A DNA stretch of 64,000 nucleotides from NCBI GenBank assembly GCA_017622995.1, contig JAGAQA010000008.1, forward strand, positions 1 to 64,000. Direction: 5' to 3'. Made by a program: the position numbers and the translations under genes. The stretch comes from Oscillospiraceae bacterium (lineage in GTDB: Bacteria; Bacillota; Clostridia; Oscillospirales; Oscillospiraceae). The notes under the pieces are model-generated. The model was not told where the DNA came from, searched no databases, and saw only the letters and a program-made list of their open reading frames with translations. Shown here piece by piece: positions 1 through 64,000 of the stretch (position 1 is its first letter; each line of letters opens with the position of its first letter).

Positions 1-235
1 AATGCGGCTTATTCACACACCGAAGGTGTGTAATTTCAAAAAATGGCTCTTTTTAACCATTTTTTGAAATTCAGACAGCAATCAATGCGTAGCTTTTCCT
101 GCATGGCGAACCATGCAGGAAAAGCAGGTGCAAGGGTTTTGCGGCCAAAGCCGCAAAATCTTTGCACCCGAATAACGCAAAGATTTCCGGAAAGCCTTGG
201 CTTTCAAGACTTTTTGCGTTATTCAGTACGCATTA
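1..235 (+). repeat. Multi-hairpin dispersed repeat, copy A (cut by window edge)
   Basis: This stretch is nearly identical by eye to the reverse complement of 61285-61526. It is a run of consecutive inverted repeats: 15-21 with 25-31; 34-46 with 57-69; 94-106 with 111-123 (CGAA loop); 127-133 with 162-168 enclosing 137-145 with 150-158; and 170-181 with 213-224. The right end finishes in CTTATT-like and CAGTACGCATTA sequence that matches the terminus of the other copy. The 15-31 hairpin is absent from copy B. No transposase is inside it, so it looks like a MITE-type or structured non-autonomous element. It forms the upstream region of the ECF S-component gene. Confidence 0.8.
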
Positions 236-263
236 TATAGAACGGCAGCAGGAGGAATTGCAT

Positions 264-872
264 ATGAAAACCACATCCAACCATGTCAGACGTCTGACCA
301 AGCTGGCGCTGCTCATTGCCATTGAGCTGGTCATGCGGGCAATCGGCCTGGGAGCCGTGCCGGTAGGACCCCTCAACATGAGCTTTCTGACCCTACCCAT
401 TGCCATGGGCGCCATTCTCTGCGGCCCCCTGGAGGGCATGATCATGGGCGGCATTTTCGGCATCCTCAGCCTTACCGATGCCATTTCCGGCCGGTCGGTG
501 ATGACGGGCACCTTCTTCTCCATCAGCCCCCTGCACACGGTGATTCTGTGCGTGGGAATGCGGATGCTCATGGGCCTTTGCTGCGGCTATGTATATAAGC
601 TCTGCGCCAAGGCGGATCACAAGGGCACCTGGAGCTATTTTGTGGGCGCCGTCAGCGCGCCGCTGCTGAACACCCTGTTCTTTATGAGCTACATTGTGCT
701 GGTGTTCTACCGGTGCGATTTTGTTCAGGGCCTGGTAACAAAGCTGGGCGCGGCAAATCCCTTTATGTTTGTGGTGCTGCTGGTAGGGGTCCAGGGCCTG
801 GCGGAAGCCGCCGCCTGCGGCATCCTGGGCGGCATCCTGGCAAAGACCGTAGACGCGGTTGTAAAGAAATAA
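264..872 (+). CDS. ECF transporter S component (substrate unknown)
   Basis: A 202-residue, very hydrophobic protein with about six membrane segments and short loops, the pattern of substrate-binding S components of energy-coupling factor vitamin transporters. The sequence around residues 20-60 (GAVPVGPLN, ILCGPLEGM, GGIFGIL) resembles the general ECF_trnsprt family. It would capture a vitamin or micronutrient and dock to a shared EcfAAT module, which is not in this window. The ATG at 264 is preceded by a good GGAGG seven bases upstream; a longer in-frame reading begins inside the repeat and is not credible. It is followed by its own terminator. The substrate cannot be told from sequence; RibU, PanT or other classes are possible. 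Confidence 0.8.
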   Translation: MKTTSNHVRRLTKLALLIAIELVMRAIGLGAVPVGPLNMSFLTLPIAMGAILCGPLEGMIMGGIFGILSLTDAISGRSVMTGTFFSISPLHTVILCVGMRMLMGLCCGYVYKLCAKADHKGTWSYFVGAVSAPLLNTLFFMSYIVLVFYRCDFVQGLVTKLGAANPFMFVVLLVGVQGLAEAAACGILGGILAKTVDAVVKK

Positions 873-875
873 GAC

Positions 876-906
876 AAAAGCTCCTGCCACCCGGCGGGAG
901 CTTTTT
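876..906 (+). terminator. Rho-independent terminator after the ECF S component
   Basis: AAAAGCTCCTGCC pairs with GGCGGGAGCTTTT around a 3-base loop and is followed by a T run. Confidence 0.8.
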
Positions 907-909
907 CAG

Positions 910-1065
910 TTGACAATTGACAATTGACATTTGACAGTTGAGGAATCCCCTCCGGGGATGAATAACAGTATTGTGAAACTGGAAGTTTTCTGGGTATTTC
1001 CCGTACTTACCTAACCATTTTTTTGAATTATCCCGAAGGGATACCATAATTGTCAATTGTCAATT
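910..1065. repeat. Short element bounded by inverted TTGACAA heptamers
   Basis: The left side carries four to five head-to-tail heptamers (TTGACAA, TTGACAA, TTGACAT, TTGACAG, TTGAGGA) from 910 and the right side ends in TTGTCAATTGTCAATT at 1050-1065, the inverted form. Between them are two small inverted repeats (around 947-960 and 1026-1042) and no gene. It looks like a small non-autonomous mobile or repetitive element. The interval 1066-1122 up to the metA stop holds nothing I can name. Confidence 0.5.
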
Positions 1066-1122
1066 CGCTTAAGCACCTTTTTGTCCATTTCCGCTTCCGT
1101 CAGCTGGCTCCGGGGGCCGCCT

Positions 1123-2067
1123 TTATTCCCCCTTTTCATAGGTGGCGGCGCTGCCCACCGTCATAATGTCGTAAGGCGTGGTCTGGTAGACGAAGTAGTT
1201 CAGCCAGTTGGAAAACAGCAGGTTGGCGTGGCCCCGCCAGGTGACCAGGGGCTCCCGGGTGTCGTCGTCATCCGGATAGTAGTGGGCAGGCACCGAAATG
1301 GGCAGGCCCAGGGCCTTGTCCCGCCGGTATTCCCGATCCAGGGTGTCCGGGTCGTATTCCCCGTGGCCCATGACGAAAATCTGCTTGCCGTGCTTGGTCA
1401 TTACGGCATACACCCCGGCTTCCTGGGAGGAGGCCAGAATCCGCAGCTCCGGGCATTTTTCAATATCCGCCCGCAGAACGGTGGTGTGCCGGGAGTGGGG
1501 GGCGTAGAAGGTATCGTCAAAGCCCCGCAGCAGAATGGAGCGCTTGTAGTCCGCGTGGTGGGGGAATACGCCGAAGAGCTTTTTGTCCAGATCGTATTTG
1601 GGAATGCCGTAGTGGTAGTAAAGCCCCGCCTGGGCGCCCCAGCAGATGTGCAGGGTAGAGTGGACGTTGGTTTTGCTCCACTCCATAATCTGGCACAGCT
1701 CCTGCCAGTAGTCCACCTCTTCAAAGGGCAGCTGCTCCACAGGTGCGCCGGTAATGACCATGCCGTCAAACTTCCGGTGCTTCAGCTCATCAAAATCCTT
1801 GTAGAAGGACAGCAGGTGGTCCTGGGGGGTGTTTTTGGACTGGTGGGAGGTGGTGTGCATGAGAGACAGATTCACCTGCAAGGGGGTATTGCCCAGGAGC
1901 CTGCTCAGCTGGGTTTCCGTCACCACCTTGGTGGGCATCAGGTTTAAAAGCACAATTTCCAAAGGCCGGATATCCTGGGAACCGGCCCGGTTCTGATTCA
2001 TAACAAAGATGTTTTCCTGCTGCAGCACATCCGCCGCGGGCAGATCGTTGGGAATCCGAATGGGCAT
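1123..2067 (-). CDS. metA: Homoserine O-acetyltransferase, MetA type
   Basis: This 314-residue protein matches the MetA family over its full usual length. MetA acylates the hydroxyl of L-homoserine in methionine synthesis, using a cysteine nucleophile. Cys142 (HICWGAQ), His235 and Glu237 (MGHGEY) supply the expected catalytic set. Residue 111 is glutamate (GAPVEQL); E. coli MetA has glycine there. That position is known to decide the acyl donor, glutamate favouring acetyl-CoA over succinyl-CoA, so I call it an acetyltransferase by inference. It is a single gene divergent from pyk, with a TTGGAGGTAG ribosome binding site just before the ATG. Confidence 0.93.
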
Positions 2068-2095
2068 AATCTACCTCCAAAGGTATGATTGGATT

Positions 2096-2124
2096 ATTAT
2101 AGCAGATTGCGTCGAAAAAATCCA
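2096..2124 (-). promoter_or_regulatory. Probable metA promoter
   Basis: On the minus strand a perfect TATAAT (2101-2096) lies about 30 bases before the start codon; the hexamer 17 bases upstream (TGGATT) is a weak -35. Confidence 0.5.
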
Positions 2125-2192
2125 GATGAGATCCATAGGTATTTCCTTATGCCTGCATAAAATCAATGGTTTTGTATTTATTCCGATGTGTA

Positions 2193-2221
2193 TTGCATCA
2201 AAAATCAGAATATGCTATAAT
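2193..2221 (+). promoter_or_regulatory. pyk promoter, extended -10
   Basis: TTGCAT, 17 bases, then TATAAT preceded by TGC (extended -10). It lies 40 bases before the pyruvate kinase start and faces away from metA. Confidence 0.8.
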
Positions 2222-2261
2222 GCTGTGGTATTCGAAAATCTATGGAAAGTGAGAGATGTTT

Positions 2262-3674
2262 ATGCGGAAAACCAAGATTATCTGCACCATTGGCCCCGCC
2301 TCCGAGAACGAGGAGACTCTGAAAAAAATGTGCCTGGCCGGTATGAATGTGGCCCGGCTGAATTTTTCCCACGGCACCCATGAGGAGCAGCAGAAGAAGA
2401 TTGACCTCATCAAAAAGGTCCGTCAGGAGCTGGATCTGCCCATTGCCGTCCTGCTGGATACCAAGGGCCCCGAGTACCGGATCCGCACCTTCAAAAACGG
2501 CAAGGTCCATGTAAACGCCGGTGACAAATTTACCTTCACCGTGGATGAGGTGGAGGGCGACGAGACCAGGGTCTCCGTCAATTACAAGGGCCTGGTTCAG
2601 GATCTGTCCGTAGGCGACCGGGTGCTGGTCAACAACGGCCTGGTGGTTTTTGAGGTGGAGGAGCTGAAGGGCAGCAACGCCAACTGCGTATGCCTGGTAG
2701 GCGGGGACCTCAGCAACCGCAAGAGCATGTCCTTCCCCAATAAGGTGATGTCCGGTCCCTTCCTGTCCGAGGCGGATAAGAAGGATCTGCTGTGGGGCAT
2801 CCAAAACGATGTGGACTTTGTGGCCGCTTCCTTTGTGTCCACCAAGCAGGACGTGCTGGATATGCGGAACTTCCTGAATGAAAACGGCGGCGAGGGCATC
2901 GAGATCATCGCCAAGATCGAGAACCAGTCCGGTGTGGACAATATTGAGAGAATTTGTGAGGCCTGCGAGGGCATCATGGTGGCCAGAGGCGACCTGGGTG
3001 TGGAAATCCCCTTTGTGGAGCTGCCCGCCATCCAGAAGCGGCTGATTCACAAGTGCCGCCTGCTGGGCAAGCGGGTCATTACCGCTACCGAGATGCTGGA
3101 ATCCATGATTCAGAATCCCCGGCCCACCCGCGCGGAGATTTCCGACGTGGCCAACGCCGTGTATGACGGCACCTCCGCCATCATGCTCTCCGGCGAGTCC
3201 GCTGCCGGTAAGTACCCTGTGGAGGCGGTGGCCACCATGGCCCAGATCGCCGAGTATACCGAGCAGCACACCAGCTACCGTGACCGGTTCTACAAGGCCA
3301 GCTTCCGCATTCAGAATAATCTGGACGCCATTTCCCACGCCACCTGCGCCATGGCCATTGATGTGGACGCCAAGGCCATCGTTGTGTGCTCCGTCTCCGG
3401 CAAGACTGCCCGGATGGTCAGCCGGTTCCGCTGCCCCACCGATATTCTGGGCATGACCACCGATCCCAAGGTCTGGAGAAAGCTGAACCTCAGCTGGGGC
3501 GTTACCCCTGTGCTGGCGGACGAGTACAACTCCATGGATGTGATGTTCTACCACGGCATGTACAATGCAAAGAAATACCTGAGCCTTCAGAGCGGAGACA
3601 GCGTGGTGCTCACCGGCGGCCCCATCAACGGCCAGACCGGCAATACCAACACCATAAAGGTTGAAACGGTTTAG
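2262..3674 (+). CDS. pyk: Pyruvate kinase
   Basis: A 470-residue pyruvate kinase, which transfers phosphate from phosphoenolpyruvate to ADP in the last step of glycolysis. The N terminus RKTKIICTIGPAS, the lysine region IIAKIENQSG and the loop MVARGDLGVEI are hallmark motifs, followed by the TRAEISDVANAV segment. The protein ends in a family-typical C-terminal domain (CSVSGKTARMVSRFR) and lacks the extra PEP-utiliser domain found in Bacillus enzymes. A second ATG six bases upstream is possible, but the spacing from the GTGAG ribosome binding site favours 2262. Monocistronic, with its own promoter and terminator. Confidence 0.97.
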   Translation: MRKTKIICTIGPASENEETLKKMCLAGMNVARLNFSHGTHEEQQKKIDLIKKVRQELDLPIAVLLDTKGPEYRIRTFKNGKVHVNAGDKFTFTVDEVEGDETRVSVNYKGLVQDLSVGDRVLVNNGLVVFEVEELKGSNANCVCLVGGDLSNRKSMSFPNKVMSGPFLSEADKKDLLWGIQNDVDFVAASFVSTKQDVLDMRNFLNENGGEGIEIIAKIENQSGVDNIERICEACEGIMVARGDLGVEIPFVELPAIQKRLIHKCRLLGKRVITATEMLESMIQNPRPTRAEISDVANAVYDGTSAIMLSGESAAGKYPVEAVATMAQIAEYTEQHTSYRDRFYKASFRIQNNLDAISHATCAMAIDVDAKAIVVCSVSGKTARMVSRFRCPTDILGMTTDPKVWRKLNLSWGVTPVLADEYNSMDVMFYHGMYNAKKYLSLQSGDSVVLTGGPINGQTGNTNTIKVETV

Positions 3675-3687
3675 AGAATCCAATCCC

Positions 3688-3740
3688 GCACCGGTGCTGC
3701 CAAGCCTTGCCTCCCACGACACGCTGGCACCGGTGCTTTT
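3688..3740 (+). terminator. Terminator after pyk
   Basis: GCACCGGTGC with a following CCA pairs with TGGCACCGGTGC, then TTTT. The arms are themselves palindromic. The remaining 3741-3990 holds no gene I can support; it is AT-rich and contains the likely cstA promoter region (TAGAAT near 3957). Confidence 0.65.
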
Positions 3741-4002
3741 GTCCGCCTTTCAGGAATATCTGCCTGCTGTGGAAGGACAACTGTGGAATGTCCGCATGGT
3801 AAAAACAATCCGGCAAGGCTTTTTGCAGATTTCACCAACTTTTTTGCAGAATTTTTTAGAAGGAAAAGCAGAGAAAACTTCCAAAAACAGCGGAAAACTA
3901 TGAACAAATAATGGATGATTTGTGAATAATGCAAAATTAACCGCTGCTTATTTGTGTAGAATGCCTGTTGATTTTCGCCGTCAATAGGAGGATAATGGCA
4001 CC

Positions 4003-4068
4003 ATGCGAAAAGCGGCTTACCGCTTCGTAAAACTTTTCTATATGTGTAGGAGGAGTACAAATGTTTAG
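4003..4068 (+). CDS. Possible 21-codon leader ORF of cstA
   Basis: An ATG at 4003 lies 11 bases after a good AGGAGG (3986-3991) and opens a 21-residue reading frame that overlaps the first codons of cstA by 8 bases. A second ATG at 3995 in another frame gives only 11 residues. A hairpin (AAGCGG, CTTA, CCGCTT) lies inside. The strong ribosome binding site with no other gene to serve is the main argument for a translated leader; the peptide is basic and I do not recognise it. Confidence 0.25.
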   Translation: MRKAAYRFVKLFYMCRRSTNV

Positions 4069-5542
4069 CTTTTTGCTCTGCCTGGTTATCCTGATCCTGG
4101 GTTACTTCCTCTACGGCAAGGTCGTAGAGAATACCTTCGGTCCCGACGACCGCGAGACCCCCGCTGTTCGGATCAACGACGGCGTGGACTATGTGGTTCT
4201 GCCTCAGTGGAAGCTGTTCATGATCCAGCTGCTGAATATCGCGGGCCTTGGCCCCATCTTCGGCGCTTTGAGCGGCGCTCTGTGGGGCCCCATGGTATTC
4301 CTGTGGATCACCTTTGGTACCATTTTCGCCGGCGGTGTTCACGACTATTTCTCCGGTATGCTGTCCGCTCGTAACGATGGCGTGTCCATCTCCGAGATTT
4401 CCGGCATCTACCTGGGCGGCGCCATGAAGAACGTGATGCGTGTCTTCTCCGTGGTCCTGCTGGTCATGGTCGGTACTGTCTTCGCGGTTGGCCCCGCCGG
4501 CCTGCTGCAGCTGCTGTGCAAGAACAACGGTGCTGCTGGCCTGCTGTCCAACAAGATGTTCTGGCTGATTCTCATCCTGGTCTACTACTTCATCGCAACC
4601 TTCCTGTCTATTGACAAGATCATCGGTAAGATCTACCCCGTCTTCGGCATCTGCCTGATCATCATGGCTGTGGGCGTTGCAATGGGTATCTTCACCAAGG
4701 GCTACCAGATCCCCGAGATCTGGAACAACCTGAGCAACATTCATCCTCAGGGCACCCCCATCTGGAGCTTCATGTTCATCACCGTTGCCTGCGGCGCAAT
4801 CTCCGGCTTCCATGCCACTCAGAGCCCTCTGATGGCCCGCTGCCTGAAGAGCGAGAAGCAGGGCCACATGGTGTTCTACGGCGCCATGATTTCCGAAGGC
4901 ATCATCGCCCTGATCTGGGCTGCTGCCGGCTGCTCCATCTACACCGGCAAGGAGCTGCTTGAGCTGGGTGCCGGCGGCCCCACCGCTGTTTACGACATCT
5001 GCTCCAAGACCATGGGCGGCCTGGGCATCGCGCTGGCCATGCTGGGCGTTATTGCCTGCCCCATCACCTCCGGCGATACCGCTTTCCGTTCCGCCCGTCT
5101 GGTGCTGGCTGACTGGCTGCACCTGGATCAGAAGTCTTGGAAGAACCGGCTGCTGCTCTGCATCCCCGTTCTGGGCATCGGTGCCGTTCTGGGCATCGGC
5201 AACGCTCTGGGCAAGATCGACTACAATATCATTTGGCGTTACTTCAGCTGGACCAACCAGACTCTGGCTATGATCGTTCTGTGGGCCGCTTCCATGTTCC
5301 TGTTCTACGAGAAGAAGAACTACTGGATCACCGCTGCTCCCGCAACCTTCATGACCGCTGTTTCCATTACTTACTTCATGCTGGGCAACGAGTGCCTGGG
5401 CCAGTTCCTGAACAAGGACGGCTACAACACCGCTCTGGCTTATCCTGTGGGCATCATTGCTGCCGCTCTGTTCCTGGGTATCTTCCTGTACTCCATTAAG
5501 AAGCGCGATGTGAAGCCTCAGTACGAGACGCTGGGCAACTAA
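4061..5542 (+). CDS. cstA: CstA-family carbon starvation / pyruvate transporter
   Basis: A 493-residue polytopic membrane protein with the CstA family signature regions: the N-terminal NDGVDYVVLP segment, FGTIFAGGVHDYFSGM, and CPITSGDTAFRSAR. E. coli CstA (about 700 residues) takes up pyruvate and was first linked to peptide uptake during starvation; this is the shorter form common in Firmicutes. Codon choice is noticeably richer in T-ending codons (gctgct, gttctg) than its neighbours, which I read as high expression. The ATG at 4061 follows AGGAGG. It stands alone, with a terminator 14 bases downstream and an unusual leader upstream. Confidence 0.93.
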   Translation: MFSFLLCLVILILGYFLYGKVVENTFGPDDRETPAVRINDGVDYVVLPQWKLFMIQLLNIAGLGPIFGALSGALWGPMVFLWITFGTIFAGGVHDYFSGMLSARNDGVSISEISGIYLGGAMKNVMRVFSVVLLVMVGTVFAVGPAGLLQLLCKNNGAAGLLSNKMFWLILILVYYFIATFLSIDKIIGKIYPVFGICLIIMAVGVAMGIFTKGYQIPEIWNNLSNIHPQGTPIWSFMFITVACGAISGFHATQSPLMARCLKSEKQGHMVFYGAMISEGIIALIWAAAGCSIYTGKELLELGAGGPTAVYDICSKTMGGLGIALAMLGVIACPITSGDTAFRSARLVLADWLHLDQKSWKNRLLLCIPVLGIGAVLGIGNALGKIDYNIIWRYFSWTNQTLAMIVLWAASMFLFYEKKNYWITAAPATFMTAVSITYFMLGNECLGQFLNKDGYNTALAYPVGIIAAALFLGIFLYSIKKRDVKPQYETLGN

Positions 5543-5555
5543 TCCTGTAATCTGC

Positions 5556-5594
5556 AAGGTGGGGGAGGCTCCTTCCCCACCTTATTCTGTTTTT
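5556..5594 (+). terminator. Terminator after cstA
   Basis: AAGGTGGGG and CCCCACCTT form the stem, followed closely by a T-rich stretch. Confidence 0.75.
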
Positions 5595-5605
5595 CGAGGT
5601 ATCCC

Positions 5606-6607
5606 ATGATTTTTACGCCAAAAAAGCTGGGCTCCAAGACTTTGGAACGGCCCATCCTTTCCGTTGACAAAAAGTTCAGCAAGCGTTTCGGACCCTGCGC
5701 GGTGGGTGACGAGGCCCTGTTTTTAAACAGCTTTTACATCGATTGCTATTACTATGTGGCCCTGTCCTGCGTGAAGCGGATCTTCAAGCGGGTGGCCATG
5801 AGCAAGGGCGGTTTTACGGGCAAAGGCATCTTCGGCTCCATTCCCTACCTTGTGGTGGAGCTGGATGACGGAACCGTCAAGCAGTGCAATTTCAAATACG
5901 AAAACGACGTGGATATGCTGATTGCCCACGTTTCAAAGCTTCTTCCCAATATCCCCACCCACAGCGTGGAGGCGGAGCGCCGTCTGAAGGAAAAAAAGGC
6001 CCGGGAGGAAGCCCGGTATCTGAAGGAGCTGACTCCCAAGGCCCAGGCCAGCCGGGACACGCTGGAAAGCGCCCGGCGGCTGCTGGATTCCTACCCGGAG
6101 GAAACCACCCGGCTTTCCGCCTGTGCCAAGGCAAAGAGAGTCAATGAGCGCACCAATCCCGCCTACCGCTGGGTGGCGCTGGCCATTATCGCGGCGGGTA
6201 TTGTTGCCCTGGGTTACGGCATCAACGTGCTGATCAAAGGGGACAAAACGGGCCTTTACTTTGTTCTGCTGGGCTTTGGTGTGGCGTTCCTGTTCTCCGG
6301 AACCCAGGTTCTGCCCACTGCCCGGAACAATAAGAAGATCATTGAGGCAGAGTGGGTTTCTTCCATTGAAGCAATGCAGTCGCTGATTCCCGAGGATTTC
6401 CCGGTGCCTGCCAGGTATGCCCATCCCATCGTTTTGGACCGCATGATTCGGGTCATTCGGGAGGGCCGTGCCCAGAGCGTTAAAGAAGCGCTGGCTGTTG
6501 TAAAGGAAGACCTGAAGAAGCTGGATTCCTCCGTTCAGGTTGAGCAGGAGGAATACGACGAGGTGGTGGCCGTCAAGCCCATGTTCCTGTGCCAGGAGTA
6601 CAAGTAA
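5606..6607 (+). CDS. Membrane protein of unknown function
   Basis: I do not recognise this 333-residue protein. Residues 1-125 look like a globular beta-rich domain (possibly PH-like, a guess from alternating strand pattern). Residues 115-160 are charged and helical. Two adjacent membrane segments fall at about 188-208 and 214-232, and a charged C-terminal region of about 100 residues follows. The arrangement suggests both soluble parts are on the same side, probably the cytoplasm. The start has GAGG seven bases upstream. It sits between the cstA terminator and its own hairpin, so it is transcribed alone or by read-through from cstA. Confidence 0.7.
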   Translation: MIFTPKKLGSKTLERPILSVDKKFSKRFGPCAVGDEALFLNSFYIDCYYYVALSCVKRIFKRVAMSKGGFTGKGIFGSIPYLVVELDDGTVKQCNFKYENDVDMLIAHVSKLLPNIPTHSVEAERRLKEKKAREEARYLKELTPKAQASRDTLESARRLLDSYPEETTRLSACAKAKRVNERTNPAYRWVALAIIAAGIVALGYGINVLIKGDKTGLYFVLLGFGVAFLFSGTQVLPTARNNKKIIEAEWVSSIEAMQSLIPEDFPVPARYAHPIVLDRMIRVIREGRAQSVKEALAVVKEDLKKLDSSVQVEQEEYDEVVAVKPMFLCQEYK

Positions 6608-6611
6608 AACA

Positions 6612-6641
6612 AGAGCCGTTCCGCTGTCCCGGAACGGCTCT
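6612..6641 (+). terminator. Hairpin after the 5606-6607 gene
   Basis: AGAGCCGTTCCG pairs with CGGAACGGCTCT around a 6-base loop. There is no clear T run, so termination is probable rather than certain. Confidence 0.55.
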
Positions 6642-6657
6642 AAGCTTGTCATAAATC

Positions 6658-6703
6658 CTGTCATTGCGAGGCAGTGCGCACACTCCCGTGGCAATCCCCC
6701 GGA
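6658..6703 (+). repeat. Partial CTGTCATTGCGA palindromic element
   Basis: CTGTCATTGCGAG, a small hairpin (AGTG, CGCA, CACT), then GTGGCAATCC match the left half of the complete element at 39437-39571. The right half is missing; 6704-6840 contains no gene. Confidence 0.5.
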
Positions 6704-6841
6704 TTTTCTGAACCTTTTCGTTCCGAGACGATCCGCTTTTCCTTCAAACCGGGGCATTCCACTCAAGCGTATTCCCTTCGGTCACAAAACCGGCCGCGGA
6801 CCGGTTTGCAATATCATTTCCGCTGGACCGAAGCCCAATAA

Positions 6842-6872
6842 AAATGCCACGACAAAAGTCGTGGCATTTTTT
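6842..6872 (-). terminator. Terminator of tRNA-Ala
   Basis: ATGCCACGAC and GTCGTGGCAT form a perfect stem directly after the tRNA 3' end on the minus strand, flanked by T runs on both strands. Confidence 0.8.
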
Positions 6873-6948
6873 TGGTGGACCCGAGGAGATTCGAACTCCC
6901 GACCCCTACAATGCGAATGTAATGCGCTCCCAGCTGCGCTACGGGCCC
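6873..6948 (-). tRNA. tRNA-Ala(CGC)
   Basis: A 76-base cloverleaf can be folded by hand: acceptor GGGCCCG with CGGGTCC, D arm GCGC/GCGC, anticodon stem TTACA/TGTAG with loop TTCGCAT (anticodon CGC, reading GCG), and T arm GGGAG/CTCCT with TTCGAAT. The acceptor keeps the G3:U70 pair that is the alanine identity element. CCA is encoded. Confidence 0.95.
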
Positions 6949-6972
6949 ATGGGGTTTTCTGTTTGCCTGAGT

Positions 6973-7001
6973 ATTATATCTCGTTCAGGCCGGAAAGTCA
7001 A
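6973..7001 (-). promoter_or_regulatory. tRNA-Ala promoter
   Basis: On the minus strand TTGACT, 17 bases, TATAAT, about 25 bases before the mature tRNA 5' end. Confidence 0.8.
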
Positions 7002-7052
7002 GAAAAGAAATGGAAAAATCCGCTCCGCCCAAATGAGCGGAGCGGACTGGGT

Positions 7053-8030
7053 TTACATGGTAAACTGAATGGCACAGAAGGCAGCGTAGAGGATCAGCAG
7101 CACAACGCCCTGATACCGGGAGAGCTTCCGTTTGGCCAGGGCGGGCAGGGTCAGGAAGGCCATGACGAACAGCATCAGCGGAATGTCCAGAACCAGAGAG
7201 GCGTTGATGCCCCTGATGGTGCTGGACTGGGGAATCCGGAAGGGGGCCAGGGTCATGGATACGCCGCATACCAGAACCAGATTGAAGATGTTGGCGCCGA
7301 TCACGTTGCCCAGAGAAAGGGCGCCGTGGCCCTTGGCAAGGGAGGTGATGGCGGTGACCAGCTCCGGCAGGCTGGTGCCCAGAGCTACAAAGGTCAGGGC
7401 AATGACGGATTCGGGCACGCCCAGAGCCTTGGCAATCAGGGTTCCGTTATCCACCAGCAGGTCCGCGCCCACCGCAACCAGGGCGGCGCCTACCACCAGC
7501 AGAAGGATGTCTTTGCCCATGGAGTTGCCCTTGCTGTTTTCCGGTTCCCCGGCTGCTGCTTCCTCTGGAGGAGCGGGGTTCCGGAAGCCCTGGCGGATGG
7601 TCAGATACATATAGAGGGCAAACAACAGCAGCATCACAACGCCCAGCACCCGGCTGAAGTAGCCGGTGAGGTAGGCATTGAGACAGTAAATTGCGGCGGA
7701 AACAAAGAAGAAAAGCACCGGGGTTTTCAGGGAATCCCGATCCACGGGGCAGGGCCGGACGGCCACGGTAATGGCGGCAATCAGGGCCGTATTGCAGATG
7801 ATGGAGCCGATGGCGTTGCCGTAGGCAATCTCGCCGTGGCCCGTCAGGGCAGAGGTGGCGGAAACCATGACCTCCGGCAGCGTGGTGCCGATGGAAACCA
7901 CCGTGGCGCCGATGATCAGATCCGGCACATGGAACCGCTGGGCGATGCCTGTGGCGCCGTCAACAAACCAGTCGCCGCCCTTGATCAGCAGCACAAGACC
8001 CAATGCGAACAACAGTACAGGAACAAGCAT
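7053..8030 (-). CDS. Calcium/sodium antiporter, CaCA family
   Basis: A 325-residue membrane protein with the two inverted alpha repeats of the Ca2+/cation antiporter superfamily (YrbG type). Alpha-1 lies near residues 40-80 (GATVVSIGTTLPEVMVS, GNAIGSIICN) and alpha-2 near 215-260 (FVALGTSLPELVTA, GNVIGANIFN). It would exchange Ca2+ for Na+ or H+ across the cytoplasmic membrane. A TTG codon four residues upstream touches the AGGAG and is unlikely to be the start; the ATG at 8030 is 12 bases from it. The E2-like gene ends just downstream of this start on the same strand, so the two may be cotranscribed. Confidence 0.92.
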   Translation of the reverse strand: MLVPVLLFALGLVLLIKGGDWFVDGATGIAQRFHVPDLIIGATVVSIGTTLPEVMVSATSALTGHGEIAYGNAIGSIICNTALIAAITVAVRPCPVDRDSLKTPVLFFFVSAAIYCLNAYLTGYFSRVLGVVMLLLFALYMYLTIRQGFRNPAPPEEAAAGEPENSKGNSMGKDILLLVVGAALVAVGADLLVDNGTLIAKALGVPESVIALTFVALGTSLPELVTAITSLAKGHGALSLGNVIGANIFNLVLVCGVSMTLAPFRIPQSSTIRGINASLVLDIPLMLFVMAFLTLPALAKRKLSRYQGVVLLILYAAFCAIQFTM

Positions 8031-8055
8031 TTTTTGAAACAACTCCTAAGATGGT

Positions 8056-8946
8056 TTAGCGCCGGATTGTGTATTCCACCGGGGTGTCGGCGGGGGCTTC
8101 CAGCAGTTCGGGATTTTCCAGCAGTTTTCTGACCAATGCCACGGTGCCGGAATAGTAGTAGCCGTCGGCGATCCGCTCGTCCAGGGTAATGCCCAGGGGA
8201 ACCACTTCTTTCAGCTCTTCCGTGCCGTCGGGGTGGTGGATCATTTTCATATGTTTCTTGCCGATGACGATAAAGCAGGAATTGGTGCCCCAGTTCACCA
8301 GATGGTGATAGCCCACCTCCAGACCGATGGAGCCCAGGTTGGACAGGAAGATGGAGGCGTGGTTGGGGTCGGAACCCACGATGGACTGGGGAACCCAGCC
8401 CCGCTTATCCAGCCACAGGATAAAGTCAACAATCCGGTTCAGCAGCCACTGGGGCAGCTTGCACAGAAGATCCATGGCGCCTGTGGAGGTATCCACCTGG
8501 GTATCGCTTTTGGTGGAATGGATGACCTTCACAATTTTCTCGTGGAAGGAGTCCAGGGTTTCCTTTTCACCGTATTCAAAGAAGGCCAGGGCTTCCTCCG
8601 CTTTGTCGCTGAATTGCTTCTTCACGGTAAAGCCCATGGTGATTTTGTCCCGCTGATACATTCTGCGGTTGCAGACAAACCGGTTCATCCGGGGCCGCAG
8701 TACAAAGGCCTTGCCGATGGCGGCGGCGATCAGGTGGAAGAAGGTGTACTTGTCAGCGGGATCACAGTCCCCGTTCTTTTTGTCAACATATGCTTTCAGC
8801 GGCGCGTAATCCACATCCACGCTGATAAAGGCTTCGTTGTCCGCCCGGTTGGGCATAATGCCCGGCATAATCCGGTTCATGGAGGGAATGTCCTTCAGCC
8901 ACACGGCATCCGGCCGATCTCCCCATTTTTTCTTTTTCTGAGCCAT
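8056..8946 (-). CDS. Stand-alone E2-like acyltransferase domain protein
   Basis: A 296-residue protein resembling only the catalytic (CAT-fold) domain of 2-oxoacid dehydrogenase E2 subunits; there is no lipoyl or subunit-binding domain. The C-terminal region LGITLDERIADGYYYSGT lines up with the canonical DHRxxDG active-site loop, but the catalytic histidine is glutamate (about residue 257) while the aspartate (about 261) is kept. Such proteins are common in Clostridia without a dehydrogenase complex nearby, and none is here. The ATG at 8946 is eight bases from GGAGG and preferred over 8952. Classical acyl transfer to lipoamide seems unlikely; the substrate is unknown. Confidence 0.75.
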   Translation of the reverse strand: MAQKKKKWGDRPDAVWLKDIPSMNRIMPGIMPNRADNEAFISVDVDYAPLKAYVDKKNGDCDPADKYTFFHLIAAAIGKAFVLRPRMNRFVCNRRMYQRDKITMGFTVKKQFSDKAEEALAFFEYGEKETLDSFHEKIVKVIHSTKSDTQVDTSTGAMDLLCKLPQWLLNRIVDFILWLDKRGWVPQSIVGSDPNHASIFLSNLGSIGLEVGYHHLVNWGTNSCFIVIGKKHMKMIHHPDGTEELKEVVPLGITLDERIADGYYYSGTVALVRKLLENPELLEAPADTPVEYTIRR

Positions 8947-8979
8947 GGTCATTCCTCCAGAATGTCGATAGATGACCCT

Positions 8980-9008
8980 ATTTTACCAGAATGCAAATGC
9001 AATTGCAA
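8980..9008 (-). promoter_or_regulatory. Promoter of the E2-like gene
   Basis: On the minus strand TTGCAA, 17 bases, TAAAAT, about 35 bases before the start codon. Confidence 0.65.
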
Positions 9009-9108
9009 TTCTTTTTTCGCGGCCCCGTTTCTGTGGTTTGTTCCGCCACGCAATCGACAAAAATTGACAATTATTTCCAATTCCCTATGGAAGGATCCGT
9101 GCCTTGGT

Positions 9109-9116
9109 GCTATGAT
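9109..9116 (+). promoter_or_regulatory. Extended -10 of the comEC operon
   Basis: GCTATGAT preceded by TG gives an extended -10 (TGC TATGAT) about 33 bases before comEC. A TTGACA at 9064 with a poorer -10 (TATGGA, 16 bases on) is an alternative. Confidence 0.45.
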
Positions 9117-9148
9117 AGAGGAAGAAAATACTGGGGGAGGGGAATGCG

Positions 9149-11365
9149 ATGCGCAGGCTGGCGTTTGCGGCCTTGGGCTTTGCCGGGGCCATGTTTGCCC
9201 TGACGGGGGTTCTGTGGGAGTATTCCGGGTATTTCTGCGGGCTTGCCGGGGCGGCCTTAGTGCTGACGGCTTTGCTGAGCCTGCGGTTTCAAAAGCTTCG
9301 TGTTCCGGCGGCGGTATTCCTGGGGGCGGTGCTGGCAAGTTCCTGGCTGCTGGTTCTGCAGCGGTGCTATTATGCCCCCTTTTATGAGCTGGATGACCGG
9401 ACCGTTTCCGGGGAAGTCCTGCTGACGGAAAAGCCGGTCTCTTCCGATTACGGCTTTCAGGCAACGGGGAGCCTCAACTGGCAGGGAAAACAGTATCCGG
9501 TGCTGGTTTATTTGAAAGAGGCTTCCCAGGAGCCGGGGAATATTCTGAAAGGCAGCTTCCGGGTCCGGCTGACCCTTCCTGGCGGCAGCAAGGAGGACAG
9601 CTACCATCCCGGCAATCGGGTCCTGGCGCTGGTGACACCCAAGGGGGAGATCCAGACCCTGCCCGGTGAGGCCGGTTCCATCCGGTTCTTTCCCGGTCGG
9701 CTCGCGGGACGGATGAAGGAAATTCTCCGAAACTGTGCGCCGGAGGACGCGGCTGCCTTTGCCCAGTCTCTTTTGCTGGGGGATACCTCCGGGCTGGACT
9801 ACGAGACAAAAACCAGCCTGTCGGTCAGCGGCATCCGGCACATTGTGGCGGTATCCGGCCTCCATGTGGGGGTGCTCTGCGCCGGGATCTGGTTCCTGAC
9901 GAGAAAGCGGCGGTGGCTAACGGTGCTTGTGGGCCTTCCGGTGCTGGCGCTGTTTGCCGCCATGGTGGGCTTCACCCCCTCTGTGTGCCGGGCCTGCCTG
10001 ATGGCGGGGCTGATGATGGTATCCGGCGCTGTGCGGCGGGAATATGACGGCCTGACGGAGCTGTCCTTCGCGGTGCTTGTGCTGCTGTTTCTCAATCCTT
10101 TCGGGGTGCAGGGAGTGGGCTTTCAGCTTTCGGTGCTCAGTGTGCTGGGAATCCTGCTGTTTGGAAGCAGGCTGTCCCGCCGGTTTCGGCAGCGCTTTCC
10201 GGGGCTGTACGCAAACAGGCTGCTGCGCTGGGCCCCGGAATCTCTGAGCGTGACCCTCAGCGCCATGAGCCTGTCCACCCCGGCGGCGGTATACTACTTT
10301 GGCGTGCTGAGCCTGGTGTCGCCCATTGCGAACCTGCTGTGCCTGCCGCTGGTATCCGTCTGCTTCTACGGTCTGGGGCTGACCTGTGGATTGGGCAGCC
10401 TCTGCCTGCCTGCCGGGGTGCTGCTTGGGCACCTGACGGCCCTGCCCATCCGGCTGATTCTCCGGCTTGCACGGGCTCTCAGCCGCCTTCCTTTGGCGGC
10501 GCTGTACACGGCAAGCAGGTTTACGGTGCCCTTCCTGGTGTTTCTCTATCTCCTGGTGCTGGCACGGCTGCTGACAAGACGGGGAAAGCTGCGCCTGTAT
10601 CTCGCCTTTGCCCTGGCCGGACTGGCAGTGTGCACGGTGCTGTCTTCTCTGGGGCCCCGACTGGATGAATGCCGCCTGACGGTGCTGGATGTGGGCCAGG
10701 GTCAGTGCCTGCTGCTTCAAAGCAGGGGCCGGACCCTGGTGGTGGACTGCGGCGGCTGGTCGGAGGAGGGCGCTGCCGATACCGCGGCGGAAATGCTGCT
10801 GAGCCAGAACTGTTCCAGGGTTCAGGCCCTGGCCCTGACCCATTATGACAGGGACCACAGCGGCGGGGTCCGGAACCTGCTCACCCGGGTGGAGCCCGGG
10901 AGCCTGATTCTCCCCGGGGAAGCGGGGGAATTTGCTTTGGAAACGCCATCCAGGCCCCTGACCTTCCTTTCGGAGCCCGCTTCTATGTCCCTTGGGGCGG
11001 GAACGGTTTGGTTTTATCCCTACTATGGGGCCAATTCCGCCCATGAAAACAGCATGGCAATCTTGTTTGAAACGGAAAACTGTGTTATACTGATTACCGG
11101 CGACTGGGATGCCGCAGGGGAGCGGGCGCTGCTGGAAAATGTCCGGATCCCCCATGTGGACATTCTGGTGGTGGGGCACCATGGCTCGAAGAATTCCGCA
11201 AGCCCGGAGCTTCTGGAAGCAGCGGCACCCAGGGCGGCGGTGATTTCCGTAGGCGCAAACAATTCCTACGGCCACCCCAGCCCCCAGACCCTGGACCGGC
11301 TGCGGGCAGCAGGCTGCGCCGTCTACCGCACCGATCAGCAGGGAACCATCATTTTCAGGAGGTAA
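9149..11365 (+). CDS. comEC: DNA internalization protein ComEC/Rec2
   Basis: A 738-residue protein with the three-part ComEC layout: an N-terminal membrane pair plus soluble domain (1-200), the competence membrane domain with GIRHIVAVSGLHVG at about 230 and many hydrophobic segments to about 500, and a metallo-beta-lactamase-like domain (LDVGQGQCLLL, LTHYDRDHSGG, VGHHGSKNS) from about 515. ComEC forms the channel for single-stranded DNA during transformation; the beta-lactamase domain is thought to degrade the other strand. No other competence gene is nearby. It leads an operon with holA, an RNase M5-like gene and an ABC-F gene. The start is the ATG after GGGAGGGG. Confidence 0.93.
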   Translation: MRRLAFAALGFAGAMFALTGVLWEYSGYFCGLAGAALVLTALLSLRFQKLRVPAAVFLGAVLASSWLLVLQRCYYAPFYELDDRTVSGEVLLTEKPVSSDYGFQATGSLNWQGKQYPVLVYLKEASQEPGNILKGSFRVRLTLPGGSKEDSYHPGNRVLALVTPKGEIQTLPGEAGSIRFFPGRLAGRMKEILRNCAPEDAAAFAQSLLLGDTSGLDYETKTSLSVSGIRHIVAVSGLHVGVLCAGIWFLTRKRRWLTVLVGLPVLALFAAMVGFTPSVCRACLMAGLMMVSGAVRREYDGLTELSFAVLVLLFLNPFGVQGVGFQLSVLSVLGILLFGSRLSRRFRQRFPGLYANRLLRWAPESLSVTLSAMSLSTPAAVYYFGVLSLVSPIANLLCLPLVSVCFYGLGLTCGLGSLCLPAGVLLGHLTALPIRLILRLARALSRLPLAALYTASRFTVPFLVFLYLLVLARLLTRRGKLRLYLAFALAGLAVCTVLSSLGPRLDECRLTVLDVGQGQCLLLQSRGRTLVVDCGGWSEEGAADTAAEMLLSQNCSRVQALALTHYDRDHSGGVRNLLTRVEPGSLILPGEAGEFALETPSRPLTFLSEPASMSLGAGTVWFYPYYGANSAHENSMAILFETENCVILITGDWDAAGERALLENVRIPHVDILVVGHHGSKNSASPELLEAAAPRAAVISVGANNSYGHPSPQTLDRLRAAGCAVYRTDQQGTIIFRR

Positions 11366-11369
11366 CACC

Positions 11370-12416
11370 GTGGCAAGAACCGCCCCAAAAGAGGATGCAC
11401 TCAATAAACTGAAGCTGGAAATTCGGAATAAGGATTTGGGACGGCTGTACGTGTTCTACGGAGAGGAGCTGTTCCTGCTGGAGCACTACCTGGGCCAGGT
11501 GAAAAAGCTGCTCCTGGACCCGCTGACGGAATCCTTTAACTTCCATCGGTTCCATACCGAAAACTTTGACGCCCCGGCCTTTGCCGACGCGGTGGAGGGG
11601 CTTCCCATGATGGCGGAGCACACCCTGATTCAGGTGGAGGACATTGACCTGTTCAAGCTGCCGGAAAACGACCGGGACCGGGTGGCCGCCGCCCTTTCGG
11701 ACATTCCCGATTACTGCACCGTGGTATTCACCTATACCGCGGCATCCTGGAAGCCGGACAAGCGGATGAAAAAGCTGTGGGAGGCCATCGATCACCACGG
11801 CCTGATCGTGGAATTTCCCAAGCAGGATCAGAACCATCTGATCGCCTGGATCACCCGGCATTTCGCCGCCCGGGACAAGAGAATCTCCCCGGAGCTGTGC
11901 GCCTACCTGATTGAGATTACCGACGGCACCATGACCTCCCTAATGGGAGAAATCGACAAGATTGCCGCTTTTTCCGGGGCGGATGCCATCTGTAAGGCAG
12001 ACATTGACGCGGTGACGGAGCCGGTGCTGGACGCGGTTGTGTTCCAGATGACAGATCTGATGAGCGCCGGACGGTATGACGAGGCCCTTCTGAAGCTGCG
12101 CCAGCTGCTTAAAATGCAGCAGGAGCCCATCCAGATTTTGGGTGCCATCGGCGCCCACTTCCGCCGGCTGGGCACCGCCCGGACCCTGCTGGACAATGGC
12201 AGGAACAGCACGGATTTGCAAAAGCTCTGCGGCCTGCCGGACTACCCGGCCCGGAAAACCATGGAGGCGGCCCGGCGGTTTTCCGCCCCCTTCTGCAAAA
12301 AGGCGGCCTGCCTGATTCTGGAAACAGACTACAAGCTGAAAACCTCCTATGACGACAGCCAGCGGCTTCTGGAATTGCTGATTCTGGACCTGGCACGGGA
12401 GGCGGCCAATGGTTAA
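11370..12416 (+). CDS. holA: DNA polymerase III delta subunit
   Basis: A 348-residue HolA homologue. The delta subunit opens the beta sliding clamp within the clamp-loader complex. The N-terminal LGRLYVFYGEELFLLEHYL is the family signature (the nucleotide-binding fold without a working P-loop), followed by the lid and C-terminal collar domain (LRQLLKMQQEPIQILGAI). The start is GTG, four bases after comEC stops, with AGGAGG overlapping the comEC end. comEC-holA adjacency is widespread in Firmicutes and supports the call. Confidence 0.92.
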   Translation: MARTAPKEDALNKLKLEIRNKDLGRLYVFYGEELFLLEHYLGQVKKLLLDPLTESFNFHRFHTENFDAPAFADAVEGLPMMAEHTLIQVEDIDLFKLPENDRDRVAAALSDIPDYCTVVFTYTAASWKPDKRMKKLWEAIDHHGLIVEFPKQDQNHLIAWITRHFAARDKRISPELCAYLIEITDGTMTSLMGEIDKIAAFSGADAICKADIDAVTEPVLDAVVFQMTDLMSAGRYDEALLKLRQLLKMQQEPIQILGAIGAHFRRLGTARTLLDNGRNSTDLQKLCGLPDYPARKTMEAARRFSAPFCKKAACLILETDYKLKTSYDDSQRLLELLILDLAREAANG

Positions 12417-12993
12417 AATCCAAGAGGCCATTCTGGTAGAGGGCCGCTATGACAGCAATACCCTGCGGCAGATTGTGGATGCCCCCATTCTGGAAACCTC
12501 CGGCTTTGGCATTTTCAAAGACAAAAGGCAGCTGGCCCTTCTGCGCCGGGTGGCGGAAAAGCGGGGGCTCATCGTCTTTACGGATTCCGATGGGGCGGGC
12601 TTTGTGATCCGCAACCATATCAAAAGCGCCATTCCCGGCAAATATCTGAAGCACGCCTACATCCCCGATATTCCCGGCAAGGAAAAGCGAAAGTCCGCCC
12701 CGGGGAAGGAGGGCAAGCTGGGGGTGGAGGGTATGACCAGGGAGGTGATCCTGTCCGCGCTCCGGGCCGCCGGTGCCACCATAGACGGAGAAACAGCGAA
12801 GGCCGAAGCCCCAATCACAAAGCAGGACTTTATGGAGCTTGGCCTTTCCGGGGGAGCGGGCAGCAGTGAAAAACGGCGGTGCCTGCAAAAAAAGCTGGAC
12901 CTTCCGGAACACATGAGCAGCAACGCACTGCTGCAGGCAGTGAATTTACTATACTCGAAAGAAGAGCTCTGGGCCATTTTGTCAGAGCTGTAA
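12409..12993 (+). CDS. rnmV: Toprim-domain nuclease, RNase M5-like
   Basis: A 194-residue Toprim protein overlapping holA by 8 bases. The conserved glutamate is in AILVEGRYD (residue 10) and the DxD pair in FTDSDGAG (about 59-61), the metal-binding residues of the fold. The segment KEKRKSAPGKEGKLGVEG is typical of RNase M5, which trims 5S rRNA precursors at its double-stranded stem. Length agrees with RnmV (about 186 residues). In Bacillus rnmV sits beside ksgA instead, so the context is not diagnostic and another Toprim nuclease role cannot be excluded. Confidence 0.75.
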   Translation: MVKIQEAILVEGRYDSNTLRQIVDAPILETSGFGIFKDKRQLALLRRVAEKRGLIVFTDSDGAGFVIRNHIKSAIPGKYLKHAYIPDIPGKEKRKSAPGKEGKLGVEGMTREVILSALRAAGATIDGETAKAEAPITKQDFMELGLSGGAGSSEKRRCLQKKLDLPEHMSSNALLQAVNLLYSKEELWAILSEL

Positions 12994-13003
12994 AGGAAAG
13001 AAA

Positions 13004-14866
13004 ATGGTTGATATATCCGTAAAAAACGTAAATAAATTCTTTGTCATCGGAGAAAACCTGCTGGAGGACCTGTCCTTTGACATTCAGGAAGGGGAGCGGG
13101 TGGCCATTCTGGGCCGCAACGGCTGCGGCAAAACCACCCTTTTCAAAATCCTCACCGGCGAAATGGACTATGACGGCGGGGAGGTCTACGTCAACCCCAA
13201 TAAAAAACTGGGTCTCATCTCTCAGATTCCCCATTTCCCGGCGGGGTACACCGTGGAGGATGTGCTGCGCTCCGCTTTTACGGAGCTGACCTCCGCAAAA
13301 CGGAAGATGGAGGCCCTGGAGCAGGCCATGACCCAGGGGGCCACGGCCGAGCAGCTCCGGGAATACGATGCCCTGGTGAACCGCTTCCAGTCCGGCGGCG
13401 GCTACGAGATGGACGTGGATGTGGACAAGATCTGCAACGGTCTGGGCATCACAGCTGCCCAGCGGCCCCAGGAATTCGACAGCCTGTCCGGCGGCGAAAA
13501 GACCCGGATCAATCTTGCCCGGCTTCTGCTGGAAAAGACGGACATTCTGCTGCTGGACGAGCCCACCAACCACCTGGATCTGAACAGTGTGGAGTGGCTG
13601 GAGAGCTACATCAAGAGCTTTAAGGGCACGGTGCTGATCATCTCCCACGACCGGTATTTCATCGATCAGGTGGCCCAGCGGGTCATCGAGATCACCGACG
13701 GTCACGCGGAATTCTACACCGGCAACTATTCCTTCTACATGGAAGAAAAGCAGGCCCGGTTTGATTTGCAGCTGAAGCAGTACGAGCAGGAGCAGGCCAA
13801 GCTCAAGCAGCTGGGCTATACCGTGGAGCGGATGAAGGGCTGGGGCATCAACAACCGGACCCTCTACCGCCGGGCCATGTCCATTCAGCACCGGATGGAG
13901 CGGATTCAGAAAACCAAGCGGCCCAAAACGGAAAAAACCATGAAGGCCTCCTTTGGGGAAAAGGATTTTTCCGGCGACGTAGTCTTCAAAATGAAAAATG
14001 TGTCCAAGTCCTATGGGGACCGGGTGCTGTTTTCCGATGTGAACCTCAACGTGGAGGGCGGCGAGCGCATTGCCCTTCTGGGTGACAACGGCACCGGAAA
14101 GTCCACCTTCCTCAAGTGCCTGCTGGGGGAGGAGGACTGCGGCGGCAGGATCCAGTTCGGGCCCACCGTCAAGTGGGGCTACCTGCCCCAGATCATCCGC
14201 TTTGACCATCCGGAGCGGAGCCTGTACGACACCATGCTCTACGAAAAGAACCTGACGCCCCAAATGGCCCGGGACCGGCTGGGGGCCTTCCTGTTCCAGG
14301 GGGAGGATGTGTTCAAAACCGTGGGCACCCTCTCCGGCGGCGAGCAATCCAGACTGCGGCTGTGTATGCTGATGGATGAAAAGATTAACCTTCTGATCCT
14401 GGACGAGCCCACCAACCACCTGGACATTGCCTCCCGGGAATGGGTGGAGGCCGCCATTGAGGAGTTTGAGGGGGTGCTGCTCTTCGTCTCCCACGACCGG
14501 TATTTCATTGAAAAGTTTGCCGAGCGGATCTGGCTGCTGGAAAACGGCGCCATTCGGGATTTCCCCTGCGGGTATCAGAAATACCGATCCATTCTGGACC
14601 ACGAGGCCCAGGCCAGGACCCTGCCGAAATCGGAGCCCAAGGTCAAAAAGGAGCGGCCCCGGACGGGAACCAAGGACGGGGAAAAGCTGGTCCGCCGCCT
14701 GGAGCGGGAGATCGAAAAGCAGGAAGGGCTGATTTCTGAGCTGGACGGCAAAATCGAAGCCGCTGCCGCGGACTATCAGGAGCTGACCCGGCTGCTGGGG
14801 GAGAAGGAGCAGGCGGAGGAAGTGCTTCTGGAGCTTATGGAGCAGTGGGAGCAGGCCCAAAGCTGA
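13004..14866 (+). CDS. ABC-F family ATPase
   Basis: A 620-residue soluble protein with two ABC ATPase domains and no membrane segment. Walker A motifs are GRNGCGKTT (about 38) and GDNGTGKST (about 362); the signature motifs are LSGGEKTR and LSGGEQSR, each followed by LLLDEPTNHLD or LILDEPTNHLD. The linker between them (about 245-310) is charged and helical, and residues 550-620 form a coiled coil as in Uup/YdiF. ABC-F proteins bind the ribosomal E site and rescue or tune translation. The lack of a long antibiotic-resistance loop and the housekeeping context suggest a translation factor rather than a resistance gene. Confidence 0.9.
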   Translation: MVDISVKNVNKFFVIGENLLEDLSFDIQEGERVAILGRNGCGKTTLFKILTGEMDYDGGEVYVNPNKKLGLISQIPHFPAGYTVEDVLRSAFTELTSAKRKMEALEQAMTQGATAEQLREYDALVNRFQSGGGYEMDVDVDKICNGLGITAAQRPQEFDSLSGGEKTRINLARLLLEKTDILLLDEPTNHLDLNSVEWLESYIKSFKGTVLIISHDRYFIDQVAQRVIEITDGHAEFYTGNYSFYMEEKQARFDLQLKQYEQEQAKLKQLGYTVERMKGWGINNRTLYRRAMSIQHRMERIQKTKRPKTEKTMKASFGEKDFSGDVVFKMKNVSKSYGDRVLFSDVNLNVEGGERIALLGDNGTGKSTFLKCLLGEEDCGGRIQFGPTVKWGYLPQIIRFDHPERSLYDTMLYEKNLTPQMARDRLGAFLFQGEDVFKTVGTLSGGEQSRLRLCMLMDEKINLLILDEPTNHLDIASREWVEAAIEEFEGVLLFVSHDRYFIEKFAERIWLLENGAIRDFPCGYQKYRSILDHEAQARTLPKSEPKVKKERPRTGTKDGEKLVRRLEREIEKQEGLISELDGKIEAAAADYQELTRLLGEKEQAEEVLLELMEQWEQAQS

Positions 14867-14898
14867 CTTGCTGCACCGCCGGAAAACCGGAAAGAGCA

Positions 14899-14927
14899 TT
14901 GACAGTCCCGGTGCGGGGCATTATAAT
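14899..14927 (+). promoter_or_regulatory. Consensus promoter of the Mrp gene
   Basis: TTGACA, 17 bases, TATAAT: a perfect sigma-A match, 49 bases before the Mrp start codon. Confidence 0.9.
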
Positions 14928-14975
14928 AACCATTGAAATAAAAAGCGCCTATTGCGCGTTTAAGGAGAGAATCAA

Positions 14976-15800
14976 ATGAGTTCCTGTAACGGAAATTGTT
15001 CCAGCTGCAGCTCCGACTGCGGCGACCGCAAGGCAGAAAGCCTGCTGGCCCAGCTGAACCCCAGAGCCAGCGTCAAAAAGGTCATTGCCGTTGTGTCCGG
15101 CAAGGGCGGCGTGGGCAAGTCCACCGTCACCTCCATGCTGGCCGTAGCCATGGCCCGGAAGGGCAAGCGTGTGGGCGTTCTGGACGCGGACATCACCGGC
15201 CCCTCCGCCCCCACTGCCTTTGGTGTCAACGAGTGCCAGGGCGCCAATGAAGACGGCCTCTATCCCGCCCTGTCCAGAACCGGCATCCAGGTGATGTCCA
15301 TCAACCTGCTGCTGGACAACCCCGGTGATCCCGTTGTGTGGCGGGGCCCCGTCATCGCCGGGGCGGTGAAACAGTTCTGGACCGACGTGATCTGGGAAGA
15401 CGTGGATTACCTGTTTGTGGATATGCCTCCCGGAACCGGCGATGTGCCCCTGACCGTGTTCCAGAGCCTGCCGGTGGACGGCATTGTGATTGTCACCAGC
15501 CCCCAGGATCTGGTGTCCATGATTGTGACCAAGGCCGTCCGGATGGCCGAGATGATGCACATTCCCGTGCTGGGCTTTGTGGAAAACTACGCCTATCTGG
15601 AATGCCCGGACTGCGGTAAGAAAATCAATGTCTTTGGAGAAAGCCACCTGGACCGGGTTGCCGAAAAACTGGGCCTGCCGGTGCTGGCAAGGCTTCCCAT
15701 TGATCCCAAGGTTGCCGAGGCCTACGACAACGGCCAGATGGAGTCCGTGAACACGGAGCTCCTGTCCGGTGTGCTGGATGCCATCGAGAAGGCAGAATAA
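14976..15800 (+). CDS. Mrp/ApbC-type iron-sulfur carrier ATPase
   Basis: A 274-residue P-loop protein of the Mrp/NBP35 family. The deviant Walker A is SGKGGVGKST (about residues 41-50) and the switch region is DADITGPSAP; DMPPGTGDVPLT is diagnostic. CPDC near residue 210 supplies the cluster-bridging CxxC of the dimer. The N terminus has four extra cysteines (C4, C8, C11, C15), as in NBP35-type proteins, giving a second possible cluster site. It likely assembles or delivers 4Fe-4S clusters in the cytoplasm. It is a single-gene unit with a perfect promoter, an AAGGAGAG ribosome binding site and a strong terminator. Confidence 0.92.
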   Translation: MSSCNGNCSSCSSDCGDRKAESLLAQLNPRASVKKVIAVVSGKGGVGKSTVTSMLAVAMARKGKRVGVLDADITGPSAPTAFGVNECQGANEDGLYPALSRTGIQVMSINLLLDNPGDPVVWRGPVIAGAVKQFWTDVIWEDVDYLFVDMPPGTGDVPLTVFQSLPVDGIVIVTSPQDLVSMIVTKAVRMAEMMHIPVLGFVENYAYLECPDCGKKINVFGESHLDRVAEKLGLPVLARLPIDPKVAEAYDNGQMESVNTELLSGVLDAIEKAE

Positions 15801-15810
15801 CCCCTTATAG

Positions 15811-15857
15811 AAAAAACGTTATTGCGCGCCGTTCCCCGGCCGCAATAACGTTTTTTT
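15811..15857 (+). terminator. Terminator after the Mrp gene
   Basis: AAAAAACGTTATTGCG pairs perfectly with CGCAATAACGTTTTTT; T runs occur on both strands, so it may work both ways. Confidence 0.9.
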
Positions 15858-15876
15858 CGATGCATCAATGCATTGC

Positions 15877-15905
15877 TTGACGCGTGTTTCATAAAATGGT
15901 ATAAT
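15877..15905 (+). promoter_or_regulatory. Promoter facing the AT-rich patch
   Basis: TTGACG, 17 bases, TATAAT. No intact gene follows for 600 bases, so this may be the relic promoter of the decayed flippase or may drive the 16507 gene with a long leader. Confidence 0.65.
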
Positions 15906-16049
15906 TTACGTCAAAAAGTGGGATGAATTTGCCCCGGTTTGGAAATCGCGGCATCCATGAAACAGAATACTGTACCACAGATGTTTCGGAAAACGTCATG
16001 CAGAGCAAATGGTGGATTTGTCTTTGCAAGATGAGGTAAGCGGCCAGAT

Positions 16050-16339
16050 ATGACCTCGGCTGATGAAAAGGGTATGCTGGGAAAATCGTATCAGGTTTCG
16101 GAAAGCGTTGTGCTGGCCCTGGTGTTGCTTACCTATGTCAGCGGAGCCATTTTCCGATATTCACATATCAGACAACATTGGGGATGTATGAAAAGATGCG
16201 TAACCCCAATATATTATCTGGTATCTTGAATATCATTCTATCCGTATTTCTTGGCGTGAGAATTGGCCTCCTCGGGATATATCTGGCGACTTCCACATCC
16301 AGGCTTTGTACATCTGAGGTAGCGGGAGGACGCTATTGA
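16050..16339 (+). pseudogene. Remnant of a polysaccharide flippase (Wzx/RfbX type)
   Basis: Two overlapping frames together give one recognisable segment. The first (16050-16150) reads SESVVLALVLLTYVSGA; the second, one frame off from 16148 to the stop at 16337-16339, reads FPIFTYQTTLGMYEKM, then RNPNILSGILNIILSVFLG and GLLGIYLATSTSRLCT. That series is the C-terminal membrane region of oligosaccharide flippases of the MATE/RfbX fold. A single-base frameshift lies near 16146-16156, most of the N-terminal coding region is gone and the C terminus is lost. The rest of 15906-16500 has no other coding signal I can name. It lies directly before a GT-C-like gene, as expected for a decayed surface polysaccharide locus. 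Confidence 0.7.
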
Positions 16340-16506
16340 AAATGAAAACATTCTGCAATTCCAGAAATGTAAGTGAACAATTGGATAAAGTGCACAGGCT
16401 GGTAAATTGGCTGGAAATAGTTTGAGGAAGAGCATGATTTTCTGTGTTTCTCATAAGAAGTATGCCTAAATAATTACACAACAAAGAGTGAGAAAAGAGG
16501 ATGGAA

Positions 16507-18000
16507 ATGAAAAAACAAGAGTCAATTGTAACACATAAGCAACTCGTTGTTATTCTGATTACAGCGGTTGCTGCCATTACCATTTGTTCAAAATCCTCTC
16601 CTATTTACCCACTTAATGATTGGGTGGATTCCAACTGCTTTATGACCGTGGGGAAATCCATGCTCCGGGGTGTAGTTCCATATCGGGATTTGTATGAACA
16701 GAAAGGCCCACTGCTGTACATGCTCCATGCGTTGGCAGCTATGGTCTCTGAAACAACATTCATAGGGGCCTATTTCCTTGAAATTCTTGCAGCGGCAGTT
16801 TTCCTGTTCTATGGCTATAAGCTGATGAAGACATATCATCAGTCAGCCAGTGTTTTGCTTGTACCCATTCTTGCCGCAGTAGTGTACAGCTCAAAAAGCT
16901 TTTATTACGGAGACAGCGCAGAAGAGCTTTGCCTTCCCTTCCTTTCGTATGCGATTTATCTGGCGGCCAGATCAATCAAAAAAGGGAAGCTTCCAACCTG
17001 GCAGGAATATTTTGCGGTTGGGGTAACTTCCGCCTTTGTCCTTTGGATTAAATATTCCCTGTTGGGGTGCTACATTGGATGGTTTTTTGTTATCGCCTGG
17101 CAGTTAATACGGAACCGAGATACAAAAAAGCTGATATACGCAGCATTCTGGATTGGAGCTGGCGTTTGCACAACAACCATTCCAATCCTACTCTATTTTG
17201 GGATAAATCATGCACTTTCTGATTTGTGGACGGTATATTTCCACAACAATCTGTTTTTATACTCTACCGGATATGGTAAACCACTTCTTTTGGCACTTCC
17301 TTTCAATTTTGGGGCTGGAATAAGAAACATATTATTTCAAAGCCCATTACCCGCAGCAGTGCTTGGAATAGGTCTGCTGGATCTGGCAAAGTGCAAAGAC
17401 AAGACAGACTTATTCGCTTATTTGCTTATGGGATTTTTTACCTTTCTGCTGGTGTATGGTGGGGGACGTCATTACCGCTATTATGCTTTTGTTTTCAGTT
17501 CATTTGTGCCAGTAGGCATTCTGTCGGTTTATAAAATACTGCGGTATCTTTTTTTTGCGGGATACAGAACGGCAAGTACGCATCCTATTTTCTGTAGATT
17601 TGTCCCATGGATGGTTTGCACAGGGAGTCTCATTTTCACCTTTTTTATGTGCAATAATACATACATGCTTCACTACAACAAATCAGATCTTCCACAGTAT
17701 CAGTTTGCCGAGATCATCTCTCAGAAGGAAGATGCGACATTGCTGAATTACGGATTCCTTGATGGAGGATTTTATACAACAACAGGGATCATTCCGAACT
17801 GTAAATTCTTCTGTGAACTGAATATTGAGCTGGATGAAATGGTGGAAATGCAGGATGCGTATATTCAGGAGGGGCGGGTTGATTATGTTGTAACTACGCA
17901 GAAAGAACTGGGATCTGATCGGTACAAATGTATTGCCAGGGCAGATTATTACATGGAAAAAAAGAAATGTGAATATTTCCTTTTCCAACTGATTCCATAA
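16507..18000 (+). CDS. Polytopic GT-C-like glycosyltransferase / membrane protein
   Basis: A 497-residue protein with about ten or more membrane segments from residue 15 to 380 and a soluble tail of about 120 residues. The early loop DSNCFMTVGKSMLRG, VVPYRDLYEQKGP is the pattern of the PMT/ArnT-like GT-C superfamily (acidic residue in the first outer loop, then PYRD..xxKGP). Such enzymes move a sugar from a polyprenyl carrier outside the membrane. The gene is far more AT-rich and uses more A/T-ending codons than its neighbours, a sign of transfer. The ATG at 16507 is six bases after AGAGG; the ATG at 16501 is too close. It follows a dead flippase gene. Confidence 0.75.
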   Translation: MKKQESIVTHKQLVVILITAVAAITICSKSSPIYPLNDWVDSNCFMTVGKSMLRGVVPYRDLYEQKGPLLYMLHALAAMVSETTFIGAYFLEILAAAVFLFYGYKLMKTYHQSASVLLVPILAAVVYSSKSFYYGDSAEELCLPFLSYAIYLAARSIKKGKLPTWQEYFAVGVTSAFVLWIKYSLLGCYIGWFFVIAWQLIRNRDTKKLIYAAFWIGAGVCTTTIPILLYFGINHALSDLWTVYFHNNLFLYSTGYGKPLLLALPFNFGAGIRNILFQSPLPAAVLGIGLLDLAKCKDKTDLFAYLLMGFFTFLLVYGGGRHYRYYAFVFSSFVPVGILSVYKILRYLFFAGYRTASTHPIFCRFVPWMVCTGSLIFTFFMCNNTYMLHYNKSDLPQYQFAEIISQKEDATLLNYGFLDGGFYTTTGIIPNCKFFCELNIELDEMVEMQDAYIQEGRVDYVVTTQKELGSDRYKCIARADYYMEKKKCEYFLFQLIP

Positions 18001-18101
18001 GCGCTTAAACAAGAATCCATGCCATCATACGGAATACTGCACGGAATTGTCCCCGTATCCCAGTAGAGCAGTTCCGGTCTAGTTTCGAGGGCTTAAGCGC
18101 T
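18000..18101. other. Inverted repeat behind the GT-C-like gene
   Basis: AGCGCTTAA at 18000-18008 is repeated in inverse as TTAAGCGCT at 18093-18101. Nothing between them is recognisable. It could be the edge of the transferred segment; there is no T run for a terminator. Confidence 0.3.
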
Positions 18102-18165
18102 GTGAAAAGTGATCGGCAGTTCCTCTGCCGTGGGAAATTTGACGTTATTGCTCTAAAACATAAAA

Positions 18166-18200
18166 ATAGCCCCCGGTATTCTTTCGAATACCGGGGATTT
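18166..18200 (-). terminator. Terminator of tRNA-Ser
   Basis: On the minus strand CCCCGGTATTC, GAAA, GAATACCGGGG then TATTTTT, directly after the tRNA. Confidence 0.85.
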
Positions 18201-18201
18201 T

Positions 18202-18293
18202 TGGCGGAGAAGGAGGGATTTGAACCCTCGATACCCTTTTGGGGTATACACGATTTCCAATCGTGCGCGCTCGGCCAGCTACGCGACTTCTCC
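18202..18293 (-). tRNA. tRNA-Ser(GGA)
   Basis: A 92-base class II tRNA: acceptor GGAGAAG with CTTCTCC, anticodon stem CACGA/TCGTG with loop TTGGAAA (anticodon GGA, reading UCC/UCU), a long variable arm (TACCCC, AAAA, GGGTA) and T loop TTCAAAT. CCA is encoded. The AT-rich foreign-looking segment lies on the 3' side of this gene. Confidence 0.96.
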
Positions 18294-18338
18294 ATCTGCG
18301 TTACTCGCTTCGTGCTGCCTGTCAGAGCCAGCTTTGAT

Positions 18339-18367
18339 ATGATACAACGTTTGTACCAAAATGTCAA
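18339..18367 (-). promoter_or_regulatory. tRNA-Ser promoter
   Basis: On the minus strand TTGACA, 17 bases, TATCAT, about 45 bases before the tRNA. Confidence 0.75.
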
Positions 18368-18370
18368 GAA

Positions 18371-18901
18371 CTATTTTCCAAAATTCGAAATGTTTTTTGG
18401 ATACTCAAACAGCAGGGTCACGGAGCGGGAGTCGGCGGAGCCGTCAATGTAGACGGCGCTGTCCTGGATTTTTTGAAAGCCGCAGGCACTGTGGGTCCGC
18501 AGGGAAGGGGTGTTGTGCTTTGCCACATGGGCGTAGAGCCGGACCGGGCCCTGGGAAAGGAGCATTTCCTGGACAGCCCGGATCAGGGCCCCGGCATAGC
18601 CCTTCCGGCGCTCCCCTGGGGCGGTGGCCAGGGCTTCCAGCAGCAGGCCGTCCCGGTAGGGCTCCAGCCGCAGGGCGCTGACACAGCGGTCCTCCCGCAG
18701 CCACAGGGCATACAGGGCGCCCTCCTGGCGGAAGAAGACCGTTTCCAGATATTCCCGGAAGTCCTCCTCTGCCAGGGCCAGCTGCCTTGGCTGAGGCTCC
18801 CGGGGCCAGCGCCTGCGCCCCAGGGCAAGGTTCTCCTCCGCATAAACCCTCATCAGGTCGGAAAAGGGGAGCTGTCCCATGTTACGGACAATTTTCAGCA
18901 T
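18371..18901 (-). CDS. GNAT-family N-acetyltransferase
   Basis: A 176-residue acetyltransferase of the GNAT fold. The acetyl-CoA binding motif A is LATAPGERRKGYAGALI (about residues 91-107, RxxGxA/G form), followed by YAHVAKHNTPSLRTHSACGF, the usual beta-bulge and C-terminal NxxxxxxxxxxGF pattern. The substrate is not predictable. It is the last gene of the cysS operon, starting two bases after tsaD stops. It is distinct from the true RimI two genes upstream. Confidence 0.8.
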   Translation of the reverse strand: MLKIVRNMGQLPFSDLMRVYAEENLALGRRRWPREPQPRQLALAEEDFREYLETVFFRQEGALYALWLREDRCVSALRLEPYRDGLLLEALATAPGERRKGYAGALIRAVQEMLLSQGPVRLYAHVAKHNTPSLRTHSACGFQKIQDSAVYIDGSADSRSVTLLFEYPKNISNFGK

Positions 18902-18903
18902 GA

Positions 18904-19920
18904 TTACAGCGCCTCACCCAGAATGGACTTGGTGGCGTAGGCGTTCAGGTGCATATCGGCGGTATTTCCGGCCAGATATTCGTAGTAGGCCTGAGCCCCG
19001 ATCATGGCGCCGTTGTCTCCGCAGAGCGTCAAGGGGGGCATATACACCTGGGCCCCCAGCCTTTGGGCGGCGGCCAGAATATCCCGGCGGATCCGGGAGT
19101 TGGCGGCCACGCCGCCGGCCACGGCGATTTTCCGGCAGCCGGTTTCCTCCAGGGCCATGACCACCCTGGGAACCAGGGTGTCGGACACGGCGGCGGAAAA
19201 GCTTGCGCACAGGTCGGGGATGTTCAGCTCCTCGCCAATCTGCTCCGCGTGGTGAATCAGGTTCAGCGCGGCAGTCTTCAGGCCGGAGAAGCTCATATTG
19301 TAGGGGTTCTCTCCGGGCTTGCTCCGGGGCAAGCTATAGTGGGTCTCGTCGCCGGAGGCGGCCATCCGGTCCAGGGCAGCGCCGCCGGGGTAGGGCATAC
19401 CCAGCACCCGGGCCACCTTGTCAAAGCATTCTCCCGCCGCATCGTCCAGGGAGGTGCCCAGAATTTCCATTTCCGTGTAGTCCTTAACGTTTACAATCAT
19501 GGTGTGCCCGCCGGAGACCACCAGGCACAGGAAGGGGGGCTCCAGCTCCGGATAGGCCAGATAGTTGGCCGCGATGTGGCCCCGGATGTGGTGTACCGGG
19601 ATCAGGGGCTTGCCCAGGGCATAGGCCGCTGCCTTGGCGAAGTTTACACCCACCAGCACGGCACCGATGAGGCCCGGGGCGTAGGTCACCGCTACGGCAT
19701 CGAGCTGGGACCGTGTCAGTCCGGCTTCCGTCAGTGCCTGGTCCGCCAGGGCATAAATGGCCTCAATGTGCTTCCGGGAGGCAATCTCCGGCACCACCCC
19801 GCCGTAGAGCCGGTGCAGATCCACCTGGGAGGCAATGCAGTCCGTCAGCACCTCCCGTCCGTCCCGGACGATGGCTACGGCGGTTTCGTCGCAGGAGGAT
19901 TCCACAGCCAGAATATTCAT
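18904..19920 (-). CDS. tsaD: tRNA threonylcarbamoyladenosine synthase subunit TsaD
   Basis: A 338-residue TsaD (Kae1/Gcp), which transfers the threonylcarbamoyl group to A37 of ANN-decoding tRNAs. MNILAVESSCDETAVA begins the ASKHA fold; the metal ligands are in PVHHIRGHI (about residues 107-115), with VVSGGHTMIV and a C-terminal CGDNGAMIG. The ATG at 19920 overlaps the rimI stop (ATGA) and follows AGGAG by eight bases; a GTG nine bases upstream is less likely. The partner genes tsaB and tsaE are not in the window, although rimI-tsaD pairing is typical. Confidence 0.96.
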   Translation of the reverse strand: MNILAVESSCDETAVAIVRDGREVLTDCIASQVDLHRLYGGVVPEIASRKHIEAIYALADQALTEAGLTRSQLDAVAVTYAPGLIGAVLVGVNFAKAAAYALGKPLIPVHHIRGHIAANYLAYPELEPPFLCLVVSGGHTMIVNVKDYTEMEILGTSLDDAAGECFDKVARVLGMPYPGGAALDRMAASGDETHYSLPRSKPGENPYNMSFSGLKTAALNLIHHAEQIGEELNIPDLCASFSAAVSDTLVPRVVMALEETGCRKIAVAGGVAANSRIRRDILAAAQRLGAQVYMPPLTLCGDNGAMIGAQAYYEYLAGNTADMHLNAYATKSILGEAL

Positions 19921-20360
19921 AGTGTCCACTCCTTTCGAAGAATCCGGGCGTCCTCTTTTGGATTCCGGTAGTAGCCTTTGCGCAGCCCCACCTGGGAAAA
20001 GCCCAGCTTTTCATACAGGGCGATGGCCGGCTCGTTGGAGTCCCGGACCTCCAGGGTCAGGCAGTGGCTGTCAAGGGCTTTCAGGGAGGCCACCAGGGCT
20101 TCCACAAGGCTCTGGGCAATGCCTCTGCGCCGGTAGTCCGGGGAGACGGCGATGTTCATCATGTCGGATTCTCCCAGTACCGTCTGAGAGCCCACATAAC
20201 CGGCAAGCTGATCTCCATCCATGGCGACCAGCCAGCAGGACAGGGGATTTGCGAGTTCCGATGCAATGCTTCTTTCACTCCAGGGGTCGGAAAAGCACAG
20301 CTTTTCCAGCTGGGCGACGGAGGAAACATGGGATTCGTTCATGGGGAAATATTCAATCAT
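19917..20360 (-). CDS. rimI: Ribosomal protein S18-alanine N-acetyltransferase
   Basis: A 147-residue GNAT protein matching RimI, which acetylates the N terminus of ribosomal protein S18. Motif A reads MNIAVSPDYRRRGIAQSLV and the C-terminal part has EVRDSNEPAIALYEKLGF followed by GLRKGYY, the RimI signature. The start at 20360 overlaps the polA stop by four bases (ATGA) and the product ends overlapping tsaD. The longer reading frame upstream is the polA coding region in another frame. Confidence 0.9.
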   Translation of the reverse strand: MIEYFPMNESHVSSVAQLEKLCFSDPWSERSIASELANPLSCWLVAMDGDQLAGYVGSQTVLGESDMMNIAVSPDYRRRGIAQSLVEALVASLKALDSHCLTLEVRDSNEPAIALYEKLGFSQVGLRKGYYRNPKEDARILRKEWTL

Positions 20361-22885
20361 TTTGCCGCGTACCAGCTCTTTCCGAATTTTGCTTCCGCAA
20401 TCAGGGGCACCTTCAGCCGGGCAACCTGTTCCATCTCCCGGCTGACCAATGCCGCAACCTCCCGGGCCTGGTCCTCCGGACATTCCACAATCAGCTCGTC
20501 ATGGACCTGCAGCAGAAGCTGGGCCTGGGGGAAGGCTTCATTCAAGGCTTTCTCCACCCGTACCATAGCCAGCTTGATGAGGTCCGCGGCAGTGCCCTGG
20601 ATGGGGGTATTCAGCGCGATCCGTTCCGCCCCCTGGCGGATGTTGAAGTTGGTGCTGGAAAGCTCCGGGATATACCGGCGTCTGCCGTACAGGGTCTGGG
20701 TGTAGCCCTTTTCCCGGGCGGAGAGCACAATGTTTTTCATATAATCCCGGACGCCGTGGTAGTTGGCAAGGTAGCTGTCAATATATTCCTTGGCCTCATA
20801 CCGGCTGACGCCGATGTCTCCGGCCAGGGAAAACTCGGAAATGCCGTAGACGATGCCGAAGTTGACCGCCTTGGCATTCCGCCGCTGCAGGGGGGTGACG
20901 CTTTCGGCGGGAACGCCGAAAACCTGACTGGCGGTGGCGGTGTGGATGTCCTGCCCTTCACAGAATGCCTTCTGCATGGCCTGGTCGTCGGCAATGTGGG
21001 CAAGAACCCGCAGCTCAATCTGGCTGTAGTCCGCGTCCACCAGCACGCAGCCCTCTTTGGGCACGAACATCTTCCGGATCTCGGCGCCCAGATCCGTGCG
21101 CACGGGAATGTTTTGCAGGTTGGGCTCCGTAGAGCTCAGCCGTCCGGTAGCGGTGACCAGATTCTGGAAGGTGGTGTGGATGCGTCCATCCTCCCGGATT
21201 TCCTTCATCAGACCCTCGGCATAGGTGGAGGAGAGCTTGGTGAGCATCCGGTAGTCCATGATGGCGGGGATAATGGGGTGCTTGTCCTTCAGCTTTTCCA
21301 GCACGTCCGCATTGGTGGAGTAGCCGGTTTTGGTTTTCTTCAGCGGAGGCAGGCCCAGCTTTTCAAAAAGGACCTCCCCCAGCTTCTTGGTGGAATTGAT
21401 GTTGAAGGGGCCGCCGGCATAGTCGAAAATCAGGCCCTCGCAGTCCGCGATCCGCGCCTTCAGCATGGTGCCGAAGGCGGTGAGCTGGGCCCGGTCAATG
21501 GCAATGCCCCGGCGCTCCATCCGGTAGAGCACCCGGCACAGGGGCAGTTCAATCTCCCGGTAAAGGTCGGTCATGCCGTCCTTTTCCAGCTCCCGGGTGA
21601 GCACCGGGTACAGGTTCCACATGGCCTGGGCACAGAGCAGGGGATCCTCGTCTTCCACAGACTGGCCCAGAAAGGTGGTTGCCAGCTTGGAGATAGGATA
21701 CTCGGACTGGGAAGGATTCAGGTCGTAGGCTGCCAGGGCCGTATCAAACAGAACGGGGACTTCGGAAAGCCCCAGTTCTTCCAGCCGGTGGAGGGAAGCC
21801 CGGGCATCGTGAAGAATCAGTCCCTCCGGCTTGGGCAGGGCAGCCATTTGCGCTTCCATAGGCGTCAGCATGCAGACACCCGCTTCCCAGGCAAAGCCCA
21901 GGCTGCCGTCACCGGCCAGATACAGGGCGCACTGCCCCAGGGTTTGGGGCAGCGTATCCGTTTCCGGAAGCCGGACAAAGGGCACCTCGGCAGCGGTCTG
22001 CCGCTGGATCCCGGCGCCGCGGAGCCCGTAGCGGTCAATGAGCTTAACAAATTCCAGCTTCTGGAACAGCTCGTAGAGAGCGGGCTTGTTGTAGGGCTTT
22101 TTCAGAGCGTCCATGGGGGCGAAGTCGATGGGAGCCTCGGGGACGATGGTAGCCAGCTCGTAAGAAAGGTAGGCGCTTTCTTTCCCGTTTTCCAGCTTCT
22201 CCCGGAGCTTGGGCCGGATGGAGCTGTCGGAAAGGTTTTGGTATACCCCGTCCAGGGTGCCGAATTTCAGCAAAAGGTCCGTGGCGGTTTTCTGCCCCAC
22301 ACCGGCCACCCCGGGGATATTGTCGGAGGAATCGCCCATCAGGGCCTTCAGGTCGATGAGGCGGCGGGGTTCAAAGCCGTATTCCTCCCGGAATTTCTCC
22401 TGGTCATAGAGGGTAGCGCCGGTCTGACCGGGCCTGGAGATCACCAGCTTCACATGGACGTTTTCGTCAATGAGCTGCAAACTGTCCCGGTCGCCGGTGA
22501 CAATGACGCACTCCCAGCCATTGTTGGAGCAGATTTTGCCCACGGTGCCGATGACATCATCCGCCTCCCACCCTTCACAGGCATAGATGGGAATGTTCAT
22601 GGCGGTGAGCACCTGCTTCATAACGGGCATTTGCTGGGCCAGCTCCTCCGGCATGCCGTGGCGGGTGGCCTTGTAGCCCTCATAGCGCTTATGGCGGAAG
22701 GTGGGCCCATGGAGGTCGAAGGCCACGCAGACCGCGTCCGGCTTCTCCTCCTTCTCCATCCGCTCCAAAATGTTCAGGAATCCATATATGGCATGGGTGA
22801 AGAGCCCCTCCCGGGTGGTCAGGGGTTTGACCCCGAAGTAGGCCCGGTTGATGACGCTGTTGCCGTCCAGGATCATTAATTTCAT
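20357..22885 (-). CDS. polA: DNA polymerase I
   Basis: An 842-residue Pol I. The 5' nuclease domain covers about 1-280 (ILDGNSVINRAYF, EADDVIGT, RLIDLKALMGDSSDNIPGV). The middle 300-460 region has the 3'-5' exonuclease position but no DxE-type metal motifs, so proofreading is probably lost, as in Bacillus Pol I. The polymerase domain carries DADYSQIELRVLAHIA, RRNAKAVNFGIVYGIS and LLQVHDELIVE. It repairs DNA and removes Okazaki primers. The ATG at 22885 overlaps the end of cysS with a GGAG six bases upstream; the GTG at 22897 is less likely. Confidence 0.97.
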   Translation of the reverse strand: MKLMILDGNSVINRAYFGVKPLTTREGLFTHAIYGFLNILERMEKEEKPDAVCVAFDLHGPTFRHKRYEGYKATRHGMPEELAQQMPVMKQVLTAMNIPIYACEGWEADDVIGTVGKICSNNGWECVIVTGDRDSLQLIDENVHVKLVISRPGQTGATLYDQEKFREEYGFEPRRLIDLKALMGDSSDNIPGVAGVGQKTATDLLLKFGTLDGVYQNLSDSSIRPKLREKLENGKESAYLSYELATIVPEAPIDFAPMDALKKPYNKPALYELFQKLEFVKLIDRYGLRGAGIQRQTAAEVPFVRLPETDTLPQTLGQCALYLAGDGSLGFAWEAGVCMLTPMEAQMAALPKPEGLILHDARASLHRLEELGLSEVPVLFDTALAAYDLNPSQSEYPISKLATTFLGQSVEDEDPLLCAQAMWNLYPVLTRELEKDGMTDLYREIELPLCRVLYRMERRGIAIDRAQLTAFGTMLKARIADCEGLIFDYAGGPFNINSTKKLGEVLFEKLGLPPLKKTKTGYSTNADVLEKLKDKHPIIPAIMDYRMLTKLSSTYAEGLMKEIREDGRIHTTFQNLVTATGRLSSTEPNLQNIPVRTDLGAEIRKMFVPKEGCVLVDADYSQIELRVLAHIADDQAMQKAFCEGQDIHTATASQVFGVPAESVTPLQRRNAKAVNFGIVYGISEFSLAGDIGVSRYEAKEYIDSYLANYHGVRDYMKNIVLSAREKGYTQTLYGRRRYIPELSSTNFNIRQGAERIALNTPIQGTAADLIKLAMVRVEKALNEAFPQAQLLLQVHDELIVECPEDQAREVAALVSREMEQVARLKVPLIAEAKFGKSWYAAK

Positions 22886-24297
22886 ACTTTTCTCCACTTG
22901 GTACCCTGGGGCGTGTCGATGATTTCCACACCCATTTCCTTCAGCCGGTCCCGGATCCGGTCCGCCTCCGCGTAATTCTTCGCCTTCTTGGCTTCCGTCC
23001 GGGCGGCAACCAAAGCGTCGATTTCGGGATCGGCGCTGGCTGCGGCTTCCTCGGCCTGCTTCTTTTGCAGGGCCTGGGCGGCGGCCAGCAGGTTCAGGGA
23101 CAGCACCTGGTCAAAGTCCTTCAGGGCATACAGCTTGGTGGCGTCGTTTACCTTGGCCTTCAGCACATCGTACAGGGCGGTGACCGCCAGAGAGGTGTTG
23201 AGGTCTGCGTTCAGAGCCCCCACAAACTTCTCCTTCAGCTGCCCGAAAGCCGCCATATCCACCTGGCCCTCGTCCTTCAGGGCGGCGATCTTGGCAATCA
23301 GCTTGTCGTAGGCACCGGCGGCGTTGTCCAGATTCTCCCAGGAGAAGACCAGATTCCGGCGGTAGTGGCTTTGCAGGCAGAAATAGCGGTAGGCCATGGG
23401 GTCGTAGCCCTTCTCCTGTAGCAGGGAAACGGTAAGGAATTCCCCTTTGGATTTGCTCATTTTGCCGCTGTCCGTATTCAGGTGGTGCACATGGAACCAG
23501 TATTTGCACCAGGGGTGGCCCAGGTAGCTTTCGGACTGGGCAATCTCGTTGGTGTGGTGGGGGAAGGCGTTGTCGATGCCGCCCGCGTGAATATCCAGGT
23601 ATTCGCCCAGATGCTTCATGGAGATGCAGGAGCACTCAATATGCCAGCCGGGATAGCCCACACCCCAGGGAGAGTCCCACTTGAGGGCCTGATCCTCGAA
23701 CTTGCTCTTGGTAAACCAGAGCACAAAGTCGTTTTTGTTGCGCTTGTTGGTGTCCTCCTCCACGCCCTCCCGGACGCCCACGGCCAGGTCTTCCTCGTCG
23801 TGGTCGTTGAAGACATAGTATTTGTCCAGTTTGGAGGTGTCGAAATACACGTTGCCCCCGGCCAGGTAGGCATACCCCTTTTCCAGCAGGGTTTCAACCA
23901 TATGAATATATTCGTCAATGCAGTTGGTGGCAGGCTCCACCGCGTCGGGACGCTTGATGTTCAGCTTGTCGCAGTCGGCAAAGAAAGCATTGGTGTAGAA
24001 TTCTGCCACCTGCATCACGGTCTTGTGCTCCCGGGCGGCGCCCTTGAGCATCTTGTCTTCGCCGGTGTCGGCATCGGAAGACAGGTGGCCCACATCGGTA
24101 ATGTTCATCACCCGCTTTACGGGGTAGCCAAGGTAGCGCAGACTTTTCTCCAGCACATCCTCCATGATGTAGGTGCGCAGGTTGCCGATGTGGGCATAGT
24201 GATACACCGTGGGGCCGCAGGTATACATCCGGACCAGCTGGGGGTCTCTGGGAACGAACAGCTCCTTTTTGTGGGAAAGGGAATTATAAAGGTACAT
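22882..24297 (-). CDS. cysS: Cysteinyl-tRNA synthetase
   Basis: A 471-residue class I synthetase charging tRNA-Cys. The HIGH-type motif is HIGNLRTY (about residue 36) and the KMSKS loop is GKMSKSKGEF (about 268-276). The zinc ligands are Cys27 (YTCGPTVY), Cys in GWHIECS and His in FPHHTNE. The C-terminal helical region ends with the KAKNYAEADRIRDRLKEMG motif. It leads the operon cysS-polA-rimI-tsaD-GNAT, whose genes overlap or nearly touch. A T-box leader precedes it, so expression should respond to uncharged tRNA-Cys. Confidence 0.97.
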   Translation of the reverse strand: MYLYNSLSHKKELFVPRDPQLVRMYTCGPTVYHYAHIGNLRTYIMEDVLEKSLRYLGYPVKRVMNITDVGHLSSDADTGEDKMLKGAAREHKTVMQVAEFYTNAFFADCDKLNIKRPDAVEPATNCIDEYIHMVETLLEKGYAYLAGGNVYFDTSKLDKYYVFNDHDEEDLAVGVREGVEEDTNKRNKNDFVLWFTKSKFEDQALKWDSPWGVGYPGWHIECSCISMKHLGEYLDIHAGGIDNAFPHHTNEIAQSESYLGHPWCKYWFHVHHLNTDSGKMSKSKGEFLTVSLLQEKGYDPMAYRYFCLQSHYRRNLVFSWENLDNAAGAYDKLIAKIAALKDEGQVDMAAFGQLKEKFVGALNADLNTSLAVTALYDVLKAKVNDATKLYALKDFDQVLSLNLLAAAQALQKKQAEEAAASADPEIDALVAARTEAKKAKNYAEADRIRDRLKEMGVEIIDTPQGTKWRKV

Positions 24298-24326
24298 ACG
24301 CGTTTCCTCCTATGGTGGCCGCAAAG

Positions 24327-24522
24327 AAAAAACGCCTCCTATAGCCTGCCGTGCAGGATACAAGAGGCGGTTAAACCGCGGTTCCACTCTCATTTATTGC
24401 TTATATGCAGTTGTCCGCTCCCGGGTGCACAGGCCCGCCCGTTCCCATCCGGCTTTCAGCCAGCGGCCGGAATTCTCTGGGGGAAAGGAGTGCGGGTTTC
24501 TTCCCGATCCATGCGGATTTTC
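24327..24522 (-). promoter_or_regulatory. T-box riboswitch controlling cysS
   Basis: On the minus strand the T-box sequence GAGTGGAACCGCGG (24389-24376) is followed by a terminator (CGCCTC ... GAGGCG, then TTTTTT, 24370-24327) with which it is mutually exclusive. The upstream part folds into the stem I region with GAAAGCCGG-type elements. The best specifier codon is TGC at 24429-24427, in an unpaired-looking CTGTGCACC context, agreeing with cysteine. The exact 5' end is approximate. Confidence 0.85.
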
Positions 24523-24528
24523 CAGGCT

Positions 24529-24558
24529 ATTTTACCATTTTTACTGCCCCAATGTCAA
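24529..24558 (-). promoter_or_regulatory. cysS T-box promoter
   Basis: On the minus strand TTGACA, 18 bases, TAAAAT directly before the T-box leader. Confidence 0.7.
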
Positions 24559-24712
24559 GGCCCAACCGGGGGAATCCGGGAAAACCTTTCTTAAGAAAAA
24601 GATGCCAAAAATTTGTTGTATCAGTGGTGCCAACCGGGAAGAATCCCGGAATTAATTGGGGAAACTGCCCAAAAATGGCGTGTATTGGATTTATTAATTA
24701 ATTCTTATCCTA

Positions 24713-24742
24713 TTGACAACCTCCCATGAAACAGGGTATAAT
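24713..24742 (+). promoter_or_regulatory. Promoter of the SH3-domain lipoprotein
   Basis: TTGACA, 18 bases, TATAAT, 33 bases before the start codon. The interval between this and the cysS promoter (24559-24712) holds nothing else recognisable. Confidence 0.8.
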
Positions 24743-24775
24743 GTCCTTGAAAAAACAAGAAAGGGAGGGAACATA

Positions 24776-25924
24776 ATGAATAAACCCTTCAATATGACCC
24801 GTATCATCAGCCTGACCGCTGCTGCGGTTTTGTTTGGAACGATGTTCACCGGCTGCTTCAAAAAGGATCCGGCTCCTTCTACGGAACCCACCGGCGGCCC
24901 CAATCTGGTTGAGCCCACCACCGAAGGAACCGAGGCTCCCACCACTGAAACCACCACCGCTCCTACCGAAACCACCGAGGCGCCCAAGAAGAATGTGGCC
25001 ACCGTCAAGGAAAAGGCAGGGGTCCGTTCCGCTCCCACCAATGACAGCAATGTGCTCAGCCAGCTGAATGCCGGCGACCAGGTGGACGTAAACCGTGTGG
25101 AAACCAACAACGGCACCCAGTGGGCCTACATCCCCCTGAAGGGCTGGGTGGATACCCAGTACCTGGATATGACCGGCGTTACCGTGGGCGGCTCCACTAC
25201 CACTCCTGCGGGCACACCTGCTGTGCCGGATCCCACCACGGAAACCACCGCGCCTCCTGTCAACAATAACAACAATACCACAACCAACACCACCGGCAAT
25301 GCCGTGATCAATGCCACCACCCTGAATATCCGCGACAGCGCCGATATGGACGGCAAGGTTGTGGGCGGCTACAAGAAGGGCGATAAGGTTACCATTCTGG
25401 AGACCAAGAATGGCTGGGGCCGTACCGACAAGGGCTGGATCAGCATGACCTACGTCACCCTGAACGGAACCGTTGCCAACAACAATACCACCACCAACAA
25501 CAATACCGCCACGGACACCAACGCAAAGGTGATTGCCAGAGGCATTGTCAATACCAAGACCCTGAATGTCCGTTCCGGCGCAGGTACAAACAACGGTTCC
25601 GTTGGCGCCTACAGCTACCTGACCCGTGTGGAAATCACGGAGAAGAAGGATGTGGACGGCGCCACCTGGGGCCGCACGAAGGACGGCTGGATCTGCCTTA
25701 CCTATGTGTACATGGACGGCGACAAGGGTGACAACGGCGGCACCGGCACGGTTACCGGCAGCGCTGTAAACCTCCGTCAGGGCCCGGGCACCAAGTATAC
25801 CGTGGTTGGCTCCGTCAAGGAAGGCGACACCGTTGAGATTCTGGCCCAGTTCACCATCGACGAAAAGACCTGGGGCTGCACCAAGAACGGCTGGATCTCC
25901 ATGGATTACGTGGGCATTGGCTAA
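24776..25924 (+). CDS. Secreted lipoprotein with four bacterial SH3 domains
   Basis: A 382-residue protein with an N-terminal lipoprotein signal: basic start, hydrophobic core, then FTGC with Cys27 as the lipid-modified residue. A Thr/Pro/Glu-rich linker follows. Four SH3b repeats can be seen, each with an N/R-x-R-S/D-x-x-T/D core and a GW-x-x-x-x-Y end: about 78-140, 175-230, 257-318 and 326-381. The linkers are rich in Asn and Thr. SH3b domains usually bind peptidoglycan or its peptides, so this is likely a wall-associated surface protein without a catalytic domain. GGGAGGG precedes the ATG. It is a single-gene unit with promoter and terminator. Confidence 0.85.
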   Translation: MNKPFNMTRIISLTAAAVLFGTMFTGCFKKDPAPSTEPTGGPNLVEPTTEGTEAPTTETTTAPTETTEAPKKNVATVKEKAGVRSAPTNDSNVLSQLNAGDQVDVNRVETNNGTQWAYIPLKGWVDTQYLDMTGVTVGGSTTTPAGTPAVPDPTTETTAPPVNNNNNTTTNTTGNAVINATTLNIRDSADMDGKVVGGYKKGDKVTILETKNGWGRTDKGWISMTYVTLNGTVANNNTTTNNNTATDTNAKVIARGIVNTKTLNVRSGAGTNNGSVGAYSYLTRVEITEKKDVDGATWGRTKDGWICLTYVYMDGDKGDNGGTGTVTGSAVNLRQGPGTKYTVVGSVKEGDTVEILAQFTIDEKTWGCTKNGWISMDYVGIG

Positions 25925-25935
25925 AACACATAGTT

Positions 25936-25960
25936 CCCCCGGCTTTGCCGGGGGATTTTT
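25936..25960 (+). terminator. Terminator after the SH3 lipoprotein
   Basis: CCCCCGGC, TTT, GCCGGGGG then ATTTTTTT. It abuts the stop codon of the convergent small gene. Confidence 0.85.
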
Positions 25961-26140
25961 TTACAGGTCCGAGAATTTGTCTGTCAGGCTGTCCGATACC
26001 TTCCAGGCCACATCCTCCACTTTGTTGGCTGCTTTTGCTGCCAGCCGCCGGGTGGGATTGTTCCGGGGCATCATCAGCACAGCCACCATTCCGGCGGCAG
26101 CGCCCAGCCCGGCAGAGATTGCCCATGCTTTTGCGCTCAT
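25961..26140 (-). CDS. Small YtxH-like membrane-anchored protein (59 aa)
   Basis: A 59-residue reading frame on the minus strand beginning MSAKAWAISAGLGAAAGM and ending DSLTDKFSDL. It has one N-terminal hydrophobic segment (about 6-24) followed by an amphipathic Lys/Ala-rich helix (RRLAAKAANKVEDVAW). This layout resembles small YtxH-type or phasin-like envelope stress proteins, a loose resemblance only. The ribosome binding site AAGGAG is eight bases from the ATG and the codons use G/C at third positions, so it is likely real. It is convergent with the SH3 lipoprotein. Confidence 0.7.
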   Translation of the reverse strand: MSAKAWAISAGLGAAAGMVAVLMMPRNNPTRRLAAKAANKVEDVAWKVSDSLTDKFSDL

Positions 26141-26168
26141 AACGGTTTCTCCTTCCTCCTGGGTCTAA

Positions 26169-26339
26169 GGAACTTCTGAACAAATCGTCTGCGGGTGAGC
26201 AGCGGATCTTTTGCTCTGACAGTGCAGTTTGAAAAACAGGAAATACATACAGTATTCCTCTGTTTTCCAAACCTTCTGTCAAATCAAAATCTCCCGCTGT
26301 CTGCTCTTGCCGACTTATTCAGAGCTTCCCTAACTGTAG
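26169..26339. mobile_element. MITE with IS5-like ends and CTAA target duplication
   Basis: The ends are imperfect inverted repeats, GGAACTTCTGAACAAAT on the left and, read inward from the right, GGAAGCTCTGAATAAGT. Both sides are flanked by CTAA (26165-26168 and 26340-26343), the 4-bp CTAR duplication typical of IS5-group elements, whose ends also begin GGAAG. The interior (about 26218-26280) is one long imperfect hairpin and codes for nothing. Confidence 0.7.
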
Positions 26340-26386
26340 TATGCCCATTTTTCCGGCAATTTCGGCGAAAAAAATTCCGTTGCCCA

Positions 26387-26416
26387 TTGCGGTTTTCCTC
26401 CAGATTATGGTATACT
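26387..26416 (+). promoter_or_regulatory. Promoter of the PyrF-like gene
   Basis: TTGCGG, 18 bases, TATACT, 29 bases before the start codon. Confidence 0.6.
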
Positions 26417-26445
26417 GAGCATAGAAAGAATCGGGAGGGAGCGCT

Positions 26446-27306
26446 ATGTCCATTGACGCATTACAGGAAAAAATTCGCAAGCGGAAGTCCGGTCTTCTGC
26501 TGGATCTGACCCTTTTCCCCCGGGAGCTTCCGGAAGGGGAGGGGGACGAAGAATCCCGGTATGCTGCCTTTTGCCGCAGTCTGCTGGCGGAACTGAAGGG
26601 CGCCATTCCGGCCGTGCGCTTCCGGCTGTCCGTCTTTGCCCTTTGGGGGCCCGGGATGCTGGGGCTTCTGCCCGAACTCACAAAGGAAGCTGCCTCCCTG
26701 GGCTACTATGTGCTGCTGGACGCTCCGGAGGCAGACAGTCCGGAGCTGGCCGCTTTTGGCGCCGAAAGCCTTCTGGGCCCGGGCAGTCCCTATGCCTGCG
26801 ATGGTGTGGTGCTTCCCATGTACGCGGGAAATGATGTTTTGCAGCAATATCTTCCCTACTGCAAAAAAGGGAAAAAGGATGTGTTCGCCCTGTGCCGCAC
26901 GGCCAATAAGTCCGCGTCGGAGCTTCAGGACCTTCTGTCCGGTTCCAGACTTGCCCATATGGCTATTGCCGACCAGGTTTCCCGGTGCGCCGCCCCTCTC
27001 ATGGGGAAGTACGGCTATGCCTGTCTGGGCCTGACCGCGGCAGCGGGGCAGAGCAGCAGCATCAAAACCCTGCGGGCCAAGTACCCCGGCCTCTTTCTGC
27101 TGGTGGACGGGGTGGATCTGCCCGGCGGCAATATGAAAAACGTTTCCCTTGCCTTTGATAAGCTGGGCAGGGGAGCGGTGTATTGCTCCGGAAGAGCCGT
27201 TACCTGTGCCTGGCGGCAGGCAGAGGGTGTGTCTGCCGTGGATGCCGCCGTGGCGGAGGCGGAGCGTCAGAAAAATGCCCTCCAGCGGTATGTCACATTC
27301 CTGTAA
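26446..27306 (+). CDS. Degenerate orotidine-5'-phosphate decarboxylase-like protein
   Basis: A 286-residue protein whose order of motifs follows group-2 OMP decarboxylases (PyrF): an N-terminal KSGLLLDL strand, LLDAPEADSPEL at about 90-101, VVLPMYAGNDVLQQYLPY, and VFALCRTANKSASELQDL (PyrF: FVLVRTSNPG..LQ). The catalytic DxKxxD motif reads D92-A-P-E-A-D97, so the essential lysine is proline. The usual NPYLG is PMYAG. I infer a catalytically dead barrel with a binding or structural role, or a gene under decay that is still open over its full length. It has a promoter, a GGAGG ribosome binding site and a terminator of its own. Confidence 0.6.
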   Translation: MSIDALQEKIRKRKSGLLLDLTLFPRELPEGEGDEESRYAAFCRSLLAELKGAIPAVRFRLSVFALWGPGMLGLLPELTKEAASLGYYVLLDAPEADSPELAAFGAESLLGPGSPYACDGVVLPMYAGNDVLQQYLPYCKKGKKDVFALCRTANKSASELQDLLSGSRLAHMAIADQVSRCAAPLMGKYGYACLGLTAAAGQSSSIKTLRAKYPGLFLLVDGVDLPGGNMKNVSLAFDKLGRGAVYCSGRAVTCAWRQAEGVSAVDAAVAEAERQKNALQRYVTFL

Positions 27307-27310
27307 AGGC

Positions 27311-27342
27311 AAAACCCGGCACGTTCATTCCGTGCCGGGCTT
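27311..27342. terminator. Bidirectional terminator
   Basis: AACCCGGCACG and CGTGCCGGGCTT flank a 7-base loop between two convergent genes; T-rich sequence follows on the plus strand. Confidence 0.65.
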
Positions 27343-27350
27343 GTGTTTGG

Positions 27351-27677
27351 TTACGGGTTGCCGGTTCCCATGCCGGTTCCGTTGCCGCCGTTTCCGGTGG
27401 TTCCGTTGCCGCCGTTTCCGGCAGTCCCATTGGTCCCGGATTCGGTGGTCGCCTGGTTGTTGTTCCCTTCCGATTCAAGGGGACCGTTTCCGTTGTCCGT
27501 GGTGGGTCTTGTGGTTTCCGAGGTGGACTCGGTGGCCTGAGTGGTGGGCATGGTGGTAGGCTGGGTTGCCGGGGCCACGGTTGTGGGTGTGGTCGTGGGG
27601 GTATTGCCGCCTCTGCAGGCACTCAGAGTAAATACGATTGCCAGCAGCGCAAGGGCAGTAGCAAGGTTCTTTTTCAT
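27351..27677 (-). CDS. Small low-complexity lipoprotein
   Basis: A 108-residue protein with a lipoprotein signal ending TLSAC (Cys21). The mature part has a Thr/Pro-rich half (about 26-60) and a Gly/Asn/Thr-rich half with near-repeats of GNGGNGT near the C terminus. No folded domain is apparent. It resembles the flexible wall-spanning linkers of the SH3 lipoprotein nearby, so it may be a surface spacer, or an eroded lipoprotein that has kept only its linker. AGGAATG precedes the start. Confidence 0.7.
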   Translation of the reverse strand: MKKNLATALALLAIVFTLSACRGGNTPTTTPTTVAPATQPTTMPTTQATESTSETTRPTTDNGNGPLESEGNNNQATTESGTNGTAGNGGNGTTGNGGNGTGMGTGNP

Positions 27678-27823
27678 GGTTCATTCCTCCAAATCAATTT
27701 GATTCGATCCTATTATTGCCGGAAAGTGTGGGTTTAAGCAGGAAAATCCCCCCACATCAGACTTTTTTTAATGGATTCTTAAAGAGTTGCGAGGGATTTT
27801 TCAAAAAAGTTTTCAAAATAATA

Positions 27824-27852
27824 TTGCTATTTGCGGATAAACCATGTATAAT
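27824..27852 (+). promoter_or_regulatory. Ferredoxin promoter
   Basis: TTGCTA, 17 bases, TATAAT. It leaves a 5' leader of roughly 110 bases that is GC-rich (GCCGGCAGCCGGC and GGGCCCGGC) and may fold; I do not recognise it. The rest of 27678-27823 holds no gene. Confidence 0.7.
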
Positions 27853-27971
27853 GGACCTGCATTAAAAATACTGTGTGCCGGCAGCCGGCGCTTTTCCAGG
27901 CTCAGGGGATTTCCTTCCGGGCCCGGCGATTTTGTCTGTCTGCCTGCGTACAAAAGAAGGAGATTTCTGCC

Positions 27972-28358
27972 ATGAAGAAGCTCACCGTCAAGAAGGACGT
28001 TTCGTGCATGGCCTGCCTGGAATGCGTCCGCGCCTGCTCCACCACCTTCTACAAGGAGTTCAACGAGGATTACAGCTGTATCCGGATCGTTGCCAAGGGT
28101 GACGGCGCAAAGCCCAATGTCTGCATCCAGTGCGGCAAGTGCGCGAAGGTTTGCGAGAACGAAGCCATCACCCAGAATCCCAAGACCGGCGTGTACATGA
28201 TCAATCGGAAGAAGTGCGTCAGCTGCGGCAAGTGTGTGGAGGTCTGCCCCATGAAGGTCATGGTGCTGAAGCCCGAGAATCCTGCTTCCAAGTGCATTGC
28301 CTGCGGCGCCTGCGCAAGAGTCTGCCCCATGGGTGTGCTGGAAGTCGTCGAAAAGTAA
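27972..28358 (+). CDS. Multi-cluster 4Fe-4S ferredoxin
   Basis: A 128-residue protein with four CxxCxxCxxxC groups: CMACLECVRAC (12-22), CIQCGKCAKVC, CVSCGKCVEVC and CIACGACARVC. Each pair forms a 2x4Fe-4S ferredoxin fold, so up to four clusters can be held. Proteins like this serve as electron-transfer subunits or free carriers in anaerobes, close to HycB/PorD types. No oxidoreductase is next to it, so the partner is unknown. The true start is the ATG at 27972, ten bases after AAGGAG; the upstream reading frame is 5' leader. Confidence 0.9.
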   Translation: MKKLTVKKDVSCMACLECVRACSTTFYKEFNEDYSCIRIVAKGDGAKPNVCIQCGKCAKVCENEAITQNPKTGVYMINRKKCVSCGKCVEVCPMKVMVLKPENPASKCIACGACARVCPMGVLEVVEK

Positions 28359-28368
28359 TTGTCATTTG

Positions 28369-28404
28369 CAATTGGGCGGCCGAATGGCGGCCCAATTGTA
28401 TTTT
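28369..28404 (+). terminator. Terminator between ferredoxin and LCP genes
   Basis: CAATTGGGC and GCCCAATTG form the stem, followed by TATTTT. Confidence 0.65.
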
Positions 28405-28418
28405 CTGGAGGAATGTCA

Positions 28419-29543
28419 ATGCGCAAGGGAGGACGCTTTTTAGCACCTCAGCCCGATAAAAAGGGAAAGACCTGGCTGACCGTTCTGGTCATTCTTCTGG
28501 CGGTTGTTCTGCTGGTGGGTGCCATCGGCGCCGGGTTCGTGGTTTCCAAGCTGAACCGGATTCAGCGGGCCCAGCGGGGAGACAACAATCTGTCCGCCGA
28601 CGATCTTTCCGGCCTGCTGGTGGACGACCCTACCCAGGAGCCCGAAACAACAGCTACCACGGAGCCCAAGCCCACAGACCCGGATTACGGGAAAACGGGC
28701 AAGGTCATCAATGTGCTGCTGATCGGTCAGGATGCCCGGGAAGGGGAGGACAGCAAAAACGCCGACACCATGATTCTGGTCACGGTGAACAAGGAAACCA
28801 AAACCATCACCATGACCTCCTTCCTGCGGGATACCCTGGTGTATATCCCTACGGTCCTTGACAAAGACGGTACGCCCCACAGCGGCCGGACCAAGCTGAC
28901 CCTGGCCTATGCCATGGGCTACAAGTGGGGCGGCGACCTGGGAGCCATGGAGATCATCGACAAGGTGATTGAGCGGAACTTCGGCGCCGTTGTGGACGAC
29001 AACATCGAAGTGGATATGGATGCCTTCGATGCCTGCATCAACGCCCTCCACGGCGTGACCATCACCCTGGATGAGGATGAGGTCAACTATATGAACAAAT
29101 ACTTCGAAAAGTACGATCCGGATCGGGTTTTCGAGGTGGGCGACAATCTGGTGGACGGCTGGGCGGCGGAGGTATATGTCCGTACCCGCCATGCCAACAA
29201 CGGCGACAACGATTTCAATCGTACCGACCGCCAGCGGGCGGTGATCGGCCAGGTGCTGGAAAAAGTGAAGAACATGAGCCTGGCAGAGGTCAACCGGCTG
29301 GTTGACCAGCTCCTTCCCATGGTGCTGACGGATATGACCAATACCGATATGGCAAACTGTGTGATGGAGCTGCTGCCGCTGCTTCCGGAAATGAAGCTGG
29401 AATCCATCCAGTGCCCCAATGAGCAGATGGGCCGCCGGGGAGCCACCATTGACCTGTTCAGTGACGGGATTTCCCACAGTGTGCTCTATTTTGACGAGGC
29501 TAAGGCAAAGAGCATCATTACTGCCTTTACGGAGGCAGATTAA
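28419..29543 (+). CDS. LytR-CpsA-Psr (LCP) family protein, copy 1
   Basis: A 374-residue protein with a short cytoplasmic head, one membrane segment (about 21-45), an acidic Thr/Pro linker and an outer LCP domain from about 95. Recognisable are VINVLLIGQDAREG, ADTMILVTVN, SFLRDT with the phosphate-binding arginine, and VRTRHANNGDNDFNRTDRQR. LCP enzymes transfer teichoic acids or polysaccharides from undecaprenyl carrier to peptidoglycan. The ATG at 28419 is seven bases after GGAGG. It is followed 24 bases later by a close paralogue. Confidence 0.92.
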   Translation: MRKGGRFLAPQPDKKGKTWLTVLVILLAVVLLVGAIGAGFVVSKLNRIQRAQRGDNNLSADDLSGLLVDDPTQEPETTATTEPKPTDPDYGKTGKVINVLLIGQDAREGEDSKNADTMILVTVNKETKTITMTSFLRDTLVYIPTVLDKDGTPHSGRTKLTLAYAMGYKWGGDLGAMEIIDKVIERNFGAVVDDNIEVDMDAFDACINALHGVTITLDEDEVNYMNKYFEKYDPDRVFEVGDNLVDGWAAEVYVRTRHANNGDNDFNRTDRQRAVIGQVLEKVKNMSLAEVNRLVDQLLPMVLTDMTNTDMANCVMELLPLLPEMKLESIQCPNEQMGRRGATIDLFSDGISHSVLYFDEAKAKSIITAFTEAD

Positions 29544-29567
29544 CGAATACAAGAGAGGTAATCACAT

Positions 29568-30701
29568 ATGTCTAAAGGCGGACGGTTCCTGGAGCAGAAG
29601 GCACCGGAAAAGGGCAATGCCTGGGTAAAGGTGCTGGTGATCGTGCTGGCCGTGATCCTTGTGATCGGCGCCCTGGGAGCCTGGTTTGTAGTATCCAAAA
29701 TGAATAAGATCCAAAAGGCCCAGCTGGCGGAAAACCAGCTGTCTGAGGAAGATCTGGCGGGCCTTCTGGTGGAAGACCCCACCCAGGAGACGGAAGCGGT
29801 TCCCACGGAAACCACCGAGCCCAAGCCCACCGACCCGGACTACGGCAAGATGGGCAAGGTCATCAACGTCCTGCTCATTGGCCAGGATGCCCGGGAGGGT
29901 GAGGAGAGCAAGAACTCCGATACCGTGATCCTGATTACGGTGAATAAGGAAACCAAAAAGATCACCATGACCTCCTTCCTCCGGGATTCCTATGTTACGC
30001 TGAACAACGTGGTGGATTCCAACGGCAAGAGCCACAGCGGTTCTACCAAGCTGACCCTGGCCTATGCCCTGGGTTATCAGTGGGGCGGCACCCTGGGCGC
30101 CATGCAGGTCATGGACCAGGTCATCACCAATAACTTCGGCCCCGTGGTGGATCATAACATCGAAGTGAACATGGAGGCCTTTGATGCCTGCATCAATGCC
30201 CTGGGCGGTGTGACCATCACCCTGGACAAGGACGAAGCCAAGTATATGAACAACTACTTCTCTAAGTTCGAGGCCGAGGGCCGGGAATTCTTTGAAGGCG
30301 ACAACCTGGTGGACGGCTGGGCGGCGGAGGTCTATGTCCGTACCCGTCATGCCAACAACGGCGACAACGACTACAATCGGACCAACCGTCAGCGTCAGGT
30401 GGTTGCACAGGTGCTGGAAAAGGTCAAGAATATGAGCATTCTGGAGCTCAATAAGCTGGTGGACCAGCTTCTGCCCCTGGTTTCCACCGATATGTCCAAT
30501 GCGGATATGACCAACTACATCCTGGAGGTTCTGCCCATCCTGCCGGAAGTGACCCTGGAATCCATCCAGTGTCCCAATAAGGAAATGGGCCTCTACGGCA
30601 AGATTGAAGATATTTTCCACAACGGCGAAGAGCACAGCGTCCAGCACTTTGACCCCGCCAAGTGCAAGGCCATTCTGGTTCCCATTACCGAGTGTGACTG
30701 A
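29568..30701 (+). CDS. LytR-CpsA-Psr (LCP) family protein, copy 2
   Basis: A 377-residue close paralogue of the preceding gene, alike from the first residues (KGGRFL) to the end, so a tandem duplication. It has the same single membrane segment (about 18-40), linker and LCP domain with LLIGQDAREGEES, SFLRDS, and VRTRHANNGDNDYNR. The loop after SFLRD differs most between the copies (YVTLNNVV against TLVYIPTVL), a place that lines the lipid-binding groove in this family. The two may therefore accept different glycopolymers. The DUF3783 gene begins one base after it ends. Confidence 0.92.
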   Translation: MSKGGRFLEQKAPEKGNAWVKVLVIVLAVILVIGALGAWFVVSKMNKIQKAQLAENQLSEEDLAGLLVEDPTQETEAVPTETTEPKPTDPDYGKMGKVINVLLIGQDAREGEESKNSDTVILITVNKETKKITMTSFLRDSYVTLNNVVDSNGKSHSGSTKLTLAYALGYQWGGTLGAMQVMDQVITNNFGPVVDHNIEVNMEAFDACINALGGVTITLDKDEAKYMNNYFSKFEAEGREFFEGDNLVDGWAAEVYVRTRHANNGDNDYNRTNRQRQVVAQVLEKVKNMSILELNKLVDQLLPLVSTDMSNADMTNYILEVLPILPEVTLESIQCPNKEMGLYGKIEDIFHNGEEHSVQHFDPAKCKAILVPITECD

Positions 30702-30702
30702 T

Positions 30703-31089
30703 ATGGTAAATCTGTTACTTTACAACATCGCTTCCCCCGAGAAGCTCCGCAAAATTCAGACACTGGCCATCCGTCTGGGCTTCCGTACCCGGGTGGTCCG
30801 GCAGGAGGAGTTTGCCTTGCCCATCGGGGCTCTGGTGGAGCTTCCCGGTGCAGAAGCATTGGAAAGCGGGGACGGCACAGCCTTTTCGGATGAAATGCTG
30901 GTTCTGTGCAATGTGAGCGGCCAAGCCTTTCAGGCCTTTCTTTCCGGCCTGCGGACCCAGAAGACCCCGGTTGCTCTGAAAGCCATGACCACGGAGCACA
31001 ATCTGTCCTGGTCCTCCTCAAAGCTCCACGGGGAGCTTGCCGCCGAGCACGAAAACATGAAAAAGGTGCAGAAGACCATTCACAAATAG
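30703..31089 (+). CDS. DUF3783-domain protein
   Basis: A 128-residue soluble protein. The C-terminal part KAMTTEHNLSWSSSKLHGEL, AAEH matches the DUF3783 pattern (a conserved T.xN..W and an EL..EH end), and FSDEMLVLCNVSGQAF precedes it. No function is established for the family. It begins one base after LCP copy 2 stops and is probably translated by coupling with it. Upstream in-frame sequence belongs to the LCP gene in another frame. Confidence 0.75.
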   Translation: MVNLLLYNIASPEKLRKIQTLAIRLGFRTRVVRQEEFALPIGALVELPGAEALESGDGTAFSDEMLVLCNVSGQAFQAFLSGLRTQKTPVALKAMTTEHNLSWSSSKLHGELAAEHENMKKVQKTIHK

Positions 31090-31093
31090 TCTG

Positions 31094-31126
31094 AAACGGG
31101 CGGCCGCGTGCCGCCCGTTTCTTTTT
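31094..31126 (+). terminator. First of two terminators before spoIIIA
   Basis: AAACGGGCGGC, CGCGT, GCCGCCCGTTT then CTTTTT. Confidence 0.85.
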
Positions 31127-31127
31127 C

Positions 31128-31155
31128 TCCCCACCCCTACGGGTGGGGATTTTTC
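31128..31155 (+). terminator. Second terminator before spoIIIA
   Basis: CCCCACCC, CTAC, GGGTGGGG then ATTTTT. Two terminators in a row insulate the sporulation operon from upstream vegetative transcription. Confidence 0.8.
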
Positions 31156-31159
31156 ATCC

Positions 31160-31188
31160 GGGCATCTTTTTTGGGACAGGCACATACA
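31160..31188 (+). promoter_or_regulatory. Candidate sigma-E promoter of spoIIIA
   Basis: GGCATCTT (31161-31168) followed after about 15 bases by CATACA (31183-31188) resembles the mother-cell sigma-E consensus (ATATT, then CATACA-T). The spoIIIA operon of B. subtilis is sigma-E dependent. The match is by eye only. Confidence 0.5.
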
Positions 31189-31210
31189 GTGGCACAAAGG
31201 GGGACGGAAG

Positions 31211-32053
31211 ATGGATTGCGATTGGGATTCCTTCCTGGCGGTGCTGCCGGAATGGATGCGCCGGGATGTGGACGCTTTGGGAAAACACAGCCTTCAGGAG
31301 CTTCGCCTGCGGCTGGGAACACCGCCGGAGCTGGTGCTGAGCAGCGGAACCTGGTATCTTTCCCGACCGGCAGCCCGGCAGGACATTGACTTTTGCGTCA
31401 ACCTGGCAAGCCAGTATTCCCCCTGGTCGGTGGAGTCCACCGGGGAAGGGTATCTTCCCCTTGCGGGAGGCCACCGGATGGGCCTTTGCGGGAAAACCAT
31501 TGTAAAGGATGGACAGGTCCTGGGCTTTCGCGTCCTGGATTCCCTCTGCATCCGGGTGGCCCGGGATATTCCGGGCCTGGCCCCAAAGAATGCGGTGGAC
31601 CTGGGCTCGATCCTGATTCTGGGGGCCCCGGGCTGGGGGAAAACCACCCTTCTTCGCTGCGTTGCCCGGGCAGTGGCGGAAAAGGAAGAGGTCTGCGTGG
31701 TGGACGAGCGTCAGGAGCTCTTTCCCCGGGGCTTTTCCAGAGGCCGCCGGATGGACGTGCTTTCCGGCTGCCCCAAGGCATCGGGAATCCCAATGGTTCT
31801 AAGGGCCATGGGGCCAAGCTATATTGCTGTGGATGAGATCACCGCCCGGGAAGATGCCGCCGCCCTGGTCCATTCCTCCGGCTGCGGGGTTAAGCTGCTG
31901 GCAACAGCCCACGCTGCCCAAAAGGAGGATTTGCGGCTGCGGCCCTGCTACCGGGAGCTTCTGGAGCAGGGAATCTTTCAAACGGTGCTTTTGCTGACAA
32001 AGGACAAGTCGTATCGGCTGGAAAGGATGGAGCAATGGGCTACAAATGGATAG
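31211..32053 (+). CDS. spoIIIAA: Stage III sporulation protein AA (ATPase)
   Basis: A 280-residue ATPase related to type II/IV secretion ATPases. The Walker A is GAPGWGKTTLLR (about 140), with VVDERQELFP as the Asp/Glu region and DEITAREDAAAL after it. SpoIIIAA is thought to power the SpoIIIA-SpoIIQ channel between mother cell and forespore during engulfment. It opens an eight-gene operon spoIIIAA-AH with tight spacing; its end overlaps spoIIIAB by 19 bases. Confidence 0.95.
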   Translation: MDCDWDSFLAVLPEWMRRDVDALGKHSLQELRLRLGTPPELVLSSGTWYLSRPAARQDIDFCVNLASQYSPWSVESTGEGYLPLAGGHRMGLCGKTIVKDGQVLGFRVLDSLCIRVARDIPGLAPKNAVDLGSILILGAPGWGKTTLLRCVARAVAEKEEVCVVDERQELFPRGFSRGRRMDVLSGCPKASGIPMVLRAMGPSYIAVDEITAREDAAALVHSSGCGVKLLATAHAAQKEDLRLRPCYRELLEQGIFQTVLLLTKDKSYRLERMEQWATNG

Positions 32054-32547
32054 GTGCCGTTCTGGTGGTTGTGGGCTGCGGAGGCTTTGGCTTTTCCCTG
32101 GCACGGGAGACCCTGCGCCAGGAAGCACTGCTGCGGGGGCTCCTGACGAGCCTGGAGCTGATGGAAAATGAGATCCGGTGCCGCCTGACGCCGCTGCCCC
32201 AGCTGTGCCGCCTGGCTGCCCGGGGAAGAAACGGGGCCCTTCGCTCCTTTTTCCTGTCTCTGGGCAGAGACCTGGAAAAGGGGACAGCCTCCCAGGCCCA
32301 GCAGTGTGTTTCCAATATCCTGGAGCAGCAGAAGGATCTGCCGGTGCCGGTGAGAAGGGTCCTGAAGCAGATGGGGGCTTCCTTGGGCCGGTTCGATCTG
32401 GAGGGCCAGCTGAAGGGCTTGCGGGCCTGCCAGAATGCCTGCCGCCGGGAATTGGGAGAACTGGAACGGAATCGGGAGCTTCGTCTGCGGAGCTACCGCA
32501 CGCTGGGACTGTGTGCCGGGGCTGCCCTGGCCGTACTGCTGATCTGA
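32035..32547 (+). CDS. spoIIIAB: Stage III sporulation protein AB
   Basis: A 170-residue protein with an N-terminal membrane segment (5-24), a long helical middle (RETLRQEALLRGLLTSLELME, continuing with LRACQNACRREL) and a C-terminal membrane segment (150-168). This matches SpoIIIAB, a GspF-like inner-membrane component of the channel. It overlaps spoIIIAA and is followed two bases later by spoIIIAC. No separate ribosome binding site is needed given the overlap; GGAAAGGATGG lies at the right distance. Confidence 0.93.
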   Translation: MGYKWIGAVLVVVGCGGFGFSLARETLRQEALLRGLLTSLELMENEIRCRLTPLPQLCRLAARGRNGALRSFFLSLGRDLEKGTASQAQQCVSNILEQQKDLPVPVRRVLKQMGASLGRFDLEGQLKGLRACQNACRRELGELERNRELRLRSYRTLGLCAGAALAVLLI

Positions 32548-32549
32548 CT

Positions 32550-32744
32550 ATGGACATTGACCTGATTTTTAAAATTGCCGCCATCGGCATCATCGTCTCC
32601 ATTCTGAACCAGGTACTCTCCCGCTCCGGCCGGGAGGAGCAGGCCACCATGACCACCCTGGCGGGGTTGGTGGTGGTGCTGATGATGGTGGCCCAGAAGA
32701 TCGCGGAGCTCTTCGACCTGGTGAAGACTCTGTTCCGCTTCTGA
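32550..32744 (+). CDS. spoIIIAC: Stage III sporulation protein AC
   Basis: A 64-residue protein of two membrane segments (MDIDLIFKIAAIGIIVSI and VVVLMMVAQKIAEL) separated by a short polar loop with SRSGREEQA, which is the SpoIIIAC pattern. It is too small to stand out alone but fits exactly between AB and AD. Its stop codon overlaps the spoIIIAD start (TGATG). Confidence 0.93.
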   Translation: MDIDLIFKIAAIGIIVSILNQVLSRSGREEQATMTTLAGLVVVLMMVAQKIAELFDLVKTLFRF

Positions 32745-33133
32745 TGGCCCTGTTTCTGAAAGCCGCCGCCGGAATCCTGCTGACGGTGATTCTGCTGGCC
32801 CAGCTGCGTCAGAAGGAACTGTCGGTGCTTCTTTCCATGGCGGTGTGCGCCATGGCCTGCTGCGGAGCGCTGCGGCTTCTTGAGCCGGTGGTGGAGCTGT
32901 TGGAGGAGCTGGAGCAGCTAAGCGGCCTTAATGAGCCCTTTTTGGAGCTTTTGCTCAAATCCGCGGGCATCGGCCTTACGGCGGAGGTGTCGGCCTCCAT
33001 CTGCGCGGATGGGGGAAATGGAGCGCTGGCGAAGGTTTTGCGGCTTCTGGGCACCGCCGCCATACTGTGTCTGTCTGTTCCAATGCTGCGCACGCTGATG
33101 GATTTTATACAGGAGATGGTGGGGACTTCATGA
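32744..33133 (+). CDS. spoIIIAD: Stage III sporulation protein AD
   Basis: A 129-residue membrane protein, paralogous in part to SpoIIIAC but with an extra C-terminal membrane helix; segments at about 3-20, 28-48, 72-90 and 100-122. The LNEPFLELLLKSAGIGLTAEVSA region is typical of AD. It couples by overlap to both neighbours (TGATG before it, ATGA after it). Confidence 0.92.
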   Translation: MALFLKAAAGILLTVILLAQLRQKELSVLLSMAVCAMACCGALRLLEPVVELLEELEQLSGLNEPFLELLLKSAGIGLTAEVSASICADGGNGALAKVLRLLGTAAILCLSVPMLRTLMDFIQEMVGTS

Positions 33134-34167
33134 AAAGACTGCTTGCCCTTCTGCTGCTTCTTTCCCTGGTGGTGATGCCGGTTTGGGGAGAATTGGCCGC
33201 CCCGGAGGTGCCGGAGGCGGGAGCAAAATACATGCCCGAGGAGACCAAAAGCTTCGGCAAAAGCCTACAGCACATTCTGAAAGAGCTGCTGCCCATTCTC
33301 TGGCCCAACCTTCAGGAGGGTCTGGGGGCGGCGGCGGGCCTCATTGCCGCCTGTATGCTGGTTGGCCTTCTGCGGACCGAGGACCCTATGGCCCAAAAGT
33401 GCGCGGATCTGGTGGGGGCGGTTTCCATTGCCGCCCTGCTTCTGACCCGGACAGGGGCCATGATCCGATTGGGGGAGACCACGGTTCAGGAGCTCAGCGA
33501 ATATGAAAAGCTGCTGCTTCCCTGTATGACCGCCGCCATGGCCGCCCAGGGCGGGGCGGCAACGGGAGCAGCTCTCTATGCCGGGTCCGCGGTTTTCAAC
33601 ACGGTCCTCAGCCGCCTGCTGGTCAGGCTCATGGTGCCGGTGCAGTATCTCTATCTGGCAGCGGCCACCGCTGCCGGTGTTCTGGGCAGCGGACCTCTGA
33701 AAAATCTGAAGGATACCATTAAGGATCTGCTCCTGTGGTGCCTCAAAACCATGCTGTCTCTGTTCACCGCCTACCTGGGCATCACCGGTGTGGTCAGCGG
33801 AAGCGCGGACGCGGCAGCCCTGAAGGCCGCCAAGGCCACCTTCGGCACCTTCATACCCGTGGTAGGGAGCATCCTGGCCGACGCCTCCGAGGCGGTATTG
33901 GTGGGCACCGGAGTGCTGCGCAGCGCCATGGGGATCTACGGCATTCTGGCCATCCTGGCGGTGTTTCTGGAGCCCTTCTGCCGCATCGGCATCCAGTATC
34001 TGATCCTCCGGCTCACGGGCTCCCTGTGCGCCATGTTCGGCACCAAGACCCAGACCGCCCTCATTGCCGATTTTGGGGAAGTGATGCGGATGCTGCTGGG
34101 CATGACGGGAGCCATGTGCATTCTGCTTCTGGTCAGCACGGTGTGCTTTCTCAAGGGGGTGGGGTGA
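33130..34167 (+). CDS. spoIIIAE: Stage III sporulation protein AE
   Basis: A 345-residue polytopic protein with an N-terminal signal or membrane anchor (MKRLLALLLLLSLVV) and six to eight later membrane segments, including YLGITGVVSGSADAAALKA, a region strongly conserved in SpoIIIAE. It forms part of the membrane platform of the feeding channel. The ATG at 33130 overlaps the spoIIIAD stop (ATGA); upstream in-frame residues belong to spoIIIAD in another frame. Confidence 0.93.
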   Translation: MKRLLALLLLLSLVVMPVWGELAAPEVPEAGAKYMPEETKSFGKSLQHILKELLPILWPNLQEGLGAAAGLIAACMLVGLLRTEDPMAQKCADLVGAVSIAALLLTRTGAMIRLGETTVQELSEYEKLLLPCMTAAMAAQGGAATGAALYAGSAVFNTVLSRLLVRLMVPVQYLYLAAATAAGVLGSGPLKNLKDTIKDLLLWCLKTMLSLFTAYLGITGVVSGSADAAALKAAKATFGTFIPVVGSILADASEAVLVGTGVLRSAMGIYGILAILAVFLEPFCRIGIQYLILRLTGSLCAMFGTKTQTALIADFGEVMRMLLGMTGAMCILLLVSTVCFLKGVG

Positions 34168-34631
34168 TGGCGGCAAGGTATGTGCTGAGCCTGATCGCGG
34201 CGGCACTCATCGCCGGAATCCTCCAGTCCTTTGTCAAAGAGGGGAGCTGTGCCAGGGTTCTCAGGCTCCTGTGCGGCCTGTTTCTGATGGTCACCGCTTT
34301 GAAGCCCCTGAAGGACCTGCAAATCCCCACCCTGGAAGACTGGACCGCTTCCTGGAACGCGGAAGCGGAGGCGGCAGTCCGGGAAGGGGAAGAACGGTAT
34401 GCCGGTGAATACGGCGCGGTCATAAGGCAGCAGCTGGAAGCATATATCTTGGACAAAGCGGCGCAGCTTGGACTGTCGGTTCAGGTACAGCTTACGCTCA
34501 CCGCCGATCATCTGCCGGAGCGCGTCCTGCTGACAGGTCAGGCAACCCAGCAGCAGAAGCAGGCCATGGAATCGGTCATCGAATCCGACCTGGGAATTCC
34601 CAAGGAGAAGCAGCAATGGAACGGAAGCTAG
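34167..34631 (+). CDS. spoIIIAF: Stage III sporulation protein AF
   Basis: A 154-residue protein with two N-terminal membrane segments (about 4-20 and 34-52) and a soluble ring-building-motif type domain from about 75 (AYILDKAAQLGLSVQVQLTL). Its start shares a base with the spoIIIAE stop (TGATG) and its end overlaps spoIIIAG by 16 bases. The motif GLFLMVTALKPL is characteristic of SpoIIIAF. Confidence 0.9.
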   Translation: MAARYVLSLIAAALIAGILQSFVKEGSCARVLRLLCGLFLMVTALKPLKDLQIPTLEDWTASWNAEAEAAVREGEERYAGEYGAVIRQQLEAYILDKAAQLGLSVQVQLTLTADHLPERVLLTGQATQQQKQAMESVIESDLGIPKEKQQWNGS

Positions 34632-35116
34632 GACGAATCAAGGAATTCTTCTACAAAAACCGGGCAGTGGCTCTGGTGGTTCTTTTTGGGGTGCTGCTGA
34701 TGCTGCTGCCCACCGGGAAAACAGAAGCCCAACAGCCCCAGCGGCAGGAAACGGTGTCCGAGCCCCGGGAAAATCTGGAAACCCGGCTGGAACAGATCCT
34801 CAGCCAGGTCAGCGGCGCGGGGAATGTCCGGGTGCTGCTGACCCAGGAGCGGGGGGAAACAAGCGTTTATCAGCTGGACCGTCAGGAGGTAACGGATGGA
34901 GACCGCCGGGAAATCCGGCAGGATACCATTACCGTGACAGGGAGTGACCGGCAGCAGGAGGGCCTGCTGACCCAGGTGGAAGCGCCCCGGTATCGGGGTG
35001 CGGTGATTGTATGTCAGGGAGGCGACAACCCGACAGTCAGGCTGTCGGTTGTGGAAGCGGTGTCCGGTGCCACCGGACTGCCGTCCAATCGAATAACCGT
35101 GCTGAAAATGAAATGA
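34616..35116 (+). CDS. spoIIIAG: Stage III sporulation protein AG
   Basis: A 166-residue protein with one membrane segment (about 16-33), a Gln/Glu-rich spacer and an outer ring-building domain (ENLETRLEQILSQVSGAGNV, then RGAVIVCQGGDNPTVRLSVV). In B. subtilis this protein oligomerises into a large ring in the intermembrane space between mother cell and forespore. The start lies inside spoIIIAF, and an AAGGAG is 11 bases upstream. Confidence 0.94.
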   Translation: MERKLGRIKEFFYKNRAVALVVLFGVLLMLLPTGKTEAQQPQRQETVSEPRENLETRLEQILSQVSGAGNVRVLLTQERGETSVYQLDRQEVTDGDRREIRQDTITVTGSDRQQEGLLTQVEAPRYRGAVIVCQGGDNPTVRLSVVEAVSGATGLPSNRITVLKMK

Positions 35117-35128
35117 GGGGGCATTATT

Positions 35129-35683
35129 GTGAAAATCTGGAAGAAGAATCTGATTGCGGCGGCGGTTCTGGTCACGGTGTGTGCCGGTATTTATGTAAAC
35201 TGGCTGTACACCACGGGCCAATCCGCGGAAACACTGACCCAAACCCTGGATTCGGAAAAGGTCATGGGGGAGGATCTGGACCTGAGCGAGGATATGTCCG
35301 CCGTGCTCACCGGAGACGAGAGTTTATCCACTGCCGATGACTATTTCGCCGCGGTGCGGCTGTCCCGGCAGCAGGCAAGGGATGATGCCATTCATCTTTT
35401 GCAGGAGGCGGCGGCCTACGATGGCGGCTCCAAGGAAGCGGAAGCCTCCCGGGATCTGGAAGACATTGTGGAAACCGCTTTGAGTGAAGCGCAGATTGAG
35501 AGCCTGGTCATCGCCAAGGGCTACGCGGACTGTGTGGCCTATATGTCCGGCGACGGCATCTCCGTTGCGGTGGCGGCCCCGGAAGGCGGGCTGCAGCAGC
35601 AGGATGTGGCGGTCATTGCCGATGTGGTAATGAGCCAGTCTCCCTACACCCTGGATTCCATCCGGGTGGTAGAAGTGAAGTAA
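35129..35683 (+). CDS. spoIIIAH: Stage III sporulation protein AH
   Basis: A 184-residue protein with one membrane segment (about 7-27), an acidic linker and a C-terminal domain related to the YscJ/FliF secretin-ring family (ASRDLEDIVETALSEAQIES, QQQDVAVIADVV). It pairs with SpoIIQ across the intermembrane space; spoIIQ is not in this window. The start is GTG, with AGGGGG about ten bases upstream. It ends the operon before a strong terminator. Confidence 0.94.
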   Translation: MKIWKKNLIAAAVLVTVCAGIYVNWLYTTGQSAETLTQTLDSEKVMGEDLDLSEDMSAVLTGDESLSTADDYFAAVRLSRQQARDDAIHLLQEAAAYDGGSKEAEASRDLEDIVETALSEAQIESLVIAKGYADCVAYMSGDGISVAVAAPEGGLQQQDVAVIADVVMSQSPYTLDSIRVVEVK

Positions 35684-35687
35684 CCCA

Positions 35688-35716
35688 TCCCCCGGTGAAA
35701 AACCGGGGGGATTTTG
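35688..35716 (+). terminator. Terminator after spoIIIAH
   Basis: CCCCCGGT, GAAAA, ACCGGGGG then GATTTTG. Confidence 0.8.
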
Positions 35717-35805
35717 TTGTTTTTGCAGGAAAAAATAGGACTGGAAAAAGTGGGTGAACTGTGATATTATAAAGTGAAATGACTATGCAAAGGAGGCGGC
35801 TGGAT

Positions 35806-36636
35806 ATGAATTGGCTGCAAAGTGTGCTTTACGGTTTCCTTTCCGGTGCAGCGGATATTCTGCCTGTTTCTTCCCGCGCCCACGGGATCCTGCTGCTGAA
35901 GATCTTCGGCACAACGGTTGACGGCAACTTTATGCTGCTGTTTCTCCATACCGCGGTTACCCTGGCTCTCTATTTCAGCTGCCGGACCCAGCTGATCCGG
36001 ATCCGCCGGGCCCTGGCCCTTGCCCGGGTTCCCAAGAAAAAGCGCCGCAGACCCCTGGATACCAAGAGCCTGATGGACTTCCGGCTTCTGCGGACCACCG
36101 CCATCCCCATTATTCTTGCCTATGTTTTTTACGACAAGGTCTTCTTTCTCGGCGGTTCTCTGCTGGCGGTTGCCGGGTTTCTGTTCCTCAACGGTCTGAT
36201 TCTGTACATCCCCCAGTTTCTGCCCACCGGCAATAAGGATGCCAGGAGTATGTCCCGGGTGGACGGGCTGCTCATCGGCCTGGGCGGCGCCCTGTCTGTT
36301 TTCCCAGGTATTTCCGCCATCGGCGCCATGGTTTCCGTCAGCTCCGTCCTGGGCGTGGATCAGGAATACGGAACCAACAATGCTCTCATCACCGGCATTC
36401 TGATCTCCGCCTGTATCAGCATCAACGATCTTGTGCGCATGATCGGGGCGGGCCTTTCCGGCGTGACCTTCGGGATTGTTCTGGTTTGTCTGGCAACGGG
36501 CCTGGCCGCCTTTGTGGGCACCTTCCTGGGCATCCGCCTGCTGCGGGCCGCCCGGAAGAGCATTGGCTTTTCCATCTTCGCGTTTTACTGCTGGGGCCTG
36601 GCCCTGTTTCTGTTCCTTCTGAATCTCATCGCGTAA
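35806..36636 (+). CDS. UppP/BacA-like membrane protein lacking catalytic residues
   Basis: A 276-residue polytopic protein with the UppP (undecaprenyl-diphosphatase) fold: LPVSSRAHGILL near the N terminus and SVFPGISAIGAMVS near 165-178. The family motif (E/Q)xxxE is here S13-GAA-D17, and the conserved PGxSRSG arginine is alanine (A171). His26 is kept. In E. coli UppP the two glutamates and the arginine are needed for pyrophosphate removal, so this protein probably does not recycle undecaprenol in the usual way. The ATG at 35806 is nine bases after AAGGAGG. It is 13 bases upstream of ftsK. Confidence 0.75.
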   Translation: MNWLQSVLYGFLSGAADILPVSSRAHGILLLKIFGTTVDGNFMLLFLHTAVTLALYFSCRTQLIRIRRALALARVPKKKRRRPLDTKSLMDFRLLRTTAIPIILAYVFYDKVFFLGGSLLAVAGFLFLNGLILYIPQFLPTGNKDARSMSRVDGLLIGLGGALSVFPGISAIGAMVSVSSVLGVDQEYGTNNALITGILISACISINDLVRMIGAGLSGVTFGIVLVCLATGLAAFVGTFLGIRLLRAARKSIGFSIFAFYCWGLALFLFLLNLIA

Positions 36637-36649
36637 TAGGAGGCTTTTT

Positions 36650-39394
36650 ATGGCTGAAAAGAAAAGCGGCACCCGCGCTGAACAGGCGGCTGCCGGTGCG
36701 AAAAAGAATTCTGCCGCCGGGAAAACCGGCGGCAAAGCTACCCCGCCCAAGAAAAAGGCGCCGGAGAAGGTAAAAAAGGGAAATTCGGACTTCTCCGGAG
36801 GCCTTGCGCCCAATGTGCTCATCGCGGTGCTCAGTGTGGTGCTGTTTGCCCTGTTCCTGGCCATTGCCGTGAATCCGGACGGCGCTCTGCTGCGGGCTAT
36901 GAAGTCTGTGATTCTGGGCCTGCTGGGTCAGGCCGGGTTCTATTTCTCCATTCCTGCTCTGGTCTATCTGTTTTTCATCCAGACCTTTGGCCGGAAGCAT
37001 CACCCTACCATGCGCAGCATTTGCCTGACGCTGTTTGTGTTTCTCAGCGGCAGCATCTTCCATCTGGTGGTCCAGCGTCAGGGCATGGCGGAGGGCTTTG
37101 GGGTCATTGCGGACCTCTACACCGGGGGCCTGGAGGGCACCACCGGCGGCGTACTCTGCGGCGGCTTTGCCATGCTGGTGCGTTGGCTCTGCGGCAGCGT
37201 GATTGCCTATCTTGTGCTGGGGCTTGCCGCGGTGCTGACCCTTCTGGCCTCCATGGAAATCACCATCCCCAGCATCGTCCGGGCCATCATCAACCGCCCC
37301 CGGGAGGAGTATCCGGAGGAAGAAAAGGAAGAGGGCCCCTATGTGGAACCCGCTGCCCTGGTGGTAAACCACATTACCAATAAACGCATCGAACAGAAGC
37401 GCCGCCAGCGGCAGGAGCTTGCCCCGGCGCTGCCCGGGGAAGAGCCGGTGAAGACGGAGCCCAAGCCCCGTCAGCCGGTGCAGCAGCCCCGGCCCCCGAA
37501 GGCACAGCCTGTGGTGCAGCCGCCGGAGGAACAGACAGATTTCGGCACCCCGGCCAAGGCCGCCAATATGATGAACACCATCGGTCTGGACATCGACGCC
37601 CCCCTCTACGGGTCCGTGGAACCGAAGAACGCCGGTGTTGCCGTGAGGAAGGAGCCCCAGGAGCTGGAGGAACCGGAAATCCCCCAGCGGATGCCCGTTT
37701 TTGTAAAGGAGCCCAAAGCCGTCAAGCCAGTGCGGAAGACTGCCGCTGCCCCTGCCCGGGAGCCGGTGCCGGAGGAAACCGGAGAAAAGCCCGGCAAGGT
37801 GACCACAAAAGAGGCCCAGGAATCCGCCCGTCAGGTGGCCATGGAGATTGCCCAGGGTCAGGCGGAGGGGGAGAAGAATGCCTATTGCTTCCCGCCCATT
37901 GATCTGCTGCGCCGCCCCATCGGCATCAATGCCGACGGCACCGAGGAGATGCGGGAAAATTCCGCCCGGCTGAATGAGACCCTGGCCAGCTTCCGCATTG
38001 ATGCCCACATCATCAATGTCACCCGGGGCCCCAGCGTCACCCGGTACGAGGTGGAGCTGGACAAGGGTGTGCGGCTCAGTAAGCTCACCTCCTGCGCCGA
38101 TGACATTGCTCTGAGCCTGGGCGCTTCCGGCGTGCGGATTGCCGCCGTTCCCGGTAAGATTTCCATTGTAGGCATTGAGGTGCCCAACCGTACCGTGACC
38201 ACCGTGTCTCTGCGGGAGGTCATCGATTCTCCCGAATTTGCCCGGGCCAAGGGGAAGTCCTCCTTCTCCGTGGGCAAGGACATCGGGGGCAACTGCATTG
38301 TAGGCAACATTGCCAAGATGCCCCATCTGCTGATTGCGGGTACCACCGGTTCCGGTAAGTCTGTGTGCATGAACTCCATCATCATCAGCCTTCTCTACAA
38401 GGCTGGGCCCGAGGATGTAAAGCTCATTATGGTAGACCCCAAAATGGTGGAGCTGGGCATTTACAACGGCATTCCCCATCTGCTGATTCCCGTGGTCACC
38501 GATCCCAAAAAGGCAGCCGGTTCTCTGCAGTGGGCGGTTACGGAAATGCTGCGCCGGTATAAGCTGATGAGCGATGCCGGTGTCCGGGATCTGGAATCCT
38601 ACAACAGCATTATGGAATCCGAGGAAGACGGCCAGAAGCTGCCCCAGGTCATTGTCATCATCGACGAGCTGGCGGACCTGATGCTGGTGGCTGCCAAGGA
38701 GGTGGAGGATTCCATCTGCCGTATTGCCCAGATGGGCCGTGCTTCCGGTATGCATCTGATCATCGCCACCCAGCGGCCCTCCGCCGACGTGATCACGGGC
38801 CTGATGAAGGCCAACATCCCCTCCCGCATTGCCTTCTCCGTGGCCTCCGCCATGGAATCCCGGATCATTCTGGATACCCAGGGCGCGGAAAAGCTGGTGG
38901 GCAAGGGAGATATGCTCTACGCCCCCATCGGCTGCGGCAAGCCCCTCCGGGTTCAGGGCTGCTTTGTCACCGACAGCGAGGTGGAGGCCGTGGCCGGTTA
39001 TGTAAAGGATCACTATGTGGCCGATTATAACCAGCAGGTGCTGGAGGAGATTGAGAAGAAGGCCCAGCAGACCGGAAAGAACGGAAAGGGAAGCGCTCCG
39101 GAGGCGGAACCCAACGATGAGGAGCTGGAGGGCGACGAGATGCTGCCCGCCGCGGTGGATGTGATTCTGGAAACCGGACAGGCTTCCGTTTCCATGCTGC
39201 AAAGAAGATTGAAGCTGGGCTACGCCCGTGCCGCCAGAATCGTGGACGAGATGGAGGAAAAGGGGATTGTGGGTCCCTTCCAGGGCTCCAAACCCCGGGC
39301 CATCCTCATTACCAAAGAGGAGTGGGCCGCCCGGAACGGCACTATGACCGAGGAGCTCCCCTTTGACCCGGAGGTCCCTGACGAGCTGCTGTAA
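36650..39394 (+). CDS. ftsK: DNA translocase FtsK/SpoIIIE
   Basis: A 914-residue translocase. A basic Lys/Ala N-terminal tail is followed by four membrane segments (about 50-215), a Pro/Glu-rich linker (230-400), the alpha/beta motor domain with Walker A AGTTGSGKSVCMN (about 563-575), Walker B VIVIIDELADLML and ATQRPSADVITG, and a C-terminal winged-helix gamma domain (ILETGQASVSMLQRRLKLGYARA) that reads KOPS/SRS DNA signals. It pumps chromosome through the division or sporulation septum. The sequence alone does not separate FtsK from SpoIIIE use; a sporulating organism needs the latter. AGGAGG precedes the ATG. Confidence 0.96.
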   Translation: MAEKKSGTRAEQAAAGAKKNSAAGKTGGKATPPKKKAPEKVKKGNSDFSGGLAPNVLIAVLSVVLFALFLAIAVNPDGALLRAMKSVILGLLGQAGFYFSIPALVYLFFIQTFGRKHHPTMRSICLTLFVFLSGSIFHLVVQRQGMAEGFGVIADLYTGGLEGTTGGVLCGGFAMLVRWLCGSVIAYLVLGLAAVLTLLASMEITIPSIVRAIINRPREEYPEEEKEEGPYVEPAALVVNHITNKRIEQKRRQRQELAPALPGEEPVKTEPKPRQPVQQPRPPKAQPVVQPPEEQTDFGTPAKAANMMNTIGLDIDAPLYGSVEPKNAGVAVRKEPQELEEPEIPQRMPVFVKEPKAVKPVRKTAAAPAREPVPEETGEKPGKVTTKEAQESARQVAMEIAQGQAEGEKNAYCFPPIDLLRRPIGINADGTEEMRENSARLNETLASFRIDAHIINVTRGPSVTRYEVELDKGVRLSKLTSCADDIALSLGASGVRIAAVPGKISIVGIEVPNRTVTTVSLREVIDSPEFARAKGKSSFSVGKDIGGNCIVGNIAKMPHLLIAGTTGSGKSVCMNSIIISLLYKAGPEDVKLIMVDPKMVELGIYNGIPHLLIPVVTDPKKAAGSLQWAVTEMLRRYKLMSDAGVRDLESYNSIMESEEDGQKLPQVIVIIDELADLMLVAAKEVEDSICRIAQMGRASGMHLIIATQRPSADVITGLMKANIPSRIAFSVASAMESRIILDTQGAEKLVGKGDMLYAPIGCGKPLRVQGCFVTDSEVEAVAGYVKDHYVADYNQQVLEEIEKKAQQTGKNGKGSAPEAEPNDEELEGDEMLPAAVDVILETGQASVSMLQRRLKLGYARAARIVDEMEEKGIVGPFQGSKPRAILITKEEWAARNGTMTEELPFDPEVPDELL

Positions 39395-39436
39395 GCCTGT
39401 GGCTGTTACGACGGAATCAATTTATAAATTGGCATA

Positions 39437-39571
39437 AAAACTGTCATTGCGAACCAGTGACCGATGTCACTGGTGTGGCAATCTCATGTATGGCAGGAAG
39501 GTAAGCTTGACCATTTCACCATACCTGAGATTCCCACGCCAGTTTGAGAACTGGCTCGGAATGACAGTTTT
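39437..39571. repeat. Complete CTGTCATTGCGA palindromic element
   Basis: The ends are inverted repeats, AAAACTGTCATTGCGA and its counterpart TCGGAATGACAGTTTT. Each half contains a hairpin (CCAGTGAC, CGAT, GTCACTGG; and CCAGTT, TGAG, AACTGG), and the inner parts CAATCTCATGTATGG and CCATACCTGAGATTC also pair. It codes for nothing. A truncated copy is at 6658-6703. It fills most of the 286-base gap between ftsK and the DUF4317 gene. Confidence 0.7.
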
Positions 39572-39680
39572 ATTGTTTGTGCAATTCATCTTCAGACAGC
39601 CCCAAGTTCTTTCCACTGGATTTTTCCGAACAACTGTGCTATAATACCCAGGCATTTTGATTTTGAAACGAGGGAATACC

Positions 39681-40844
39681 ATGAACGATAAGGAAATCGG
39701 CGAGATTCGCCGCCATCTGCGGCGGGACCGCAGCAATATTACCGCCATTTACGGCTGCTATGTCAATGACAACAAAGAGATCATCACGGAGTTCCGCCAG
39801 AGCACCGGCCTGATGCCGGAAAACGAGGCGGATAAGTATTACGGTCTGCTGCGGCGGGTGCTGTCCGGCGCCATCGGAAAAAATCTGATCGATATTACCT
39901 TCAAAACCGCCCAGGTGGCCGACAGCCCGGAGCACAAAATGCTCATGGACCTGCGCAAGACGGCCCTGAAGGATGACGAGCTGCGACTGAGCTTTTACCA
40001 GAAGATCATCGACAATGTGGCGCTGGAGGGCAACTACCTGATTCTCATTGGCTGCGACAGCTACGATGTGCCCTTCAAAGGAAAGGACGACCTTTCCAAT
40101 CCGGATTCCTCGGAGGAGACCTATACCTATCTGATCTGCGCCATCTGCCCGGTGAAGCAGACCAAGGCAAACCTCCACTATGTGCCGGAGGAAAAGCTCT
40201 TCCACGACGGGGCCATGAATCAGCCGGTGGCCGCGCCTATGCTGGGCTTTCTGTTCCCGGCCTTTGACAACCGGGCAACCAATATTTACAATGCCCTGTA
40301 CTATACCCATGATGTAAAAACCAGCCAGGACGCCCTCATTGAGGCGCTGTTTAACACCCCCGTTCCCATGCCCGCGGCGGAGCAGAAAAAGTGCTTTGAG
40401 GCCCTGCTTACCACCGCTTTGGGGGAGGACTGCAATCTGGATGTGGTGCAGACGGTGCATGACCAGCTGTGCCAGCGCATCGAGCTCCATAAGGAGGCCA
40501 AGGTGCCGGAACCTCTGATGATTGCCAAGGCCGATGTGAAGGAAGCGCTGGCTTCCTGTGGCGTGTCCGAGGAGCACCTGGCAAAGTTCAGCGTGGACTA
40601 CGATGAGACCTTCGGCTTTGAGGCGGATCTGCACCCCAAAAACATCATCGACAACAAGCGCTTTGAGATCAAGACCCCGGATGTTTCCATCAAGGTAGAT
40701 CCCACCAGAAGCGACCTGATCGAAACCCGCATCATCGGCGGGGTCAAGTACATCCTGATCTGCGCCGACGAAAACGTGGAGGTCAACGGCGTCAGCATCC
40801 ATATTGGGGAAAGTGAGCAGGATCCTTCGCCCGCAACCGTATAA
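39681..40844 (+). CDS. DUF4317 family protein
   Basis: A 387-residue soluble protein beginning MNDKEIGEIRRHLRRDRSN, ITAIYGCYVNDNKEI, the typical start of DUF4317 proteins, which are widespread in Clostridia and have no known function. Charged helical and strand segments alternate; no catalytic motif, membrane segment or signal is seen. The ATG at 39681 follows GAGGG by seven bases and is preferred to the codon at 39657. The reading frame continues with coding-like sequence after the stop (see next entry). Confidence 0.8.
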   Translation: MNDKEIGEIRRHLRRDRSNITAIYGCYVNDNKEIITEFRQSTGLMPENEADKYYGLLRRVLSGAIGKNLIDITFKTAQVADSPEHKMLMDLRKTALKDDELRLSFYQKIIDNVALEGNYLILIGCDSYDVPFKGKDDLSNPDSSEETYTYLICAICPVKQTKANLHYVPEEKLFHDGAMNQPVAAPMLGFLFPAFDNRATNIYNALYYTHDVKTSQDALIEALFNTPVPMPAAEQKKCFEALLTTALGEDCNLDVVQTVHDQLCQRIELHKEAKVPEPLMIAKADVKEALASCGVSEEHLAKFSVDYDETFGFEADLHPKNIIDNKRFEIKTPDVSIKVDPTRSDLIETRIIGGVKYILICADENVEVNGVSIHIGESEQDPSPATV

Positions 40845-40964
40845 GATAGGCATGTCATTGTCCAACTGAAAAGCGGGGAGAATACCCAATACCTCACCGT
40901 GAAATGGCAGGATGGCTTTGCCACCAGCCCCCGCTGCTTCGTCCAGCCGGAGACCTTCAACTGA
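40845..40964 (+). other. Coding-like 39-codon extension after the DUF4317 stop
   Basis: In the same frame as the DUF4317 gene, directly after its TAA, 39 further sense codons run to a TGA at 40962-40964. They include VIVQLKSGENTQYLTVKW and end CFVQPETFN, with the strong G/C third-position bias of real genes here. There is no ATG or ribosome binding site for an independent start. Either the TAA is a nonsense mutation, or this is the tail of an otherwise lost gene. Confidence 0.45.
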
Positions 40965-40969
40965 AGAAG

Positions 40970-41000
40970 ATACCCCCGCACCGACCTGGTGCGGGGGTAT
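40970..41000. terminator. Hairpin between convergent genes
   Basis: ATACCCCCGCACC and GGTGCGGGGGTAT around a 5-base loop; no T run on either side. Confidence 0.5.
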
Positions 41001-41018
41001 GTAACATCTGATTCGGTA

Positions 41019-41633
41019 TTATTTCTCTCTGGACTTCAGCACGGTGTCAATGATGATCTGTGCGCTCTCTTCAATGCCGATGGTGCTGGTGCGCAGGCAG
41101 ATGTCGTAGTTCTGGCTCTGGCCCCAGGTGCGGCCGGTGTAGTGCTGATAGTTTACCCGGCGGCGCTTGTCCTTTTCGGAAAGCCGCTGCTCGGGGGTCT
41201 TGTCGGTTTCGCCGTAGAGCTCTACAATGCGCTTTGCCCGGTATTCATTGTCAGCGGACAGATACACATGGAGGGCATCGGGCCGGTCCTTCAGAATGTA
41301 GTCCGCGTTCCGGCCCACAATGACGCAGGGGCCCTTCTCCGCCAGCTCCAGAATCACGCTGCACTGGGCATTCCACAGGTAGTCGGCGGTGGAAAGACCG
41401 TTCATAATGCCGGGCACACCCTGGGGAGCAAAGGCGTAGGAGAACACGCTGCCGCTGGGGGAATGCTCGCTGTGTTCCTCAACAAACTTGGGCGCGAAAC
41501 CGGATTCCTTGGCAATATCTTCCACGAGCTTTCCGTCATAGAAAGGAATCCCCAGCTTGTCGGCCACGATATGTCCGATGGTACGTCCGCCGGCGCCGAA
41601 TTCACGGCTGATGGTGATAATTTTCTTTTCCAT
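41019..41633 (-). CDS. Cytidylate kinase-like protein
   Basis: A 204-residue protein of the cytidylate-kinase-like family (Cytidylate_kin2). The N terminus KKIITISREFGAGGRTIGH contains the P-loop-like glycine motif, followed by LGIPFYDGKLVEDIAKESG and CVIVGRNADYIL. It differs from canonical Cmk (about 220 residues, GPAGAGKST) and is found as an extra paralogue in Clostridia; whether it phosphorylates CMP is not established. The ATG at 41633 follows GGAGG by seven bases. It has its own promoter. Confidence 0.85.
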   Translation of the reverse strand: MEKKIITISREFGAGGRTIGHIVADKLGIPFYDGKLVEDIAKESGFAPKFVEEHSEHSPSGSVFSYAFAPQGVPGIMNGLSTADYLWNAQCSVILELAEKGPCVIVGRNADYILKDRPDALHVYLSADNEYRAKRIVELYGETDKTPEQRLSEKDKRRRVNYQHYTGRTWGQSQNYDICLRTSTIGIEESAQIIIDTVLKSREK

Positions 41634-41666
41634 AACATCGCCTCCATATAGCTTTTTGATACTTGC

Positions 41667-41695
41667 ATTATAGTCAATTTGACGGGAAAAGTCAA
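41667..41695 (-). promoter_or_regulatory. Promoter of the cytidylate-kinase-like gene
   Basis: On the minus strand TTGACT, 17 bases, TATAAT, about 34 bases before the start. Confidence 0.85.
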
Positions 41696-41725
41696 TCCTA
41701 ACCTTCTTAACTTGGAACAAAACAC

Positions 41726-41763
41726 AAAATCTGCACAAAGCGGTCTGCTTTGTGCAGATTTTT
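41726..41763 (-). terminator. Terminator after gltX
   Basis: AAAATCTGCACAAAGC pairs perfectly with GCTTTGTGCAGATTTT around 5 bases, next to the gltX stop and ahead of the following promoter. Confidence 0.85.
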
Positions 41764-41770
41764 GACTGCA

Positions 41771-43417
41771 TTAGTTCAGAATGGCCAGCGCCTTGCGGAT
41801 CCGCTCCGCCGTGCGGTCCGGGCCAAGGAGCTGCATAACGGTGTACAGATCCGGAGAGTTGGTCTTTCCGGTTACTGCCTGACGGATGAAGGTGGAAACA
41901 TCGGAAACGGTGCCCGGGAAGGCATCGGGGTTCTGCTTATAGGCCTTCATATCCGTGGTAAAGCCGATGGCTTCGGTGATGGCCTTCACCTTATTGAACC
42001 AGACAGCGGAGTCGTCTGCCGGGTCAAAGCCCTCCAGGAACCGGGTCAGCACATCGGCAATGGTTTCCCGGGAGAACCGCTGGTCAAACACGGGGCTTTC
42101 CAGATAGTCGTCGTAGAAAAAGCCCATGTAGTCCTTGGCATCCTTCCAGGTGGCCAGATCCTTTCTGGGCTTCTTGCCGCCCCGGCCGATGGCCAGGATG
42201 GCTTTGGCGTAGTCGGGATCCTCTGCCAGCTTTTCGCCGAAGTCCGGCTGGAATTCCAGTGCCCATTCGGTGAGCTGCCGGTAAACGTCTTCGGCGCTCA
42301 TCCGGGAGATCACATTCTTGGAAACGTCAATGAGCTTGGCATAGTCAAAAAGGGAACCGGCGGGGTTCAGCTTCTTGGGGCTGAAGGGGAAGGTGTCCAT
42401 ATCCGCGTCGGGATTGGCCCGACGCCAGTCTTCAAAGTTGGAGTTCAGAACGGTCATCAGGTATTCCCGCATGGCCAGGGCAGAAAAGCCCTCCGCCTTG
42501 TAGTAGGTCAGGGCCAGCTCGGGGTCCTTCCGCTTGGAGAGCTTCCGCTTGGAAGCACCGTCCATCTTCATCAGGGGCCCAATGTGCACATATTTGGGCA
42601 GCTTAAAGCCCAGAGCCTGAAACAGCTGAATGTGGAAGGGCAGGGTGGACAGCCACTCATCCCCCCGGACCACATGGGTGGTGCGCATCAGGTGGTCATC
42701 CACGGCGTGGGCAAAGTGGTAGGTGGGGATACCGTCGGACTTCAGAAGCACATGGTCCACGTTGTTTTCCGTAATGGTCAGCTTTCCCTTTACCAGATCG
42801 TCAAATTTGAACTGGTTCTCAATGGAGCCGGTGGAGCGGAACCGCAGCACCCAGGGGTTGCCCGCGGCCAGCTGCGCCTGAATATCCTCCATGCTCCGGT
42901 CACGCCAGAGGGCGTAGGGGCCGTAGTAGCCGGTGGTTTCCTTGTTGGCTTCCTGCTTTTCCCGCATGGCGGTGAGCTCTTCCTCGGTGCAAAAGCAGGG
43001 GTAGGCCTTGCCTTCCATAACCAGCTTTTTGGCGTAGACATGGTAGATTTCCGCCCGCTGACGCTGGCGGTAGGGACCGTAGGCGCCGTTGTCTCCATCA
43101 ATGGTGGCGCCCTCATCAAAGTGGATGTTGTAGTGCTTCAGGGAAGAAATGAGCACCTCCACCGCGCCGGGAACCTCCCGCTTGGCATCGGTATCTTCCA
43201 CCCGGAGGAACAGAACGCCGTTTGTCCGGTGGGCCATCCGCTCGGAGATCATGCCCTGGACCAGGTTGCCCAGGTGTACAAAGCCTGTGGGAGAGGGAGC
43301 CATACGGGTGACCACGGCGCCCTCCGGCAGATTGCGCTGGGGGAACCGTGCTTCCAGCTCCTCCGGCGTGGCGGTCACATCGGGAAACAGCAGCTCAGCA
43401 AGTGCCTGATAATCCAT
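41771..43417 (-). CDS. gltX: Glutamyl-tRNA synthetase
   Basis: A 548-residue class I synthetase. The HIGH-type motif is in RMAPSPTGFVHLGNL (about 38-52) and the KMSKS-type loop is KRKLSKRKDPE (about 292-302), as in GluRS rather than GlnRS. The C-terminal half is the all-helical anticodon-binding domain. It is longer than the usual 480-500 residues because of an N-terminal stretch of about 37 residues (YQALAELLFPDV) ahead of the Rossmann fold and some internal extensions, a form seen in Clostridia. It may charge both tRNA-Glu and tRNA-Gln if the amidotransferase GatCAB is present elsewhere. Confidence 0.95.
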   Translation of the reverse strand: MDYQALAELLFPDVTATPEELEARFPQRNLPEGAVVTRMAPSPTGFVHLGNLVQGMISERMAHRTNGVLFLRVEDTDAKREVPGAVEVLISSLKHYNIHFDEGATIDGDNGAYGPYRQRQRAEIYHVYAKKLVMEGKAYPCFCTEEELTAMREKQEANKETTGYYGPYALWRDRSMEDIQAQLAAGNPWVLRFRSTGSIENQFKFDDLVKGKLTITENNVDHVLLKSDGIPTYHFAHAVDDHLMRTTHVVRGDEWLSTLPFHIQLFQALGFKLPKYVHIGPLMKMDGASKRKLSKRKDPELALTYYKAEGFSALAMREYLMTVLNSNFEDWRRANPDADMDTFPFSPKKLNPAGSLFDYAKLIDVSKNVISRMSAEDVYRQLTEWALEFQPDFGEKLAEDPDYAKAILAIGRGGKKPRKDLATWKDAKDYMGFFYDDYLESPVFDQRFSRETIADVLTRFLEGFDPADDSAVWFNKVKAITEAIGFTTDMKAYKQNPDAFPGTVSDVSTFIRQAVTGKTNSPDLYTVMQLLGPDRTAERIRKALAILN

Positions 43418-43451
43418 AAAAAATACCTCTTTGTCATAATTTCCAGGTTAG

Positions 43452-43480
43452 AGTATAGCATAGCGCTCCTAAAAAATCAA
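43452..43480 (-). promoter_or_regulatory. gltX promoter
   Basis: On the minus strand TTGATT, 17 bases, TATACT with an upstream TGC (extended -10), 35 bases before gltX. Confidence 0.8.
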
Positions 43481-43503
43481 TGTCTATCCCATCAGAAAAT
43501 CCC

Positions 43504-43532
43504 TTGCGTAAACCGGCAAGCTATGGTAAAAT
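43504..43532 (+). promoter_or_regulatory. trpS promoter
   Basis: TTGCGT, 17 bases, TAAAAT, about 34 bases before trpS; it is divergent from the gltX promoter with the -35 hexamers 23 bases apart. Confidence 0.7.
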
Positions 43533-43565
43533 AAACAATCATACAGGAAAGAAGCGTTATTGGAT

Positions 43566-44588
43566 ATGAGCGAAATCATTCAGGAAACCCCCAAGAAACG
43601 GATGCTTTCCGGCATCAAGCCCTCCGGTGATCTCACCCTGGGCAGCTACTTAGGTGCCGTGAAAAACTGGGCCGAGCGGGCACAGGAATATGACTGCTTC
43701 TACTTTATGGCAGACCTTCACGCCATCACCGTCCGGCAGAACCCGGCGGATCTGCGGCGGCGTACCCTGGAGCAGCTGGCCCAGTACATCGCCTGCGGCC
43801 TGGACCCGGAGAAGAATACCCTTTTCATCCAGAGCCATGTGCACCAGCACGCGGAGCTGGGCTGGGTGCTGCAGTGCTATTCCATGTTCGGCGAGCTGAG
43901 CAGGATGACCCAGTTCAAGGACAAGTCTGCCAAGAACGCGGACAATATCAACGGCGGCCTGTTTTCCTACCCCAGCCTGATGGCGGCGGACATTCTGCTG
44001 TACCAGCCGGATCTGGTGCCTGTGGGGGAGGATCAGAAGCAGCATGTGGAGCTGTGCCATACCATCGCCCGCCGCTTCAACGGCGTCTACGGCGACGTGT
44101 TCAAGATCCCCGAGCCCTTCGTGCCCAAGGTGGGTGCCCGGATCATGAGCCTGACAAACCCCACCGCCAAGATGAGCAAATCCGAAAATGAGGATACGGG
44201 CCGTGTGCTGCTGATGGATACCCCCGAGACCATTATGCGCCAGTTCAAGCGGGCCATCACCGATTCCGATACGGAGAACTGCGTCCGCTACGATAAGGAG
44301 AACAAGCCCGGTGTTTCCAACCTGATGACCATATACTCCGCGGTCACCGGCAAGAGCTTTGCGGAAATCGAAGCCGAGTTCGCGGGCCAGGGCTATGGCA
44401 AGTTCAAGCCCGCCGTGGGGGAAGCCGTGGTGGAAACCCTCCGCCCCATCCGGGAAGAGGCCACCCGGATCATGAAGGACAAGGCGTACCTGGAAAAGGT
44501 CTACCAGGACGGTGCCCAAAAGGCCGCCTATGTGGCGGAAAAGACCCTGCGTAAGGTTTATAAAAAAGTGGGCTTTGTGGCCAGATAA
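43566..44588 (+). CDS. trpS: Tryptophanyl-tRNA synthetase
   Basis: A 340-residue class I synthetase for tRNA-Trp, of the usual bacterial length. The HIGH-type region is SGIKPSGDLTLGSYLGAVKNW (split here as GIKPSGDLTLGSYLG) at about 18-32 and the KMSKS loop is AKMSKSEN (about 200). MMADLHAIT-type and QKQHVELCHTIARRFN segments are TrpRS hallmarks. The ATG at 43566 is preferred; a TTG six bases upstream is also in frame. No T-box is present, although T-boxes are common before trpS in Firmicutes. Confidence 0.96.
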   Translation: MSEIIQETPKKRMLSGIKPSGDLTLGSYLGAVKNWAERAQEYDCFYFMADLHAITVRQNPADLRRRTLEQLAQYIACGLDPEKNTLFIQSHVHQHAELGWVLQCYSMFGELSRMTQFKDKSAKNADNINGGLFSYPSLMAADILLYQPDLVPVGEDQKQHVELCHTIARRFNGVYGDVFKIPEPFVPKVGARIMSLTNPTAKMSKSENEDTGRVLLMDTPETIMRQFKRAITDSDTENCVRYDKENKPGVSNLMTIYSAVTGKSFAEIEAEFAGQGYGKFKPAVGEAVVETLRPIREEATRIMKDKAYLEKVYQDGAQKAAYVAEKTLRKVYKKVGFVAR

Positions 44589-44591
44589 CAG

Positions 44592-44624
44592 AAAGGGTGC
44601 GGTTTTCGCCGCATCCTTTTGTTT
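44592..44624 (+). terminator. Terminator after trpS
   Basis: GGGTGCGG, TTTTCG, CCGCATCC then TTTTGTTT. Confidence 0.8.
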
Positions 44625-44643
44625 GTGCGGACGCACTTACCCA

Positions 44644-44672
44644 TTGCACTTTTGACAGGAATGTGGTATACT
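44644..44672 (+). promoter_or_regulatory. murB operon promoter
   Basis: TTGCAC, 17 bases, TATACT, 29 bases before the murB start. A TTGACA inside the spacer is too close to the -10 to be used. Confidence 0.7.
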
Positions 44673-44700
44673 GTTACCAATCATACACCCGGAGGCGTTT

Positions 44701-45612
44701 ATGTCAGATTTTTCGACTTTTCAGCGGAATAATCCGGATTTTCCCGGTGAAATCTGCATCCGATATGGAGAACCCATGTCCAAACACACTTCCTTCCGCA
44801 TCGGAGGAAATGTCGAGGCCATGGCCTTTCCCAAAAACAGGGAAGAGCTCAGTCTGCTTCTCAATTGGTCCGGTTTGTTGGACAGAAAACCCGTTATCTT
44901 AGGGGCAGGAACCAACGTACTGGCGCCGGACGAGGGCATGGAGGGCCTGATCATCTGCCTGAAGGACTGCCTGGACGGCATGGAGCGGTTGGATGACCGC
45001 CGCATCCGGGTAATGGCCGGTGTGACCCTTTCCCGGGCGGCAATGTTTGCCGCTTCCCAGGGCCTTTCCGGTCTGGAGTTTGCCCACGGCATTCCCGGTA
45101 CCCTGGGCGGCGGTGTGTATATGAACGCCGGTGCCTACGGCGGAGATTTGGAGTCGGTTTGCCGGGAGGTGGAGCTGATGGATTTCAGAGGAAATCTCTA
45201 TACCCGCACCGGGGAAGAGATGGACTTTTCCTACCGCCACAGCTGCCTGGAATCGGAGCCCGCCATCGTGGTCAGTGCGGTTCTGGAGCTGGAGCCCGGA
45301 AAAGAGGAAGACATCCGCGGCAGGATGAAAGCGCTTCAGACCAAACGGCTTGCCTCCCAGCCTCTGAATCTCCCTTCCGCCGGTTCCGCCTTCAAGCGTC
45401 CGGCGGGGGGCTACGCCGCCGCCCTCATTGAGCAGGCGGGGCTCAAGGGCTTCCGGGTAGGGGATGCCGCCATTTCCGAAAAACACGCGGGCTTTGCCGT
45501 CAATCTGGGCGGCGCCACCGCTGCCGATGTGAAAAAGCTTCTGGAGGAGGTTTCCCGCCGGGTGGAGGCCCATTCCGGCATCCGTCTGGAACCGGAAATC
45601 CGCATCTGGTAA
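44701..45612 (+). CDS. murB: UDP-N-acetylenolpyruvoylglucosamine reductase
   Basis: A 303-residue MurB, which reduces UDP-GlcNAc-enolpyruvate to UDP-MurNAc with FAD and NADPH. FAD-binding motifs are KHTSFRIGGNVEA and VILGAGTNVL; the GIPGTLGGGVYMNAGAYGG segment is diagnostic; SAGSAFKRPAGGYAA holds the catalytic serine, and the C terminus has the conserved glutamate (RLEPEIRIW). The shape is type IIb as in other Firmicutes. AGGCG lies seven bases before the ATG. whiA follows after 27 bases. Confidence 0.96.
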   Translation: MSDFSTFQRNNPDFPGEICIRYGEPMSKHTSFRIGGNVEAMAFPKNREELSLLLNWSGLLDRKPVILGAGTNVLAPDEGMEGLIICLKDCLDGMERLDDRRIRVMAGVTLSRAAMFAASQGLSGLEFAHGIPGTLGGGVYMNAGAYGGDLESVCREVELMDFRGNLYTRTGEEMDFSYRHSCLESEPAIVVSAVLELEPGKEEDIRGRMKALQTKRLASQPLNLPSAGSAFKRPAGGYAAALIEQAGLKGFRVGDAAISEKHAGFAVNLGGATAADVKKLLEEVSRRVEAHSGIRLEPEIRIW

Positions 45613-45639
45613 TGCTTGTCAGAAAGAGAGGAGAACGCC

Positions 45640-46551
45640 GTGCTGTCCTTTTCCGCGTCCGCCAAGGCGGAGATCTGTAAAGAAAATCCCCAGTCCGGCT
45701 GCTGTGCCCTGGCCCAGTGCTTTGGCATTCTGCTGTTTGCCAACAGCTTTACGGAAACGCAAATTAAAATCATTACGGAAAGCCAGGATTTTGCCAGGCT
45801 GCTGCCCAAGCTGTTCCGCAAGGCTTTTTCCGTGACCTTTGATACCCTGCCGGAAGAGGGGGCAGTGGGGAAGCTGGTGTTTGTCATCCGCAGCCCGGAA
45901 AAGATTGCCGAAATTATGTCCGCCTTTGGCTTTGATACCGGCAGCACCCTTTCCCTGCACATCAATCTGCCCATTGTGGAAGAGGACTGCTGCAAGGCCG
46001 CCTTTCTGCGGGGGGCGTTTCTGGCCGGCGGCAGTGTCACCAGCCCCGCCAAGGCCTATCATATGGAGCTGGCCACCACCCATCAGATTGTATCCCGTGA
46101 GTGCGACGCCCTGATCCGGGAAACCCTGGGCTTTTCTCCCAAAACCGCCTCCCGGGCCGGTGCCCAGGTGCTGTATCTCAAGCAGAGCGATCTCATCTCT
46201 GATTTTCTCACCTACCTGGGGGCCCCGGTGGCTGCCATGGGCATTATGGAGGCCAGACTGGAAAAAGAACTGAATAACCAGGTCAACCGCTGCTGCAACT
46301 GCGACGATGCCAATACCTCCAAGGTGGTGGAAGCCGCCCAGGAGCAGCTGGCTGCCATCCGCGTCCTGCGTCAGACCCAGCGCTTGGAGACCCTTCCGGG
46401 AAAGCTGCTTCAGGCGGCCAGGGCCAGGCTGGAAAATCCCGAGTCCTCCCTGGCGGAGCTGGCCGCCATGATGGAGCCGCCCATCACCAAGCCGGCCATG
46501 AACCATCGGCTGAAGCGGATCGTGGAGCTGGCAAAGGAGGCGGAGCAATGA
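45640..46551 (+). CDS. whiA: DNA-binding protein WhiA
   Basis: A 303-residue WhiA with a LAGLIDADG-like N-terminal domain and a C-terminal helix-turn-helix. LSFSASAKAEI opens it; AAFLRGAFLAGGSVTSPAKAYH and VNRCCNCDDANTSKVVEAA are signature motifs; the HTH is around LAELAAMMEPPITKPAMNHRLKRI. It affects cell division and chromosome segregation in Firmicutes and is a sporulation regulator in Streptomyces. The start is GTG seven bases after GAGGAG. The stop overlaps dnaE by four bases. The usual neighbours rapZ and yvcK, often between murB and whiA, are missing. Confidence 0.95.
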   Translation: MLSFSASAKAEICKENPQSGCCALAQCFGILLFANSFTETQIKIITESQDFARLLPKLFRKAFSVTFDTLPEEGAVGKLVFVIRSPEKIAEIMSAFGFDTGSTLSLHINLPIVEEDCCKAAFLRGAFLAGGSVTSPAKAYHMELATTHQIVSRECDALIRETLGFSPKTASRAGAQVLYLKQSDLISDFLTYLGAPVAAMGIMEARLEKELNNQVNRCCNCDDANTSKVVEAAQEQLAAIRVLRQTQRLETLPGKLLQAARARLENPESSLAELAAMMEPPITKPAMNHRLKRIVELAKEAEQ

Positions 46552-49500
46552 GTTTTGTACATCTTCACGTCCATAGCGAGTATAGCCTGCTGGACGGCGC
46601 CTGCCGCATCGACGGCCTTATGGACCGGGTAAAGGAGCTGGGGCAGACCGCCGTGGCCCTGACCGATCACGGTGTCATGTACGGCTGCATTGATTTTTAC
46701 AAAGCCGCCAAGGCAGCGGGGATCAAGCCCATCATCGGCTGCGAGGTCTATGTGGCCCCCCGGCGAATGACAGACAAGGTTCACGGCCTGGATCAGGAAA
46801 GCTACCACCTTGTCCTGCTCTGCGAAAACCAGAAGGGCTATGAAAACCTTTGCTACATGGTTTCGGAGGCCTTTTTGCATGGCTTCTACGGAAAGCCCCG
46901 CATCGATCTGGAGCTGCTGGAGCAGCGCCATGAGGGGCTTATCGCCTTGTCCGCCTGCCTGGGCGGCGCCATCCCTCAGGCCCTTCTCCACGAGGATTAC
47001 CAGGGCGCCCGGGAATACGCTCTGCGGCTGAGTAAAATGTTCGGTCCGGACCGGTTCTATCTGGAGCTTCAGGACCATGGCATCGAAGCCCAGCGCCCGG
47101 TGAATCAGGGCCTACAGCGCCTTGCCCGGGAGGAGGGGCTCCCCCTGGTCATCACCAACGATGCCCACTATCTGCGCAAAGAGGACGCGGATATGCAGGA
47201 TGTGCTGCTGTGCATTCAGACCGGCAAGACCGTTGACGATCAGAACCGGATGCGGTTCGAAACCCAGGAGTTCTACCTGAAAAGCGAGGAGGAGCTTCGG
47301 GAGCTGTTCCCGGGCTGCGACGAGGCCTTTTCCAATACCCAGAAAATTGCCGATATGTGCAATGTGGAGTTTACCTTCCATGAGTATCACCTGCCCGCCT
47401 ACCCGGTGCCGGAGGGCTATACCAACGAGGAATACTTCCGCAAGCTCTGTTACGAGGGCTTCCGGGAGCGTTATCCGGAGGAACCGAAGGAATACAGGGA
47501 GCGGATGGAGTATGAAATCAGCGTCATCAGCTCTATGGGTTATGTAAACTACTACCTGATCGTCTGGGATTTTATCCACTATGCAAAACAGGCGGGCATT
47601 CCCGTGGGCCCGGGCCGTGGTTCCGGAGCGGGCTCCATTGTTGCCTACTGTATCCACATTACGGAAGTGGATCCCATGAAATACGGCCTGATCTTCGAAC
47701 GGTTCCTGAACCCGGAGCGGGTGAGTATGCCCGATTTCGATACGGACTTCTGCCAGGAGCGCCGGGGGGAGGTCATCGACTATGTTTACCGCAAGTATGG
47801 TTCCGACCGGGTGGCACAGATCGTCACCTTCGGCACCATGGCTGCCCGTGGCGCCATCCGGGATGTGGGCCGGGCGCTGAACTTCACCTTCGCGGAAACC
47901 GATGTGGTGGCCAAGCTGGTGCCCGCCGGGCCCCATGTGACCCTCAAGTCCGCTTTGCAGGAATCCCCCCGTTTCAAGGAGCTGTACGATGGGGACCCCA
48001 GAGTGAAAAAACTGGTGGACACCGCCATGCGGCTGGAGGGAATGCCCCGGAATGCCTCCACCCACGCGGCCGGTGTGGTGATAACCGCCCAGCCTGTTTG
48101 CAGCTATGTGCCCTTGTCCCGGAATGACGATACCATCGTCACCCAGTACACCATGACCACAATCGAGGAGCTGGGGCTTCTCAAAATGGACTTCCTGGGC
48201 CTGCGGAACCTGACGGTGATCCAGGATGCCGAGGAGCAAATCCGGCAGGTGAACCCCGGCTTTTCCGTGGCGAATATCCCGGATGACGACCCGGAAACCT
48301 TTGCCATGCTCTCCGAAGGCAAGACCCAGGGCGTTTTCCAGATGGAGTCTGCCGGTATGACCGGTGTGTGCATCAATATGAAGCCCAGCTCCATTGAAGA
48401 CATCACGGCCATCGTGGCCCTCTATCGCCCCGGCCCCATGGACTCCATTCCCCGGTTCATCGCCAACAAGCTGGCGCCTGACAAGGTGACCTACAAAACA
48501 CCCCTTCTGGAACCTATTCTGAAGGTGACCTACGGCTGTATCGTCTATCAGGAGCAGGTCATTGAGATCTTCCGGAATTTGGGCGGCTATACCATGGGGC
48601 AGGCGGACAACATTCGCCGGGCCATTTCCAAGAAAAAGATGAAGGTCATCGCGGAGGAACGGAAGGTCTTCGTCTACGGTGACAAGGAGCAGGGCATTTC
48701 CGGCGCCATCGCCAAGGGCGTCAGCGAGGCGGCGGCCCAGTCCATCTATGATGAGATTGTGGATTTCGCGAACTACGCCTTCAATAAATCCCACGCGGTG
48801 TGCTATGCGGTGGTGGCCTATCAGACGGCCTACCTCAAGTGCCATTACCCGCGGCAGTATATGGCGGCGCTGATGACCTCCGTGCTGGATTCTGCCGTAA
48901 AAATCTCCACCTACATTGCCGAGTGCAAGGAGCTGGGCATTCCGCTTCTGAGCCCGGACATCAACCATTCCGAGGACCACTTCTCCGTAGAGGAGGGGGG
49001 CATCCGCTTTGGCCTGGGGGCCGTAAAGAACATCGGCCGGGGCCTCATTCGCAGTGTTTCCCAGAAGCGCCGGGAGGGTGGCCCCTTTCAATCCCTCCAG
49101 GATTTTCTGGAGCGGATGGACGAGGGAGAGCTCAACAAGCGGGCGGTGGAAAATCTGATCCGCTGCGGTGCCATGGATTGCTTCGGCTATCACCGCAGTG
49201 AGCTCATTGGTGTGTATGAAGCCATGATGGACGGTGTGGCCGATACCCGGAAAAAGAATCTGGAGGGCCAGCTGGGCCTCTTTTCCATGCTGGATGAGGA
49301 TGAGCCTGCCGCCAGAATTGATATTCCCCGGCGGGAAGAATTTTCCAAAGCCGAGCTCATGGCCATGGAAAAGGAGACCACAGGCATCTACCTGTCCGGC
49401 CACCCCATGGACGACTACCGGAAATTTCTTCAGAACACCCATGTCCTGCCCATCGGGGAGCTGATGGAGGAGGACAGCCGGTTCCAGGATGATCAGATTG

Positions 49501-50003
49501 TCAGTGTGGCGGGGATCATCCAGACGGTAAAGACCAAGACCACCCGGAATAATTCCATCATGGCCTATGTGACCCTGGAAGACGACACCGCCGCCATAGA
49601 AATGCTGGCCTTTTCCAGTGTGCTCAGCCAGTACGGCGGCTATATCAAGGAAAACGGTGCGGTGGTGGTCAACGGCAGACTGTCCCTGCGGGATGACAAA
49701 GAGCCACAAATCGTTATCAACCGGGTCCGGCCCATGTCGGATTATTCGGAAAAGCCTCCCAAAGAGCCGGAAGAAGCCAAGCCGGTTCCCCGCCAGGGAA
49801 CCCTTTATCTGCGGCTTCCCGGAGAGGAAGGAAAGCTCTATCCCAAGGTAAAGGCAATCCTCAATATGTTCCCCGGGGAAAGCCGGGCGGTGCTGTTTTT
49901 TGAGGATACCCGGGCCCGCCGGGGTACCGCCTGCACCATTGCGGATTCCATGCTCGCGGAACTGAAAAACGTGCTGGGAGAAGGGAATGTTGTGCTGAAA
50001 TAG
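46548..50003 (+). CDS. dnaE: DNA polymerase III alpha subunit DnaE
   Basis: A 1151-residue C-family polymerase. An N-terminal PHP domain (FVHLHVHSEYSLLDGA, TDHGVMYG) is followed by the palm with PDFDTDFCQERR (about 393-404), fingers and beta-binding region, a helix-hairpin-helix segment and a C-terminal OB-fold (VSVAGIIQTVKTKTTRN). In Firmicutes PolC copies most of the genome and DnaE extends primers on the lagging strand; polC is not in this window. It overlaps whiA by ATGA and ends the operon. Confidence 0.97.
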   Translation: MSFVHLHVHSEYSLLDGACRIDGLMDRVKELGQTAVALTDHGVMYGCIDFYKAAKAAGIKPIIGCEVYVAPRRMTDKVHGLDQESYHLVLLCENQKGYENLCYMVSEAFLHGFYGKPRIDLELLEQRHEGLIALSACLGGAIPQALLHEDYQGAREYALRLSKMFGPDRFYLELQDHGIEAQRPVNQGLQRLAREEGLPLVITNDAHYLRKEDADMQDVLLCIQTGKTVDDQNRMRFETQEFYLKSEEELRELFPGCDEAFSNTQKIADMCNVEFTFHEYHLPAYPVPEGYTNEEYFRKLCYEGFRERYPEEPKEYRERMEYEISVISSMGYVNYYLIVWDFIHYAKQAGIPVGPGRGSGAGSIVAYCIHITEVDPMKYGLIFERFLNPERVSMPDFDTDFCQERRGEVIDYVYRKYGSDRVAQIVTFGTMAARGAIRDVGRALNFTFAETDVVAKLVPAGPHVTLKSALQESPRFKELYDGDPRVKKLVDTAMRLEGMPRNASTHAAGVVITAQPVCSYVPLSRNDDTIVTQYTMTTIEELGLLKMDFLGLRNLTVIQDAEEQIRQVNPGFSVANIPDDDPETFAMLSEGKTQGVFQMESAGMTGVCINMKPSSIEDITAIVALYRPGPMDSIPRFIANKLAPDKVTYKTPLLEPILKVTYGCIVYQEQVIEIFRNLGGYTMGQADNIRRAISKKKMKVIAEERKVFVYGDKEQGISGAIAKGVSEAAAQSIYDEIVDFANYAFNKSHAVCYAVVAYQTAYLKCHYPRQYMAALMTSVLDSAVKISTYIAECKELGIPLLSPDINHSEDHFSVEEGGIRFGLGAVKNIGRGLIRSVSQKRREGGPFQSLQDFLERMDEGELNKRAVENLIRCGAMDCFGYHRSELIGVYEAMMDGVADTRKKNLEGQLGLFSMLDEDEPAARIDIPRREEFSKAELMAMEKETTGIYLSGHPMDDYRKFLQNTHVLPIGELMEEDSRFQDDQIVSVAGIIQTVKTKTTRNNSIMAYVTLEDDTAAIEMLAFSSVLSQYGGYIKENGAVVVNGRLSLRDDKEPQIVINRVRPMSDYSEKPPKEPEEAKPVPRQGTLYLRLPGEEGKLYPKVKAILNMFPGESRAVLFFEDTRARRGTACTIADSMLAELKNVLGEGNVVLK

Positions 50004-50004
50004 C

Positions 50005-50033
50005 TTTTCATTTCCGACATTTTGTGTTATAAT
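50005..50033 (+). promoter_or_regulatory. Promoter of the lipoprotein-two-component-recA operon
   Basis: A perfect TATAAT (50028-50033) with a weak -35 (TTTTCA) 17 bases upstream. It leaves a leader of about 105 bases before the first start codon in which I see no known structure. Confidence 0.5.
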
Positions 50034-50143
50034 ATACCTTACGGAACCAAGCGCGATTTTTGCGGAGAATAAACCGGCGCCTCTTATGGTGACAAAGTGT
50101 TCGCCGCGTTTTCTCAATACCATCACGAAAGGGAGCTGGTGCC

Positions 50144-51463
50144 TTGAAAAAGAAATACGTTTTGGCGGCAATTTTGCTTCTGCTGGCATCGCTTCTGGCA
50201 TCCTGCGGCTACAGCACGGTGGAGGAGATGTACCGCATCCCCAAGCGGTCCCAGGAGTATACCTTCCTGCAATCCACCATCGAGCAGGCCATGACCGGCC
50301 TGGAGTTTGCCTCGCCCACCATGGGAGACAATCAGCAAACCGTTCAGGCGGCGGACCTGGATGGAGACGGGAAAACGGAATATCTGGTGTTTGCCAGGGA
50401 TTCCTCCGATAAGCCTCTGAAGGTGCTGGTTTTCCACGAGACGGAGGACGAAAAATACTTCCTTATGGAGCGGCTGGAAATGAACGGCTCCTCCTTTGAA
50501 CAGGTGATCTATGCGGATATGGACGGCCGTTCCGGAATGGAACTGGTCATTGGCCGCAGACTCACCAACCAGGTGATGCGCATCGCGGACGTTTACTCCT
50601 TTGCAGGTGGCCAGGGAGAACAGCAGATCAACACCATCTACTCCAAATTTCTCACCGCGGACCTTACATGTGACGGCAAGCAGGAGCTCATTGTGATTCG
50701 GGAAGGGGACACGGATGTGTCTGCCGGTTCCGCGGTGGTGTTCCGCTGGGAAAACGGCGATGTGGAGCGTACCAGAGAGATCCGCCTGTCTCAGCGGGTG
50801 GAGCAGATCAAGCGCCTGAAGGTCAGCCGCCTGGAAAGCGGAGATCCGGCGGTGTATATTTCCAGCACCATCAATGACAGCGCCATCGTCACGGACGTTC
50901 TCGTGATGCAGGGAACGGATTTTGTGAACCTCAACAGCACCGGCAAGCTTGCCTACAGCGTTCAGGCTCTGCGAAACTACTTCCTGTATATGAACGATGT
51001 GGATGAAGACGGCGTGATGGAGCTTCCCAGTCTGATGGAAATGCGCCCCGTAAAGCCGGAGGAGCAGGGCAGAAGCCAGCAGATGGTTTACTGGTATTCC
51101 ATCGATATGGACGGAAAGGAAATCCCCAAGATGTATACCTTCCACAATGTGGAAAACGGTTGGTATTTGCTGCTGGATGTTTCCACGGAGGTGGCCCAGC
51201 GCATTGCCGTGGAGCGGGACGGAAACAGTCTGCGCTTCTACATATGGGAGGAGGAGGCCAAGCCCCTGTTTACCCTCAATGCCTATACAGGCAATGACCG
51301 GAATCAGGCGGCCCAGGCCAACAACCAGTTTGTTCTTTATCAGACCAACAGCGTGGTATATGCTGCCAAGCTGGAGGTTCAGTCCGCAGCATACGGAATC
51401 ACCCAGGAGAGTCTTACAGGGGCTTTCCGTTTGATGGGTATGGATTTGAAGAAAGAGGGGTAA
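50144..51463 (+). CDS. Lipoprotein with VCBS/FG-GAP-like repeats
   Basis: A 439-residue lipoprotein: basic start, hydrophobic core, LLASC with Cys21 lipidated. The mature part carries several DxDxDG-type segments of FG-GAP/VCBS blades: ADLDGDGKTEYLVF (about 68), ADMDGRSGMELVIG, ADLTCDGKQELIVI and DVDEDGVMELP. These suggest a calcium-stabilised beta-propeller outside the membrane. The start is TTG, preceded by AAAGGGAG. The next gene, a response regulator, begins nine bases after it ends and a histidine kinase follows, so it may be an accessory sensor for that kinase (inference). Confidence 0.8.
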   Translation: MKKKYVLAAILLLLASLLASCGYSTVEEMYRIPKRSQEYTFLQSTIEQAMTGLEFASPTMGDNQQTVQAADLDGDGKTEYLVFARDSSDKPLKVLVFHETEDEKYFLMERLEMNGSSFEQVIYADMDGRSGMELVIGRRLTNQVMRIADVYSFAGGQGEQQINTIYSKFLTADLTCDGKQELIVIREGDTDVSAGSAVVFRWENGDVERTREIRLSQRVEQIKRLKVSRLESGDPAVYISSTINDSAIVTDVLVMQGTDFVNLNSTGKLAYSVQALRNYFLYMNDVDEDGVMELPSLMEMRPVKPEEQGRSQQMVYWYSIDMDGKEIPKMYTFHNVENGWYLLLDVSTEVAQRIAVERDGNSLRFYIWEEEAKPLFTLNAYTGNDRNQAAQANNQFVLYQTNSVVYAAKLEVQSAAYGITQESLTGAFRLMGMDLKKEG

Positions 51464-51472
51464 GAATCGGCT

Positions 51473-52159
51473 ATGAAAAAGGTTTTGATTCTGGAAGACG
51501 AGGTAAATATCCGCAGCTTTGTGGTGATCAATCTGCGGCGGGCCGGTTACGATGTGATTGAGGCCGGTACCGGTCAGGACGCCCTGGATCGGCTGGCGGA
51601 AAACCCGGACATCGGTGTGGCGATTCTGGATATTATGCTGCCGGATATTGACGGCTTTGAGGTCTGCCGCCGGATCCGGGCAACCAGCAAGCAGATCGGC
51701 ATCATCATGCTCACCGCCCGGACCCAGGAAATGGATAAGGTTACGGGGCTGATGACCGGTGCCGACGACTATGTGACCAAGCCCTTCTCTCCGGCAGAGC
51801 TGACGGCGAGAATCGACGCCCTCTACCGCCGTATCGGCGGCGACAGCTCTGCAGGCGCGGAGCTGCTGAGCCAGGGCCCCTTTGTGATGAACACCCGGAA
51901 CCACACCCTGGAAAAGGCGGGCAACCGGATTCGTCTGACCCAGGTGGAGTACGCCATCCTGAAGCTCTTTATGCAGAACCCCGGCAGAGCCCTGTCCCGG
52001 GAAGACATCCTTTCCGCCGTGTGGGGCAAGGATTATGAGGGAGAACTGAAAATTGTGGATGTCAACATCCGCCGTCTGCGCATCAAAATTGAAGACGATA
52101 CAGCCAATCCTACCTATATCACCACGGTGTGGGGCCTTGGTTATAAGTGGGGCGCATAA
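51473..52159 (+). CDS. OmpR/PhoB-family response regulator
   Basis: A 228-residue regulator. The receiver domain has the acidic pair (LEDE), the phosphorylation site Asp53 (AILDIMLPD), the conserved Thr (MLTAR) and Lys (VTKPFSP). The winged-helix DNA-binding domain covers about 130-227 (RLTQVEYAILKLFMQNPGRA, VDVNIRRLRIKIED, TVWGLGYKW). It is paired with the kinase immediately downstream. It lies second in an operon and its targets are unknown. Confidence 0.95.
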   Translation: MKKVLILEDEVNIRSFVVINLRRAGYDVIEAGTGQDALDRLAENPDIGVAILDIMLPDIDGFEVCRRIRATSKQIGIIMLTARTQEMDKVTGLMTGADDYVTKPFSPAELTARIDALYRRIGGDSSAGAELLSQGPFVMNTRNHTLEKAGNRIRLTQVEYAILKLFMQNPGRALSREDILSAVWGKDYEGELKIVDVNIRRLRIKIEDDTANPTYITTVWGLGYKWGA

Positions 52160-52164
52160 TCCGG

Positions 52165-53586
52165 ATGAAGCTTGAGATTAAGAAAATCGGCTCTCTGCAC
52201 AAGCGGTGGCTGGCAAACATCACCCTGGTCATTCTTGCTGTGGGCCTGGTGTGTGTGGCGGCCATTACCGCCTCCTATGCCTTTTACTGCTACAACAATA
52301 TGAGCTCCGATCTGCACAACCGGGCAAAAAGCGCCACGGAGTTCTTTAAGGACTACCGGGAGCAGGATTACGAATCCTTCTACGAATCCTGTTCGGCCTA
52401 TGCCCAGACTGTGGAGGAAGGGGCCCGTTTGGAGCGCCAGTTTATCGACCAATGGGGGCAGATCGTGGCCTCCTCCTATGGCAGCTGGTATGCCTCCTCT
52501 CCCCGGACGCCGGAGATTGCCCAGGCCATCAGCACCCGGTCCATACAGCCCTTTGTGGGCAGGGACCCGGATACCGGCGAGCGGATTATGGCGGTCAGCA
52601 GCCCCATGATCTACAGCACCGGCGAGGTGATTGGCGTTCTGCGGTTTGTCACCTCCACCTCGGCCATGGACGGCCAGATCTTTGTGGTGGCGTTGGTGAG
52701 CCTGGGGGTTCTTCTTGGGGCCCTGTCAATCGTTCTGCTTTCCAGTTCCTTTTTCATCCGTTCCATCATGACCCCGGTGGAGCAGATCACGGAGAAGGCA
52801 AAGCGGATCGCCAACGGCAGCTACGGCGCTCAGATCAAAACCAAATACAACGACGAAATCAAGGACCTGGCGGATACCATCAATGAAATGTCCGTCAAGA
52901 TCAGTCAGAACGAAAAAATGCAGGCGGAGTTCATCTCCCAGCTTTCCCATGAGCTGCGTACCCCGCTGACGGTGATCAACGGCTGGAGCGAGACCCTGCT
53001 TTCTGATGAAACCCTGGAGCCCGATACGGTCCAGGGCCTGAAGATCATTTCCTCGGAGGCCAAACGGCTGACGGAAATGGTGATGGAGCTGCTGGACTTT
53101 ACCCGGCTCCAGGATGGCCGTATGACCCTTACCGTGGAGCAGACGGACATCCGCAGCGAGTTTGAAGATACCGTATTCATGTACGGCAGCAGGCTCGCCC
53201 AGGACGGCATCACCCTGGAATACCTGGACAATGACCAGGAGATTCCGGAGATTCCCTGTGATCCCAAGCGTCTGCGCCAGGTGTTCCTGAACATTCTGGA
53301 CAATGCCGCCAAGCACGGCAAGGACGGCAAGCGGATCGAGGCCAGCATTTCCTGGGAGGATGATATGGTTGTGGTCCGCATCCGGGACCATGGCCCCGGC
53401 ATCCCTGAGGACGAGCTTCCGCTGGTCAAAAAGAAATTTTACAAGGGCAGCTCCAAGGCCCGGGGCACCGGCATCGGTCTTGCGGTGTGCGACGAGATCG
53501 TGGAGCTCCACGGCGGCAAGCTGACGCTGGAAAATGCCGAGGGCGGCGGTACGCTGGTTACCGTCAGCCTGCCGGTTTCCCAGTAA
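52165..53586 (+). CDS. Sensor histidine kinase
   Basis: A 473-residue kinase. Membrane segments at about 19-44 and 173-200 bracket an outer sensor domain of about 130 residues; a HAMP domain follows, then HisKA with the phosphorylated His262 (SQLSHELRTPLTV) and HATPase_c (NILDNAAKHG, RDHGPGIPEDEL, GTGIGLAVCDEIV). The architecture resembles ResE/PhoR-like kinases. The ATG at 52165 is the first after the regulator stop; the ribosome binding site is weak (GTGGGG), so translation may be coupled. Confidence 0.94.
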   Translation: MKLEIKKIGSLHKRWLANITLVILAVGLVCVAAITASYAFYCYNNMSSDLHNRAKSATEFFKDYREQDYESFYESCSAYAQTVEEGARLERQFIDQWGQIVASSYGSWYASSPRTPEIAQAISTRSIQPFVGRDPDTGERIMAVSSPMIYSTGEVIGVLRFVTSTSAMDGQIFVVALVSLGVLLGALSIVLLSSSFFIRSIMTPVEQITEKAKRIANGSYGAQIKTKYNDEIKDLADTINEMSVKISQNEKMQAEFISQLSHELRTPLTVINGWSETLLSDETLEPDTVQGLKIISSEAKRLTEMVMELLDFTRLQDGRMTLTVEQTDIRSEFEDTVFMYGSRLAQDGITLEYLDNDQEIPEIPCDPKRLRQVFLNILDNAAKHGKDGKRIEASISWEDDMVVVRIRDHGPGIPEDELPLVKKKFYKGSSKARGTGIGLAVCDEIVELHGGKLTLENAEGGGTLVTVSLPVSQ

Positions 53587-53608
53587 GCGCCGCCCGGAAA
53601 GGATCATC

Positions 53609-54592
53609 ATGGCAAATCAAGAAAAATTCAAAACCACCATCGGCGGTCAGGCCCTGATCGAGGGGATTCTCATGCGGGGCCCGGAAAAGGACGCCGTCGT
53701 CATCCGGGGCAAGGACGGCCTGACCCTGGAGGTTACGGACCGGAAGCAGCATAAACCCGGATCCATAACAACCTGGCCCTTTCTCCGGGGCATCTTCGGC
53801 TTTTTCGATGCCCAGGTGGTTGGCGTCAAGGCGCTGATGCGGTCCGCGGACCTGGCCCCGGAGGAAATGCAGGAGGAGCCCTCCAAATTTGACCTGTGGC
53901 TGGAAAAAACCCTGGGCAGCGAGGCCTTTCAAAAGGCCATTGTGGGCATTGCGGTAGCCATGGGCATGGGACTGTCCATTCTTCTGTTTTTCCTGCTGCC
54001 CATGACCATTGCTTCCTTCTTTGACAAAATCATTCCCAGCATTCTGGGAATCAACCTGCTGGAAGGCCTGATCCGAATGATCATCTTCCTTGCCTACATG
54101 ATCCTCATTTCCCGGATGAAGGAAATGCGCCGGGTCTTTTCCTATCACGGTGCCGAACATAAGACCATCCGCTGCTATGAGTGCGGCTTGCCGCTGACGG
54201 TGGAAAACGTCCGGGCCCAGACCCGGTTTCACCCCCGCTGCGGCACCAGCTTCCTGCTGGTGATTATGGTTATTTCAGTGCTGCTTTTTTCGGTGGCTTC
54301 CTCTCTGCTGCTTGCGGTGGTGCCCGGGCTGGAGGCCATGCGGGGCAGCTTCGGCTACCGGCTGCTGATGATTGTCTTCAAGCTCCTGCTGCTTCCTCTG
54401 GTGGTGGGCATCACCTACGAAATCAACCGCTGGGCTGGAAGACATGACAACTGGTTTACCAAAATTCTCACAGCGCCCGGTATGTGGCTCCAGCATTTCA
54501 CCACCAACGAGCCGGAAGACAGCATGATTGAGGTGGGCATTGCCGCCGTGGAGGCGGTGCTGCCGGAAAAGGAGGGCTCTGACCGGTGGTAA
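53609..54592 (+). CDS. DUF1385 membrane protein (YqhQ-like)
   Basis: A 327-residue protein of the DUF1385 family. The N-terminal TTIGGQALIEGILMRGP and the central FSYHGAEHKTIRCYE with RFHPRCGTSFLL are diagnostic; there are about four membrane segments (residues 115-140, 150-175, 210-235, 250-275). The conserved His/Glu/Cys residues around AEHK and HPRCGTS look like a metal site. The function is not established. It overlaps prmC by seven bases, the neighbour it has in many Clostridia. Confidence 0.92.
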   Translation: MANQEKFKTTIGGQALIEGILMRGPEKDAVVIRGKDGLTLEVTDRKQHKPGSITTWPFLRGIFGFFDAQVVGVKALMRSADLAPEEMQEEPSKFDLWLEKTLGSEAFQKAIVGIAVAMGMGLSILLFFLLPMTIASFFDKIIPSILGINLLEGLIRMIIFLAYMILISRMKEMRRVFSYHGAEHKTIRCYECGLPLTVENVRAQTRFHPRCGTSFLLVIMVISVLLFSVASSLLLAVVPGLEAMRGSFGYRLLMIVFKLLLLPLVVGITYEINRWAGRHDNWFTKILTAPGMWLQHFTTNEPEDSMIEVGIAAVEAVLPEKEGSDRW

Positions 54593-55461
54593 ACACACTT
54601 GGTGACCTTTACCTCCAGGCAAGAGACCGGCTGCTGGAAACCGAGAATGGGGAGTATGCTGGCATGGCCGCCAGGGAACTGGTCAGCACCCTGTCCGGCC
54701 GCAGTCAGGAGCAGTTCCTTATGGACCGGAACCGCGAAGCGCCGGAAGAACTGTGCCTGCGGGTCAGCGAGGGTGTGGAGCGGCTGCTTGCCGGAGAGCC
54801 GCTGCCCTATGTGCTGGGGGAGTGGACCTTCTACGGCCTTCCCATGGTGGTATCTCCCGATGTGCTGATTCCCCGGGATGATACCTGTGCTCTGGCGGAG
54901 CTTGCCATTCATCATGGCCTGTTTCTGGACCCGGCACCCCGGATTCTGGACCTGTGCTGCGGCTCCGGCTGCATCGGCCTGGCCATCGCCAGCCGACTGA
55001 AGGATGCCCGGGTCACCCTGGCGGACCTTTCCCGGGAAGCTCTGGCGGTGGCAAAAAAGAACATCCTTTTAAACCACATGGGCGGCAGGGTCAGCTGTGT
55101 TCAGCTGGATGCCCGAAAGGCCCCTCCGGCGTTCCTGGGCAGGTTTGACATGATTGTGTCCAATCCGCCCTATGTAACCGCTGCCGAAATGGAGCAGCTT
55201 CCCAGAAGCGTGGCGGATTTTGAGCCCCATATGGCCCTTTTCGGCGGGGAGGACGGTCTGGATTTTTACCGGGACATCACAAGCATTTACCGCTCCGTGC
55301 TGAAACCCGGCGGGCTCATGTGCTATGAGTTCGGCATGGGCCAGGGGGACGCGGTCTGCGCCATCCTGGAAGAAAACGGATTTACGATCCTGGAAAGGAC
55401 CCTGGATTATAACGAAAGAGAACGCGCCGTGCTGGCTCGGTACGGCAGGAAGGAACAGTAA
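54586..55461 (+). CDS. prmC: Peptide chain release factor N5-glutamine methyltransferase
   Basis: A 291-residue PrmC (HemK), which methylates the GGQ glutamine of RF1 and RF2. The N-terminal helical domain (to about 80) binds the factor; the SAM site is [15 protein letters not shown] (about 122-136) and the catalytic NPPY is in [10 protein letters not shown] (about 190). The start is GTG inside the end of DUF1385. prfA, its usual neighbour, is not here. Confidence 0.95.
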
Positions 55462-55462
55462 T

Positions 55463-56569
55463 ATGGCTACGAAAAAAACAGCTTACGAAGCACCCACCCC
55501 CGCATCCGATAAGAAAAAAGCCCTGGCGACGGCCCTGTCCCAGCTGGACAAGACCTTTGGCAAGGGCACCGTTATGCGTCTGGGCGACCGGCCGGAAATG
55601 AACGTGGAGGCCATCCCCACCGGTTCTCTGGCGCTGGACGCCGCCCTTGGCATCGGCGGTGTTCCCAAGGGCCGGATCATTGAGATCTACGGACCGGAGT
55701 CCTCCGGTAAGACCACCCTGGCCCTGCACATTCTGGCAGAGGCCCAGAAGCGGGGCGGCGAAGTGGCTTTTGTGGATGCCGAGCACGCGCTGGACCCGGT
55801 GTACGCCTCCGCCCTGGGTGTGGATATTGACAATCTGCTGGTTTCCCAGCCCGACACCGGCGAGCAGGCTCTGGAGATCACCGATGCGCTGGTCCGTTCC
55901 GGCGCCGTGGACGCGGTGGTTGTGGACTCCGTTGCCGCGCTGGTTCCCAAGCAGGAAATCGAGGGCGAGATGGGCGACACCTTTGTGGGCCTGCAGGCCC
56001 GGCTCATGTCCCAGGCCCTTCGGAAATTGGCAGGCACCATCAACAAAACCAACTGCGTGGTGATCTTCATCAACCAGCTGCGTATGAAGATCGGCGTCAT
56101 GTACGGCAACCCCGAAACCACCACCGGCGGCAACGCTCTGAAGTTCTACGCCTCCGTCCGTCTGGATGTGCGCCGCATTGAGGCCATCAAGGAGGGCGGC
56201 AACGTCATCGGCAACAAGACCCGGGTCAAGGTGGTAAAGAACAAGGTGGCGCCTCCCTTCAAGGAAGCGGTGTTTGATATTATGTACGGTCAGGGCATCT
56301 CCAAGTGGAGCGAGCTCATCGATCTGGCGGTGCAGATGGACATTATCCAGAAGTCCGGCAGCTGGTTCAGCATGGGTGATGACCGCATTGGTCAGGGCAA
56401 GGACAGCGTGAAGGCCTACCTGCAGGAGCGTCCGGAGCTGGCGGAGCAGGTGGAAGCCCAGGTCCGTGAGAACCTGTGGAAGATTTCCGGCGGCGCCCCC
56501 AAGGCTCCTGCCCGTGCCGCGGAAAAGGCCGTGGCCGTAAGCGCAGACGATTTTAACGATGAGGATTGA
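55463..56569 (+). CDS. recA: Recombinase RecA
   Basis: A 368-residue RecA. The Walker A is GPESSGKTT (about 75-83), loop L1/L2 regions include [18 protein letters not shown] and [20 protein letters not shown], and [12 protein letters not shown] is Walker B. It forms the strand-exchange filament and, in organisms with LexA, triggers the SOS response. It starts one base after the prmC stop, with AGGAAGGAA in the prmC end, so it has no independent promoter directly before it. The C-terminal tail is short and acidic. Confidence 0.98.
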
Positions 56570-57188
56570 GTTCCTCAAAACGGCGCCGGACCGGTCCGGA
56601 CGCTATGCCGTCCGCTTTGATGACGGCAGCACCCTTCGGCTGTACCGGCAGAGCATAGAGGATTTTGGCCTGTATACCGGCATGGAGCTGACCGAACAGG
56701 AGTACGCGAAGCTCCTGAAAAGCGCTTCTGAGGTTTCCGCGAAAATGCGGGCTGTGCGGATTGTGTCCGCTGCCAATGTATCGAAGAAAGAACTGCAATC
56801 CCGGCTGGTACGGAAAGGGGAGGACCCCCTGGAAGCGGAAAAGGCGGTGGCCTGGCTTTCCGATATGAAGGTGCTGGATGACAGCCAGACGGCGGAAGCC
56901 CTTGTCCGCTCCTGCATTGCCAAGGGCTACGGCATCAACCGGGCAAAGCAGGTCCTCTATGAAAAGCGGATTCCCAAGGAGCTGTGGGAGCATGCTCTGG
57001 AGGATTACCCGGACCAGGAAGAAAAGATCCGGGATTTTCTCCGGGCCCGCCTGGCGGGAAACCCGGACCCCAAAGCAAGAAAAAAGGCCATCGATGCCCT
57101 TCTTCGCCGGGGTCACAGCTACGGTGCCATCCGGCAGGCGTTAAACGCCCTTTCCTTAGATACAGATGATTTCCCGGAGGATTTGTGA
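56559..57188 (+). CDS. recX: Regulatory protein RecX
   Basis: A 209-residue protein with three tandem three-helix RecX repeats ([56 protein letters not shown]). RecX limits RecA filament growth. It overlaps recA by 11 bases, the usual arrangement. The N-terminal 65 residues form a beta-rich extension ([16 protein letters not shown]) seen in Firmicutes homologues. Confidence 0.92.
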
Positions 57189-57190
57189 TA

Positions 57191-58525
57191 ATGGCAAATA
57201 TCGGTTTTATTTCCCTTGGCTGTGCCAAGAATCAGGTGGACTGCGAGCGGATGATGTACCGCGTCCAGGAAGCCGGGCACAGGGTTTCGGGTGACATTCC
57301 CGGCAGTGATGTGGTGGTGATCAACACCTGCGGCTTTATCGATTCCGCAAAGAGCGAGGCCATCGACTATATCCTGCAAACCGCCGCCCTGAAAGCAGAG
57401 GGGCAGGTGGGCAAAATCCTGGTAACCGGCTGCCTGTCCCAGCGCTATCAGGGGGACATTCTGAAAGAGCTGCCGGAGGTTGACGGCATTCTGGGTACAG
57501 GCAGCTATACCCACATTGTCCCGGCCATTGAGCAGTTGCTTTCCGGTCATCAGGTGGTAGATTTCGGCTCCATCGACGCTCCCGAGGAGGAGACGGGCCG
57601 GGTTATGACCACCCCGGAGCATTATTCCTACATCAAAATCGCCGAGGGCTGCAACAACCGCTGCGCCTTCTGCATCATTCCCTACCTCCGGGGCAAGTAC
57701 CGCAGCCGCCAGCTGGACGATGTGCTGTATGAGGCACGGATTCTGGCCGCTTCCGGCACGAAGGAGCTCATTGTGGTGGCACAGGATACCAGCCGTTACG
57801 GCACGGATCTGGAAGGCCACAAGCGGCTGCTGCCGGAGCTTCTGCGGGAGCTGTGCAAAATCGACGGCTTCCATTGGATCCGGGTCCACTATGTTTATCC
57901 GGATGAAATTGATGACGAACTCATTGATGTTCTGGCTACGGAGCCCAAGATTGTCAAGTATCTGGACATTCCCATTCAGCACTGCAATGATGCCATCCTG
58001 TCCGCCATGCACCGCCGTGGGGATAAAAAGCTGATCACAGAGCTCTTTGCCAAGCTGCGCAGCCGGATTCCCGGCCTTGTGATCCGCACCAGCCTGATCA
58101 CCGGCTTGCCCGGTGAAGGGGAGGCGGAGTTCCAGGAGCTGTGCCAGTTCCTGCGGGAACAGCGGCTGGAGCGGGTGGGCGCATTTGTGTTCTCCCCGGA
58201 GGAGGGCACCCCTGCCGCCCAAATGGAGCATGTGGACGAGGAGACGGCCCGGCAGCGGGCCCAGACGCTGGAAATGATCCAGTCCGAAATCATGGACGAT
58301 TACAACGCCGCCATGATAGGGAAGACCCTGGAGGTGCTGGTGGACGGCTACGATGAAGAGCAGGAGCAGTTCTACGGCCGTACCTATGCCGATTCCCCGG
58401 ACATTGACGGCAGGGTGTGGATTGCGTCCCAGGAGCCCCTCCGGGAGGGCGATTTCGTTATGGTCACCATCGATGAGATCATTGACGGCGATCTGGCAGG
58501 CTATGTTCAGGAGGAAGAAGTATGA
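57191..58525 (+). CDS. rimO: Ribosomal protein S12 methylthiotransferase RimO
   Basis: A 444-residue radical-SAM enzyme that adds a methylthio group to an aspartate of ribosomal protein S12. The UPF0004 domain has IGFISLGCAKNQVDCE, the radical-SAM cluster motif is GCNNRCAFCIIP (about 153-164) and a TRAM domain ends the protein (about 375-440). The first-domain motif with CAKNQVD favours RimO over MiaB. The ATG at 57191 is ten bases after GGAGG; a GTG six bases upstream is less likely. It overlaps pgsA. Confidence 0.94.
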   Translation: MANIGFISLGCAKNQVDCERMMYRVQEAGHRVSGDIPGSDVVVINTCGFIDSAKSEAIDYILQTAALKAEGQVGKILVTGCLSQRYQGDILKELPEVDGILGTGSYTHIVPAIEQLLSGHQVVDFGSIDAPEEETGRVMTTPEHYSYIKIAEGCNNRCAFCIIPYLRGKYRSRQLDDVLYEARILAASGTKELIVVAQDTSRYGTDLEGHKRLLPELLRELCKIDGFHWIRVHYVYPDEIDDELIDVLATEPKIVKYLDIPIQHCNDAILSAMHRRGDKKLITELFAKLRSRIPGLVIRTSLITGLPGEGEAEFQELCQFLREQRLERVGAFVFSPEEGTPAAQMEHVDEETARQRAQTLEMIQSEIMDDYNAAMIGKTLEVLVDGYDEEQEQFYGRTYADSPDIDGRVWIASQEPLREGDFVMVTIDEIIDGDLAGYVQEEEV

Positions 58526-59052
58526 CAACAGCCAGTAAAATCACCCTGTTCCGGGTGGTATTGATTCCGCTTATGATGGTTACCCTGTACCTCAGTGAGG
58601 GCTTCCGGGGAATCTGGATGTGGATCAGCCTCGGTATTTTCATCCTTGGCAGTCTCAGCGATTATCTGGACGGACAGATTGCCCGCCGCTGCAACCAGGT
58701 TACGGACTTCGGAAAGTTTCTGGATCCGCTGGCGGATAAGCTGCTGACCATTGCCGTGATGACAATGTTTACCGAATGGGGCCGGTTCCCCGCCTGGGCG
58801 CTGATGATCGTTCTGGCCCGGGAGTTCGCCGTTACCGGCCTGCGTCTGGTGGCAGCCCCCAAGGGTCATGTGATTGCCGCCGCCTGGAGCGGCAAGGTAA
58901 AGACCGCCAGCACCATGGTGGGCCTGATCTTTTGGATGATTTTCCCGGTCAACCCCCTGGTCGGCGGTATCGTCAGCGCGGTGATCGTGGTTACCACGGT
59001 CTACTCCGGCGTGGAGTATTTCATCAAAAACTGGTCCTGCCTCTGGGATTGA
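58522..59052 (+). CDS. pgsA: CDP-diacylglycerol-glycerol-3-phosphate phosphatidyltransferase
   Basis: A 176-residue membrane enzyme making phosphatidylglycerol phosphate. The CDP-alcohol phosphotransferase motif DG-xx-AR-x8-G-xxx-D-xxx-D is visible as DYLDGQIARRCNQVT continuing FGKFLDPLADK (about 47-72). Five or six membrane segments are expected. It overlaps rimO by ATGA and closes the operon before a strong terminator. The order recA-recX-rimO-pgsA resembles the common pgsA-recA proximity in Firmicutes, in a different arrangement. Confidence 0.95.
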   Translation: MTTASKITLFRVVLIPLMMVTLYLSEGFRGIWMWISLGIFILGSLSDYLDGQIARRCNQVTDFGKFLDPLADKLLTIAVMTMFTEWGRFPAWALMIVLAREFAVTGLRLVAAPKGHVIAAAWSGKVKTASTMVGLIFWMIFPVNPLVGGIVSAVIVVTTVYSGVEYFIKNWSCLWD

Positions 59053-59063
59053 GGTTCCATACG

Positions 59064-59092
59064 AAAAGCCGGCGCATCATGCGCCGGCTTTT
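59064..59092 (+). terminator. Terminator of the long recA operon
   Basis: AAAAGCCGGCGCA, TCA, TGCGCCGGCTTTT. Confidence 0.9.
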
Positions 59093-59169
59093 GCTGTGCG
59101 GTCCAGCACACCCAAGTGGAAAGACAGGGGGCTGCCCCACAGAATTGCGTACGGCATCAAAAATTCTTT

Positions 59170-59198
59170 TGAAACATTTTCCCACCTACAGTCGTATC
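59170..59198 (+). promoter_or_regulatory. ECF-type promoter of the sigma factor gene
   Basis: TGAAAC (59170-59175), 17 bases, CGTATC (59193-59198). This is the sigma-W/sigma-X-like ECF consensus (TGAAAC, then CGTA) and not a sigma-A promoter, implying the sigma factor drives its own gene. Confidence 0.7.
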
Positions 59199-59221
59199 TA
59201 AGGTGAGAGGAGGTGGTGACC

Positions 59222-59710
59222 ATGGCTTCTTTGCTGCGTACGGACAAAGAAATCACGGAAATCTATCATCGCAATGTGGATACGGTTTATCGTATTTGCT
59301 ATTCATTTATGAAAAACAAAACAGAGGCAGAGGATATGGTGCAGGAAACCTTCCTGCGTCTGATCTCTGCCGGGAAAACCTTTCAGAACCTCCGGCATGA
59401 AAAGGCCTGGCTCATCGTTACGGCATCCAATCTGTGTAAGGACCAATTAAAGCGTTTTTACCGTACAGATGAAGATCTGGATGCGCATACAGAACTCGCA
59501 GGGGAAACGGACGTTCCTGACAATCCGGTACTGGAAGCCATCCTTCGCTTGGAGGAAAACTATAAAACAGTGGTGTACCTTTACTATTACGAGGGATATT
59601 CTACTGCGGAGATCGCAAAATACATCCGATGCCCCCAGGCCACGGTTCGCACAAGGCTTTCCCGAGCCAGAAATCAACTGAAATCAATGTTAGGTGGTGA
59701 ATCTGAATGA
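59222..59710 (+). CDS. ECF-family RNA polymerase sigma factor
   Basis: A 162-residue sigma-70 protein of the extracytoplasmic-function group. Region 2 has YHRNVDTVYRICYSFMKN and EAEDMVQETFLRL; region 4 has VVYLYYYEGYSTAEIAKYI followed by CPQATVRTRLSRARNQLK. The region between is short, as in ECF factors. The ATG at 59222 lies eight bases after GGAGG. It overlaps the downstream membrane protein by ATGA, the standard sigma/anti-sigma pairing. AT content rises from here to 61.3 kb. Confidence 0.93.
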   Translation: MASLLRTDKEITEIYHRNVDTVYRICYSFMKNKTEAEDMVQETFLRLISAGKTFQNLRHEKAWLIVTASNLCKDQLKRFYRTDEDLDAHTELAGETDVPDNPVLEAILRLEENYKTVVYLYYYEGYSTAEIAKYIRCPQATVRTRLSRARNQLKSMLGGESE

Positions 59711-61287
59711 AACGCAAAGAAATGATAGATGCATACAATTCCGTTTGTCTTTCCGAACAGGAAAAAGAGGCTCTGTTGGGAAGCATTCTTTCGGCATCAG
59801 ATCAGGGCCTAACGGAAAGGAAACCAACGATGAAGCTTTGGCGTAAAAAATTCCTTATGACGGCGGCACTTATCGCGGCTTTGGCTATTTTTATGGGGTG
59901 TGCTGTGGTGGCACTCAGTACGAAAAAATTGAAGCTGGATGAATATCGGGAAACCCAACCGGCCTGGATCGACTGGGAGGGGCAGCGGCATGAAGCAACA
60001 GAGGTTACAAAGACGGTTCTGTCGCTTCAGGGCCTCCGTGACACCCCCGAACAGAAAGCGGCGCTGGAATGGTATCAGTTTGTGAAAAACTACGACCCGG
60101 ACCATACCATTTATATGGAAGCCGGAGGGAAATTCCAGGCACCGGAGGAGTACAGGGCGTACAATGTTTATTCCCAGGCTATGGTGGACAAGCTGGGCCA
60201 AATCGCGGAGAAATATCATTTGGCGCTCTCCGGCAGGAAGGCAACCGCATATTCCTACGATTGGAAACTGGGCTGGGACGCAATCGGCGTTCATTCCCCG
60301 GTTCTTTCCGGGACGGATGAAACTTATGGGCTCAGGGGCTGCACGTTTTTTGAATCCGGGAATTTTTTCCTTTGGACCGACTTCCATGTGACGGATCCGG
60401 ATTTTTCTTGGAAGAATCCAACCTATCTGTCCTTGAGCTACAAGAAAAAGGGCTATATGGATACAACAGTTGTGGGCCTTTACGATGGACCTGGTTCCAG
60501 AGCATGGAACTATACCCGCAGCGACGGCAAATCCGTTCTGATTGTTGTTTCCAACGATGCTTCTCAGCCCGCCAATGACAATGCGTTTATCATCTGTGAC
60601 CGGGAGGACGCATTCCTCTACGCGCAGTTTGAACCGGCGTATTACCCGGATCATGGAGCGGGAACCCGGGAAGAGATGTCGGACCGGGATTTGGAATGGC
60701 TTGCAGAGCATATTGATTTTTCCATCCAGCCGCGCAAACCGGATATGGACCGTGTTCTACCCTTGCTTGAAAAGGAGGACGCGGAATACGATGCCCTGTT
60801 GGAGCAGGATAATCCGTTCAGCCAGGATTGCTACGGCAAGCTGCGTAAGGTTCTGGGCAGCGTTGCAGCGTACCATCTGATCGATTTGGATGGCGATGGG
60901 AAAGATGAGTGCTTCTTCTGGGATCAAAACGGGAATCCTCAGCTCTATACCATGATAGATGGCAAAACGGCTCCGGTTCAAACTCCGGGGGACAAAGCAT
61001 TCGGTATCCAGGGAGCGGTAGCTCTGTGCGAAGGGAATGTGCTGAAAACCTATGAAGAGGTTGGACAGGCTTATCAGCTGTACTGTTTTTACACTGTGGA
61101 TCGGGGAACGCTCCTGGAGCAGAACCGGCTTGTGTATGACATTGCCAACGACTGCTGGGGCCTGAGTCTCAGCGGCATTCACATCGACAAAGCCTTAACC
61201 AAATCGGAAGCGGAGGAACTCCTGGGATCCTATGTGGAAATTCCTCTGGAACATTTGCCCATAGAGTCATTCCCGGATGATACATAA
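59707..61287 (+). CDS. Membrane-anchored anti-sigma factor candidate with large ectodomain
   Basis: A 526-residue protein with a cytoplasmic head of about 47 residues, one membrane segment (about 50-70: FLMTAALIAALAIFMG) and an outer domain of about 455 residues. The head (MKRKEMIDAYNSVCLSEQEK) is short and lacks the HxxxCxxC zinc motif, so it is not a classical ZAS anti-sigma factor; the role is inferred from its ATGA overlap with the sigma gene. The ectodomain is unfamiliar but contains a LIDLDGDGKDE calcium-type loop near residue 395. The stop codon TAA is formed by the terminus of the inserted repeat, so the natural C terminus may have been longer. Confidence 0.65.
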   Translation: MKRKEMIDAYNSVCLSEQEKEALLGSILSASDQGLTERKPTMKLWRKKFLMTAALIAALAIFMGCAVVALSTKKLKLDEYRETQPAWIDWEGQRHEATEVTKTVLSLQGLRDTPEQKAALEWYQFVKNYDPDHTIYMEAGGKFQAPEEYRAYNVYSQAMVDKLGQIAEKYHLALSGRKATAYSYDWKLGWDAIGVHSPVLSGTDETYGLRGCTFFESGNFFLWTDFHVTDPDFSWKNPTYLSLSYKKKGYMDTTVVGLYDGPGSRAWNYTRSDGKSVLIVVSNDASQPANDNAFIICDREDAFLYAQFEPAYYPDHGAGTREEMSDRDLEWLAEHIDFSIQPRKPDMDRVLPLLEKEDAEYDALLEQDNPFSQDCYGKLRKVLGSVAAYHLIDLDGDGKDECFFWDQNGNPQLYTMIDGKTAPVQTPGDKAFGIQGAVALCEGNVLKTYEEVGQAYQLYCFYTVDRGTLLEQNRLVYDIANDCWGLSLSGIHIDKALTKSEAEELLGSYVEIPLEHLPIESFPDDT

Positions 61288-61526
61288 TGCGTACTGAATA
61301 ACGCAAAAAGCCTTGAAAGCCAAGGCTTTCCGGCAATCTTTGCGTTATTCGGGTGCAAGGATTTTGCGGCTTTGGCCACAAAACCGTTGCACCTGCTTTT
61401 CCTGCATGGTTCGCCATGCAGGAAAAGTACGCATTGATTGCTGTCTGAATTTCCAAAAATGGTTAAAAAGAGCCATTTTTTGAAACTACAAATAAGCCGC
61501 ATTGGCGGCTTATTCAGCAGACATTA
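61285..61526 (-). repeat. Multi-hairpin dispersed repeat, copy B (complete)
   Basis: Inverted relative to copy A at 1-235. The termini are imperfect 17-base inverted repeats: TAATGCGTACTGAATAA at 61285-61301 and TTATTCAGCAGACATTA at 61510-61526 (its reverse complement TAATGTCTGCTGAATAA, 14 of 17 alike). An extra hairpin absent or cut off in copy A is AATAAGCCGC, ATTG, GCGGCTTATT (61491-61514). The CCTGCATGG hairpin has a TTCG loop on this strand. It codes for nothing. Confidence 0.8.
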
Positions 61527-61535
61527 AATAAAGGC

Positions 61536-61565
61536 ACACCCCCGTGACTGCGGTCACGGGGGTGT
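61536..61565 (-). terminator. Terminator after the U32 gene
   Basis: On the minus strand ACACCCCCGTGAC pairs with GTCACGGGGGTGT around 4 bases, followed by GCCTTTATTT. Confidence 0.7.
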
Positions 61566-61569
61566 CAAG

Positions 61570-62787
61570 CTACTTGGGGGAAAGATCTACGCTTCTTCTG
61601 AGAATTGACATGGCGGGGACTTTTTTGGGCAGCTGCATGAAAAATTCCATCTGGGGCGTCCGGGGTTCTTCCAGGGCTTCTCCCTCCGGGGTGGTCATTT
61701 CCCCGGCGGCCAGCGCAAAGGGCCGGGTGTCCGGGCCCACGCATTCCAATGGATCACCCTTCCGGAACTTGTTCCGCAGAGAGCATTTGGCAAGACCCGT
61801 TTCGTCACAGCTTTCCACCATGGCCACGATCTGCCATTGCCGAATGTAGCGGGAATTTTCGGTGTACTGTCCCGGCTGGCCGTAATAGAACCCGGTGGAG
61901 TAGATCCGGTGGGAGATGTGCTCCACCTCGTCCCGCCAGACGGGATCCAAAGGCAACCCCTGGGAAACCGCGTCAATGCAGTGCCGGTAGGCGCCGGTGA
62001 CAATGGCTGCGTAGTAGGGGGACTTTGCCCGGCCCTCCAGCTTGATGCAGTCCACTCCGGCGTTTTGCAGATCGTCCAGGTGGTCGATCATGCACATATC
62101 CCGGGAGTTCATGATGTAGGTGCCCTTTTCGTCTTCAAATACCGGGAAGTATTCCCCGGGCCGTTTTTCCTCCATCAGAGCGTACTGATAGCGGCAGGGC
62201 TGGGCACAGGCCCCCCGGTTGGAGTCCCGGCCCGTCATGTAGTTGCTCAGCAGGCACCTGCCGGAGTAGCTGACGCACATGGCCCCGTGTCCGAAGGTCT
62301 CCAGCTCCAGCTCCTTGGACACTCTGGCCCGGATTTCGGCAATCTCGGAAAGACTCAGCTCTCTTGCCAGCACAACCCGCTGGGCGCCCAGGTCATACCA
62401 GCTCTGGGCGCAGGCGTAGTTGGCGATGGACTGCTGGGTGGAGATGTGCCGCTGGCAGTGGGGGGCGTATTTCCCGGCCAGGGTAAAGGCACCCAGATCC
62501 GCCAGAATCAGGGCATCCACCCCGGCGCTGTCCAGCTGTTCCAGGTATTCCGGCAGCTGAATGACCTCCTCATTTCTCGGCATGGTGTTTACGGTTACAT
62601 GGACCTTGACCCCGTGGCTGTGGGCCAGAGCCACAGCTTTGGGCAGCTCCGACCGGGAGAAGTTCCCGGCGAAGGAGCGCATTCCAAAGCTGGTGCCTGC
62701 CAGATACACGGCGTCCGCACCGTAGAGAATGGACATCTTCAGCTGTTCCATGTCCCCGGCAGGGGACAGCAATTCTATTTTTTTCAT
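61570..62787 (-). CDS. U32 family protein (TrhP-like)
   Basis: A 405-residue member of peptidase family U32. KIELLSPAGDMEQLKMSILYGADAVYLAG is split here as ELLSPAGDME and YGADAVYLAG at the N terminus; the signature is ELETFGHGAMCVSYSGRC with further cysteines in RGACAQPCRY, a likely Fe-S site. Several U32 proteins are now known to hydroxylate tRNA or rRNA (TrhP, RlhA) rather than to cut peptides. In B. subtilis the trhP genes lie beside yrrL (mltG), exactly the neighbour here, so a tRNA uridine-34 hydroxylation role is the best guess. The ATG is one base after the mltG stop. Confidence 0.85.
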   Translation of the reverse strand: MKKIELLSPAGDMEQLKMSILYGADAVYLAGTSFGMRSFAGNFSRSELPKAVALAHSHGVKVHVTVNTMPRNEEVIQLPEYLEQLDSAGVDALILADLGAFTLAGKYAPHCQRHISTQQSIANYACAQSWYDLGAQRVVLARELSLSEIAEIRARVSKELELETFGHGAMCVSYSGRCLLSNYMTGRDSNRGACAQPCRYQYALMEEKRPGEYFPVFEDEKGTYIMNSRDMCMIDHLDDLQNAGVDCIKLEGRAKSPYYAAIVTGAYRHCIDAVSQGLPLDPVWRDEVEHISHRIYSTGFYYGQPGQYTENSRYIRQWQIVAMVESCDETGLAKCSLRNKFRKGDPLECVGPDTRPFALAAGEMTTPEGEALEEPRTPQMEFFMQLPKKVPAMSILRRSVDLSPK

Positions 62788-62788
62788 A

Positions 62789-64000
62789 TTATCCCTTGTT
62801 GCTGGCGCGGAAGGCCTCGTGCTCCTCCAGAGTTCTGGAGAAGTGATGCACACCGGTTTCCATATCCAGCACATAGTAATAGTAGTCGGTATCCTGGGGC
62901 TCCAGGGCGGCCAGGATGCTGCCAAGGCCCGGATTTGTAATGGGTCCCGGGGTCAGACCGGTGTTCAGATAGGTGTTGTAGGGGGTGTCGGTCTGCAGGT
63001 CTTCCGCGGTCAGATCGGTTTTGCCGTCCAGACCGTAGATCACGGCGGCGTCGATGTTCAGGAAGGCCGGAGTATTGCCCCAGGCAAACAGACGGTTGTA
63101 GATGACGGAGGAAATGGTGTAGCCTTCCTCGGCACTGGCGGTTTCCTTTTCAATCAGGGAGGCAACGGTGATCACATCAGCCATGGTAAACTGGTGGGCG
63201 GCAATGTAATCCTCGTTCCTGCCGTTGCGCCGCATCATATCGGAGATGCGGGTATTAAGGGCATCCAGCTTTCCACGGATTTCTTCATCCACACGCTTGT
63301 CAAAGTTTCCGAGCATTTTATCCAGCACATTCTGGGGGGAATCGTTGGTGTAGAATTCATAGGTATCCGGGAACAGATAGCCTTCCAGGCAGTATTTGCT
63401 GCTGCGGTCCAGACCTTCCAGGAACCAGTAGTCCCCCAGGTCGCCCTCTTTCGCGTAGCTTTCCAGTGTTTCCACGGTACAAACCCGCTTGTCCTGCAGC
63501 AGTTCAAAGACCTGGCGGCAGTTGGAGCCTTCGGGAATCATAACGGTTACAACCGACCGCTTCGAGCTGGGGGACATCATGCTCACCAGGGCGTGATAGT
63601 CGTAGAGGGAGTTGAGGTCCCAAATTCCGGGCTTGATTTCATCCTCGTCCACGGCGAAGCTGGCATAGAGCTTAAAGAGCCCGGGGTAGCGGATGAGCCC
63701 TGCGTTGTGGAGCTTGGCTGCCACATCGTCAATGGTGTCATTGGGGGTAATGGTTACGGTTACCTGCCGGTCCTCCCGGCCAAAGGCCAGCACATCCGCC
63801 GCGCAGACCCAGGCCATCCGGCCCAGGGTGACTCCGATGGCCAGGGTAATGGCAATCCATACGATGGTCACCAGAATGTTGGGAATGCCCAGCAGACCTT
63901 CGCCTCTCCGGTTCCGGGGGCGGCCCTTTTTGGCGGGGTGGGTCTTTAAGGGAACGGCTTCCTCTTTTTCATCAGGCTTGGCGTTGAAAAGCTCCTGGAA
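62789..64000 (-). CDS. mltG: Endolytic transglycosylase MltG (5' part outside window)
   Basis: The visible part encodes 403 residues and remains open to the window edge, so the start is beyond 64000. A charged cytoplasmic stretch (about the first 40 visible residues, with KKGRPRNRRGEG) leads to a membrane segment (VTIVWIAITLAIGVTLG), a LysM-like region and the YceG domain (MIPEGSNCRQVF). The catalytic glutamate is in VASLIEKETASAEEG, followed by TYLNTGLTPGPITNPG. MltG cuts nascent glycan strands and sets their length. A GTG at 63871 is not the start, because coding-like sequence continues upstream of it. Confidence 0.93.
   Translation of the reverse strand, partial: FQELFNAKPDEKEEAVPLKTHPAKKGRPRNRRGEGLLGIPNILVTIVWIAITLAIGVTLGRMAWVCAADVLAFGREDRQVTVTITPNDTIDDVAAKLHNAGLIRYPGLFKLYASFAVDEDEIKPGIWDLNSLYDYHALVSMMSPSSKRSVVTVMIPEGSNCRQVFELLQDKRVCTVETLESYAKEGDLGDYWFLEGLDRSSKYCLEGYLFPDTYEFYTNDSPQNVLDKMLGNFDKRVDEEIRGKLDALNTRISDMMRRNGRNEDYIAAHQFTMADVITVASLIEKETASAEEGYTISSVIYNRLFAWGNTPAFLNIDAAVIYGLDGKTDLTAEDLQTDTPYNTYLNTGLTPGPITNPGLGSILAALEPQDTDYYYYVLDMETGVHHFSRTLEEHEAFRASNKG

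Follow-up and report, generated by a model that had tools for sequence, protein, structure and literature searches.

The closest described counterparts of the repeats analyzed here are the small bacterial MITEs, that is, non-autonomous DNA transposons, and related interspersed repeats. The Correia/NEMIS, RUP and ERIC elements, as characterized in the portion of the survey on which we draw, are shorter than 200 bp and, CIR apart, form a stem-loop by pairing of their 5' and 3' ends; like the element reported below, they are small and (nearly) non-coding, carry terminal inverted repeats (TIRs) and target duplications (TSDs) and give transcripts that are predicted to be highly paired, whereas here there are two separate modules with six hairpins in about 255 nt (PMC2229807). 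CIR of Caulobacter and Brucella, with its two arms joined by a linker, offers another partial parallel but, in the same portion of that survey, measures about 110 bp, has a GANTC loop motif and is listed without a TIR and with the TSD unknown (PMC2229807). The bcr1-bcr18 repeats of Bacillus cereus comprise the MITE-like bcr1-bcr3 as well as others with a conserved secondary structure; however, they belong to another host, and the RNA-structured bcr10 and bcr18 are named apart from the MITE-like forms in the part of the article consulted (PMC3446304). Archaeal MITEs show the same relationship to their partners as the one proposed here, in that the borders alone match an autonomous IS, with IS5 and IS1182 partners both occurring, but they span 89-570 bp, and the consulted part of that report makes no mention of a hairpin array or covariation (PMC3852290). 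The literature searched, in the sections consulted, describes other families only and contains no MITE family of Oscillospiraceae (PMC3446304, PMC2229807, PMC2267715, PMC3852290). As a MITE with an IS5-type partner, the element described here is of a known kind; it represents a new family, and what is unusual is its covarying body of two modules and six hairpins.

The window, that is, the whole stretch of 64,000 nt from an Oscillospiraceae bacterium that was analyzed, is located on contig C62 of a 66-contig, 2.55-Mb genome. The initial annotation of this window pointed out two inverted, nearly identical copies of a chain of hairpins at 1-235 and 61285-61526, and both copies are indeed present, matching each other over the arm pairs 93-239/61281-61427 (147 nt, 96% identity) and 29-96/61423-61490 (68 nt, 94% identity). 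Copy B (61287-61524, plus strand; 238 nt between the TIR tips) is complete except for the loss of hairpin H5. Its left TIR, ATGCGTACTGAATAA (61287-61301, plus strand), and right TIR, ATGTCTGCTGAATAA (61510-61524, minus strand), were both located by the end-pattern scan, and the target flanks TACATA (61281-61286) and TAAATA (61525-61530) form an imperfect duplication with one mismatch. On the plus strand of this copy, module A (61285-61436) consists of a closing helix (61285-61295/61426-61436) that encloses hairpins H1 (61296-61350), H2 (61351-61394) and H3 (61398-61425, with the loop TTCG), and module B (61442-61523) of a closing helix (61442-61447/61518-61523) that encloses H4 (61450-61485) and H6 (61491-61514), H5 being deleted. 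Copy A (1-233, minus strand) is cut short because the contig starts inside the element; it is without the H6/right-TIR end, which is placed on contig C28 by a flank match. The left TIR of copy A, again ATGCGTACTGAATAA on the minus strand (219-233) according to the end-pattern scan, adjoins the target flank TATATA (234-239), and the identical six bases are found at the other end, on contig C28. The 17-base ends noted previously, TAATG..T.CTGAATAA, were correctly identified; the element itself, however, begins at ATG, the outer TA being part of the target duplication. Neither window copy wholly contains an open reading frame of 100 or more amino acids. Copy A lies immediately upstream of a gene for an ECF transporter S-component, whose ATG is at 264 (window 1-263), so any promoter of this gene would have to be situated within the element or on its far side. 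Elsewhere in the window (28359-30701), there is a tandem pair of LytR_cpsA_psr genes with about 80% DNA likeness.

The two window copies belong to a large family. The element is a non-coding sequence of about 255 nt, with some six hairpins and the 15-bp TIR RTGYSTRCTGAAYAA; a profile search over 182 loci recovered 76 distinct near-full copies, 69 of which measure 250-259 nt. Among the 70 near-full copies for which target duplications were counted (the other six were left out because of short flanks or an unrecognised end), 43 are bounded by an exact TSD, 28 of 6 nt and 15 of 7 nt, mostly of the form TAnnTA or TAnnnTA, compared with about three expected from shuffled flanks (2.4 and 0.65 for the two lengths, respectively); the remaining 27 show no exact 6-7 nt duplication. 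The exact-end pattern was matched in all 18 genome handles searched, which had been picked as carriers of the element and include at least three pairs that represent one genome each, and the reversed control produced no matches. Rather than two copies only, the genome to which the window belongs contains about 19 loci by our count, in which each split copy is one locus. Six of these are full-length or almost so, four are divided between contig ends, and the other nine are shortened or diverged copies or solo ends. This copy number, together with the absence of matches to the reversed ends, excludes chance. The ends coincide across the copies, and the suggestion of a MITE that accompanied the first description is borne out by these ends, the exact duplications and the multiplicity of short non-coding copies; the repeats are a non-autonomous DNA transposon (MITE) family of gut Oscillospiraceae.

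The element also accounts for several contig breaks in its own genome. A shared stretch of 117 nt links the ends of contigs C28 and C36 to the window start and to the start of C9, and the flanks pair C28 with the window, via TATATA, and C36 with C9, via TATGATA. Two further copies are apparently split in the same manner, one between C33 and the start of C8 (TATTTA) and the other between the end of C8 and C3 (CAAATA), with a 111-nt overlap in each case.

Among relatives, element matches were detected in 10 of the 60 genomes searched, namely, the genome of the window itself and 9 of 36 congeners (weakly in G017 and G029), and in none of the 23 genomes from other families of the order. A pattern scan of a species-genome collection returned at least 108 matching stretches, and the 80 matches listed carry MAG titles of Oscillospiraceae, Clostridia, Clostridiales or Bacillota, together with one Candidatus Intestinimonas. 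One carrier genome, G060 (isolate SIG506), apparently is the same as the record G321, with an identical contig and coordinates; since G321 is assigned to another genus of the same family, the element crosses genera. The near-identity of many SIG506 copies suggests recent activity. A phage or plasmid origin was rejected, with no match in either collection and no viral contigs. In one genome (G013), two copies of different subfamilies lie back to back in opposite orientations (locus L052, 1502-1760 on the plus and 1763-2017 on the minus strand).

The same ends also enclose other contents: a 44-nt form has only H6 and a 73-nt form only H1, others measure 87, 94 and 170 nt, and those of 416-426 nt hold other hairpin elements nested within them. 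Exact TSDs surround the forms of 87, 94, 170, 418, 420 and 426 nt, and none were found around those of 44 and 73 nt. The window harbors a second mobile repeat, a single fold-back element of 161 bp (26169-26329) with the ends GGAANNTCTGAAYAARTCG and CTAA on both flanks, which has 34 matching rows in its own genome, some of these being pieces of one copy, and is nested inside the main element at two loci (L146 and L086). A third hairpin-rich insert, with ends like TACTRNTTTCTNATARAA, is nested near H4 in two of the long forms (L183, 1298-1715, and L180, 4326-4751).

Short palindromes arrayed in DNA that seems to be intergenic could also be REP/BIME-like sequences that are moved by a Y1 (RAYT) transposase. 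Y1 elements, however, are not known to make TSDs, and the presence here of TIRs and 6-7 bp TSDs, along with the occurrence of the same ends at DDE-type IS genes (see below), renders such an origin highly improbable. An equally improbable alternative is that the array is nothing more than the ordinary transcription terminators of the neighbouring genes, grouped together. Terminator-like sites do occur in or adjoining copy B, a terminator-like hairpin being located at 61536-61565 of the window, and the flanks of several other copies in this genome also contain them. Across the family, 21 of 71 copies have such a hairpin no more than 70 nt away, but this enrichment is weak (30 of 172 for intergenic-like sites; p 0.04), and mobile ends, TSDs and dispersed copies would not be accounted for. 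Furthermore, the U32 peptidase gene that adjoins copy B was matched in 57 of 60 congeners, in a comparison of fragmented genomes with five candidates scored per genome, and an element match was reported beside none of these. The orientation of genes around 58 copies, obtained with a crude and unreliable gene caller, shows no clear bias.

The body of the element that these ends delimit consists of two fold-back modules, A, in which ATGCGTA and TACGCAT enclose H1, H2 and H3, and B, in which TGTCTG and CAGACA enclose H4, H5 and H6. As RNA or as DNA, the element folds far better than shuffled sequences. The chain of stem-loops described in the initial annotation is what copy B is predicted to form (-116.9 kcal/mol, z -10.6), and the predicted fold of copy A is likewise strong (z -14.3). 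In an alignment of 72 of the 76 near-full copies (L049, L066, L059 and L098 were left out, and H6, which is misaligned, lies outside the counted helices), 96.5% of the cells are paired and 40 of the 69 pairs have changed on both sides, with a covariation score of 0.351, against 0.134 for shuffled and at most 0.064 for slid controls. The covariation that the initial annotation proposed to look for is, then, found, with compensatory changes in more than half of the pairs and a score above the controls; pairing has been kept by compensatory changes as the stems changed sequence. The fourth pair of the module A closing helix, for example, is C-G in 33 cases, U-A in 22 and G-C in 9, and both terminal-repeat tips pair and covary with their internal complements. 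The loops are more constant than the stems, and some of them look RNA-like on one strand (TGCG, TACG or TTCG in H3, and CTTCGG or CGAAAG in H5).

Such a pattern brings to mind a mobile structured non-coding RNA, with a regulatory or helper role and selection acting on the folded transcript, a possibility that was already raised when the repeats were noticed and that is compatible with their being MITEs, so that it competes only with the proposal that the pairing is kept in DNA. Covariation in all counted helices, the strict length and the conserved loops, those of the UNCG type on one strand included, are all in its favor, as are the G-U pairs fixed at helix edges. When the pairs are taken from the RNA-predicted structure, there are 266 G-U versus 85 A-C cells and 17 versus 2 subfamily-majority pairs, a count that is biased inasmuch as the RNA folding program adds G-U pairs at the edges and never A-C; without five helix-edge columns, chosen for removal after the counts had been seen, the numbers inside the helices become nearly equal (98 G-U versus 84 A-C cells and 3 versus 2 majority pairs). 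Next to the H4 loop, 69 of the 72 copies share a fixed T-G pair. The first strand test, on 32 copies (L066 and L047 left out), gave 67 G-U versus 39 A-C mismatches, 31 of the G-U ones coming from one near-loop column.

Selection on RNA is expected to tolerate G-U over A-C. With strand-neutral pairing of H1-H4, the distinct mismatch events comprise 34 G-U, 38 A-C and 58 others. On the internal branches of the tree, there are 41 changes from one Watson-Crick pair to another, 11 to G-U, 12 to A-C and 14 to other mismatches, and on the terminal branches, 28, 37, 32 and 38, respectively. A control with 25 tRNAs gave 46 G-U and no A-C, an outcome that the tRNA finder may favour. Because G-U is not favored over A-C among the new mismatches, the pairing is more likely to be kept in DNA than in RNA, a conclusion toward which we lean without firmness and which is the weakest step of our explanation. 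The stem difference between the window copies, GCGGC versus GTGGC, which was taken at first as a hint that the folded form matters, is present but is a G-U pair on the copy A strand only; read from the opposite strand, it becomes an A-C mismatch and, by itself, gives no hint of RNA. No element match to Rfam reaches the gathering score in the window, where just two tRNAs do, and across the loci only sub-threshold matches, in four of them, were obtained, so identity with an Rfam family was rejected; nor did a scan around copy B find a promoter-like site. TSDs persist at copies without hairpins or a whole module, which also speaks against an RNA role, although the loss may postdate insertion. The absence of a strand preference among new mismatches, of an Rfam match at gathering score and of a promoter-like site near copy B thus tells against a structured RNA unit; the fixed G-U pairs at helix edges and the tetraloop-like loops keep it in consideration, as an unlikely but far from negligible alternative.

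If the pairing is indeed a property of the DNA, it might persist even without selection. During replication, template switching copies one arm of a palindrome onto the other (quasi-palindrome correction), and this process would mimic compensation. The equality of new G-U and A-C mismatches, the many changes between Watson-Crick pairs also on terminal branches (28) and the almost mismatch-free stems are all as such correction would have them. The loops and the overall length, however, are conserved, which correction does not require, and covariation extends even to the module A closing helix, with its span of about 150 nt; we regard this mechanism as less likely than not, though a serious possibility. 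Alternatively, mobility or its control might depend on folded DNA, the hairpin array with its conserved loops being selected in single-stranded or cruciform form. On this reading, the pairing of each TIR tip with the internal copy that closes its module would play a part; the likely partner, a DDE-type IS5 transposase, would be expected to act on duplex ends, a point in tension with it, and we consider such dependence rather unlikely.

The organization of the body hints at its origin. In the 69 of 72 copies with a recognised pattern, the linker between the inner ends of the modules measures 6 nt (47 copies) or 7 nt (22 copies), and these inner ends still resemble TIR tips. Since the linker has the length of the TSD, the element probably arose by the fusion of two small palindromic MITEs that had landed side by side, a scenario that we infer from these sequence features.

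A search for the autonomous partner started from 40 exact ends without an exact partner at the usual distance. A MITE profile match lies near 35 of these, being weak in L222, L244 and L248 and further in at L250, and none lies near the other 5. At one locus of G060 (L244/L262), TACCATA followed by ATGTCTACTGAATAA is located 106 nt from a gene for a 337-aa transposase, the far end being lost. Proteins matching this transposase are present in 2 of 14 MITE genomes and, when 394 genomes of the order were searched at E<=1e-30, in 10, one of which is G321 itself. Another locus, L273, is a 1,532-bp element bounded by ATGTCATCTTAACAA and ATGTCTACTGAACAA, with the TSD TATATA, and is the sole IS locus to show both ends; the full-length transposon with the same ends that was to be looked for thus has a counterpart, but its gene is broken and one end has 3 mismatches. 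In L270 and L271, a single end lies where it would be expected, the flank in L271 being TACATA. Altogether, a close end (at most 1 mismatch) is found at 4 of 10 IS loci (L262, L270, L271 and L273); these 4 hits compare with a mean of 0.06 and a maximum of 2 hits for 200 shuffled patterns, and the count of ten omits L265/L267 (the same locus as L262), L277/L278 (second pieces) and L266 (a fragment that likewise has no close end). The other six loci include L269 and L275, with weaker ends of 2-3 mismatches, and the homologue loci L268, L272, L274 and L276, where a recognisable end is absent.

All five proteins tested pass the cut-off of NCBIfam NF033578 (IS5 family), with scores above 275 bits, although only two of the five, from L244 and L271, come from close-end loci; the IS proteins carry DUF772 and/or DDE domains (DDE_Tnp_1_2). 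The TIR is the only sequence that the MITE and the IS have in common. In the fragmented assembly of the window's own genome, there are no matches to the partner transposase at E<=1e-10, and searches with PF01609 and rve also gave none; the partner may have been lost from this genome or may be unassembled. The MITE and an intact IS were never encountered in the same genome, the IS of G060 keeping one end only, and inward TIR pairs at IS distance with at most 2 mismatches were found neither in G000 nor among the 100 of 115 G060 matches listed. Several candidates were discarded: the genes at L198-L203, which have no end with fewer than 3 mismatches; L243/L263, where an unrelated IS seems to have entered what is left of a MITE; and three one-mismatch end matches in the own genome, which on reading of the sequence looked like chance. 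The remaining four of the five ends without a MITE profile match, L230 and L257-L259 (one in G013 and three in G064), are exact terminal-repeat sequences with neither the MITE body nor a transposase seen inside. The shared ends at some IS5-family genes make transposition in trans, as originally suggested, probable, and an IS5-family element with the same ends is the likely mobiliser.

Taken together, these observations are compatible with the following scenario, which we consider likely as a whole. Insertion of two small palindromic MITEs at adjacent positions would have been followed by the adoption of the outermost ends as those of a single unit. An IS5-family DDE transposase (NF033578; DUF772, DDE_Tnp_1_2) would recognise the 15-bp ends and, at TAnn(n)TA sites, insert the element with a duplication of 6-7 bp. 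The pairing would be maintained, more likely than in RNA, in DNA, whether single-stranded, cruciform or through copy-correction between the palindrome arms. Mobilisation in trans, the fusion origin and the DNA-level cause of the pairing are the parts of this scenario that we infer. Strong RNA-like covariation can occur in a DNA transposon, which is a warning for the discovery of RNAs on the basis of covariation. Conversely, the changed stems of this family make up a natural series for asking whether DNA hairpins help a DDE transposon to move.
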